Positions 1 to 40,686 of a stretch of 40,686 bases of DNA are shown in pieces. A program made the position numbers and the translations under genes. The first letter of the stretch is position 1; the number at the start of each line of letters is the position of its first letter. This DNA comes from Chloroflexota bacterium (GTDB lineage: Bacteria; Chloroflexota; Dehalococcoidia; Lucifugimonadales; UBA2985). The notes beneath the pieces were generated by a model, which was given only the letters and a program-made list of their open reading frames with translations, was not told the DNA's origin and did not search any database. The DNA is taken from the NCBI GenBank assembly GCA_002717805.1, contig PBBS01000018.1, positions 1-40,686 on the forward strand. The letters run 5' to 3'.

Positions 1-26
1 TAGATGACATTCTTATATTCAGCCAT
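1..26 (-). CDS. 5' end of a leftward gene, possibly enoyl-CoA hydratase family (partial)
   Basis: Only the first eight codons lie in the window: ATG at 26-24 on the minus strand, reading MAEYKNVI before the edge. The start is supported by a GGAGG ribosome-binding site (complement of 36-40) with 9-nt spacing and by a TATAAT box at 69-64 on the same strand. MAEYKN(V/I)I is a common opening for crotonase/enoyl-CoA hydratase proteins, but eight residues cannot establish a family, so the product is a guess; the start itself is fairly secure. Confidence 0.4.
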
Positions 27-63
27 GGTGATTGACCTCCATTAAGACTCCCATTATGGTCGG

Positions 64-93
64 ATTATAGCATTAATTCTCGTGATTCTTGAA
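64..93 (-). promoter_or_regulatory. Candidate sigma-70 promoter for the leftward edge gene
   Basis: The minus strand has a perfect TATAAT at 69-64, about 40 nt upstream of the ATG at 26. A weak -35 (TCAAGA or TTCAAG) lies 17-18 nt further upstream. The -10 and the short leader are convincing; the -35 is poor. Confidence 0.4.
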
Positions 94-369
94 ATATATG
101 TCTGTGGTTCCTAGTTTTCAGAACTAATAATCGTAGACTCATTGCTGACCCGTGGCTCAAAAAAGCTTGCATATCAATAGCCCTGATATTAGTCCACAGA
201 TAAAAGCGTCTAATCCAACAATCAACGTTATTGAGTAATCTGATAGATTGAATCTTTTCTGAATAATGTTTAAGAGATTTCTATGCCAATTTAATAGGAA
301 CATGATTCTATATTATGCCTTTTGTATAGCTCATATCCACAATACATCGTAGCGGTATATAATGGATTA
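94..369. other. Intergenic region between the edge gene and the MFS transporter
   Basis: Divergent spacer of about 275 bp. I see no RNA gene or convincing promoter for the rightward transporter. A short inverted repeat (AATCT-GAT-AGATT, 237-249) is present, but the arms are only 5 bp. A 16-codon ORF from ATG 302 to TAG 350 is too short and poorly placed to call. Confidence 0.3.
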
Positions 370-1638
370 ATGAAAAAGACGCGGGTCTTTTATGGGTGGT
401 ATATCATGTTAGCAGGCATGGCTATCACAGTTATTCATGGGGCCCTGTACGTTTATGGTTTCGGTGCCTTCTTTATACATTTCCAGAATGCTTTTAATGC
501 AAGTCGTGCTCAAATTGGATTGGTTCTGGGTTTATCAAGATTGGAAGGCGGCCTTGTTGCTCCTGTTTCAGGATTTATAATCGATCGTTTTGGACCCAGG
601 CGTCCGATGATATTTGGCCTTATTCTTGTAGGTGTTGGTTTTATAGTACTTAGCAGAGTAGATACGTTGATTATGTTCTACGTGATCTACGTTGGATTAT
701 TGGCTACGGGCTCAAGTTTTGGCTCGGCTCGTCCTATACAGATATCATTAGCTAATTGGTTTATAAAGAAACGCAGCCGTGCTATGGGGTTTTTAATGAC
801 CGGGTTTGGTATTGGAGGTAGCTTGGTTTTCGTTTATTCATGGGTTATTGAAGCTTTAGGTTGGAGGAGTGCATGCGTATTGTCAGGAGTTCTTATATTA
901 GTAGTTAGTATTCCTCTGTCATTAGTTATTAAACATCGCCCTGAAGATATGGGACTTCTACCAGACGGAGAGACTTTCCCAGATTCGAATCAGGATATAA
1001 GCTCAGAAAATAAGGAAGAAACACAAGAACCTAGAGTGGCATTGGATGAAACAAACTTTACTGCTAGGCAGGCTTTAGCCACAAAGGCATTTTGGATTTT
1101 GGCTCTTGTATATGGGACTTGGTCGTTAGTGCCACCTACTATCACGGCACATATGATTCCTTACCTGCAGCAGGAAGTAGGAGCTTCACCAGCTATAGCG
1201 GCACTTTCTTTATCTGCTTTTGCTTTTATTAGCCTTTTTGGTCGAATACCAATAGGTTGGATTGGGGATTACGTAGATTTGCGGTATTTGTTATCGGCCC
1301 TTTTTGTTTTAATGGGGGTGGGTCTTTTGATACTTGCGCAGATTAAGACAACGGCTTTCATACCGTTTGCACTTATTATTATGGGGCCTGCATATGGTGG
1401 TAGTGTGCCGATCAGACCAGCGTTGCAGGGGTATCTTTTTGGGAGAATGGCTTTTGGTACGATCGGAGGTCTATTGCAGTTTTTTGATTTGCCAGCGGCT
1501 ATAGCAGCCCCAGTATTTGTTGGTTGGATCGCTGATGAGTCTAGCTATCGCTTAGGTTTTCAAATAGTAGCAGGCTTAATAATCTTTGGTTCTGTAGCAG
1601 TGCTTGCAGCTAAGCCTCCGCCGAAAATTTTGGGTTAA
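370..1638 (+). CDS. MFS transporter, OFA/monocarboxylate type
   Basis: Inner-membrane secondary transporter of about 422 residues with the 12 hydrophobic segments usual for the major facilitator superfamily. The N-terminal half contains FYGWYIMLAG and, after TM2, the loop motif DRFGPRRPM, both typical of the oxalate:formate-antiporter/monocarboxylate (OFA) branch. A hydrophilic central loop (about residues 195-235 of the shortened protein) separates the halves. I start at ATG 370 because MKKTRVFYGWY aligns with the start of the paralogue near 29.8 kb; a TTG at 322 in the same frame would add 16 residues without homologous counterpart. Substrate cannot be read from sequence; a small carboxylate is the family-based expectation. 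Two small membrane-protein ORFs follow on the same strand. Confidence 0.88.
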   Translation: MKKTRVFYGWYIMLAGMAITVIHGALYVYGFGAFFIHFQNAFNASRAQIGLVLGLSRLEGGLVAPVSGFIIDRFGPRRPMIFGLILVGVGFIVLSRVDTLIMFYVIYVGLLATGSSFGSARPIQISLANWFIKKRSRAMGFLMTGFGIGGSLVFVYSWVIEALGWRSACVLSGVLILVVSIPLSLVIKHRPEDMGLLPDGETFPDSNQDISSENKEETQEPRVALDETNFTARQALATKAFWILALVYGTWSLVPPTITAHMIPYLQQEVGASPAIAALSLSAFAFISLFGRIPIGWIGDYVDLRYLLSALFVLMGVGLLILAQIKTTAFIPFALIIMGPAYGGSVPIRPALQGYLFGRMAFGTIGGLLQFFDLPAAIAAPVFVGWIADESSYRLGFQIVAGLIIFGSVAVLAAKPPPKILG

Positions 1639-1677
1639 TATGGTAACTACTAATGCTGATGAGCTAGGAGGATAGCC

Positions 1678-1776
1678 TTGGGTGAAGCAGGAGACCTTAT
1701 GAGTAGACTGCCATTTCTAATACTATTAGGAGTTATATTAGCGATACCATTTATCCTCTACATTCTGAAGAAATAG
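1678..1776 (+). CDS. Small single-pass membrane protein (32 aa)
   Basis: A short ORF starting at TTG 1678, with AGGAGG at 1666-1671 and 6-nt spacing, the strongest ribosome-binding site in this part of the window. An internal ATG at 1699 would give a 25-residue version. After a short polar start (GEAGDLMSR) the protein is one hydrophobic helix (LPFLILLGVILAIPFILYIL) ending in KK, so an N-out or N-in single-pass orientation with a positively charged C-terminus is plausible. It lies 39 bp after the MFS gene and 14 bp before another small membrane protein. No family is recognised; an accessory peptide for the transporter is conceivable but is inference only. Confidence 0.55.
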   Translation: MGEAGDLMSRLPFLILLGVILAIPFILYILKK

Positions 1777-1790
1777 ATTAGAATATAAGA

Positions 1791-2108
1791 ATGATTAGTT
1801 ACATAAAAGATATTGCTAGGTTATTGGATTCTACTGACCAGATGGGTAATAGGGCTTTACTATGGCTTTTCTTTAAGATATTAGCTGTATCTTTTGTAAT
1901 TATTTCTTTTGCCGTTCCTGTTTTCATAGCTCTTTTTATAGACCCGTTTATGTCCATTTATTCGTTCACATTTCTTATTACGGCTATATTGATTCTCGTT
2001 TTGATGAGGTCTAAGAGTGTAGGAGATAAATGGTATATAGGTCTTTTATTGGCTTGCCCAACAGTTCTTCTTTTTATCGGGATAGCTACGTTTGTACTGT
2101 TTTTTTAA
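1791..2108 (+). CDS. Hypothetical three-helix membrane protein (105 aa)
   Basis: Unrecognised protein with an N-terminal amphipathic stretch (residues 1-22, DIARLLDSTDQMGNRAL) and three hydrophobic segments at about 23-50, 54-72 and 80-105. The second and third are separated by a short basic loop (MRSKSVGDKW). No strong Shine-Dalgarno sequence precedes ATG 1791. It follows the MFS gene and the 32-residue peptide on the same strand and ends 4 bp before the stop of the convergent flavoenzyme gene, so it probably closes the transporter transcription unit. Function unknown. Confidence 0.6.
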   Translation: MISYIKDIARLLDSTDQMGNRALLWLFFKILAVSFVIISFAVPVFIALFIDPFMSIYSFTFLITAILILVLMRSKSVGDKWYIGLLLACPTVLLFIGIATFVLFF

Positions 2109-2112
2109 GGAT

Positions 2113-3195
2113 TCAGTGTATTATGTCTCTAGTGATTTCTGAGATATTCGATATGCCACAAAGTGCCATGGCAAGGTCAGTCTCTTCTCGTATCAGTTGA
2201 AGGACCTTGGAAGCGCCTTCAGAGCCATTTACTGCAAGTCCCCACAGTATAGGCCTGCCAATTAATACTGCTTTGGCTCCTAAGGCCATAGCCTTTATTA
2301 CGTCGGTTCCTCTACGTATACCTCCATCAAGGAATATTTCTAATTTGTCCCCAACAGATTCGCTTATTGCGGGCAAGAGATCTATGGTTGCAGGCACTGT
2401 ATCAAGTTGTCTTGCGCCATGATTTGAAACGATAATGCCATCGAAGCCGTATTCCGCAGCCTTTATAGCATCATCTCTCCTATGAACGCCTTTAAGGATT
2501 ATTGGTAGATTTGATATTGATCTGATCCATTCTACGTCTTTCCAGGTTACAGATTGATCCAGAAGGCTAGCAAAATATACATTTAGAGAAGAATTTCTGG
2601 CACTTTCAGCCATCTCTTTTTCTAAATAATCACCTACTGTTGCTATTGTCATATCATCTGGTAGAGAAAATCTATTGTGTACATCTTTTTCTCTTCTTCC
2701 AAGGAGAGGTGCGTCAACAGTTATACAGAGAGCCTTATACCCCAGTTGTTCAACTCTTTGAATAACGCTTTTAGTCAATTCTCGATCCTTATATATATAC
2801 AATTGGAACCACAATGAGGCATCTGTTGAGGCGGCTACATCTTCTGGTGATGTTGTAGATAGTGAACTCAGAACCATGATAGTTTGATTATTGTAAGCAG
2901 CTTTTGCTGTTGATAATTCCCCTCCAGCACAGGCTAATTTATGGAATGCTGTCGGCGCTATCATAATCGGCATAGAGATCTTCGTCCCCAAAACTGTTGT
3001 ACTCATATCTCTATTCTCTACATCTACTAAAATACGCGGATAAAGCCGGATTCTTTTATAAGCCTGCAGATTTTCTAGAAGAGTTATCTCGTCATTAGCT
3101 CCGCTGCTGTAGTAATCGTAAGCGGGCTTGTCTAGCAATGATTTTGCTAGGCTTTCAAACTCATTTAAATTGATTGGCGTATTAGTTTTAGCCAT
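2113..3195 (-). CDS. FMN-dependent 2-hydroxyacid oxidase/dehydrogenase (glycolate oxidase-like)
   Basis: A 360-residue TIM-barrel flavoprotein of the glycolate oxidase/L-lactate dehydrogenase/mandelate dehydrogenase family, which oxidises L-2-hydroxyacids to 2-ketoacids using FMN. Visible signatures are YDYYSSGANDE (27-36), QLYIYKDR (131-138), the FMN-contacting lysine in ILKG (K235), and the catalytic SNHGARQLD (257-265; H259, R262). The FMN phosphate site is DGGIRRGTD, followed by GAKAVLIGRP. The SNHGARQLD form and the full length match cytosolic glycolate oxidases; there is no membrane insertion loop like that of mandelate dehydrogenase. ATG 3195 is preceded by AAAGGGG at 7-nt spacing. The gene is divergent from the imuB cassette and convergent with the transporter unit. 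Exact substrate is uncertain. Confidence 0.88.
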   Translation of the reverse strand: MAKTNTPINLNEFESLAKSLLDKPAYDYYSSGANDEITLLENLQAYKRIRLYPRILVDVENRDMSTTVLGTKISMPIMIAPTAFHKLACAGGELSTAKAAYNNQTIMVLSSLSTTSPEDVAASTDASLWFQLYIYKDRELTKSVIQRVEQLGYKALCITVDAPLLGRREKDVHNRFSLPDDMTIATVGDYLEKEMAESARNSSLNVYFASLLDQSVTWKDVEWIRSISNLPIILKGVHRRDDAIKAAEYGFDGIIVSNHGARQLDTVPATIDLLPAISESVGDKLEIFLDGGIRRGTDVIKAMALGAKAVLIGRPILWGLAVNGSEGASKVLQLIREETDLAMALCGISNISEITRDIIH

Positions 3196-3265
3196 ACAAC
3201 ATCCCCTTTTAATACAACCTGATTAATGAATTATACATGGGTCCAATAAAAGGCACTATAAACCC

Positions 3266-3294
3266 TTGACGCAGTAGAACATATGTTCTATATT
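3266..3294 (+). promoter_or_regulatory. Sigma-70 promoter of the imuB-dnaE2 cassette
   Basis: TTGACG (3266-3271) and TATATT (3289-3294) are separated by exactly 17 nt, giving a transcript start near 3301, about 30 nt before ATG 3331. The spacer and the first bases of the -10 are occupied by a LexA-type palindrome. Confidence 0.7.
3275..3290. promoter_or_regulatory. LexA (SOS) operator
   Basis: TAGAACATATGTTCTA is a perfect 16-bp palindrome with the GAAC-N4-GTTC core recognised by Gram-positive/Chloroflexota-type LexA repressors. It lies between the -35 and -10 of the promoter driving imuB and dnaE2, where bound repressor would block polymerase. Damage-inducible mutagenesis genes are classic LexA targets, so motif, position and target agree. 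No lexA gene is in the window. Confidence 0.75.
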
Positions 3295-3330
3295 TAATCC
3301 TCCAAACAATATTTTATAGCGGAGTATCAA

Positions 3331-4512
3331 ATGAAAATAGCATGTATTTTCATACCTCATTTTCCGGTTCATGTGGAACTCAAGTATAGGAATGATATTA
3401 GAAACAATCCTATAGTTATTGTGAGAACTTTAGGTTCTAACCAGCGGATAGTAGATTTTTCGCCAGATATAGTTTTGGGTGAATCTGAGAATTCACTTAG
3501 TAATATCCTTTCTAAGTATGGTAATGCTCATGTAATACAAACAGATGATAATTTATATCGTCGTGAGTGGAATAGCATTTTGGATAGACTCACTCAAAAA
3601 AGCCCTTTGGTCGAAGATGCTGGATTTGGTATGGCTTATATTGGACTTGATGACATTGAGCCCATAAATCGTGGGGGAGCTCAGTTTATTGCAAATATAG
3701 AAAAAGTCATACCTTATGATTTCCCTGCTTATATTGGTATTGCAGAGAGTAAATTCGTTTCTTATATAGCAGCTATTTCCTCTGACAATAGAGGTGTTTT
3801 TATTGCTCCGGCGAGTCCTGGAGAATTTTTATCCAAATTTTCGGTAGATCTATTACCAGTTAAATCTTCTATTAGAACTACTCTGCATAGATTCGGACTA
3901 CATAAGCTTGGAGATGTGTCTAAAATCCCTTCTGCCGTTATGGAAGCACAGTTCTCCTCTGATGGTAGAAAAATATGGAACTTGGCAAATGGCAAAGATA
4001 CAACCATATTAATAAATAGGAGTTATGAAGAAATTATTGAGGACGGCATTACATTTTCTGATCCGGTTAATGATATACAGTCAGTCATTGTAGCTGCAGA
4101 TTTAACTTTAGATAAAGCATTTCTCAACCCATTCTTAAGGGGTAGAAGCGTTAGGTGGATAGGTTTAGAGGCAAATATATATAGACAATCTAGTTGGTCA
4201 GTGCGGTGTACTTTTAAAGATCCTATTGGTTCTTCAAGATTGGCTAGAACACGTGTACACGATTTGATATATAGGGCAAATATACCAGGGCCAGTAGAGA
4301 GTTTCAGTGTTTTCTTAAGTGGTCTTACTAAGGAAACATCTCGTCAGGCAAGCTTTATTCCTGAAGTAAGGAAAAAAGAACAGATAGAAGACACTGTAAG
4401 ACAGTTAGATACGGTACTTAATGAGGAAACCCCGATCTTTTATGTTAGGGAGATTGAACCATGGTCCCGAATACCGGAGAGAAGGCAAATTTTAATTCCA
4501 GTCGCTCGTTGA
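3331..4512 (+). CDS. imuB: ImuB-like, catalytically inactive Y-family polymerase homologue
   Basis: A 393-residue Y-family (DinB/UmuC-like) protein at the head of an SOS cassette with dnaE2. In active Y polymerases two acidic residues lie in the first motif (xDMDxFFxxVE); here that position reads CIFIPHFPVHVE (5-16), with F7 and P9 instead. The second motif (SIDEAYLDL) reads AGFGMAYIGL (97-106), with G100 and M101 replacing Asp-Glu. All metal ligands are therefore gone, as in ImuB, which acts as a scaffold between the beta clamp and DnaE2. A candidate clamp-binding stretch (VRQLDTVL) and the C-terminal EPWSRIPERR motif seen in ImuB-type proteins lie near the end. CGGAG sits 6 nt before ATG 3331. 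A LexA box precedes the gene. Confidence 0.82.
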   Translation: MKIACIFIPHFPVHVELKYRNDIRNNPIVIVRTLGSNQRIVDFSPDIVLGESENSLSNILSKYGNAHVIQTDDNLYRREWNSILDRLTQKSPLVEDAGFGMAYIGLDDIEPINRGGAQFIANIEKVIPYDFPAYIGIAESKFVSYIAAISSDNRGVFIAPASPGEFLSKFSVDLLPVKSSIRTTLHRFGLHKLGDVSKIPSAVMEAQFSSDGRKIWNLANGKDTTILINRSYEEIIEDGITFSDPVNDIQSVIVAADLTLDKAFLNPFLRGRSVRWIGLEANIYRQSSWSVRCTFKDPIGSSRLARTRVHDLIYRANIPGPVESFSVFLSGLTKETSRQASFIPEVRKKEQIEDTVRQLDTVLNEETPIFYVREIEPWSRIPERRQILIPVAR

Positions 4513-4748
4513 ATGAACCAAAGTCTCTAGAAGTTATGACAGGTTCAGAGAATATGCCATATAAAATAAGAATTAGAGGTATATGGAAATCTGTTACAGG
4601 CATTCAAGACATATGGCGTATTGATGATGAATGGTGGCGTGAGAAGCCAATATCTAGAATTTATTATATGTGTATTTTGAAAACTGAAGAAGCAGTGGTT
4701 ATATTCCAGGATCTTATTACGAATAGCTGGTATCGTCAGTTCGAATAG
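4461..4748 (+). CDS. Small conserved protein between imuB and dnaE2 (DUF6504-like)
   Basis: A protein of 70-95 residues. Its conserved core is WRIDDEWWREKPISRIYY, followed by a strand-rich stretch ending DLITNSWYRQFE; this Trp-rich pattern resembles small proteins (tentatively DUF6504) encoded beside dinB/imuB-type genes in Actinobacteria and Chloroflexota. The start is unclear. ATG 4461 overlaps imuB by 52 nt but has AGGGAG at 4447-4452 with 8-nt spacing; ATG 4536 or 4554 would remove the overlap but have poor ribosome-binding sites and lose only non-conserved residues. It ends 3 nt before dnaE2, so co-translation is likely. It occupies the slot where other cassettes carry imuA, and there is no ATPase motif, so it is not an ImuA. 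Confidence 0.7.
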   Translation: MVPNTGEKANFNSSRSLNEPKSLEVMTGSENMPYKIRIRGIWKSVTGIQDIWRIDDEWWREKPISRIYYMCILKTEEAVVIFQDLITNSWYRQFE

Positions 4749-4751
4749 TAT

Positions 4752-7700
4752 ATGAAAACACTTGATTATGTTGAACTCCATTGTCATAGCCATTTTTCAT
4801 TCAAAGAAGGTGCTTCATCTATAGACCAAATTGTGACTAGGGCTCGGGATCTTGGTTATAAAAGCATTGCACTTACAGATCATGACAACATGAGCGGTGC
4901 AATGAAATTTGCACAAATCACCAGAGCGATTGGTGTTCATGGCATATTAGGAGTTGAATTCACATTGTTAGGTGGATATCACCTAACTGCTATTGCCGAA
5001 AATTTTGAGGGATATTCAAACATTTGTCGTCTTTTATCTTTATCTAATGTATTCACAGAACGACGTAGAAATCCCGCTTTAGACCCTAGGTTATTTCAAG
5101 AATATTCTAAGGGTATTATTTTTATGTCTGGTTGCAAGACAGGTCAAATACCACAACTGCTAATTAGAGGTGATTATAATAAGGCAATATCAGAAGCAGC
5201 AATGTATAAGGACATTTTTGGTTCTGATAATTTTTTCATTGAACTTCAACAGAACTTTAATTTAGGTGATACAGATAGAAATAAGAAACTCATAATACTG
5301 GCAAATGAATTAAATCTTAATTTAGTAGCAACTAATAATGTACATTATCATATTCGTGAATATTCACACCTCAACGATTGTTTAGTTTCTATTGGGTTAA
5401 ACCAATCCCTAGAGAGAACCCACATCTTCAGAAGGCCAAACAGTGAGTATTTTCTGAAATCGCGCGAAGAGATGATTCACATATTCAGAGATTACCCAGA
5501 GGCTATATTAAATACTACTTCTATATCAGAGAGATGTGTATTGGATTTGACGAAGGATATTAATTATAAATTTCCTGACTATTCTCCTCCGGATGGATAT
5601 ACTCCTGTGGATTATCTTAGGAAGTTGTGTAATGAGGCTGCTATTAGGCGTTATGGCCGTATTACACCTGAAGTGTATATAAGACTTGAAGAAGAGTTTC
5701 GTCTTATAAACAAGCATAATCTGGCAGGGTTTCTTTTGTATTATTACGACATTGTTCAAATAGCCAGAGAAGTTATGATAGATTTGGGACTTGTAGATTC
5801 AGAGATACCCATAGAAGAGCGTCCTCCTGGGCGAAGTAGGGGTTCCTCGGTTGCTTTATTGATTGGATATCTAATCGGTTTAAGTCATATAGATCCTCTG
5901 AAATATAAATTGTCTCTAGAGAGGTTTCTCCCTGATGATTTATTGGAGGTAGCCTTGGATATAGATTTAGATTTTCCTAGAAACATTAGGAAGGATCTAA
6001 TTCGAGCTGTTCATAAGAGATGGGGCTGGGAACGTGCTGCGTTAACAGGCATGGTTAATACATATCAAATACGTGGAGCAATAAGAGATTTAGGAAAAGT
6101 ATTAGATATTCCCAAAGATCAAATAGACTCACTTAACAAGAAAGTTTCTCAGTCTGGTATTGAGAATATTAAGGAAGAGATAGAAAGCCTTCCGGAATTT
6201 AGTCGCAGCACTAAACATCCAGCATGGAGGGATTTAATAAATCTCGCACCACGGCTTGATGGTACACCGAGATATATAGCTCAACATCCCGGAGGGATGA
6301 TTATAAGTTCTACGCCTTTGTCAGGGATTGTACCAATTCAAAAAGGAGCTATAGAAGACAGGTACGTTATACAGTGGGATAAAGATGACATACATTCCGC
6401 ATCCATTGTAAAGATAGATTTTCTTGCATTGGGTGCACTGTCCCAACTCCAAGACATACTTCATCTGATAGAAAAGAGAACAGGCCATTTTATAGATATA
6501 TCCCGTATACCGCATGAAGATCATAAGGTTTACGAGATGCTTGCTCAAGGAGACACAGTAGGTATATTCCAGATTGAAAGTGCTGCACAGATGCAGACAA
6601 TAATACGTATAAAGCCAAGGAATTTGCAGGATATGGCTTACGAGGTTGCCTGCGTGAGACCTGGGGTGGGTCTACATGATGGGGTTCGGCATTTTATTAA
6701 TCGGCGCATTGGTAACGAGCCAGTTGTTTATGACCATATTCTTGAGCGTAGAGCTTTAGAGAGAACACTTGGAATAATTTTATATCAAGATCAAGTTAAT
6801 CAATTAGCGATAGATATTGGTGGATTTAGCCCATTCGAGGCCGACCAGATGCGTAGAGCTTTTGGTCGGAAAAACAATGAAAATATAATATCCATTTATC
6901 GCGATCAATTTTTGTCAGGAGCATATTCAAAAGGAATAAGTGAAGATATAGCACAGAAGATATTTAAGAAGTTTAATGGCTATTATATGTTTCCTGAAGC
7001 ACACGCTGTAGCTTTTGGCGTTACGAGCTATCAACTGTCTTGGTTAAAGTATTACTACACTATAGAGTTCATGCTGGCTCTTTTTAATCAGCAACCCATG
7101 GGGTTTTGGAACTTAGAAACTTTAAAAGAAGATGCTAAACGACATGGAGTTAATGTATTTAATCCGGATATAAACTTTAGCTCAGAAGAATGTAGCATAG
7201 AAATAGAATCCATACGTCTAGGCTTACTAAGTGTTAATAAAATAGGGCCTTCGTTAGCGGAAAATATAATAGAAGAACGAAACATTGGGGGTCTGTATAA
7301 ATCATTAAGCGATTTTATGAAAAGAACAGATTGTAAAAGGGAAGCTATAGAAAATCTCGTATTAGCGGGAGCTTTCGATTCTATGAAAGGAGACAGGCGG
7401 TCTCTTCTCTGGGAAGTAGGTCTTACATATATGTCACCATCTAAGCAGCTTAGCCTGGATATACCAGTAGATCATGATATGGCTATACTCCCTGAATTAA
7501 CAGATTGGGAGAGTATGATATTGGAATACAAAACTCTGAATCTTTATCCAAAAAATCATTTTATGGCTATGTTAAGACCACATTTAGGCGAAGAGTTTTT
7601 GAATAGCAGACAACTTAAGCTGAAGGGTGATGGTCAATTCGTTAAGGTTGCTGGGGTTGTTGCAAGACCTCTACAGCATCCTCTCTCAGAAGCTTATTTC

Positions 7701-7865
7701 ATTACATTGGAGGATGAATTTGGGTTTATTCCATTGCTGATATGGAGAAATTTTTACGAAGAAAATAAAAGTAAACTTCACGAGCATATTATGTTTGTCT
7801 CAGGTATAGTTTCTCAGAGAGAGGGAACATTAAATATAATAGTTAAGGATGTTATAATTCCCTAG
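4752..7865 (+). CDS. dnaE2: Error-prone DNA polymerase III alpha subunit (DnaE2)
   Basis: A 1037-residue C-family polymerase, the usual length for DnaE2/ImuC. It opens with a PHP domain (ELHCHSHFSF, H10/H12; LTDHDN). The palm carries the three catalytic aspartates: D403 and D405 in LDIDLDF and D556 in KIDFLALG, nearly the E. coli DnaE numbering. The DnaE2-type AQHPGGMIIS motif is present, followed by the fingers (GIFQIES), helix-hairpin-helix region and a C-terminal OB fold (VKVAGVVARPL to the end). With ImuB it should perform SOS translesion synthesis and induced mutagenesis. Shares a promoter with imuB and starts 3 nt after the preceding gene. DnaE1 can be excluded with fair confidence by context and length (about 130 residues shorter). 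Confidence 0.92.
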   Translation: MKTLDYVELHCHSHFSFKEGASSIDQIVTRARDLGYKSIALTDHDNMSGAMKFAQITRAIGVHGILGVEFTLLGGYHLTAIAENFEGYSNICRLLSLSNVFTERRRNPALDPRLFQEYSKGIIFMSGCKTGQIPQLLIRGDYNKAISEAAMYKDIFGSDNFFIELQQNFNLGDTDRNKKLIILANELNLNLVATNNVHYHIREYSHLNDCLVSIGLNQSLERTHIFRRPNSEYFLKSREEMIHIFRDYPEAILNTTSISERCVLDLTKDINYKFPDYSPPDGYTPVDYLRKLCNEAAIRRYGRITPEVYIRLEEEFRLINKHNLAGFLLYYYDIVQIAREVMIDLGLVDSEIPIEERPPGRSRGSSVALLIGYLIGLSHIDPLKYKLSLERFLPDDLLEVALDIDLDFPRNIRKDLIRAVHKRWGWERAALTGMVNTYQIRGAIRDLGKVLDIPKDQIDSLNKKVSQSGIENIKEEIESLPEFSRSTKHPAWRDLINLAPRLDGTPRYIAQHPGGMIISSTPLSGIVPIQKGAIEDRYVIQWDKDDIHSASIVKIDFLALGALSQLQDILHLIEKRTGHFIDISRIPHEDHKVYEMLAQGDTVGIFQIESAAQMQTIIRIKPRNLQDMAYEVACVRPGVGLHDGVRHFINRRIGNEPVVYDHILERRALERTLGIILYQDQVNQLAIDIGGFSPFEADQMRRAFGRKNNENIISIYRDQFLSGAYSKGISEDIAQKIFKKFNGYYMFPEAHAVAFGVTSYQLSWLKYYYTIEFMLALFNQQPMGFWNLETLKEDAKRHGVNVFNPDINFSSEECSIEIESIRLGLLSVNKIGPSLAENIIEERNIGGLYKSLSDFMKRTDCKREAIENLVLAGAFDSMKGDRRSLLWEVGLTYMSPSKQLSLDIPVDHDMAILPELTDWESMILEYKTLNLYPKNHFMAMLRPHLGEEFLNSRQLKLKGDGQFVKVAGVVARPLQHPLSEAYFITLEDEFGFIPLLIWRNFYEENKSKLHEHIMFVSGIVSQREGTLNIIVKDVIIP

Positions 7866-7873
7866 TCACTATC

Positions 7874-8035
7874 TTAGGGTACTCCACCACCGAAATCTAC
7901 ATCTTCTCCATCCCGGATAGCTTCTTTAATAGATTCACGCGTTTTATTTAAGTTAGCGAATTCACCAAAAGATGATATTATCATGCCTCTCAGTAATCTA
8001 TAGAGGGTACGTATTGGATATGCGATTGCAGACAT
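7874..8035 (-). CDS. Hypothetical small protein (53 aa) downstream of the M16 peptidase gene
   Basis: An ORF from ATG 8035 to TAA 7874, 18 nt after and in the same frame as the M16 peptidase stop. The N-terminal half is amphipathic and arginine-containing (YPIRTLYRLLRGMIISSF), then KTRESIKEAIRDGEDVDFGG and VP to finish. The composition looks protein-like, and it fills a gap that would otherwise be empty, but there is no clear Shine-Dalgarno sequence and I recognise no family. It could also be the remnant of a C-terminal extension of the peptidase, separated by one stop codon. Confidence 0.4.
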   Translation of the reverse strand: MSAIAYPIRTLYRLLRGMIISSFGEFANLNKTRESIKEAIRDGEDVDFGGGVP

Positions 8036-8053
8036 TAACAGGTGTATGTTTGC

Positions 8054-9316
8054 TTAAACTTTCAACAGTTTTTTAAACCCTCTGTCTCCTTTGAATGGTC
8101 CTACTAATGCCAGGTTTATTTTGTTGCTTACTATAATATCTCTGGCAATTCTTTCTACGTCATGAGTTGATACAGCATCAACTTTCTCAAACATCTCTTC
8201 AGGAGTAAGCGAGGTTTGGTTAAGTAATTCCTGAGACCCATACCAAGAGGACACACTTCTACTATCCTCCATTCTCAACATCAATCTACCCTTGATGAAT
8301 TCTTTGGATTTATTCAGTTCTTCTTCGGATACGCCATTCTTTATATTAGACAATTCATTTAATATACAATTGATTGCTAATTTAGCATTCTTGGGTTCTA
8401 CGCCAGCATAGACTATTAGAGAGCCACAATCTTTAAGGTGTGTAACTGTAGAATGCACATCGTATGCTAGTCCCCTATTTTCTCTTACTTCTAAGAATAA
8501 TCTGCTACTCATACCCTCTCCCAATATAGAATTTAGTAGGGCCACGCTATATCTATCTTCATGAAGGGAGTGAATACCTTTCAATCCTACACATATGTGA
8601 GCTTGTTCTGTTTTTCTGTACTCAATCTTTAATCTTGCTTCATTTTGTTCATCTATCATAGGTACCCAAGGCCTCTCTGCGTAAGGTGACCAATCTTCGA
8701 AGTAATCATTAATCTTAGATAAAGTTTTTTCTGGGTCAATGTTTCCAGCTATACTTATTACCATATTTGATAGTGTATATTGATTACTCAGGTACTCAAT
8801 CAGCATATCCTTGGTAATCCCTGTGACTGATTCTTTACTGCCGCCTACATCTCTACCGACCGGATTATTTGGCCACATTACTTCATCAATCAATAGATCT
8901 GCGCTGTAACTTGGAACATCTTTGGTCATAGCAAGTTCTTCTAGGATCACTTGCCTTTCCTTCTCTATCTCTTGATCCTCAAATAGTGAATTTTTGATCA
9001 TGTCTATAAGAACATCTAGAGCTTCTTCGAAATGTGTATCCGGTACTTTGCACCAGTATGTCGTAAGTTCTCTGTCAGTTGCTGCATTCATTACTCCGCC
9101 GATACCTTCTATTGCTTCGCTGATGTCTTTTGGATTTGGTCTTGTTTTCGTGCCTTTGAAACACATATGTTCCACGAAGTGAGATATGCCAGCTTCCTTT
9201 TCAGATTCATATCTTGAACCAGCTCCAACATATATGGATATGCTAGCGGATCTTGTATGGGGCATTTGGTTTATTAGGACGCGTAATCCATTTTTAGTGG
9301 TAAATTTCTTATTCAT
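8054..9316 (-). CDS. M16 family zinc metallopeptidase (processing peptidase-like)
   Basis: A 420-residue protein of the pitrilysin/mitochondrial-processing-peptidase family. The inverted zinc motif HFVEH is at 46-50, with H46 and H50 as ligands and E49 as the base; the downstream glutamate ligand lies in EKERQVILEE (about 118-127). The second half contains the substrate-binding SSRLFLEVRENRGLAYDVHS motif. It has one catalytic and one inactive half, consistent with a single-chain M16B enzyme that dimerises. No signal peptide is visible, so it is probably cytoplasmic, degrading peptides. ATG 9316 has AAAAGG upstream. A 53-codon ORF follows on the same strand; the gene is divergent from rny. Confidence 0.92.
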   Translation of the reverse strand: MNKKFTTKNGLRVLINQMPHTRSASISIYVGAGSRYESEKEAGISHFVEHMCFKGTKTRPNPKDISEAIEGIGGVMNAATDRELTTYWCKVPDTHFEEALDVLIDMIKNSLFEDQEIEKERQVILEELAMTKDVPSYSADLLIDEVMWPNNPVGRDVGGSKESVTGITKDMLIEYLSNQYTLSNMVISIAGNIDPEKTLSKINDYFEDWSPYAERPWVPMIDEQNEARLKIEYRKTEQAHICVGLKGIHSLHEDRYSVALLNSILGEGMSSRLFLEVRENRGLAYDVHSTVTHLKDCGSLIVYAGVEPKNAKLAINCILNELSNIKNGVSEEELNKSKEFIKGRLMLRMEDSRSVSSWYGSQELLNQTSLTPEEMFEKVDAVSTHDVERIARDIIVSNKINLALVGPFKGDRGFKKLLKV

Positions 9317-9412
9317 AAATAACCTTTTGTAATAGTCAGTGGATTAAAAGGGTATATTAAATACCAAGCCTAATCAATGATATATATCAGCTATATCAAG
9401 GTATTTTATTCC

Positions 9413-9442
9413 TTGACACTTGAAAACATAGAGGGTTAACAT
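9413..9442 (+). promoter_or_regulatory. Candidate promoter of the rny operon
   Basis: A perfect TTGACA (9413-9418) is followed after 18 nt by TAACAT (9437-9442), about 70 nt before the rny start. The leader between contains a small inverted repeat (CAAGC 9477-9481, GCTTG 9488-9492). The -35 is strong, the -10 only fair. Confidence 0.5.
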
Positions 9443-9514
9443 GGATCATTACCCTTTGGGACAGGGTACAAATTTTCAAGCTAATAGGCTTGTACAGAAA
9501 GGAAGGGATTGACT

Positions 9515-11044
9515 ATGGATATATTGGTCATTGTCCTTACCGCTCTGTTAGCCGTTGGTTTGGGGGGTGTGACCGGCTTTTTCGGTAAATCGATAGTATC
9601 AGGAAGGAATACGGGACGGGCTAGAGATGAAGCCACTCGTATTCTAGACGAAGCTGAAGAGCAGAAAAAGCAAATCCTCGTTAATGCCAAAGAAGAGGCA
9701 CTGGCAAATCGCAATGCTATAGAAAGTGATTTGCGAGAAAGAAGAAGTGATCTCCAGCGTATGGAAAGACGAGTGGCGAATAGAGAAGAGAACGCTGAGC
9801 GCAGGCTTGAGGACATAGATAAGACAGAGAAAGATCTGCAGATAAAGGAAGAAGAACTAGAAGGAAAGCTCTCAGAGGTCAAAGAGATAAAAGAAAAAGA
9901 AGAGACAGTGCTTGAGCAGATTTCTGGTTTATCAGCTAATGATGCCAGGGGAGTTGTCCTGGATGCGGCTGAAAAAGAAATGGAATATGAGATAGCTCGT
10001 CGGTATCGTGACAGAGACCAACAGGCTAAGGAAGACGCAGATCACAAAGCTAGAAAGATATTAACCTTATCTATAAACAGACTAGCGTCTGAGGTTGTAT
10101 CTGAGAATACGGTCAAATTTATCCCCTTACCTAACGATGACATGAAAGGTAGGTTAATCGGTCGAGAAGGCAGGAACATTAGAGCAATAGAAGCAGCGAC
10201 AGGCGTTGACTTAATAATTGATGATACCCCTGAAGCGGTTTCTGTGTCTTGCTTCGATCCTATTAGAAGAGAAGTGGCTCGTCGAGCTATTTCTAAATTA
10301 GTTACTGATGGGAGAATACATCCTGCTCGTATTGAAGATGTGGTTGAAAAAGCCAAAGAAGAGTTAGATGAAGAGATTAGGTCAGATGGAGAACAGGCGG
10401 TTCTAGATGCCGGTGTTATGGGACTTAATCCTGAATTGATTAAACTTCTAGGTAGATTAAAATATAGGTATAGCTATGGTGAAAATATCCTTACGCATAG
10501 CGTAGAAGTAGCACATTTATCTGGCATGATTGCTGCCGAAGTGGGAGGAGTATCAATCCCAGTAGCAAAAGCAGGCGGATTATTACATGATATTGGGAAG
10601 GCCTTAACTCATGAAGTAGAAGGTACTCATGCAGAGATAGGAGCAGACGTTGCCAGGAGATACGGAATAACACCTGAGGTAGAGAGAGCTATAATGGAGC
10701 ATCACGATGAAGAGAGAGGCTCTATGGAGGCGTTCATAGTTGCATCTGCAGATGCAATAAGTGCTGCAAGGCCTGGTTCTAGGAAAGACACCTTGGAGCA
10801 CTATGTACAAAGACTCCAGGCTTTGGAGGAAGTTGCTCAGAGCTTCCCGGGAGTTGAAAAATGTTTTGCTATACAAGCTGGTAGAGAAGTTAGGATAATG
10901 GTTAAACCCGATGAAATAGATGATATAAGTTCTTCAAAACTAGCTAGAGATATAGTTAAAAAGATAGAAGATAATCTTGTTTATCCAGGACTGGTTAAGG
11001 TCACAGTTATACGTGAAACTCGGTCCATAGAATATGCAAGATAG
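9515..11044 (+). CDS. rny: Ribonuclease Y
   Basis: Endoribonuclease that initiates mRNA decay at the membrane. The order is diagnostic: one N-terminal transmembrane helix (MDILVIVLTALLAVGLGGVT), a long charged coiled coil (about 30-190), a KH RNA-binding domain with GREGRNIRAIE (about 205-265), and an HD metal domain with HSVEVAHLSG, LLHDIGKA and IMEHHDE (about 320-420). Length of 509 residues is normal. ATG 9515 is chosen because GGAAGGG (9501-9507 region) lies about 8 nt upstream; a TTG six nucleotides earlier is possible. First gene of an operon with ymdB and a PHP phosphoesterase. Confidence 0.96.
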   Translation: MDILVIVLTALLAVGLGGVTGFFGKSIVSGRNTGRARDEATRILDEAEEQKKQILVNAKEEALANRNAIESDLRERRSDLQRMERRVANREENAERRLEDIDKTEKDLQIKEEELEGKLSEVKEIKEKEETVLEQISGLSANDARGVVLDAAEKEMEYEIARRYRDRDQQAKEDADHKARKILTLSINRLASEVVSENTVKFIPLPNDDMKGRLIGREGRNIRAIEAATGVDLIIDDTPEAVSVSCFDPIRREVARRAISKLVTDGRIHPARIEDVVEKAKEELDEEIRSDGEQAVLDAGVMGLNPELIKLLGRLKYRYSYGENILTHSVEVAHLSGMIAAEVGGVSIPVAKAGGLLHDIGKALTHEVEGTHAEIGADVARRYGITPEVERAIMEHHDEERGSMEAFIVASADAISAARPGSRKDTLEHYVQRLQALEEVAQSFPGVEKCFAIQAGREVRIMVKPDEIDDISSSKLARDIVKKIEDNLVYPGLVKVTVIRETRSIEYAR

Positions 11045-11077
11045 GGTCAAATATATACATTAGAAAAAGGCACTAGA

Positions 11078-11845
11078 TTGCGGGTATTGATAATAGGTGA
11101 TGTAGTAGGTAAGCCCGGTAGGAAGGCTGTAGAGGCAATCCTACCAGGCTTACGCAAAGATTTGGGAATAGACCTTACGGTTATTAATGGGGAAAATGCC
11201 GCCGGGGGGTTTGGCATTACTTATGATATAGCTCAAGAGTTGTTCAATAATGGTGCAGACGTAATAACTTCTGGGAATCATATATGGGATCAAAGGGATA
11301 TAATTCCATATTTAGATGAGGGTACCCCGATATTGCGTCCATTAAACTATCCTCCAACAGTACCAGGAAGGGGCTATATAAAAGTTGGTAATGTGGTGGT
11401 TGTTAGCCTAATAGGTCGGGTTTTCGTCGGAAATTTTGATTGCCCTTTTAGAGCAATGGATTCTTTGATAGAGGAATTAGGTGAGGGTAGACACACGATC
11501 ATAGTTGACTTTCATGCAGAAGCTACTTCGGAAAAAGTTGCTATGGGATGGTATTTAGATGGCAGGGTTACTTCTGTTACCGGTACACATACTCATGTCG
11601 GAACCGTGGATACAAGAATATTGCCAAATGGTACAGCATATGTATCAGACGTTGGTATGGTAGGCCCCGTAAATTCGGTAATAGGTAGCAATACTCAGGA
11701 TGTATTGTCTAGGTTCCTTAATCAGACACCTAGAAGGCTTAATGTGGCGGATGGTCCATCTAGATTCAATTCTGTATTAATTGAAGTAGATGAAGACAGT
11801 GGCAATGCGACTAGTATATCTCGTATTGACAGAGAGGTTGAATGA
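11078..11845 (+). CDS. ymdB: YmdB-type metallophosphoesterase (2',3'-cyclic nucleotide phosphodiesterase family)
   Basis: A 255-residue calcineurin-like dimetal phosphoesterase. Metal and phosphate ligands are visible in order: IGDVVGKPG (6-14), NGENAAGG, SGNHIWDQ, DFHAEATSEK and GTHTHVGT. The rny-ymdB pairing is widespread in Firmicutes and related phyla, where YmdB hydrolyses 2',3'-cAMP and influences RNase Y-dependent RNA turnover. The start is TTG 11078 with AAAAAGG seven nucleotides upstream; the frame offers no better ATG near the conserved first strand (RVLIIGD). It lies 33 nt after rny and 1 nt before the next gene. Confidence 0.93.
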   Translation: MRVLIIGDVVGKPGRKAVEAILPGLRKDLGIDLTVINGENAAGGFGITYDIAQELFNNGADVITSGNHIWDQRDIIPYLDEGTPILRPLNYPPTVPGRGYIKVGNVVVVSLIGRVFVGNFDCPFRAMDSLIEELGEGRHTIIVDFHAEATSEKVAMGWYLDGRVTSVTGTHTHVGTVDTRILPNGTAYVSDVGMVGPVNSVIGSNTQDVLSRFLNQTPRRLNVADGPSRFNSVLIEVDEDSGNATSISRIDREVE

Positions 11846-11846
11846 T

Positions 11847-12698
11847 ATGGTTGAAGTTGATCTGCATTTACACACTACTGCTTCCGATGGAAGGCTTACT
11901 CCATCAGAATTAGTTTCTATGGCTGGCAATCGTGGTTTGAAAGTTATAGCCATTACAGACCACGATTCTACAGAGGGATTAGCAGAGGCATTCCTAGCAG
12001 CAGAGCAATTTCCAGATCTTAATATAATACCTGGGATTGAGTTGAGTAGTGATATTCCAGGCAAAGAGATACACCTTTTGGGTTATTTTCTTGATTACAA
12101 GAACGAGAAATTCCAACAAACTCTGACTGAGTTTAGAGAAGGCAGGGTAGATAGAGCAAAGAGGATGGTTCAGAATCTAGAGGCTATGGGTCTGCCCGTG
12201 TCATGGGAACGAGTCTTGGAACTAGCTGACGGTGCTGTTGGAAGGCCTCATATTGCTCAGGCTATGTTAGAAAAGGGATATATATCAACTCCACAAGAAG
12301 CGTTTGCTAAATACATAGGTCGTAATGGACCTGCGTATGCTGAGAGACCTAAATTAACCCCTGTTGATGGAGTTAAAATGATTAGAGGGGTTGGAGGCAT
12401 AGCTGTTATGGCTCACCCCATAGAAATGGGAGAGTTATCGGATTTGAGAGAAATCCTCCCTACTCTTAGGGACGCAGGCCTTTCTGGTATAGAAGTTCAC
12501 TACGGTACTTATACACAAGATCAGATCCAAATCTTGTCTTCCATTGCTGATGATAATGGGCTCTTACAATGTGGAGGAACTGACTATCATGCTCTTGGTA
12601 CTCCTGGTGAGAAGGAGGTAGGTATGGTAGGTCCTACTATAGAAATAGCTCGAGACTTATATAAGCTTGCAGGTCTAAATATTGATTCTCTTAAGTAA
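11847..12698 (+). CDS. PHP domain phosphoesterase (RNase AM/YciV-like)
   Basis: A 283-residue PHP protein with metal ligands HLHTTASDG (H7, H9), ITDHDST, IPGIELSS, MAHP and the C-terminal GGTDYH. The layout matches stand-alone PHP enzymes of the YciV/RNase AM group, which remove phosphate or 5' nucleotides from pAp and short RNA 5' ends. Next to RNase Y and YmdB a role in finishing RNA decay is a reasonable inference. ATG 11847 begins 1 nt after the ymdB stop, with AGAGAGG in the end of ymdB about 9 nt upstream. An upstream in-frame start inside ymdB would add 19 non-homologous residues and is rejected. Confidence 0.88.
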   Translation: MVEVDLHLHTTASDGRLTPSELVSMAGNRGLKVIAITDHDSTEGLAEAFLAAEQFPDLNIIPGIELSSDIPGKEIHLLGYFLDYKNEKFQQTLTEFREGRVDRAKRMVQNLEAMGLPVSWERVLELADGAVGRPHIAQAMLEKGYISTPQEAFAKYIGRNGPAYAERPKLTPVDGVKMIRGVGGIAVMAHPIEMGELSDLREILPTLRDAGLSGIEVHYGTYTQDQIQILSSIADDNGLLQCGGTDYHALGTPGEKEVGMVGPTIEIARDLYKLAGLNIDSLK

Positions 12699-12730
12699 AA
12701 TTAGCACCAATATAAGCATTTAATATTAAT

Positions 12731-13405
12731 ATGACAGAAGCTGTACTACTATCAATCGGATATCTATTTGGTTCTGTTCCAACTGCCTATATAGTCGGAA
12801 GATTTATTGGCAGTATTGATGTGAGAGATTACGGGAGTGGCAATCTTGGGGCATCTAACGTGTGGGTGCAATTTGGTAAAGTTACAGGATTTCTAGTCGG
12901 TATATTTGACATTCTAGTCAAGGGAACATTACCCGTAATCATAGCGATGAATATTAGCGATAATGAATTAATAATTATTTGCGTAGGGTTAGCTGCTGTT
13001 ATTGGTCATAACTGGTCTATATATATGAAATTTTCTGGTGGAAGAGGAATTGCAGTTGCGGCCGGAGCATTATTAGCTTTATACCCTCCATTATTCTTAA
13101 TATCCTTCTTGACTGCGTGTATAGGTCACCTAATTCTTAAAAATGGTGGTATGTGGGTTGGTATAGCACTCATAATTTTGCCTGCTTGGGCGATGTTATT
13201 TGGGGTATCCATGGAAGTATTAATTTATTGTTTACTTCTCCTACCAATATTGGCAGTTAAACGACTTTTTCCTGGTAGTAGGTCTGCGAATACTGAAGGC
13301 AGTGGATTCAGCCTATACATAAATAGATTAATTTATGATAGGGATACCGCAAGCAGGGAAGATTGGATCAGTAGATCTCCTTTGGATATAACTAAAGGAG
13401 ACTGA
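12731..13405 (+). CDS. plsY: Acyl-phosphate:glycerol-3-phosphate acyltransferase PlsY
   Basis: A 224-residue integral membrane acyltransferase of phospholipid synthesis, using acyl-phosphate made by PlsX. PlsY motifs are clear: GSVPTAYIVGR (14-24), DYGSGNLGASNVW (33-45), and the cytoplasmic GHNWSIYMKFSGGRGIA (about 92-108). Five hydrophobic segments follow the usual pattern. The last 30 residues or so (RSANTEGSGFSLYINRL to the end) extend beyond the typical 195-200 residue protein and are polar. The stop overlaps the next start by one base (TGATG). Confidence 0.93.
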   Translation: MTEAVLLSIGYLFGSVPTAYIVGRFIGSIDVRDYGSGNLGASNVWVQFGKVTGFLVGIFDILVKGTLPVIIAMNISDNELIIICVGLAAVIGHNWSIYMKFSGGRGIAVAAGALLALYPPLFLISFLTACIGHLILKNGGMWVGIALIILPAWAMLFGVSMEVLIYCLLLLPILAVKRLFPGSRSANTEGSGFSLYINRLIYDRDTASREDWISRSPLDITKGD

Positions 13406-13905
13406 TGCTACAGGCTCAGATTTGTAATAATCATCCTAATGTAGAAACACGCCTGAGTTGTAGTCGTTGTAACGTTGCTGTATGCCATCAATGTTTTGTT
13501 CATGCCCCGGTAGGCATCAGGTGCCTAGAATGTGCAGTTGTTTCAAAAATGCCTATGTTCAATGTTACATCATTTATCTATATACGGGTCTTAATATCTG
13601 TTAGTGTAATCTCTATATTCTTAGGCTTATTTTTTGGCATTCTATTTCCGCTACTATACAAACTACAAATTATTTTTATAGCTTCTATTATCGTCTGCGG
13701 GTATATAGTTGGAGAACTAGGGAGTTTAATATCTGGCAAGAAAGTAAGTACAGGACTGAAAATAATTGTAGGCTTGGGATTCGCAACTTGTTATTTATCT
13801 GCAGGTATATATAATAACCTTATTTTTCTTGTCACTTTCGGCAATCCTTTCGTATTAGTGACGTTTCTTATAGCAACTTACGTAGCAGTGGGGCGGATAA
13901 GATAA
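13405..13905 (+). CDS. Zinc-finger (B-box-like) membrane protein
   Basis: A 166-residue protein in two parts. Residues 1-45 carry a cysteine/histidine array (C7, H10, C19, C22, C27, C30, C40, C43) in the B-box-like spacing often seen at the N-terminus of bacterial rhomboid-like and other membrane proteins (NHPNVET..CSRCNVAVCHQC..PVGIRC). Residues 53-163 form about four hydrophobic helices with no catalytic rhomboid GxSG motif. Function is unknown. The ATG overlaps the plsY stop (TGATG) and AAAGGAG precedes it, so it is translationally coupled as the last gene of the rny operon. Confidence 0.8.
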   Translation: MLQAQICNNHPNVETRLSCSRCNVAVCHQCFVHAPVGIRCLECAVVSKMPMFNVTSFIYIRVLISVSVISIFLGLFFGILFPLLYKLQIIFIASIIVCGYIVGELGSLISGKKVSTGLKIIVGLGFATCYLSAGIYNNLIFLVTFGNPFVLVTFLIATYVAVGRIR

Positions 13906-13957
13906 GTCGCATAGACTATAATTATCACGCCCCACATGATCTGTCATAATAAGAATT

Positions 13958-15055
13958 TTATTTAGATTTGGATGGTAGAGTGCCAATTACTGGACCTGGA
14001 CCTACGCTTATACCCTTTGGATTCTCACTCCACATTTCTATTTCTACCAGGTTTTCTCCGTTCTCTTGCCACTTGCGAGATACTTTGCCTTTTACAACAG
14101 TTGCTTCGGAGACTATGTTAAAGATGCGCATTCTAAATGGTCCTACTTTTTTAATCCAACCTTTTAGTCCGAAGAATTCTCTGTAAGACCTCTCCCACAT
14201 CCCTTGTATAAATCCATTGTTAGCGTACATAGCTGGAGCTCCGCCTGCCCTTGCTATGTCATCATTGTGATGTATTGCATTGAAGTCTCTATTACCACCT
14301 GCTGCGTATACTAATCTCTGAACGGTTAAGTTAAATGTTACAGGGGGTAATTCGTCACCCACAGAAACATCTTCATAATGGCGTTGATTATTCCAGTCTA
14401 GATAGCTCGCTCGGGCTTCAGGAACAGTGCGCTCCTCTTCTTTCGCTTTAGCAGATGGATTAGATCCTGATGCCTGAGGAGCTTTATAGCCACCTTCGTG
14501 GGGGTTATACCGGTATCCACCGCTTCGAGATATTGCCACTACCTCTTCGTTTTGGTTTACCCACTCACTTTCGAATATTGTGAACGCTCCGAAACCAACG
14601 CTAGTCTCTCTGATAGCCACTGATATAAGCTTTCTACCTCTTGATCCAAGATGATCTCCGATATAAACGGGTTTGACGTATTCTACTTCCCTATCTGTTG
14701 CGAAACCTGCTGTAGTGGCCGGAGCAGGCACGGCCATTTGGTTACCTTGAGAAACTCCGGAATTAGTGTAGTTTCTTTCAGCGTTTGGCCAACGGGTGGG
14801 GTCTCCGGGCCTCCACAAGCCTAAGGTAGTATGGTTTTGTATATGGCTGGCCGGACAAATAATATCTCTATAACCATTCTTCAGAGCAGTTTCTCTGTTG
14901 TGAAAAAGAGGAAAGTCTGATTCTATTGCTTCACAATATCTTCTAATTGATGTCCGTTCTACTTCCTCTATTGCCCAATGTATTTGCCCGTCCGAGAAAT
15001 CCTGACCGACAGCAGCCTCTAAATCCTCCCAGGTGTGATTATCCTTAGTTGTCAT
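13958..15055 (-). CDS. Double-hotdog MaoC-type dehydratase/hydratase
   Basis: A 365-residue protein with two hotdog domains. The N-terminal one (about 20-185) resembles the FAS1-like/MaoC N-terminal dehydratase (IHWAIEEVERTSIRRYCEAI). The C-terminal one (about 215-345) carries the hydratase-2 signature with the catalytic pair in GNRDFNAIHHND (Asp and His). Such proteins hydrate enoyl-CoA or dehydrate 3-hydroxyacyl thioesters; mesaconyl/methylmalyl-CoA-type or steroid side-chain substrates are possible, and sequence alone does not decide. An Ala/Lys/Glu-rich linker (about 188-205) joins the domains. AAGGGGG lies 7 nt before ATG 15055. Stands alone, convergent with the rny operon. Confidence 0.82.
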   Translation of the reverse strand: MTTKDNHTWEDLEAAVGQDFSDGQIHWAIEEVERTSIRRYCEAIESDFPLFHNRETALKNGYRDIICPASHIQNHTTLGLWRPGDPTRWPNAERNYTNSGVSQGNQMAVPAPATTAGFATDREVEYVKPVYIGDHLGSRGRKLISVAIRETSVGFGAFTIFESEWVNQNEEVVAISRSGGYRYNPHEGGYKAPQASGSNPSAKAKEEERTVPEARASYLDWNNQRHYEDVSVGDELPPVTFNLTVQRLVYAAGGNRDFNAIHHNDDIARAGGAPAMYANNGFIQGMWERSYREFFGLKGWIKKVGPFRMRIFNIVSEATVVKGKVSRKWQENGENLVEIEMWSENPKGISVGPGPVIGTLPSKSK

Positions 15056-15250
15056 AATGATCCCCCTTCTTTATAAACTTTGCCTGATGCTAATCAGCAG
15101 ACTACGAATATAGGGAATATGCCGCCATTATTTGGGGCATAATGGAATGATAATAACTTACTTCTCTGGTATTTTGATGTCAACCCTGTTTAATCAGGTT
15201 GGAATCGAATAGTATTGTTGGCATAACTTTTAGCCGTAATAATTATTATA

Positions 15251-17716
15251 ATGTATTTCATGGTAGTTCTATTCAGACCTGTTCTTATTTTAACTGTATT
15301 CTCAGCAGTTCTTATTGCCTGTAATACTAGTGGACCAGTTACAGATCTAGTCACTCCTACAACAGCAATTATCACTCCAGCTGCAGTTGGTTCTCAGTCT
15401 GCTTCTCCAACATCAGATCCGGAAGCTATCAAGAACGTGCAAGCACGAAATGTGAAGGTTACGCCTCCTACAATAATTCCTGCAGTTGCTAAGAATGTGA
15501 AAACTAATCTAACTCCATTTGCATTGAATGGTAGGGGTTCTGCTATATCCATTTCAGAGTTTCAAGATAAGAGTGTGAGTCGGCAAATAGATTATGGGGA
15601 TCAGATGTACATAACATGGGCAATATTAAACAATGGATATGAGGACATAGTGGATATGTTTTTTGTCGATGTATATCTAGGCAATATATTGGTCGAGAGA
15701 TGGCAGATTGACGAATTAGCCGCAAATCAGTATGTATCCGTTCAGAATTGGGATGGTATAAGAAATAGGGTTCGTATGATTGATGGTATACATAATTTAT
15801 CCCTCGTAATAGATCCCACAGGTTTGTTGAATGAGGTGAATGAATCAGATAATCGAGTTGATATTCAGTTTGAGTTAAATAATGCTGGCAATAACCTGAA
15901 TCCACAAGAAGATCCTACTTTAGTATTACCGGATATTGTTCCATGGGTATTGCCTGATTGGGAGAGTACTTTAATTACAACATCTGATTCAGGCAGCGTC
16001 CTAAGCAGTAAGCTATCTAGAGATGTCCAGACTCATATTAGGTTTGGTTTTAGTAATCAGAGTTTGGTAAGCATACAAGACGACATGTGGGTATATATTT
16101 ATTTGGATGATATTCTGATTAATGCCCAAAGTGGTAAAGGACTGCTTGCTGAAGAATCTATTGGGAGCAAGGAATGGTCGGGTATAAATACTGTCATTCC
16201 TATACATCCTGGTAAACATAAATTAAGGATAGAGCTAGATGCGACAAATTTGATAATAGAATCTGATGAAACGAATAATGTTATAGAGAAGGAATTGATA
16301 TGGTCTGAGGGGCCTCTAGAATTAGATGGCTATGACATTGAAAAAATCGATGATACCCAATCTACACCTAGCCCATTAACTTTGCCTAATTTGGTTCCTG
16401 GTTGGAGAGATGGATGGGACGGGCCGATAATAATCTCTGATTCGCAGGGTACGTTTACGGATAGTTCTCTAAGTTTGGGTGAGGTACCTTTTATAGATCT
16501 AGTTGTACACAACCGCAGTATTGTTAGGTCAGAATACCCACTAATAGTGGACCTCTATATTGATGACTTGCTATTGGAACGGTTCAACTTAGGAGAAATA
16601 ATGGAACCTAATGAACTGAGATGGGTATCAGACTGGGATAAAGTTAATAATTCAGTTGATTTAGATGCTGGTGTACATGCTCTGAAAATGATTATAGATC
16701 CTGATAATCTCGTCATGGAAAGCGATGAAAATGACAATATATATGAGAAGCATTTTACTTGGATTGTTGGAAAATCTGATCAGATTGAAATAATAAATTA
16801 TACGGAGCAAGAACTTTCAGGGAAGTTAGATAAGTTAGAAAAGCTATTGACCACTCGCTCGGTAGCAATAAATTCTGATGGTATCGATTTCAGGAACGAA
16901 ATTCTAGATGTTTTAGATGCCGGCTATTATCTGGTGACAGGAGGAAGTTTCTTAGATGAAAGGGTTGATATTTTAATATTGACTAGGCAAGATTTTCTTG
17001 CCTGGGTAGACGATTATTATTCAGAACAATTTGATCTTAATGACGTTTCGAAGTATCAGTCTATATTAGATGAAAGGCAGCGGGTTAAGGAACGCGGGTC
17101 TGGTCTGAAGACAAATAGGTTTGGTAAGGATGTAATAGTAGTCAACGGAGAATATATGATTGCTGATGTTATAGGTACTGTAGCGCATGAATTAGGACAT
17201 CTAAGACAGGGAATTCTAAACCCTATCTATAGTGACGGAAGAAGCTCTTATTATTGGAAAGCTCTAAAAGAAGCTCAAGCACAACAATTTGAGAGGACAT
17301 TTTGGCTCTATATAGAGGATTTCATTGGCGCTAATCTTATGGAGTATCCAGATTACTATGGTTTCCGCACGTTAATTCAGAAGAATCTAATTTCTTTCCT
17401 AGATAATATGTCTGATGATGAACACCTACTTGGACTATTGATACAGTGGTTAGTTGTATTGGAAGATCAAGAAATGTCGAATTTGAGATCTGAGTTTAAT
17501 GAGAGAACTCAACTGTCCTCAGTGTCATCAAGACTGTTATATGAACATTTGGTTTCTATAACAGAAGATGAATCAGAAGATTATGTAAGGGATAAACTAA
17601 AGATCTTATATTCTCAGATTACCACCATTGAAGAATTAATACTTAGCAGGCTGATAAAAGATGGTTTCACGGAAGGTTCTCCTGACTTACGTTTTCCAGG
17701 GTTATTCATGCCGTAA
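15251..17716 (+). CDS. Lipoprotein with three CARDB-like domains and an HExxH zinc-protease motif
   Basis: An 821-residue exported protein. Residues 1-24 form a lipoprotein signal (VLILTVFSAVLIAC, lipid-attachment Cys24), followed by a Thr/Pro/Ala-rich linker to about 75. Three CARDB-like beta-sandwich repeats then follow (about 110-205, 245-345, 395-500); each has a (V/I)D(V/L)Y(L/I)(D/G)(D/N)xL strand and ends with E-(S/N/T)-(D/E)-E-(N/T/S)-xN. The C-terminal third has HELGH at 646-650 in DVIGTVAHELGHLRQG, and E674 (ALKEAQAQQFE) is placed to be the third ligand as in gluzincin-type sites. The remainder to 821 is helical. Likely a surface-anchored peptidase that binds a ligand through CARDB; target unknown. 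No operon partners. Confidence 0.8.
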   Translation: MYFMVVLFRPVLILTVFSAVLIACNTSGPVTDLVTPTTAIITPAAVGSQSASPTSDPEAIKNVQARNVKVTPPTIIPAVAKNVKTNLTPFALNGRGSAISISEFQDKSVSRQIDYGDQMYITWAILNNGYEDIVDMFFVDVYLGNILVERWQIDELAANQYVSVQNWDGIRNRVRMIDGIHNLSLVIDPTGLLNEVNESDNRVDIQFELNNAGNNLNPQEDPTLVLPDIVPWVLPDWESTLITTSDSGSVLSSKLSRDVQTHIRFGFSNQSLVSIQDDMWVYIYLDDILINAQSGKGLLAEESIGSKEWSGINTVIPIHPGKHKLRIELDATNLIIESDETNNVIEKELIWSEGPLELDGYDIEKIDDTQSTPSPLTLPNLVPGWRDGWDGPIIISDSQGTFTDSSLSLGEVPFIDLVVHNRSIVRSEYPLIVDLYIDDLLLERFNLGEIMEPNELRWVSDWDKVNNSVDLDAGVHALKMIIDPDNLVMESDENDNIYEKHFTWIVGKSDQIEIINYTEQELSGKLDKLEKLLTTRSVAINSDGIDFRNEILDVLDAGYYLVTGGSFLDERVDILILTRQDFLAWVDDYYSEQFDLNDVSKYQSILDERQRVKERGSGLKTNRFGKDVIVVNGEYMIADVIGTVAHELGHLRQGILNPIYSDGRSSYYWKALKEAQAQQFERTFWLYIEDFIGANLMEYPDYYGFRTLIQKNLISFLDNMSDDEHLLGLLIQWLVVLEDQEMSNLRSEFNERTQLSSVSSRLLYEHLVSITEDESEDYVRDKLKILYSQITTIEELILSRLIKDGFTEGSPDLRFPGLFMP

Positions 17717-17834
17717 GTACTATCAAGCAAATATAAGTAAAAACGCAAGTATATATAATGCTTGAATAGCACTGTTCTATATTTACGTCATCATTCGGTG
17801 ATTATGAGGCTTATTATATTCGCGTAGTGATTTT

Positions 17835-18038
17835 TTAATCACCGTGACATCTCTTGTATTTCTTTCCACTTCCGCATGGACACTTCTCATTGCGGCCAAT
17901 CTTCCCATTCTGTCTATCGATCAATTTCTTCTCTTCACAATTTGCGCATGTGCAGGCAGAAGGATGTGCTTTGTACCAATTTGATCGTACCAAGTGGTTT
18001 AACTCCCCGAGATTAATAATACTTGGATTATTACACAA
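17835..18038 (-). CDS. Small SEC-C motif protein
   Basis: A 67-residue protein ending in a complete SEC-C zinc motif ([20 protein letters not shown]), the metal-binding tail known from SecA and found in many small proteins. A second Cys pair (CTCANCEE, about 29-36) may bind zinc too. No ATG exists in the frame; the best start is TTG 18038, 18 nt downstream of an in-frame stop, and it lacks a good ribosome-binding site, so the exact N-terminus is unsure. Divergent from the ABC import cassette. Possibly an adaptor for SecB or ribosome-associated factors, but that is speculation. Confidence 0.72.
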
Positions 18039-18187
18039 TTGATCAATATTTGCCTACAATCAATTTGGCCGGAAGATTGACACAGGCTCAATACATTGAG
18101 TGACGATATGCATGTATATGGATTGTGATTTGTCGCGTATGCGTACTATATAAATAACATAGAGTCGTTTTATGGCAATATGATTTG

Positions 18188-18216
18188 TTGACTTCGTAAT
18201 TTAGTTTGTGTATATT
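18188..18216 (+). promoter_or_regulatory. Sigma-70 promoter of the ABC import cassette
   Basis: TTGACT (18188-18193), a 17-nt spacer, then TATATT (18211-18216). The predicted start near 18223 gives a leader of about 65 nt before ATG 18288 that begins with an inverted repeat. Confidence 0.65.
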
Positions 18217-18222
18217 AGCCCG

Positions 18223-18262
18223 GTTTGTTGCGAGTTTCGTAGGAAAAAATATTGCGACAAAC
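18223..18262 (+). promoter_or_regulatory. Inverted repeat/stem-loop at the start of the ABC cassette leader
   Basis: GTTTGTTGCGA (18223-18233) can pair along all 11 positions with TTGCGACAAAC (18252-18262), counting two G-U pairs, around an 18-nt A-rich loop. It begins at the predicted transcription start, so it could be an operator for a metal or cofactor regulator, or an RNA stem that stabilises or regulates the message. No cobalamin-riboswitch core is visible. Confidence 0.45.
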
Positions 18263-18287
18263 AGATTAATTGTTAGGAAGTTTTTAT

Positions 18288-19310
18288 ATGTTCGCAACAA
18301 GAATTAGAGGGATTTTACTATTAGGAATTCTTAGCATTGCTGTTATTGCCTTGATGATTGGTTGCTCCAGTGAGGAACCAACAGCAGTACCTGCCACAGC
18401 TACAAAAGTACCTGCTACGGCTACAAAAGTACCTGCTACGGCTACACCTACAGGTGTCCAATATCCATTAACCATTACAGACATGATGGGTAGATCAGTA
18501 GAGATCAGTGCGAAGCCTGAGAGAATAGTGGCGATTAGCCCAACTGCAATGGAAATGCTGTATGAGGTTGGTGGCAAAGCAGTGGGTAGAAGCAGTAGTG
18601 CTAGATTTTCTGAGGAAGTAATAGCTTTACCTGATGTTGGTGGTGCATACAATCCAAGTATTGAAACCATAGTTACCCTTAGACCCGACCTATTACTTAT
18701 AGAATCATTAACACAAGGCCACATGACACAAATGCTGGGTAGTCTTGAAGCTCCTATAGTGGCAGTCAGGGCTACATCCGTTAATGATATTAATCAGGGT
18801 TTGAGTCTTATAGGTAAGATAGTAGATTTGGAAGATGAATCAGAAGCTGCTATAGCTGAAATCGATAGTAGAATCAAGGATACTGTTGCATCATCCAGTA
18901 TGGATAAGAGTGTACTTATACTTATCGCTGACGAAGAACGTAATTTTTACGCAGCATTACCTGATTCATATCCTGGAGCAATAGCTAGTATACTAGGGCT
19001 TTCTAATGTGGCCGATGGAATGCAAGCTTCCGGACCATATCCTGGATTCACATTATATTCTCCTGAGCAAGCTGTAACTAGCAATCCGAATGTTATATTG
19101 GCTATAACCCCTGCTCCAGAGCCAGTACCTAGACTTACTTCAGCATTGCCATTCGTTCCAGGTTTTAAAGACCTAGATGCTGTAACATATGGCAGGGCAG
19201 TGGAAATAGATCCCGTAGTGTTCTTACGAGCTCAAGGACCGAGGATAGCTGACGCAGTAGAGTCGTTAGGCTCACTGCTTGGCAATATGGATTTCTCAGA
19301 GGTAAAATAA
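18288..19310 (+). CDS. ABC transporter substrate-binding lipoprotein (BtuF/FecB family)
   Basis: A 340-residue periplasmic-binding-type lipoprotein for a vitamin B12, haem or ferric-siderophore importer. The signal peptide ends in ALMIGC (Cys26). A 21-residue linker of three VPATAT(K/P) repeats follows. The mature part shows the family hallmarks: ITDMMGRSVEI, PERIVAISPTAMEMLYEVG, then a DVGGAYNPSIETIVTLRPDL stretch. ATG 18288 has TAGGAAG 7 nt upstream; an in-frame TTG at 18270 is rejected because it lies over that site. First gene of a three-gene operon with permease and ATPase. Which ligand is carried cannot be told; cobalamin is the commonest assignment for this group. Confidence 0.9.
   Translation: MFATRIRGILLLGILSIAVIALMIGCSSEEPTAVPATATKVPATATKVPATATPTGVQYPLTITDMMGRSVEISAKPERIVAISPTAMEMLYEVGGKAVGRSSSARFSEEVIALPDVGGAYNPSIETIVTLRPDLLLIESLTQGHMTQMLGSLEAPIVAVRATSVNDINQGLSLIGKIVDLEDESEAAIAEIDSRIKDTVASSSMDKSVLILIADEERNFYAALPDSYPGAIASILGLSNVADGMQASGPYPGFTLYSPEQAVTSNPNVILAITPAPEPVPRLTSALPFVPGFKDLDAVTYGRAVEIDPVVFLRAQGPRIADAVESLGSLLGNMDFSEVK
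18387..18449 (+). repeat. Three tandem 21-bp repeats in the lipoprotein linker
   Basis: Units start at 18387, 18408 and 18429 (GTACCTGC-CAC/TAC-type, each encoding VPATAT plus Lys or Pro). The second and third copies are nearly identical. They encode the flexible tether between the lipid anchor and the binding domain and could change copy number by slippage. Confidence 0.85.
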
Positions 19311-20287
19311 TAGATATAAGAAATCTTTCGATACTCGGAGCTATTGCCGGACTTATAGCGATTGGCATTGTCATAGCGATTGTACTTGGTCCGGCTAGCT
19401 TAGAGTGGGGCGAACTACTTGCTGGTGTCTTTACTAGGGATGATCCAGTCGTCAAGATAGTCGTTTGGGATATAAGAATACCTAGGATCATAATATGTAT
19501 TCTCGTTGGATTTTGCCTTGGACTATCAGGAGCTATGATCCAGCTTTCTACACGTAACCCATTGGGTGACCCACAGTTGTTTGGATTGGGAGGAGGAGCT
19601 GCAGTAGTTCAGGCTCTTAGTATGGCTGGAATAATTGTTGTTGGGCCATGGGTTCTAGTAAGTCTGTCTATTCTTGCATCTATAGGCTGTGCATTTGTTA
19701 TAACGTTTTTTTCTTTTAAAGACTATATTAGTCAGTCAAGATTGGCTCTAATAGGCGTATCGTTTTCCGCAATATCCGTTGCTATCTCTATGAGTATATT
19801 CGCTCAGGCTCGAATATTTAGCCAGCAGACTATACATTTTATAGGCGGAAGTATGTCTAATAGGATATTGGATAACATTGTGCCAACGTTGCCATTTTTG
19901 TTGGTGGCTATACTTTTAGCGCCACCTATAGCAGCCCGTCTTAATTTACTTAGTTTGGGTGATCGGATTGCATACAATCTAGGAGGCAGACCAGGCTTCA
20001 CAAGGATAATGGCAATGAGCTCTGCTGGAATATTAGCAGGCATAGCAGTTTCTATGGCTGGGTTGATAGGATTTGTAGGATTGGTAGTGCCTCATATATC
20101 GAGGCTTTTGGTTGGACATGATGCTAGAGCAGTTATGCTCGTATCTGCTCCACTAGGAGCACTATTGGTTCTTTATGCAGATCAAATCGCTAGACTTGCA
20201 TTCATGCCATCTGAGATACCAGTAGGTATGGTTACTACTCTAGTAGGAGCACCTCTCATGATATTCATAGCTAGGCGATTAATATGA
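19310..20287 (+). CDS. ABC transporter permease (BtuC/FecCD family) with apparent ATA start
   Basis: Integral membrane subunit of the importer. From 19313 the frame is open and encodes the conserved FecCD N-terminus: a first helix (ILGAIAGLIAIGIVIAIVLG), IRIPRIIICILVGFCLGLSG and NPLGDPQLFG. The end carries GLIGFVGLVVPHISRLLVGHD. No ATG, GTG, TTG or CTG occurs in frame between the stop at 19250 and ATG 19535, and starting at 19535 would delete two helices. ATA 19310 has AGAGG (19298-19302) 7 nt upstream, overlaps the preceding stop (TAATA), and gives 325 residues, the normal length (E. coli BtuC 326). It therefore probably starts at ATA, or an ATG has mutated. The stop overlaps the ATPase start (ATGA). 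Confidence 0.85.
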   Translation: MDIRNLSILGAIAGLIAIGIVIAIVLGPASLEWGELLAGVFTRDDPVVKIVVWDIRIPRIIICILVGFCLGLSGAMIQLSTRNPLGDPQLFGLGGGAAVVQALSMAGIIVVGPWVLVSLSILASIGCAFVITFFSFKDYISQSRLALIGVSFSAISVAISMSIFAQARIFSQQTIHFIGGSMSNRILDNIVPTLPFLLVAILLAPPIAARLNLLSLGDRIAYNLGGRPGFTRIMAMSSAGILAGIAVSMAGLIGFVGLVVPHISRLLVGHDARAVMLVSAPLGALLVLYADQIARLAFMPSEIPVGMVTTLVGAPLMIFIARRLI

Positions 20288-20979
20288 GAATAGAAGTGAG
20301 AGACGTATCCTTTTCATATCCTAATAACCTAATTTTGGATTCTGTTAGCATGACGATGGAAACTAAGTCGTTGGTATGTTTGATAGGATCAAATGGTATG
20401 GGTAAAACTACTCTGATTGATTTGATTAGTGAAAAAATCCAGCCTAGTAGTGGGAATATATCGATTCAGAGAGATAATGGATCCTATGTTGATAAGGATA
20501 TAGGAGAGAACTTGTTTGCATTGATTCCTCAGGGTATTGCAGATCCGATGTATTTGACAGTTAGAGAGACTGTGTCAATGGCTAGGTTTGACCCAGCTAG
20601 AATTTGGAAAATGCGGCTGAGTGATTATGACGAGAAGCTAATTTCACAGAGCATAGAATTGTGTGGGATGTCTGATAAGCAAGATAGAACATTTCTAGAA
20701 TTGTCAGGCGGGGAGAAACAAAGGGTATGGCTTGCTTTTTGTTTAGCGCAAGATAAAGAGCTACTTATTCTGGATGAATCTTTGCACGCACTTGATTTCT
20801 CCTCTAGGATATTCTATTTCCAGTTGCTGTCTTCGTTGGCAGAATCCGGTAAAGGTATATTGTTAAGTACCCATGAACTTTCTCTTGCGGAGAAATTTGC
20901 TGATAGGATTATAGTAGTTAAAGATACTAATATTGTATATGATGGTCCTCCGGTAAATGAACTAGCATCATTAATTTGA
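20284..20979 (+). CDS. ABC transporter ATPase (BtuD/FecE family)
   Basis: A 231-residue nucleotide-binding subunit of the importer. Walker A is GSNGMGKTT (35-43), the Q-loop glutamine is in IPQG (Q83), the signature is LSGGEKQR (140-147), Walker B is LLILDES (160-166) and the H-loop histidine is in STHEL (H197). The D-loop region reads ESLHALDF instead of the usual EPTNALD, a small deviation. The start overlaps the permease stop by 4 nt (ATGA), indicating coupled translation. It is slightly shorter than typical FecE proteins (about 250). Confidence 0.92.
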   Translation: MRIEVRDVSFSYPNNLILDSVSMTMETKSLVCLIGSNGMGKTTLIDLISEKIQPSSGNISIQRDNGSYVDKDIGENLFALIPQGIADPMYLTVRETVSMARFDPARIWKMRLSDYDEKLISQSIELCGMSDKQDRTFLELSGGEKQRVWLAFCLAQDKELLILDESLHALDFSSRIFYFQLLSSLAESGKGILLSTHELSLAEKFADRIIVVKDTNIVYDGPPVNELASLI

Positions 20980-21004
20980 TGGAAACACAGTATTACAAAC
21001 GCTT

Positions 21005-21033
21005 TTGCAATCAGCAAAAAACAGGTATATTGT
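21005..21033 (+). promoter_or_regulatory. Candidate tRNA-Ala promoter
   Basis: TTGCAA (21005-21010) and TATTGT (21028-21033) with 17-nt spacing would start transcription close to the tRNA at 21043. An overlapping TATATT (21026-21031) at 15-nt spacing is the alternative -10. Confidence 0.4.
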
Positions 21034-21042
21034 ATCTGAAAC

Positions 21043-21118
21043 GGGGCTGTAGCTCAGCTGGGAGAGCGCTTCAATGGCATTGAAGAGGTCAGGAGTTCGA
21101 TCCTCCTCAGCTCCACCA
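21043..21118 (+). tRNA. tRNA-Ala, anticodon GGC
   Basis: A complete 76-nt cloverleaf with encoded CCA. The acceptor stem GGGGCTG/CAGCTCC includes the G3-U70 pair that identifies alanine tRNA. D arm is GCTC-AGCTGGGA-GAGC; anticodon stem is CTTCA/TGAAG around loop ATGGCAT, giving anticodon GGC at 21076-21078; the T arm is AGGAG-TTCGATC-CTCCT. It decodes GCC and GCU. The gene separates the ABC cassette from the monooxygenase; no integrase or att duplication is seen next to it. Confidence 0.97.
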
Positions 21119-21150
21119 AGAATCCACATCAATCCTACCGGAGGGTACTA

Positions 21151-22179
21151 GTGGTAGAGAATTATACCTTCGGAGTTGTAGATCAATCTCCAATTAGAAA
21201 GGGTGGAAGCGTTCAGCAGGCCCTTCAGGAGACAGTAAGACTTGCCCAATTAGCAGAAGAGATGGGCTATTATAGGTATTGGGTTGCAGAGCATCATAAC
21301 TCAGGTGGTTTTGCAGGGACATCTCCGGAGATATTGATCGGTCAAATAGCTTCTCAAACCAATACTATTAATGTCGGAAGTGGCGGAGTCATGCTATCGC
21401 ATTATTCTGCCTTGAAAGTAGCAGAGAACTTTAATGTACTGCGATCTTTTTATCCAGACAGAATAGAATTGGGAATTGGTAGGGCACCTGGGAGTGATCA
21501 GGATACAGCGAGAGCCCTTGCATATCCAAAACCCTTGGTAGATATACAACATTTCCCACAACAAGTTGTAGACTTAGTCGGGTTTCTTTCTGGAACGTTG
21601 CCGGAAGATCATGTGTTTAATGGTATCAAAGCGCAACCAGGACCTCCACCTGATTCCATACCTGGTATATGGCTGTTAGGATCAAGCGATTATAGTGCTA
21701 GGCTAGCAGCAGCTTTGGGCCTGCCTTTTTCATTTGCAGATTTTTTTGGTACTACTGCAGAGCACGGTCCGGTAATAGCTGAGTTATACCGGCAGCAATT
21801 TCGCCCTTCTGGCTATCTAAAGGAACCAAAGTTTAATGTGGCGTTGCAAGTTATTTGTGCAGATACTCAAGAGAAGGCAGAATTCATACTATCTAGTAGG
21901 AATATATCTAGCCTTAATAGGCTAAAAGGCATTCGGGAGCCACTCATATCTCCAGAAGAAGCCACTTCAATTGAGTTGACTCCATTTGAGGTACAACATT
22001 TAGAGAACACGAACAGGTATCTTATAATAGGCACTCCTGAAGTTGTTAAAAAAGGTATCATAGAAGCAGCTGGGGTTTACAAAACCACAGAAATTAGCAT
22101 TGCTACAAACTGCCATTATTTTGAGGATCGGGTTCGATCATTTGAACTTGTTGCTCAGGCCTTTGGCTTGAATAATTGA
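21151..22179 (+). CDS. LLM class flavin-dependent oxidoreductase (luciferase-like)
   Basis: A 342-residue TIM-barrel protein of the bacterial luciferase-like family, of the YhbW/MsnO8 subgroup. Visible signatures are the opening strand FGVVDQSPI, YWVAEHHNSGGFAGTSPEILIG (about 43-64), INVGSGGVMLSHYSALKVAE (about 72-91) and RIELGIGRAPGSDQDTARAL. Such enzymes use reduced FMN supplied by a separate reductase to oxygenate organic substrates; no reductase gene is adjacent. GTG 21151 is preceded by GGAGGG at 5-nt spacing. It follows the tRNA by 32 bp and precedes a lipoprotein by 19 bp. Marine Chloroflexota often carry many such paralogues. Substrate unknown. Confidence 0.9.
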   Translation: MVENYTFGVVDQSPIRKGGSVQQALQETVRLAQLAEEMGYYRYWVAEHHNSGGFAGTSPEILIGQIASQTNTINVGSGGVMLSHYSALKVAENFNVLRSFYPDRIELGIGRAPGSDQDTARALAYPKPLVDIQHFPQQVVDLVGFLSGTLPEDHVFNGIKAQPGPPPDSIPGIWLLGSSDYSARLAAALGLPFSFADFFGTTAEHGPVIAELYRQQFRPSGYLKEPKFNVALQVICADTQEKAEFILSSRNISSLNRLKGIREPLISPEEATSIELTPFEVQHLENTNRYLIIGTPEVVKKGIIEAAGVYKTTEISIATNCHYFEDRVRSFELVAQAFGLNN

Positions 22180-22198
22180 GTCATAAGAAATTATACGA

Positions 22199-24358
22199 AT
22201 GAGAATTATACTTAGCAGCCTATTGACCGTTATGTTCCTAGTAGCTTGTGGAGGAAGCGATGCTGCCCCCACACCAACTCCATTTGCTACTGCGTCACCG
22301 CCGGCGCCAGCATCTACGGCAGTTCCTAAGCCCACTGGGGCAACTGCACTAGAGGTAACAGCAGTTCCTAAGCCCACTGAGGCAACTGCACTAGAGGTAA
22401 CAGCAGTTGCTAAGCCCACTGAGGCAACTGCACCAGAGGCAACAGCTGATCATGCCGATTTAAATTCTAAAGAATATGAGCGAAATGATGCTGGTAAACA
22501 ATCAGTCAATGATAGCAACCTAAATGATAATAAATCTGACGTTGGGAAAAGTTCAAGTCAGGTGGACAATTGGAGAGAAACATACAATTTGCCGTACACC
22601 ATATCCTGCATAGATGACAGGCTTGGCGTATCAGTGACTAGAGAATTCCAAACAGGACTTAGAGGACCCACCCAGAAAGAAATGGATTCTTTAGCTTCGT
22701 GTGAATTGGCATCCAATGCTCCTGTCGGAAAATCCTCCACATCTTCATCTCAAAATAGTGAGAGAGTTGATGATAAGGGGGCCAGGGAGGATGAATCCGA
22801 TGACATGAATGTAAGGGAAAGAATCGAATCAATAAAGGCTGTGTCTGGTGGATGGATACGGACAGGGAATCCAATGAACGATCAATACGCTGTAGGTTAT
22901 ATTCCTACAGCAGATGAATGGAGATGTGGTATAGCAGCAGTAGGTGTAGATATCCTTAGGGATATAAGATCTGGAGAACATACAATAACCGATGAAGAAA
23001 ACCGAAAACTCACACCCTGTTTCCGGGCTTCACCAGACTCTATAACGCATCCCTATGCCCAGTTATGGGAGGGTCATTGCATACCTTTAGATTTGCTGCA
23101 AGAGGTCATAGATTACTACAGGCCATCGTGGGAACAGCTTGAGTGCCATCTAGAAGAGCTAGAAAGATATGAAATGCCGAGTCAAGTTAGGTACCTTATG
23201 TTAGATAGAGCTTTCGGTATAAGGAACAATAAATCTTTCCTGTATCCACAACATTGGGATCGTATTATGACCGACCCTTACTATGAGGATTTAAGAATGA
23301 ACTTTTCGCCTTCCCAGTCGAATATAGCTATGCCTCCATATTATGACTGGGAATACAACGACATCAAATGCCATAATTCACGTGAAGATGAGTATGGTAA
23401 TCTTGTGCTAGATGATTATTGGCTTGACGAGTCGTTGAGAGGTGCTGCAGTAGGTTACATCATAGAAAAGAAGAAAGGGCGAAGGATTTTCGCCGATGTG
23501 GAAAGGTGTTCGAACCATTACGTAGTCCAAGGAGACCCTGCTGACTATGGATCGCTTCCTATAAATAGCGTAGATGATTATAAGAAAAGAGCCCTTGATA
23601 TAGTAATTCCAGGGTACATTCTTCAGGCCAAAGCTGCAGAAAAAGTGAAAGCGGAAATGATGCAAATAGGAGGTATCCAAGCCGAGGTAGAAGTCATTTT
23701 CTCGATGAACGAATTTCTTGGTAATTTACCACCTGATGAACAAGTCGAGCTTGCCCAATGGTTGATAGACAGACTAATCCCGGAAGTTAGGAAGTATTTC
23801 AAGGGAATGATATGGGCAACTTCTGCTACGTCTTATGATTCTGGCGATCCTGCCTTTCCTCTATCAAAAGTAAATTCATCGTTTGGACCTCACTGGAAAA
23901 ACTTATCTTTTGCAGCTGCGGATCACGTTAGCTTCACTATAACTCTAAGTTGTGACTTCCGTCACGTGGAGAGGTATTTGGGCATTCAGTTTGATAACAT
24001 TCAGGAAATAATACAAAGAGATAAACTTACTTGGAGTACTGTAGGGGATGCTGGGGTTACTGGTGAGCGGCTTTTCGGTCCCGAATTTGATAAGCGGTGT
24101 AACGACGATTTAGGCGAGAAGGAGCTTGAAATACATGAACTTCTTCAGTCCTATATTGACGATTTCCCTACGAAACCATATTTTCTACCCATACCCCAAC
24201 CTCCGAGGAGCTGGACCAAAGAAGACGAAGGATATTCACCTACTATAAGTGATGCAGGGAGAGGTGATTGGAAATTCCTGAGCCTGGATGAAGCCGAAGT
24301 ACCCGAAGAAATCCGGGAGTTCTGGATGGAATATGCCAGGAAGAATGTTATCGACTAA
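22199..24358 (+). CDS. Large lipoprotein of unknown function with duplicated Cys-flanked motif
   Basis: A 719-residue exported protein. The signal ends in VMFLVAC (Cys17); residues 18-85 are a Pro/Thr/Ala linker containing three 14-residue repeats; residues 85-130 are polar and low complexity. Two copies of a motif follow, C137 to C168 and C243 to C274, each with 31-residue spacing and the shared pattern G-V-x3-R-(E/D)-(F/I)-x-(T/S)-G-x-(R/H)-x2-T-x2-E-x3-L-x2-C. The rest (about 280-719) is folded-looking and aromatic-rich, with helical stretches such as VELAQWLIDRLIPEVRKYF; a TIM-barrel, glycosidase-like fold is conceivable, but I see no decisive motif. Starts 19 nt after the monooxygenase. 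Function unknown. Confidence 0.78.
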   Translation: MRIILSSLLTVMFLVACGGSDAAPTPTPFATASPPAPASTAVPKPTGATALEVTAVPKPTEATALEVTAVAKPTEATAPEATADHADLNSKEYERNDAGKQSVNDSNLNDNKSDVGKSSSQVDNWRETYNLPYTISCIDDRLGVSVTREFQTGLRGPTQKEMDSLASCELASNAPVGKSSTSSSQNSERVDDKGAREDESDDMNVRERIESIKAVSGGWIRTGNPMNDQYAVGYIPTADEWRCGIAAVGVDILRDIRSGEHTITDEENRKLTPCFRASPDSITHPYAQLWEGHCIPLDLLQEVIDYYRPSWEQLECHLEELERYEMPSQVRYLMLDRAFGIRNNKSFLYPQHWDRIMTDPYYEDLRMNFSPSQSNIAMPPYYDWEYNDIKCHNSREDEYGNLVLDDYWLDESLRGAAVGYIIEKKKGRRIFADVERCSNHYVVQGDPADYGSLPINSVDDYKKRALDIVIPGYILQAKAAEKVKAEMMQIGGIQAEVEVIFSMNEFLGNLPPDEQVELAQWLIDRLIPEVRKYFKGMIWATSATSYDSGDPAFPLSKVNSSFGPHWKNLSFAAADHVSFTITLSCDFRHVERYLGIQFDNIQEIIQRDKLTWSTVGDAGVTGERLFGPEFDKRCNDDLGEKELEIHELLQSYIDDFPTKPYFLPIPQPPRSWTKEDEGYSPTISDAGRGDWKFLSLDEAEVPEEIREFWMEYARKNVID
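22319..22444 (+). repeat. Three tandem 42-bp repeats in the lipoprotein linker
   Basis: Copies at 22319-22360, 22361-22402 and 22403-22444 encode variants of AVPKPTEATALEVT. The first two are almost identical in DNA; the third has a few substitutions. They lengthen the tether between lipid anchor and folded domain and are candidates for length variation. Confidence 0.88.
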
Positions 24359-24401
24359 TTAGAATAGTAATTGTGGGAAAACTTTGCACAGGTAACAACC
24401 A

Positions 24402-25409
24402 TTACTCTGAGGGGTTATCCAGTACAAATTCACCGTTGGTTAGCATCGTATAAATTTTGGTATCTCCGTCCGGAACTATTCCCTCTACAGGTTTACCCTC
24501 AGGGTGAACAATAGCGTTTTCTGGCATAGCTCGGAAGTTACGTACTGCCCTTCTTAAGGATCCTCTGTCTTGTAGACCCATCCTCTGTATACTTGGGTTC
24601 ATTATTTCATTTATTACGTCAGCTGGGTTGCCAAGACCGGCGGCTAGGACACATTTAACGAATTCATCTCCATTAGGGAGTTGAACTACCGGCATTCTGT
24701 AATGAGTAGAAACTTTCAGTAGGGAGTCAAGCGCCCAATCCGGGAAATACTTCATGTATATTCTAACGATATTTGTAAAGTTGGCCTCGTGGGCACCTTC
24801 ATCCATTTCTGGGTATCTGATTGCTCCTGATATAGCTGGGTTTATGCGTTTCCCCTGGGAGTCTAAAGGGCTTCCATATTCCTCCCACAGAATACTTCTC
24901 ACGTGAGTGTAATTCCATCGAGTTTGTCTCTCCTGAAATATAGCGTATGCTGCTGCAATCAGTGGAGCCTCCTCATAACCTGTTTGCTCGGTAAATGTCC
25001 ATTCATATTCTCTGCACTCTTCCAAGTACTTGTCTATAAACGTTTGAGTATAGAGCCCAGAATCGATTAGGGAATGTCTGAAAGTCTGCCCATGTCTTCT
25101 CTCTTCCCATCCCCATTGCAGGTACAAGGACTTAGTAGAAAGGCTATCTCCAGCTCCGTTAATACCCGCAAAGACATAATCATCTACGAAGGATTCAACC
25201 CCAAGAAATCCGAGTAGAATTTCCTTTGTGTTTTCAGAAACCATATGGCCATACTTTGCCATTTCTTGGCGTTCTTCCAACTTATGAGGGAACCACATAC
25301 GCGTCTTCGCCGCACGTGCGAAATAGGATTCGTAGTTTTCTCTGACTTCTTTTTGAATTCTTGCTTCTTTAGCTTGAACCGTAAACGGACCAGACAATAT
25401 TTCTACCAA
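24402..25409 (-). CDS. Ferritin-like diiron acyl desaturase (acyl-ACP desaturase family)
   Basis: A 335-residue soluble helical protein of the stearoyl-ACP desaturase family, which uses a carboxylate-bridged diiron centre and oxygen to put double bonds into acyl chains. Likely iron ligands are E72 (GVESFVDDY), E103 and H106 (WEERRH), E160 (FQERQT) and E204 with H207 (DEGAH). The second motif thus reads DExxH, where E204 still supplies the ligand. The TTG start at 25409 has AGGAG at 8-nt spacing; no ATG is near. Convergent with the lipoprotein gene, divergent from uvrA. Redox partner and acyl substrate unknown. Confidence 0.85.
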   Translation of the reverse strand: MVEILSGPFTVQAKEARIQKEVRENYESYFARAAKTRMWFPHKLEERQEMAKYGHMVSENTKEILLGFLGVESFVDDYVFAGINGAGDSLSTKSLYLQWGWEERRHGQTFRHSLIDSGLYTQTFIDKYLEECREYEWTFTEQTGYEEAPLIAAAYAIFQERQTRWNYTHVRSILWEEYGSPLDSQGKRINPAISGAIRYPEMDEGAHEANFTNIVRIYMKYFPDWALDSLLKVSTHYRMPVVQLPNGDEFVKCVLAAGLGNPADVINEIMNPSIQRMGLQDRGSLRRAVRNFRAMPENAIVHPEGKPVEGIVPDGDTKIYTMLTNGEFVLDNPSE

Positions 25410-25545
25410 GGCTAAAACTCCTAAGAATCTTTGCGAAATATATCACAACATTTTGATTTCCGGAGGTGATTATACATATATATTATAAAAAGTTAAAGGC
25501 TTAACTAGACAGCATTGTAACATTAAATCATTATTCAACAAAATC

Positions 25546-25574
25546 TTGATATATAGGAAGCCATAATAGATATT
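25546..25574 (+). promoter_or_regulatory. Candidate uvrA promoter
   Basis: TTGATA (25546-25551) and GATATT (25569-25574) at 17-nt spacing, about 45 nt before the uvrA start. No GAAC-N4-GTTC operator is visible here, unlike in front of imuB. Confidence 0.35.
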
Positions 25575-25621
25575 CTAGTAGTAAAATATGTAAGTGTCAG
25601 TTTGTAACAATTAGGAGTTAG

Positions 25622-28531
25622 ATGATTAGTGATGAAATAGTCGTCAAGGGGGCACGTGAACACAATCTGAGGAATGTAGATGTTACAATTCCTAGGAATA
25701 AATTAGTAGTTATTACTGGGGTTTCTGGCTCAGGAAAGAGTTCGCTGGCTTTCGATACGATATATGCTGAGGGGCAGAGACGCTACGTAGAATCTTTATC
25801 TGCTTACGCGCGTCAGTTTCTCGGCAGAATGGATAAACCAGATGTTGATTATATAGATGGGTTGTCACCAGCAATTTCTATAGATCAAAAATGGGTTTCT
25901 CATAATCCAAGATCCACAGTTGGTACTGTGACTGAGATTTACGATTACTTAAGACTGTTGTATGCGAGAATTGGTAGACCTCACTGCTATAGTTGTGGAA
26001 GGTTGGTTCAGAGACAGTCAGTTCAGCAGATAGTTGATTCCATATTAAATTTGCCAATAGATTCTCGTATTATCGTTATGGCTCCAAAAGTTGTGCATAA
26101 GAAGGGTCAGCACAAGGATATATTGGAAGATGCTAGAAAAAATGGGTATCTCCGAGTTCGTGTAGATGGAGATGTTAAAGATCTGTACGAAGAAATATCT
26201 CTAGACAGACAAAAATGGCACACTATAGAAATAGTGGTAGACAGGATAGTTGTAACTGGTGACTCTGAGGATAATAGGATAGCCGATTCTGTGGAACAGG
26301 CACTTAAACTTGGTAATGGTGTGGTGCAAATCTCTGTTTTAGGCGGCGACGAATTACTCTTTTCGGAGAAATTCGCTTGTGTACATTGCGGGATAAATTT
26401 GGGTGAAATTGAGCCCCGTACATTTTCATTTAACAGTCCATATGGTGCATGTTCGACTTGTACGGGATTAGGGTATAGGCTAGAAGTAGATCCAGATTTA
26501 GTGATACCAAATACTAAACTAAGCCTGGACGAGGGAGCTATCTTTCCCTGGGTCAGGTCAGGTTCGTATAATTCTTACTACTCCAGTCTCCTTAATTCCT
26601 TGTCAGACGAGCATCAGTTTCCTACTAATATCCCAGTTGAGGAACTGACAACAGATCAAATTGCAAAGATCCTCTACGGTGACAGATCTACCAAGGTAAG
26701 GGTAAGGCATAGGACCAGGCGTGGGCGTGTTTATAGTTGGGACACCACGTTTGAAGGAATTATTCCTAATCTAGAAAGAAGGTATAGGGACACAGAGTCT
26801 GACTATGTTCGAAACGATATTGAAAGATATATGGCTTCGAAACCCTGTCCCGATTGTAACGGACAAAGACTTAAGCCAGAATCTTTGTCTGTTCTAGTCA
26901 GTGGCAAGAATATAATAGACTTTACTTCGATGACTATTGGTAAAGCCATGGAGTGGGTTGTTCAACTTGAAAATAATGTATCTGAAAGCGCTATTGCTGA
27001 ATCCCTTCTAACCGACAGAGAAAGACTTATAGCTGACCAAATACTAAAGGAAATAAAAGGACGACTAATATTCTTGGATGATGTGGGGCTAGATTATCTA
27101 ACGTTGCAAAGAGCAGCATCGACCTTGAGTGGCGGCGAGGCTCAACGTATACGTCTTGCTACTCAAATAGGATCTGGCTTAACAGGAGTGTTATACGTCT
27201 GTGATGAACCATCTGTCGGTCTACACCCTGTAGATGATCACAGACTTATCACTACATTGAAGCGACTTAGGGACCTAGGTAACACCATAATAATAGTAGA
27301 ACACGATGAAGCAATCATGAGGGCATCAGATCATATTATAGATTTAGGACCTGGTGCTGGAGAACATGGTGGCAATGTTGTTGCATATGGTTGTGTCGAG
27401 GAAATAGAGAAATCTGAGCAGTCTATAACAGGGCAATACTTGAGTGGTAATAGGGTAATCCCCTTACCAAGAGTTAGGAGGGTTGGCAACGGGACAGAAT
27501 TAGCCATTCGTGGAGCTCGGGCTAATAACCTACAGAATGTGGATGCATCTATACCATTAGGAATGCTAGTTTGTGTAACTGGAGTGTCTGGTTCTGGCAA
27601 GAGTAGTTTGATTTATGAAGTCTTGTTTAAGAAATTGGCTCAGATGCTCTATAGAGCTAAAGATAAACCAGGCGATTGTGACTCCATTGGAGGTATACAA
27701 AATATTGATAAGGTAATAAATATTGACCAGGCCCCTATTGGAAGGACGCCTAGGAGTAATCCAGCTACTTATACTGGTGCGTTTACTCCTATAAGGGAAT
27801 TATTTGCTACTGTTCCGGAAGCAAGAGCAAGAGGCTATGCTCCCGGCAGATTTTCATTCAATGTCAAGGGAGGAAGATGCGAAAATTGCGCTGGCGGTGG
27901 CTATATTCAAATAGAGATGCAATTTTTGCCTGACGTGACAGTTCCATGTGAGGTTTGCAATGGTCAGAGATATAATCGGGAAGCGTTGGAGATAACATTC
28001 AAGGACAATAATATATCTGAGGTATTGAACATGACTGTCTATCAAGCACTAGATTTTTTCTGGAATTTCCCGAAAATCCGTTCAAAGTTGGAAACTTTAA
28101 GAGATGTAGGCCTTGGGTATATAAGGGTAGGTCAGCCTGCGACAACGTTAAGCGGGGGAGAAGCACAGAGAGTAAAATTGGCTACGGAGCTTTCAAAGCG
28201 AGCTACTGGTAAGACTCTTTACATTTTGGACGAGCCAACAACTGGATTATCTTTTGAAGATTGTGCTTCATTGCTGAAGGTCTTACATCGCCTTGTAGAC
28301 ATGGGCAATACAGTCGTCGTTATTGAACATCATCTTGATCTCATTAAGAATGCAGACTGGGTGATAGATATTGGACCGGGAGCTGGAGATAGGGGCGGCA
28401 TTATTATAGCTTCAACTACACCTGAGGACTTAGTAGGGGTGACAGATTCATCAACTGGATCTTACTTAAGTGAAGTGCTGAAGGAGAACGTTTTGAGAAC
28501 GGCTTCAGCAAGTGCATCCAAGATAGATTAG
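25622..28531 (+). CDS. uvrA: Excinuclease ABC subunit A
   Basis: A 969-residue DNA damage-recognition ATPase of nucleotide excision repair. It has two ABC modules: Walker [10 protein letters not shown] at 33-41 and again near 655; two LSGGEAQR signatures; and Walker B regions VCDEPS and ILDEPT. The zinc modules are CVHCGIN...CSTCTG in the first half and CENCAGGG...CEVCNGQ in the second. The KHKK-like insertion and [20 protein letters not shown] are typical. Length is slightly above the usual 940-950. TAGGAG precedes ATG 25622. The stop overlaps that of the convergent MFS gene. uvrB and uvrC are not in the window. Confidence 0.97.
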
Positions 28532-29841
28532 ATGGATTGTGGGTTTGTGTCTGAAGTACTTGGAGGTTTCGGTTTTTCTATAAAGAATACTAGAAGTGCA
28601 CCTACTAGATTTATAGCAGCTATTACGGTGAATATCATTCTGTAATTACCTTGTATATCATATGCGAAGCCGGCTGCTATTGGCCCAAAAAATGAGCCTA
28701 TAACCATAATAGGTTGTGAGAGTCCCATGATTGTTGCAAAGTTTCTTGGTCCAAAGAATTCACCCCTCAAAGCTATCAGGATCGGTGCCCTTGCACCATA
28801 GCCGATACCGTATATCACAGCGTATACCAAGGCCTGAAGAATATTTTGTGCCATTGCTAGTATAATGACACCTGCAGACATCATAAAAAAACAGATTACA
28901 AGAATAGACTTTCTTCCAAAGACGTCGCCAAGATATCCGCCTCCGATTCTTCCTATCATAGCCATGAATGTCATGAAAGCTAGAATTGAAGCGGACTGCT
29001 CATATGATATTCCAACATCTACGAGTAAAGGTATCTGATGTATGGATATTGACCCAACTATAAACAGAGAGAATCCATGAGCAGCAGCGATGAACCAGAA
29101 GGCAGGTGTCCTTAAAGCTTGCATTGCAGTGAAATCTGGGTCAGCTTCGTCAGTTTGATTACCATCCGACTTATGTGAGTCATTTTTATTGGTGGCCTGA
29201 CTATCTATTCCATCCGGATGGTATCCATAGTCTTGCGGTTTATGTCTCATCATCGCTGACATTGGGAATCCTAATACACATATTATTACAGCGATGATGA
29301 CTGCAGCAGTTCTCCAGCCGAAATGACTTATATTTAAGGCGACTAGGGCTACGAGTATTCCACCTACGTTGACTCCGGCAGAGCTTATACCAGTTGCAAG
29401 GCCTCTCCTTTTAGAGAACCAGTTATTTATAGCTGTTACTACAGGCAAGAATCCTGACATGCTTGCTCCCAGAGCAATAAGTGGGAATACCATATAGAAG
29501 TCGAAAAGTGAGTTGACCCTGCTAAACATGAAGAAACTGAGTCCGAATATAGCGAAACCTATGTACATGATCCCTCTTGGTCCGAATCTATCAATGACAT
29601 AGCCTTCTATGGGGCCCAACAGGCTGCTTTCCAACCTAGTGAAAGAGAACGCTAAGGACAGTACACCTCTACTTGTGCCTAGAGTCGCTGCAAGAGGCAC
29701 GAAGAAAGCAGAGAATCCGTAAGCATATAAGCCTCCCTGCATGATCATTACTACAGTGCCGGCTGCTAGAAGCCACCATCCATAGAATATTCTACCGCCT
29801 GCCTTTGGCTTATTGGAGTTTGATTTATCTTTAATTTGCAA
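28528..29841 (-). CDS. MFS transporter, OFA/monocarboxylate type (second copy)
   Basis: A 437-residue, 12-helix major facilitator protein, clearly paralogous to the transporter at 0.4-1.6 kb: both open with (V/I)FYGWxxxAG, then (A/G)LY(V/A)YGF(G/S)AFF, DRFGPR and a hydrophilic central loop after HxPxDxGxxPDG. The central loop (about 205-235) is rich in Asn, Asp, Ser and Lys. Only TTG 29841 is available as a start, with no clear ribosome-binding site. Its stop and the uvrA stop share bases (TTAG at 28528-28531). The promoter region is shared with divergent pdxS. Substrate probably a small carboxylate, by family. Confidence 0.88.
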   Translation of the reverse strand: MQIKDKSNSNKPKAGGRIFYGWWLLAAGTVVMIMQGGLYAYGFSAFFVPLAATLGTSRGVLSLAFSFTRLESSLLGPIEGYVIDRFGPRGIMYIGFAIFGLSFFMFSRVNSLFDFYMVFPLIALGASMSGFLPVVTAINNWFSKRRGLATGISSAGVNVGGILVALVALNISHFGWRTAAVIIAVIICVLGFPMSAMMRHKPQDYGYHPDGIDSQATNKNDSHKSDGNQTDEADPDFTAMQALRTPAFWFIAAAHGFSLFIVGSISIHQIPLLVDVGISYEQSASILAFMTFMAMIGRIGGGYLGDVFGRKSILVICFFMMSAGVIILAMAQNILQALVYAVIYGIGYGARAPILIALRGEFFGPRNFATIMGLSQPIMVIGSFFGPIAAGFAYDIQGNYRMIFTVIAAINLVGALLVFFIEKPKPPSTSDTNPQSI

Positions 29842-29881
29842 TGTAAATAGGGACTGAAGAGTCTAACTCCTTAAGTCTCAA

Positions 29882-29910
29882 TTGATAGAGTAACATGCCT
29901 ATTGTATAAT
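29882..29910 (+). promoter_or_regulatory. Strong sigma-70 promoter for pdxST
   Basis: TTGATA (29882-29887), exactly 17 nt, then a perfect TATAAT (29905-29910). The start near 29917 leaves a leader of about 50 nt before pdxS that contains a 14-bp tandem duplication. This is the best promoter match in the window. Confidence 0.75.
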
Positions 29911-29929
29911 TTCCATAAACTAAACGAAT

Positions 29930-29957
29930 AGATATATTGCTAAAGATATATTGCTAA
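29930..29957 (+). repeat. 14-bp perfect tandem repeat in the pdxS leader
   Basis: AGATATATTGCTAA occurs twice without a gap (29930-29943 and 29944-29957). The second copy runs into the AAGGAG ribosome-binding site of pdxS (29956-29961). Confidence 0.9.
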
Positions 29958-29968
29958 GGAGAAGGTGC

Positions 29969-30850
29969 ATGGCTACAGGAACATGGGCTGTTAAAACTGG
30001 TTTAGCACAAATGCTAAAAGGTGGAGTGATAATGGATGTGGTTGATGCAGATCAGGCAAAGATAGCCGAAGACGCTGGCGCTTGTGCGGTGATGGCACTT
30101 GAGAGGGTTCCTTCAGATATAAGGAAAGATGGTGGAGTGGCACGGATGTCTGACCCAAGTATGATCGAGAATATAAAGCGTTCAGTCACTATACCTGTTA
30201 TGGCCAAAGCTCGGATAGGCCACTTTGTTGAGGCACAGATACTAGAGTCACTAGGGATAGATTATGTAGATGAATCAGAAGTTCTAACACCGGCTGATGA
30301 ATCTAATCATATATGGAAACATAACTTTACAATCCCTTTTGTTTGTGGATGCCGGAACCTTGGGGAGGCGTTGAGAAGAATAGGAGAAGGTGCTGCTATG
30401 ATTAGGACAAAAGGTGAAGCTGGTACCGGCAATATAGTTGAAGCGGTTAGACATGCTAGGTCCGTATTGGGCGAAATAGAGAGGATAAAAAGCATGAATA
30501 AGGAAGAGCTAATGGCTACAGCAAGAGATTTACAAGCTCCATTTGAGTTAGTAAATCAAATACACGAGACTGGTAAGCTTCCTGTAGTCAACTTTGCTGC
30601 CGGAGGCATTGCTACACCAGCAGACGCAGCGTTGATGATGCAGATTGGTGTAGAGGGTGTATTTGTGGGCTCAGGTATATTTAAATCAGAAAACCCACAA
30701 TTAGTAGCTAAAGCTATAGTTAGAGCTACTACTAACTATAACAATCCAGATATACTTGCAGAAGTTTCTAGAGGTCTTGGTGTAGCGATGCCAGGTCTAG
30801 ATGTTAGGACTATGCCAATAGAAGAACAATTAGCACAAAGAGGCTGGTAG
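29969..30850 (+). CDS. pdxS: Pyridoxal 5'-phosphate synthase, PdxS subunit
   Basis: A 293-residue TIM-barrel synthase that builds PLP from ribose 5-phosphate, glyceraldehyde 3-phosphate and ammonia. Strongly conserved family blocks are visible, with the expected residues D23 (GGVIMDVV), K80 ([10 protein letters not shown]) and K148 ([11 protein letters not shown]); these match D24, K81 and K149 of Bacillus PdxS. ATG 29969 is chosen over the in-frame TTG at 29951 because AAGGAG (29956-29961) lies 7 nt before it. pdxT follows after 1 nt and supplies ammonia. Confidence 0.97.
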
Positions 30851-30851
30851 T

Positions 30852-31445
30852 TTGACCAGAATCGGAGTATTAGCCCTGCAAGGTGATTTTGCTGAGCATA
30901 TAAAAATGCTATCTAGTCTGGGTGTAGATTCATCTGAGATCCGACTGCCAAGTCACCTAGATTCTGTAGATGGCTTGATCATACCGGGTGGAGAAAGTAC
31001 TACCATAGTGCAATTGATGGATAACTTTGGGTTAACTGAACAGATAAAAGACTTGATATTTAGTGGATTGCCAGTTTGGGGTACCTGTGCCGGTATGATT
31101 GTTCTTGCAGCAGATATAACCGACGATAGGCCTAAGCCCATGGGGATAATTGATATAACCGTTAGTAGAAATGCTTATGGGAGACAAGTGGATAGCTTTG
31201 AGGCAGTAGTGGATATACCTAAACTTGGTGAAACACCTTTTAATGCTATTTTTATAAGGGCACCAGCAATTAATAGTATTGGAGACAGTGTTGAGATATT
31301 GGCTACTTTAGATGAGGGTCAGATTATCGCTGCCCAAGAAGGCAACGTAATCGTGACCTCGTTCCATCCGGAATTAACAGATGATCTAAGATTTCATAAG
31401 TATTTTGCATCGGTTGTTGCTGATAACAACTTTAGAAATAATTGA
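30852..31445 (+). CDS. pdxT: Pyridoxal 5'-phosphate synthase, glutaminase subunit PdxT
   Basis: A 197-residue class-I glutamine amidotransferase that feeds ammonia to PdxS. The catalytic triad is visible: C79 in GTCAGM, with H172 and E174 in SFHPELT; the oxyanion/PGGEST block is at 45-50. TTG 30852 starts 1 nt after the pdxS stop, with AGAGG about 8 nt upstream inside pdxS; no ATG is in a suitable place. Transcribed with pdxS. Confidence 0.96.
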   Translation: MTRIGVLALQGDFAEHIKMLSSLGVDSSEIRLPSHLDSVDGLIIPGGESTTIVQLMDNFGLTEQIKDLIFSGLPVWGTCAGMIVLAADITDDRPKPMGIIDITVSRNAYGRQVDSFEAVVDIPKLGETPFNAIFIRAPAINSIGDSVEILATLDEGQIIAAQEGNVIVTSFHPELTDDLRFHKYFASVVADNNFRNN

Positions 31446-31473
31446 TTGAACACATTAGGTTTTTGGGAGGAAT

Positions 31474-31515
31474 TTGAAACTAGAAGTGCAATACAATATT
31501 GAGGTTACATTTTGA
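31474..31515 (+). CDS. Possible 13-codon leader peptide before the R3H ATPase
   Basis: GGGAGG (31465-31470) is the best ribosome-binding site between pdxT and the ATPase gene but is too far from the ATPase start. It is followed by TTG 31474, opening a 13-codon frame ([13 protein letters not shown]) whose TGA (31513-31515) overlaps the ATPase TTG start (31512-31514). The spacing of 3 nt is short. Plausible translational-coupling leader, unproven. Confidence 0.25.
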
Positions 31516-33014
31516 ACGAATTGGATATGCTTCTTGATAGTCTGCCAGCTAGAATAACCGAGGCAATTAAAGAGCTGGAGAATGCGAATGAATTGCTGGA
31601 AGTAACATTGGACTTAGGTAGATTTCCTGAAGCTCGTTTCCTTAGCCACAACCGCACACTCGCTGTCGATGAAGTGGAACAATCAGATATCAGTCATGTA
31701 GTAGACAGAATAGGATCATTCGGAGATGACAATAGAGCAGGAATAGAGAGGACTCTGCATAGAATATCAGCTTTGCGGAACAGAAGTGGCAATATAGTAG
31801 GATTAACTTGCAGGGTAGGTAGGGCTATATTTGGAACAATAAAAATCCTCGAAGACTTAGTTTATTCTGGCAAGAGCATATTACTGCTTGGAAGACCAGG
31901 TGTAGGAAAAACCACTATGTTGAGAGAAGTGTCTCGTGTTTTATCTACAGAAGCAGGTAAAAGAGTAATTATTGTAGACACGTCAAACGAAATTGCTGGT
32001 GATGGAGATATACCACACTCTGCTATTGGTAAAGCAAGGCGTATGCAGGTTATAACGCCGAGGCTACAACATTCTGTAATGATTGAGGCTGTGGAAAACC
32101 ATATGCCAGAAGTAATCGTTATAGATGAGATGGGGACTGAACTTGAATCTATAGCAGCTAGAACAATAGCCGAGAGAGGTGTTCAGCTTATTGCTACTGC
32201 TCACGGTAATAATTTAGAGAATTTGATATTGAATCCTACTTTGTGTGATCTAGTAGGTGGTGTCCAGAATGTTACTCTTGGAGACGAAGAGGCTAGGAGG
32301 AGGCGGACTCAAAAAACAGTTCGCGAACGGAAGGCTCCGGCAACATTTGAAGTCGTTGTAGAGATAAAAGATTGGAATAATGTGTTAGTCCATGAAGATG
32401 TAGGGGCTATAGTAGATGAAATATTGAGAGGATTGCCATCTAATCCTGAAGAGAGGTCTATTGAAGGAAATGGAGAGATAATCAGGCATAAACAATATCA
32501 GAATAGTAATCCAGTAAATCTTGATTATAAGGTTCAGGATATACAAGAAACCGTAACGTTGACCTCTGTACTACCATTTGGCATAAGCAAAGGCAAGGTA
32601 GATCAAGTTGCTCAAACCGGAGGAATGCCAATAAGAGTAGTAGATAGTTTACATCAATCTGACATAATACTTACAACCAAGCAGTTCTTTCGCAAAATGC
32701 CTAGGGTATTGAAGACTGCTGAAGAATTGGGTAAGGCTATATTTGTCCTCAGAAGGAATACACCGACACAGATTAGAGAATTCCTTGCAAATATATCTAT
32801 GGAGAAAGGATGGGAAGATCCTGTTTCGAAGGCTATGAGAGAGGCTCAGTCTGCAGCCTTTAAGGTACATGATGGTAATGAAGATTACGTGATATTGAAT
32901 CCTCAGATATCTTATATAAGACGAATTCAACACCAAATTGCTAATGACCATAGATTGTCTTCAATAAGCGAAGGTAATGAGCCTCATCGTAGGGTGACAA
33001 TATCCAAAAGGTAG
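31512..33014 (+). CDS. SpoIIIAA/Ycf45-type AAA ATPase with R3H domain
   Basis: A 500-residue protein. The N-terminal half is an AAA-type ATPase with Walker [10 protein letters not shown] (127-135) and Walker [11 protein letters not shown] (201-210), related to the sporulation protein SpoIIIAA and the cyanobacterial/plastid Ycf45 proteins. After a Glu-rich linker, the C-terminal region ends in an R3H-like nucleic-acid-binding motif ([17 protein letters not shown], then EPHRRV; about 470-497). This organism is unlikely to sporulate; in non-sporulating bacteria the family's role is poorly known. TTG 31512 is used because an in-frame stop lies 12 nt upstream. tmk follows after 10 nt. Confidence 0.85.
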
Positions 33015-33024
33015 ATATAAGATT

Positions 33025-33642
33025 ATGGGATTATTCATATGTTTTGAGGGTGGTGAAGGCAGTGGCAAGAGTACTCAGATTCGCTCATTGAAGCGACGGT
33101 TGAATCAACTGAATATACCTAATGTGGCTACAAGAGAGCCAGGTGGGACACATTTTGGGAACAGACTGAGGAAGATATTGATGTTTTCTAAAGACACATT
33201 GACTCCAGAAACGGAACTGTTGCTTTTTAATGCATCTAGATCTCATCTAATTGATACTGTTATACAACCAGCCCTTGAAGAAGGCAAAGTTGTTTTATGC
33301 GATAGATTTTCTGCGTCCACTTTGGCATATCAGGGTTATGCAAGAGGCGTAGCACTTGAAACAGTCAAATCAGCTAATATGATTGCAACCCGAGGTATTC
33401 AACCGGATCTCAACATTTTCTTAGACATACTGCCCGAAAAAGGATTCCAGAGATTACCACCAGGGCGGGATAGATTTGAATCTGAAGATGTACACGAGTT
33501 TCATGAAAGGGTTAGAGCTGGATATCTAGACTTGATCGATAGAGCAACTGATGATTGGTTTGTGATAGATGCGACTCAAACACCCAGAAAAATTGCCGAA
33601 ATAGTATGGTACAAGGTTAGATCAATGCTGGATCTTGTCTGA
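33025..33642 (+). CDS. tmk: Thymidylate kinase
   Basis: A 205-residue P-loop kinase that phosphorylates dTMP to dTDP. Visible motifs are FEGGEGSGKST (8-18), TREPGGTHFGNRLR (36-49), LLLFNASRSHL, and the DRFSASTLAYQGYARG block (about 92-107). A LID-type region is seen in PPGRDRFES. Length is normal. It sits 10 nt after the R3H ATPase gene and 15 nt before an amidohydrolase, apparently in one transcription unit. Confidence 0.96.
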   Translation: MGLFICFEGGEGSGKSTQIRSLKRRLNQLNIPNVATREPGGTHFGNRLRKILMFSKDTLTPETELLLFNASRSHLIDTVIQPALEEGKVVLCDRFSASTLAYQGYARGVALETVKSANMIATRGIQPDLNIFLDILPEKGFQRLPPGRDRFESEDVHEFHERVRAGYLDLIDRATDDWFVIDATQTPRKIAEIVWYKVRSMLDLV

Positions 33643-33657
33643 ATTCAGGAAGCCATT

Positions 33658-34497
33658 GTGATTATAGATACACATACACACATCTTTCCCCCATGGCTAA
33701 TTGATAATAGGGATAATTTGCTGCCTAGGGACATCACGTTATCTACTATGTATCCTTCGGACTTGCAGAGAATGGCTACTGTCGAAGAATTGGTCTCAAC
33801 AATGGACGGATCTGGCGTAGATATGTCAGTTATTGTTGGGATAGGATGGAATGATTTAGAGCTTTGCAAAATTTCCAATGATTATATGATTGAAGCAATG
33901 AATAAATTTCCTGGTAAGATTCGTGGGTTTATGTCTATAAACCCAACATGGGGAGATAAGGCAACATATGAAATAGAGAGATGTTTTGAAGCTGGACTTA
34001 TAGGTATTGGTGAACTACATCCTGATACTCAGGGATTCCGGTTAGATGATCTGGACATAATGAAACCAATTGTTGAAATTGCAAGACATTTGGATATTCC
34101 TATTTTGACTCATTCATCTGAACCAGTAGGGCATCTATATCCGGGCAAAGGCCAAACTACTCCAGATAAAATATACTCGCTTATAGAAGCTTTTAAAGGA
34201 ATAAATTTAATCTGCGCTCATTGGGGTGGGGGTTTACCGTTTTATGCATTGATGCCAGAAGTAGCTGGACTGTTGTCTAATGTATTTTTTGATACTGCAG
34301 CATCACCCTTTCTTTATGACCAAAAAGTAGTCTCAGTGGTTACTGAACTAGTCGGTGGTACTAAAATTCTAATGGGAACAGATTATCCATTGATAAATCA
34401 GAGAAGGATAATAAATCAAATAACGGACGCCCAGATAACAGATGATGCAAAAGAAAATATCCTTTACGGGAATGCGGCCAGACTACTTAAACTGTAG
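33658..34497 (+). CDS. TIM-barrel amidohydrolase (amidohydrolase-2/ACMSD-like)
   Basis: A 279-residue metal-dependent hydrolase or decarboxylase. Metal ligands are seen in order: IIDTHTHIF (H6, H8), PILTHSSEP, the CAHWGGG block and GTDYP (Asp). Overall pattern matches the amidohydrolase-2 group, which includes ACMSD-type decarboxylases and lactonases; the exact reaction cannot be assigned. GTG 33658 has AGGAAG at 5-nt spacing. Follows tmk by 15 nt. Proximity to UbiD-type genes downstream does not by itself prove a shared pathway. Confidence 0.85.
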   Translation: MIIDTHTHIFPPWLIDNRDNLLPRDITLSTMYPSDLQRMATVEELVSTMDGSGVDMSVIVGIGWNDLELCKISNDYMIEAMNKFPGKIRGFMSINPTWGDKATYEIERCFEAGLIGIGELHPDTQGFRLDDLDIMKPIVEIARHLDIPILTHSSEPVGHLYPGKGQTTPDKIYSLIEAFKGINLICAHWGGGLPFYALMPEVAGLLSNVFFDTAASPFLYDQKVVSVVTELVGGTKILMGTDYPLINQRRIINQITDAQITDDAKENILYGNAARLLKL

Positions 34498-34529
34498 GAG
34501 AAATTGGATCTAAAAATCTATATTTCCGC

Positions 34530-34559
34530 TTGTAACTCAGAGATCGATCGTGATATACT
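34530..34559 (+). promoter_or_regulatory. Candidate promoter before the zinc-ribbon/tetR/ubiD unit
   Basis: TTGTAA (34530-34535), an 18-nt spacer and TATACT (34554-34559), with a transcript start about 30 nt before GTG 34596. Confidence 0.5.
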
Positions 34560-34595
34560 TCACTAACTTTTCAATCAGGTTGTGGGGAGGTTTTC

Positions 34596-34808
34596 GTGGA
34601 GAATTCTAATTTACCAAAATGCCAGAAATGTAATACTGGTGACCTTGTGCCATTGTCAGACTTCGGGAGTCAAGGCGCTCCTATACACTATAAAGCATGG
34701 GTTTGCACTGATCCAGAATGTGGCTTCAATATAAAAATTCGTAACGGAGATGTGTACATAAACGAACCAATCACTAGCGGTGCCTCTCACGCCCCGCGAA
34801 TGAGATAG
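34596..34808 (+). CDS. Small zinc-ribbon protein
   Basis: A 70-residue protein with two Cys knuckles, CQKCNTGDL (residues 9-17) and CTDPECGF (about 43-50), forming a probable zinc ribbon. The rest is short beta-rich sequence and a polar tail (SGASHAPRMR). GTG 34596 has GGGAGG at 6-nt spacing. It lies behind its own candidate promoter and 44 bp ahead of a TetR gene. Function unknown; such ribbons are often nucleic-acid or protein adaptors. Confidence 0.75.
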   Translation: MENSNLPKCQKCNTGDLVPLSDFGSQGAPIHYKAWVCTDPECGFNIKIRNGDVYINEPITSGASHAPRMR

Positions 34809-34852
34809 TAAGTCTTCTGTCTATGAATTGAATAATTTTTAGGTGCTTAGGC

Positions 34853-35491
34853 ATGTCAGATAGTGCGTCAGAACCTACGCTTGGTGTAACGGGTAAGGAA
34901 GTTACCCGCAGGCGTATATTGGATGCTGCTACGGATGTTTTCTCAGAAAAAGGCTATCATGGATCGGCCGTAGACGATATAGTAAAGAAGTCAAATACAT
35001 CAAAAGGTTCCTTTTACTTCCATTTTCCTAGTAAGCAAGATATATTCTTTGCTCTAATAGATAGATTGACTACATCTCTCACGAACTCAGCAGAGGAGGC
35101 AATCTCAGGGGAAGTTGGCGCCTTAGCAAAGATAGACACAGCATTGAAAATTGTTGCCAGGACTTTCTCTAAGCATAGTAAGTTAGCTAAGCTATTATTG
35201 GTGGGCGGAGTCGGCTTAGGTAAAGTTTTCGATGAAAAGATGCTGGACTTACATGATAAATTCGCCTTGTTGATAAAGAAATACCTTGACAAGGCAGTTC
35301 TAGAGGGTTCCGTTGGCCAGATAGATACTTTCATAACTGCATATGCTTGGGTAGGCGCATTAAACGAGGTAATAGTTCATTGGCTATATAGAGATGGATC
35401 CAACTCATTAGAAGGGTCTATGGAATCATTGAGGGATGTGTTTCTGCGTAGTATTAATGCGGAAAATAATATTAGTGATGGAGACTCATGA
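34853..35491 (+). CDS. TetR/AcrR family transcriptional regulator
   Basis: A 212-residue repressor with an N-terminal TetR helix-turn-helix (about 18-65): RRRILDAATDVFSEKGYHG, then DDIVKKSNTSKGSFYFHF and the PSKQDIFFALIDRL helix. The ligand-binding C-terminal domain is unassigned. It overlaps ubiD by 4 nt (ATGA), so regulator and decarboxylase are co-translated; autoregulation and control of the quinone genes are plausible inferences. No operator palindrome is obvious upstream. Confidence 0.92.
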   Translation: MSDSASEPTLGVTGKEVTRRRILDAATDVFSEKGYHGSAVDDIVKKSNTSKGSFYFHFPSKQDIFFALIDRLTTSLTNSAEEAISGEVGALAKIDTALKIVARTFSKHSKLAKLLLVGGVGLGKVFDEKMLDLHDKFALLIKKYLDKAVLEGSVGQIDTFITAYAWVGALNEVIVHWLYRDGSNSLEGSMESLRDVFLRSINAENNISDGDS

Positions 35492-36942
35492 ACTTTAGAG
35501 ATACAAAGGAATTCATTGATTTCTTAGATGAAAAGGGAGAGCTACTAAGAATTAAGCAAAAGGTTAGTTCAGAGCTGGAGATAACTGAGATAACGGATAG
35601 AGTAGTTAAGAGTGGCGGTCCCGCACTCTTATTTGAGAACGTAGATGATTATGGTATACCAGTATTAATTAACGCCTTCGGAACTCAGCAAAGAATGGCT
35701 TGGGCCTTAGGAGTTGAGAACATGGATGACCTAGCCTCAAGGGTTAAGAAGTTATTGAAGTTAACCCAAGGGCCTCCATCGGGTATATTGAATAAAGCTC
35801 GTACTCTGATGGATTTGATTAAGATAGCTGGATCACAACCTAGATTAGTAAGTAGTGCTCCGTGTCAGGATGTGGTTTTGACTGGTGAAAATGCAGACTT
35901 AACTAAGCTACCTATCTTGAAGTGTTGGCCAATGGATGCAGGTAGATATATAACATTGCCATTAGTTGTTTCAAGAGACCCAGTTACCGGTACTCGTAAC
36001 GTAGGTACATATCGAATGCAGGTATATGATAGCAGGACTGCAGGTATGCACTGGCAAACTCACAAAGTTGGAACTCATCACGAGAGAGAGGCTAAGGAAA
36101 AAGGCCTTGATAGACTAGAAGTTGCTGTCGCATTAGGGGGAGATCCTACTACAGTTTGGACTGGTTCTGCGCCATTGCCACCGGGAGTAGATGAGTTTGC
36201 AATGTCGGGTTTCATAAGAGAAAAGAGCGTGGATTTGGTAAAATGTAAGACGGTAGATTTAGAAGTCCCTGCGAATTCTGAAATAATCCTCGAAGGATAT
36301 GTTATACCTGGACAACTTAGAACTGAAGGACCTTTCGGTGATCATACGGGATACTATTCTTTGGCTGATGAATATCCCGTTTTTCATTTAACAGCCATTA
36401 CGCACCGAAAATACCCCATATACCAAACAACCGTTGTCGGTCGGCCTGTACAGGAAGACTTTTATATGGGTAAGGCAACTGAGAGAATATTTATACCAAT
36501 AATACAAATGGTATTGCCGGAGGTTGTAGATATGAACATGCCTGCTGAGGGTATATTCCACAACCTAGTAATAGTTTCTATTAAGAAAGAATATCCCGGC
36601 CAAGCCATGAAGGTTATGAATGCATTATGGGGCATGGGCCTTATGATGTTGGCTAAGGCGATAGTGGTAGTTGATCATTTTGTTAATGTGCAAGATATAT
36701 CTGAAGTTACTTGGAGAGTTACCAATAACTTAGATGCATCGCAAGATATAATATTCTCTACAGGACCGGTAGATGATCTGGACCACGCTTCTCCTACACC
36801 CAAAATAGGAAGCAAAGTTGGGCTGGATGCTACTGCCAAAGGACCATTAGAAGGTAGAGTGCGTGAATGGCCACCAGACATTGTCATGAGCGAAGAAATA
36901 AGAAGCATGGTTGACAGTAAATGGAAAAGTTACGGGCTTTAA
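35488..36942 (+). CDS. ubiD: UbiD family prenyl-FMN-dependent decarboxylase
   Basis: A 484-residue UbiD-type (de)carboxylase that needs the prenylated flavin made by UbiX. Key residues can be placed: N171 and R176 in NVGTYRMQV (cofactor binding) and E280 with D285 in LRTEGPFGDHTGYY, which correspond to the catalytic Glu-Arg-Glu/Asp set. Next to ubiA, ubiX and ubiE it most likely decarboxylates a prenylated aromatic acid in quinone synthesis (MqnL-like in the futalosine menaquinone route). The start overlaps the TetR gene by 4 nt; ubiA follows after 55 nt. Confidence 0.93.
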   Translation: MNFRDTKEFIDFLDEKGELLRIKQKVSSELEITEITDRVVKSGGPALLFENVDDYGIPVLINAFGTQQRMAWALGVENMDDLASRVKKLLKLTQGPPSGILNKARTLMDLIKIAGSQPRLVSSAPCQDVVLTGENADLTKLPILKCWPMDAGRYITLPLVVSRDPVTGTRNVGTYRMQVYDSRTAGMHWQTHKVGTHHEREAKEKGLDRLEVAVALGGDPTTVWTGSAPLPPGVDEFAMSGFIREKSVDLVKCKTVDLEVPANSEIILEGYVIPGQLRTEGPFGDHTGYYSLADEYPVFHLTAITHRKYPIYQTTVVGRPVQEDFYMGKATERIFIPIIQMVLPEVVDMNMPAEGIFHNLVIVSIKKEYPGQAMKVMNALWGMGLMMLAKAIVVVDHFVNVQDISEVTWRVTNNLDASQDIIFSTGPVDDLDHASPTPKIGSKVGLDATAKGPLEGRVREWPPDIVMSEEIRSMVDSKWKSYGL

Positions 36943-36997
36943 TACGACAGCGATGAACCTAAATAGTATGCATTCGTGATATGAGGCTAATCTTCAG

Positions 36998-37849
36998 ATG
37001 ATTTACAAGCTACGACTTCTCTTGGATTCTATAAGATTCGAACATACTTTGTTCGCTCTGCCGTTCGCATATCTAGGCATGGTCCTAGCAGCTCAAGGAC
37101 TACCTTCTTTGTATCAATTTTGTTGGATTACTATTGCAATGGCTTCTGCCAGAACGCTGGCTATGTCTTGTAATAGGATTATAGACAGGGAAATAGATGC
37201 TAAGAATCCTAGGACAAGTCAGAGACATATTCCAGCCGGTACGATTAGTTTGTTTGAAATGTCGTCAATGGCCATTGTTTCATTAGCAGTTTTCCTTACA
37301 GCAGCCTATATGTTGAATGAACTAGCTTTTATTTTGGCTCCTGTAGCGGCCATTATTGTCGTAGGATATTCTTATACAAAGAGGTTTACATGGTTGTCAC
37401 ATATTGTTCTCGGATTTGCTGACGGCATAGCCCCTGCGGGCGGGTGGATTGCTGTAAGCGGCACGTTTAGCTGGGAACCTGTATTGATGGCTCTTTTGGT
37501 TACGACTTGGATCGCTGGATTCGATATATTATATTCATGCCAAGACTATGATTTCGATGTGGATCATAAACTTCATTCTATACCACAAAGATTTGGAATA
37601 GAGGCAGCTTTTTGGTGGTCTAGGATATTGCATTTGATAACTTCTTTGCTTCTACTATTATTAGGTGTATTATTTAGCCTTGGTCTTGTTTATTATATAG
37701 GGTGGGCAGTTGTATCTGCTTTGCTGGTTTATGAGCATAGATTGGTTTCACCAAGAGACTTAACAAAATTGAATATGGCTTTCTTCAATATCAACAGCTA
37801 TATTGCAGTTATGGTTTTCGCTTCCACTCTGGTGGCTTTGTACATATAA
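36998..37849 (+). CDS. ubiA: UbiA family prenyltransferase (4-hydroxybenzoate/MqnP-like)
   Basis: A 283-residue membrane prenyltransferase attaching the polyprenyl tail to an aromatic acid. The two Asp-rich Mg-diphosphate sites are present: NRIIDREID (59-67) and QDYDFDVDHKLHSIP (182-196). About eight hydrophobic helices surround them. The pattern N-R-x2-D-R-E-I-D-x2-N-x2-T and the neighbours ubiD/ubiX/ubiE fit UbiA or MqnP (menaquinone, futalosine route) better than MenA, whose pathway does not need a decarboxylase. Confidence 0.92.
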   Translation: MIYKLRLLLDSIRFEHTLFALPFAYLGMVLAAQGLPSLYQFCWITIAMASARTLAMSCNRIIDREIDAKNPRTSQRHIPAGTISLFEMSSMAIVSLAVFLTAAYMLNELAFILAPVAAIIVVGYSYTKRFTWLSHIVLGFADGIAPAGGWIAVSGTFSWEPVLMALLVTTWIAGFDILYSCQDYDFDVDHKLHSIPQRFGIEAAFWWSRILHLITSLLLLLLGVLFSLGLVYYIGWAVVSALLVYEHRLVSPRDLTKLNMAFFNINSYIAVMVFASTLVALYI

Positions 37850-37874
37850 GGATTAGTGGTTATTTCATTTAGAT

Positions 37875-38489
37875 ATGTCTACGGATAACAAAACAAAATA
37901 TAAGGATCCAGTTGTCATCGGTATATCTGGTGCCAGTGGGTCTATATTGGCAAAGAAGACAATAGACATACTGTTGGATAAGGATATACCTGTGGTCGCT
38001 ACTTGCTCTTCAGCTGCTAGAATGGTTTGGCAGGAGGAGATGGATGAATCATTTCAATCTACCGTCTCGAGATGGCGGGAGAATCCAAACTTTAGTTTTT
38101 ATATGACAGGTGATCTTAAGTCGCCAATAGCAAGTGGAACTACACCTACCCTTGGTATGATAGTGACGCCATGTAGTACTGCTACTGTTGGAGCTATCGC
38201 GCATGGTATTTCGTCCAATTTATTGCAGCGGGCTGCGGACGTTTCAATTAAAGAAGGCCGGAAACTAGTGTTGGTTCCTAGAGAAACACCTCTGTCTGCT
38301 ATTCACCTCGAGAATATGCTGTCCTTAGCAAGGATCGGAGTAACGATTCTGCCGCCAGAGCCAGCATTTTATCTTAGACAACAAAATATGGAAGATATAG
38401 TAGATTACCTAGTTGCTAAATCTATAGATGCACTGGGTTTGCCTGGGTTTATGGAAGATAGACTTAGGTATGATAGGCGCACAGATTAG
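37875..38489 (+). CDS. ubiX: Flavin prenyltransferase UbiX
   Basis: A 204-residue flavoprotein that prenylates FMN to give the UbiD cofactor. Motifs: GISGASGSILAKKT (16-29), the TPCSTATVGAIAHGISSNLLQRAADV block, and VLVPRETPLSAIHLENML. Length is standard, and the short polar N-terminus (residues 1-11) is not conserved. No clear Shine-Dalgarno sequence precedes ATG 37875. Located 25 nt after ubiA and 11 nt before ubiE. Confidence 0.95.
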   Translation: MSTDNKTKYKDPVVIGISGASGSILAKKTIDILLDKDIPVVATCSSAARMVWQEEMDESFQSTVSRWRENPNFSFYMTGDLKSPIASGTTPTLGMIVTPCSTATVGAIAHGISSNLLQRAADVSIKEGRKLVLVPRETPLSAIHLENMLSLARIGVTILPPEPAFYLRQQNMEDIVDYLVAKSIDALGLPGFMEDRLRYDRRTD

Positions 38490-38500
38490 ATTTTGGTGAT

Positions 38501-39232
38501 ATGACTTCACTAAATGGAGATAACAAAGCTCGGTATGTCTCTGACATGTTCGATCGTATATCAAGTAGGTACGATTTACTAAACACTCTAATGAGCTTTG
38601 GGATGCATCATTTTTGGAGAAAAAAAGCTACTTCTATTGCTACTAATGGATTGACTAACGCAGAGGTTTTAGATATTGCCACAGGAACTGGAGATTTTGC
38701 CATAGAACTTGCATCAAAGCCTAATGTTGACAAGGTTGTCGGGCTGGATTTTTCCATTAATATGCTGAGGATTGCTAAGCAAAAATCTGATAGGTTCCCA
38801 TATCCACGACGTAGAGAATTATATTGGCTTCAGGGCGATGCATTGGCTTTGCCATTTCCTTCTAATACCTTTGCATCTGTGACTGTGGGGTTTGGGTTGC
38901 GCAACTTTGCAGATATAGATTACGCCCTTAGTGAAATGGAGAGGATATTAATTCCAGGAGGCAGACTAGTTATTTTAGAGATTACACCAATGAATAGTAG
39001 GTTTCCAATCAACAAATTGATTAAATTATATATGAACAAAGTAATACCTATAATGGGTAAATTGATAGCAAGAGATATTGAAGGATATACGTACTTGCCA
39101 GAGTCAGTAGAAGGATTTCTCAATGCCGATGAGCTAGCCTCAGCAATGAAACATGTCAATCTTGATAATGTAAACTTTCGTAAGTTAGGATTTGGTACAG
39201 TGGCAATCCACTATGGAGAAAAGACGAAGTAA
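38501..39232 (+). CDS. ubiE: Quinone C-methyltransferase (UbiE/MenG)
   Basis: A 243-residue SAM-dependent methyltransferase. Signatures are YVSDMFDRISSRYDLLNTLMSFG (about 11-33), the SAM motif VLDIATGTGDFAIELA (about 58-73) and the MenG/UbiE-specific VTVGFGLRNFADIDYALSEM stretch. With ubiD, ubiA and ubiX just upstream it should carry out the last ring methylation of (dimethyl)menaquinone; UbiE of ubiquinone synthesis is the homologous alternative. Ends 14 bp before the convergent lysS stop. Confidence 0.94.
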   Translation: MTSLNGDNKARYVSDMFDRISSRYDLLNTLMSFGMHHFWRKKATSIATNGLTNAEVLDIATGTGDFAIELASKPNVDKVVGLDFSINMLRIAKQKSDRFPYPRRRELYWLQGDALALPFPSNTFASVTVGFGLRNFADIDYALSEMERILIPGGRLVILEITPMNSRFPINKLIKLYMNKVIPIMGKLIARDIEGYTYLPESVEGFLNADELASAMKHVNLDNVNFRKLGFGTVAIHYGEKTK

Positions 39233-39246
39233 TCTTGAATTGGTGT

Positions 39247-40686
39247 TTATCTGAGTTCCTTCAACTGTGGGAATAATATTACCTCCCTTATGGAGGGATT
39301 ATTCGTTAAGAGCATAGTTAGCCTATCTATTCCTACGCCTAAACCGCCCGTTGGAGGCATCCCATGCTCCATTGCGAGCAGAAAATCTTCATCCAACCTA
39401 TCTAGATCTTCTCCAAGCTCGAGTCTCAGAGATTCTTGTTCAATGAATCGCTGCCTTTGGTCATCTGGATCGTTAAGCTCAGTGAATGAATTGGCAATTT
39501 CCATGCCACCAATAAACCCCTCAAATCGTTCGACCGTATTTGGGTCGTTTGGTTTTTTCTTGGCAAGAGGTGACATTTCTACTGGGTAGTCTATTAGGAA
39601 TGTAGGCTGTATCAATTTGGGTTCAATAACAGATGAGACTAATTTGTCTATTAACTTACCTCTGCTGGAACGTTCGTCTACGTAGATACCTAATTTACGC
39701 ATTTCTATCTTTATATCTTCTATCTTGTCGATGGAGAAGAAGTCTATACCAGTATCTTTTATCAGGGCTTCTTTCATAGATACCCTATTCCATGGTGGAG
39801 ATAAGTCTATGGTATGTTCGCCGAATGTCAGCTTTGACGAGCCTAAGACTTCTATGGCAATTGTTGATATCATCTGCTCTACCATGGTCATAACATCCTC
39901 GTAATCGGCATATGCCTGGTAGCTTTCGAGTAGAGTGAATTCTGGGTTGTGATCTAGGTCTATACCTTCATTGCGGAAGACTCTGCCGATTTCATAGACT
40001 TTGTCAAAACCACCAATTATTAGCCGCTTCAAATATAGCTCTGTGGCGATGCGTAGATATAGATCGGCCCCAAGAGCATTATAATGAGTTACAAAAGGTT
40101 GCGCATGGGCTCCAGCTGCTATAGGAACCAGTATAGGCGTCTCAACTTCTAGGAATCCACTAGAGTCTAAGAATTTCCTCATACTTGATATAATTTTAGT
40201 CCTTATTTGAAACCCTGAACGGACTTGCTGATTAGAGATAAGATCGAGATATCTCTGTCGAAAACGTATTTCTGTATCTGATAGTCCGTGCCATTTTTCT
40301 GGTAATGGCCTTAAGGCCTTAGAAAGGAACGTTATCTCTTGTGCCTCAATTGTCTCTTGTCCAGTTCTTGTTCTGAATACCGGACCTTCGATACCTACAA
40401 AATCTCCTATATCTAGGTTCTTAGTTATTTCATATTTGGCATCTAGAATATCTCGTCTCAAATGAACTTGGAGCTTACCTGAGACATCTTGGATGTCTAA
40501 GAAAGATGCTTTACCCATACCTCTCATTGCCATTATGCGACCGGCAGTAGAGATGATCTCAGTTCTCAAATGTTCTTCATCTGGATGCAGAGATTCTGCT
40601 GATTTAATCAGATCTATTGCTTCAGATATTGTATGGGTTCGTTGGTAACGAGTGGGGAAGGGATTGATTCCATCTTCTACGAGACG
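39247..40686 (-). CDS. lysS: Lysyl-tRNA synthetase, class II (5' end beyond window)
   Basis: The frame is open to the right edge, so the visible 479 residues lack the true N-terminus; a TTG at 40569 is internal. The N-terminal part is the anticodon-binding OB fold (TAGRIMAMRGMGKASFLDIQD). Class II motif 2 is FRNEGIDLDHNPEFTLLE, and motif 3 is GGLGVGIDRLTMLL near the end. The upstream stretch just inside the edge (DGINPFPTRYQRTHT) matches LysS N-termini, so only about 15-25 residues are missing. Charges tRNA-Lys. Convergent with ubiE. Confidence 0.96.
   Translation of the reverse strand, partial: RLVEDGINPFPTRYQRTHTISEAIDLIKSAESLHPDEEHLRTEIISTAGRIMAMRGMGKASFLDIQDVSGKLQVHLRRDILDAKYEITKNLDIGDFVGIEGPVFRTRTGQETIEAQEITFLSKALRPLPEKWHGLSDTEIRFRQRYLDLISNQQVRSGFQIRTKIISSMRKFLDSSGFLEVETPILVPIAAGAHAQPFVTHYNALGADLYLRIATELYLKRLIIGGFDKVYEIGRVFRNEGIDLDHNPEFTLLESYQAYADYEDVMTMVEQMISTIAIEVLGSSKLTFGEHTIDLSPPWNRVSMKEALIKDTGIDFFSIDKIEDIKIEMRKLGIYVDERSSRGKLIDKLVSSVIEPKLIQPTFLIDYPVEMSPLAKKKPNDPNTVERFEGFIGGMEIANSFTELNDPDDQRQRFIEQESLRLELGEDLDRLDEDFLLAMEHGMPPTGGLGVGIDRLTMLLTNNPSIREVILFPQLKELR

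Follow-up and report, generated by a model that had tools for sequence, protein, structure and literature searches.

infC, the gene for initiation factor 3 (IF3), is the textbook example of a gene read from a start codon that IF3 discriminates against, and its non-canonical start serves autoregulation (AUU in Escherichia coli). Initiation at AUA is already known and rare, having been demonstrated experimentally in Staphylococcus aureus for infC, ccpN, and citZ, each with Shine-Dalgarno support, and cvfC1 of the same organism starts at AUU (PMC13009471). In that system, where the Shine-Dalgarno motifs are extended, AUA reporters gave about 10% of the output of AUG, rising to as much as 30% in rich medium (PMC13009471). 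Overlapping stop and start codons (ATGA, TGATG), combined with a Shine-Dalgarno sequence within the upstream gene, constitute the geometry of termination-reinitiation (PMC6728339). The ABC permease described here adds another instance of an AUA start; the literature searched contained no conserved AUA start of an ABC permease gene lying at a coupled junction in uncultured Chloroflexota.

The locus lies in a stretch of 40,686 nucleotides (hereafter the window; contig PBBS01000018.1 of assembly GCA_002717805.1, Chloroflexota), where a substrate-binding protein (SBP), a permease, and an ATPase form a three-gene operon of the BtuCDF/FecBCDE type, with all three genes open. Its features are as follows.

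18288–19310, + strand: upstream ABC-transporter SBP (Peripla_BP_2, BtuF/FepB-like lipoprotein; PF01497, E 6.2e-20; ORF)
19298–19303, + strand: Shine-Dalgarno-like AGAGGT within the end of the SBP gene (anti-Shine-Dalgarno duplex, −7.1 kcal/mol)
19310–19312, + strand: putative AUA start of the permease gene (aligned with ATA in two relatives, L034 and L037; no canonical in-frame start)
19310–20287, + strand: FecCD/BtuC-type permease, 325 aa (PF01032, E 7.1e-72, profile 1–311; BtuC/FhuB/HmuU matches)
19535–19537, + strand: first canonical start codon of the permease frame, ATG, codon 76 (ORF list, profile, model)
20284–20979, + strand: ABC ATPase of the same operon, with an ATG that overlaps the permease 3′ end (PF00005, E 1.3e-23)

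Directly after the operon there is a tRNA gene (21043–21115, +), followed by a luciferase-like monooxygenase gene (21151–22179).

According to the ORF list and codon reading, the permease frame is open from 19253 to 20287, with its stop at 20285–20287 and an in-frame TGA at 19250–19252. A sequence-only reading had claimed that no ATG, GTG, TTG, or CTG lies between this upstream stop and ATG 19535, and the claim was borne out: an ORF search detected no ATG, GTG, or TTG in the frame upstream of 19535, and codon-by-codon reading, together with a script run over the first 150 nt, detected no CTG either. When read from 19310, residues 15–323 match positions 1–311 of the FecCD profile (PF01032)—that is, its full length—and in the PDB match to E. 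coli BtuC, residues 29 and 321 align with the residues of the same number, with no net shift, in agreement with the earlier statement that this start restores the family's normal length of 325 residues. The full-length profile match and the SBP (PF01497) and ATPase (PF00005) neighbors place the protein in the FecCD family; against the BtuC equivalog (vitamin B12 permease, NF003001) it scored 162.8 bits, with the cut-off being 334, and no equivalog cut-off was reached. In the AlphaFold model, helix 1 is predicted at residues 3–25 (block pLDDT 76–91) and helix 2 at residues 46–81, and ATG 19535, as codon 76, would therefore fall within helix 2. The model is weak overall (pLDDT 64) and good at the N-terminus, and was thus used only for these two helices and not for a fold search. 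Furthermore, a scan for coding-likeness outliers among 192 long frames (207 kb of this assembly) showed 74 coding-like codons (log-odds 26; next best frame, 13) ahead of the first canonical start of the permease, which is a clear outlier in its own genome; the upstream coding-like stretch is not due to chance.

The junction itself is as the sequence-only reading had described it: AGAGG (19298–19302) is separated by a spacer of 7 nt from ATA 19310, and the SBP stop TAA (19308–19310) and the ATA (19310–19312) share A19310 to give TAATA. This arrangement, with a co-directional stop/start overlap and an intragenic Shine-Dalgarno sequence, has the geometry of termination-reinitiation. The Shine-Dalgarno pairing is moderate (−7.1 kcal/mol, with random 20-mers of the window having a median of −2.9 and a 5% quantile of −7.2) compared with that in L034 and L037 (−10.2), with spacers of 5–7 nt. 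Two other ATAs occur in frame, at 19307, adjacent to 19310, and at 19316; Shine-Dalgarno spacing and the relatives favor 19310 as the putative start, from which the N-terminus is predicted to be fMet-DIRNLSILGAIAG... Base 19312 itself was seen once, in a single contig of a metagenome-assembled genome (MAG).

Relatives were collected from the order (250 genomes), from class and phylum samples, and from one scan of the GTDB collection, yielding 13 close members including the window. Two of them, L034 (= L006; VXLM01000070.1, a Dehalococcoidia MAG) and L037, belong to other families of the same order and are 51–54% identical to the window permease (52% for L034 and 51% for L037). Both show AGGAGG, 6 nt, and ATA at residue 1 of the alignment, with the ATA overlapping the TAG stop of their own SBP gene (ATAG) in the junction sequence GTAGGAGGCTCCC[C/A]ATAG; the T and A of the ATA are partly forced by this overlapping stop. 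Both lack ATG, GTG, and TTG ahead of the first helix; the earliest such codon is codon 17 in L034 and codon 31 in L037, and the first CTG in L037 is at codon 9, inside helix 1. The L034 and L037 proteins are 80% identical, and their 4-fold sites agree at only 83 of 186 positions (55% differ), with the ATA and the Shine-Dalgarno sequence kept, indicating that the retained ATA does not merely reflect recency.

Apart from the window, ATA is thus conserved at the homologous position in two of 12 close homologues, with the others using GTG or TTG; the closest by bit score (L005, 58%) starts at GTG. ATG, which the earlier reading had named as the codon to look for at this junction in relatives, starts none of the 13 permeases, window included, whereas the ATPase starts at ATG in at least six of the same 13 loci. 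This contrast, in counts made without correction for kinship, suggests that the permease start may be kept weak. In a tree, L034 and L037 join L043 (TTG), and the window permease stands separately, in a placement without resolution; ATA would accordingly have arisen at least twice, or be old and repeatedly lost to GTG or TTG elsewhere. Among more distant relatives (L015, L019, and L021), the permease N-terminus would seem to require a CTG start that overlaps the end of the SBP gene.

Evidence for AUA initiation was also found elsewhere in the genome and the order. The infC gene of the window's genome (G000:C1, about 49659–50285, − strand) reads GGGGAGGGGcgt-ATA, with no canonical codon before the conserved N-terminus, and the start position of the 30 readable infC genes in the order is occupied by ATA in 17, ATC in eight, ATT in four, and GTA in one (loci L057–L088, read from printed contexts; a few of these genes have, in addition, a canonical codon earlier in the open frame). 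Initiation at AUA should therefore be functional in this lineage. In a genome of the family to which the window's genome belongs (L087, G004), infC has GTA where its relatives have ATA, ATC, or ATT, and no ATG, GTG, or TTG occurs earlier in the open frame.

A search of about 600 kb (45% of the genome) for in-frame ATAs with a strong Shine-Dalgarno sequence and at least eight codons before the first canonical start returned four. Three of these, at infC, ilvN, and the permease, look genuine; the fourth (C18:46095–47393) probably belongs to an out-of-frame ATG. An earlier codon-score filter had been too strict and missed ilvN, the gene for the acetolactate synthase small subunit (G000:C19:40963–41490, + strand; L049:3964–4488), which appears to start at ATA after AGGAGG: it reads AGGAGGctaagtc-ATA, three bases past the stop of the preceding gene. 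The TIGR00119 match begins five residues after the ATA, and the first ATG of the gene does not come until the ACT domain. With only four qualifying ATAs in about 600 kb, a genome-wide reassigned start code is unsupported. Two further frames of this genome were noted: in nuoD (G000:C18:56234–57382, + strand), a CTG that follows AAGGAG and lies twelve codons upstream of the first ATG is a possible start, and a terminase small-subunit-like frame (PF03592; L101, G000:C12:178–618, − strand) has an ATT after a Shine-Dalgarno-like site, its first canonical codon being 56 codons later.

The third base of AUA does not pair with the initiator anticodon, and IF3 disfavors the codon. We consider it very probable that the permease starts at AUA 19310 naturally and weakly, with assistance from the Shine-Dalgarno sequence and coupling to the SBP gene, such that permease output stays below that of the SBP. 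Ribosomes ending SBP synthesis at UAA 19308–19310 would be held through pairing of GAGGU (19299–19303) with 16S rRNA, and a fraction of them would then use fMet-tRNA to begin anew at the AUA that overlaps this stop. Because of the mismatch and the disfavor by IF3, the yield of permease is expected to be low relative to that of the soluble SBP and tied to SBP translation; because the IF3 gene in this genome is itself started at AUA, permease output may also follow the IF3 level. We infer that initiation takes place at AUA, that it is coupled to SBP translation, and that its yield is low and sensitive to IF3, and would suggest that the weakness of the start is selected and that the IF3 level matters.

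The sequence-only reading had left a choice among a natural start, a recent G-to-A change, and an error, and the natural start is favored by the ATA in L034 and L037, where a canonical alternative is absent and the Shine-Dalgarno sequence is stronger, and by infC at ATA. A G-to-A change at 19312, by drift or as a strain variant, would imply a gene that until lately began at ATG (TAATG) and is now weakly expressed or decaying. ATA is one transition from ATG, base 19312, being outside the SBP gene, is under no constraint to be A, and the TTG of L043 (sister of L034 and L037) and the GTG of L005, the nearest homologue, show that start codons change within the clade; citZ of S. aureus, moreover, is a single-lineage case of AUA (PMC13009471). 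However, no close homologue has ATG, the permease frame is intact in an operon with all three genes open, and ATA persists in other members of the clade and at infC, making this explanation unlikely; such a change, if it happened in the window lineage, hit a codon stably used by relatives. An error at 19312 in the MAG consensus is less probable still: one substitution in a single contig would be enough, but ATA, with no canonical alternative, occurs at the same residue in two relatives whose assemblies are independent, and infC of the same genome is at ATA, as in most infC genes of the order.

Two other explanations dispense with the ATA, and each is judged highly improbable. A −1 slip on the last SBP codon (GTA AAA TAA, A AAA) would produce an SBP–permease fusion with no separate start, and indeed the permease frame is −1 to that of the SBP, with the AAAA of the window permitting a slip by one tRNA. 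That run is not conserved, reading C CCC A in L034 and TCC CAA TAG in L037, the permease of L035 lies in the other frame with a TTG start, and a good Shine-Dalgarno sequence precedes each ATA. BtuC has a cytoplasmic N-terminus, as known from its structure, and a fusion would place an exported SBP ahead of such a terminus. Equally improbable is a functional protein of 250 aa from ATG 19535, the first canonical codon in frame and the one that gene finders would call: it would cover only positions 62–311 of the FecCD profile, dropping positions 1–61 along with all of helix 1 and the greater part of helix 2, and would remove columns invariant in 11 relatives (e.g., R56, P58, R59, and G67); codons 1–75 are also coding-like.

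Since standard gene finders disallow ATA, the permease would be annotated 75 residues short and without its first helix, and the proposed start at 19310 makes it worth looking for AUA starts at any conserved N-terminus that has no canonical codon. A conserved AUA outside infC, at an overlapping junction, also offers a natural test of weak starts setting subunit ratios in coupled operons and of their response to IF3. More tentatively, and at a likelihood somewhat below even, the clade may keep its BtuCDF-like permease on weak starts (GUG, UUG, and AUA; never AUG) as a stoichiometry device, and AUA may form a regular third tier of start codons in these genomes, linked to IF3 and overlooked by annotation pipelines, with infC, ilvN, and the permease as its examples.

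Compared with the permeases BtuC, FhuB, and HmuU, the window permease has the same family, length, and operon order with an SBP and an ATPase, although a search found no cobalamin riboswitch in the window and no riboswitch of any kind near the operon. As in the infC autoregulation system, infC of the window's genome lies on a start discriminated against by IF3, here ATA; unlike infC, the permease gene encodes no initiation factor, and its link to IF3 is one that we infer. The AUA genes of S. aureus resemble the permease in their Shine-Dalgarno support, in conservation among relatives (ccpN), and in having infC of the same genome also at AUA (PMC13009471), whereas the present, predicted case is an ABC permease gene overlapping the stop of the preceding cistron in an uncultured Chloroflexota lineage. 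Finally, the start here is ATA and the coupling a predicted one, but TAATA in the window and ATAG in L034 and L037 share the geometry of TAATG and ATGA in known termination-reinitiation junctions (PMC6728339), with the Shine-Dalgarno sequence inside the upstream gene.
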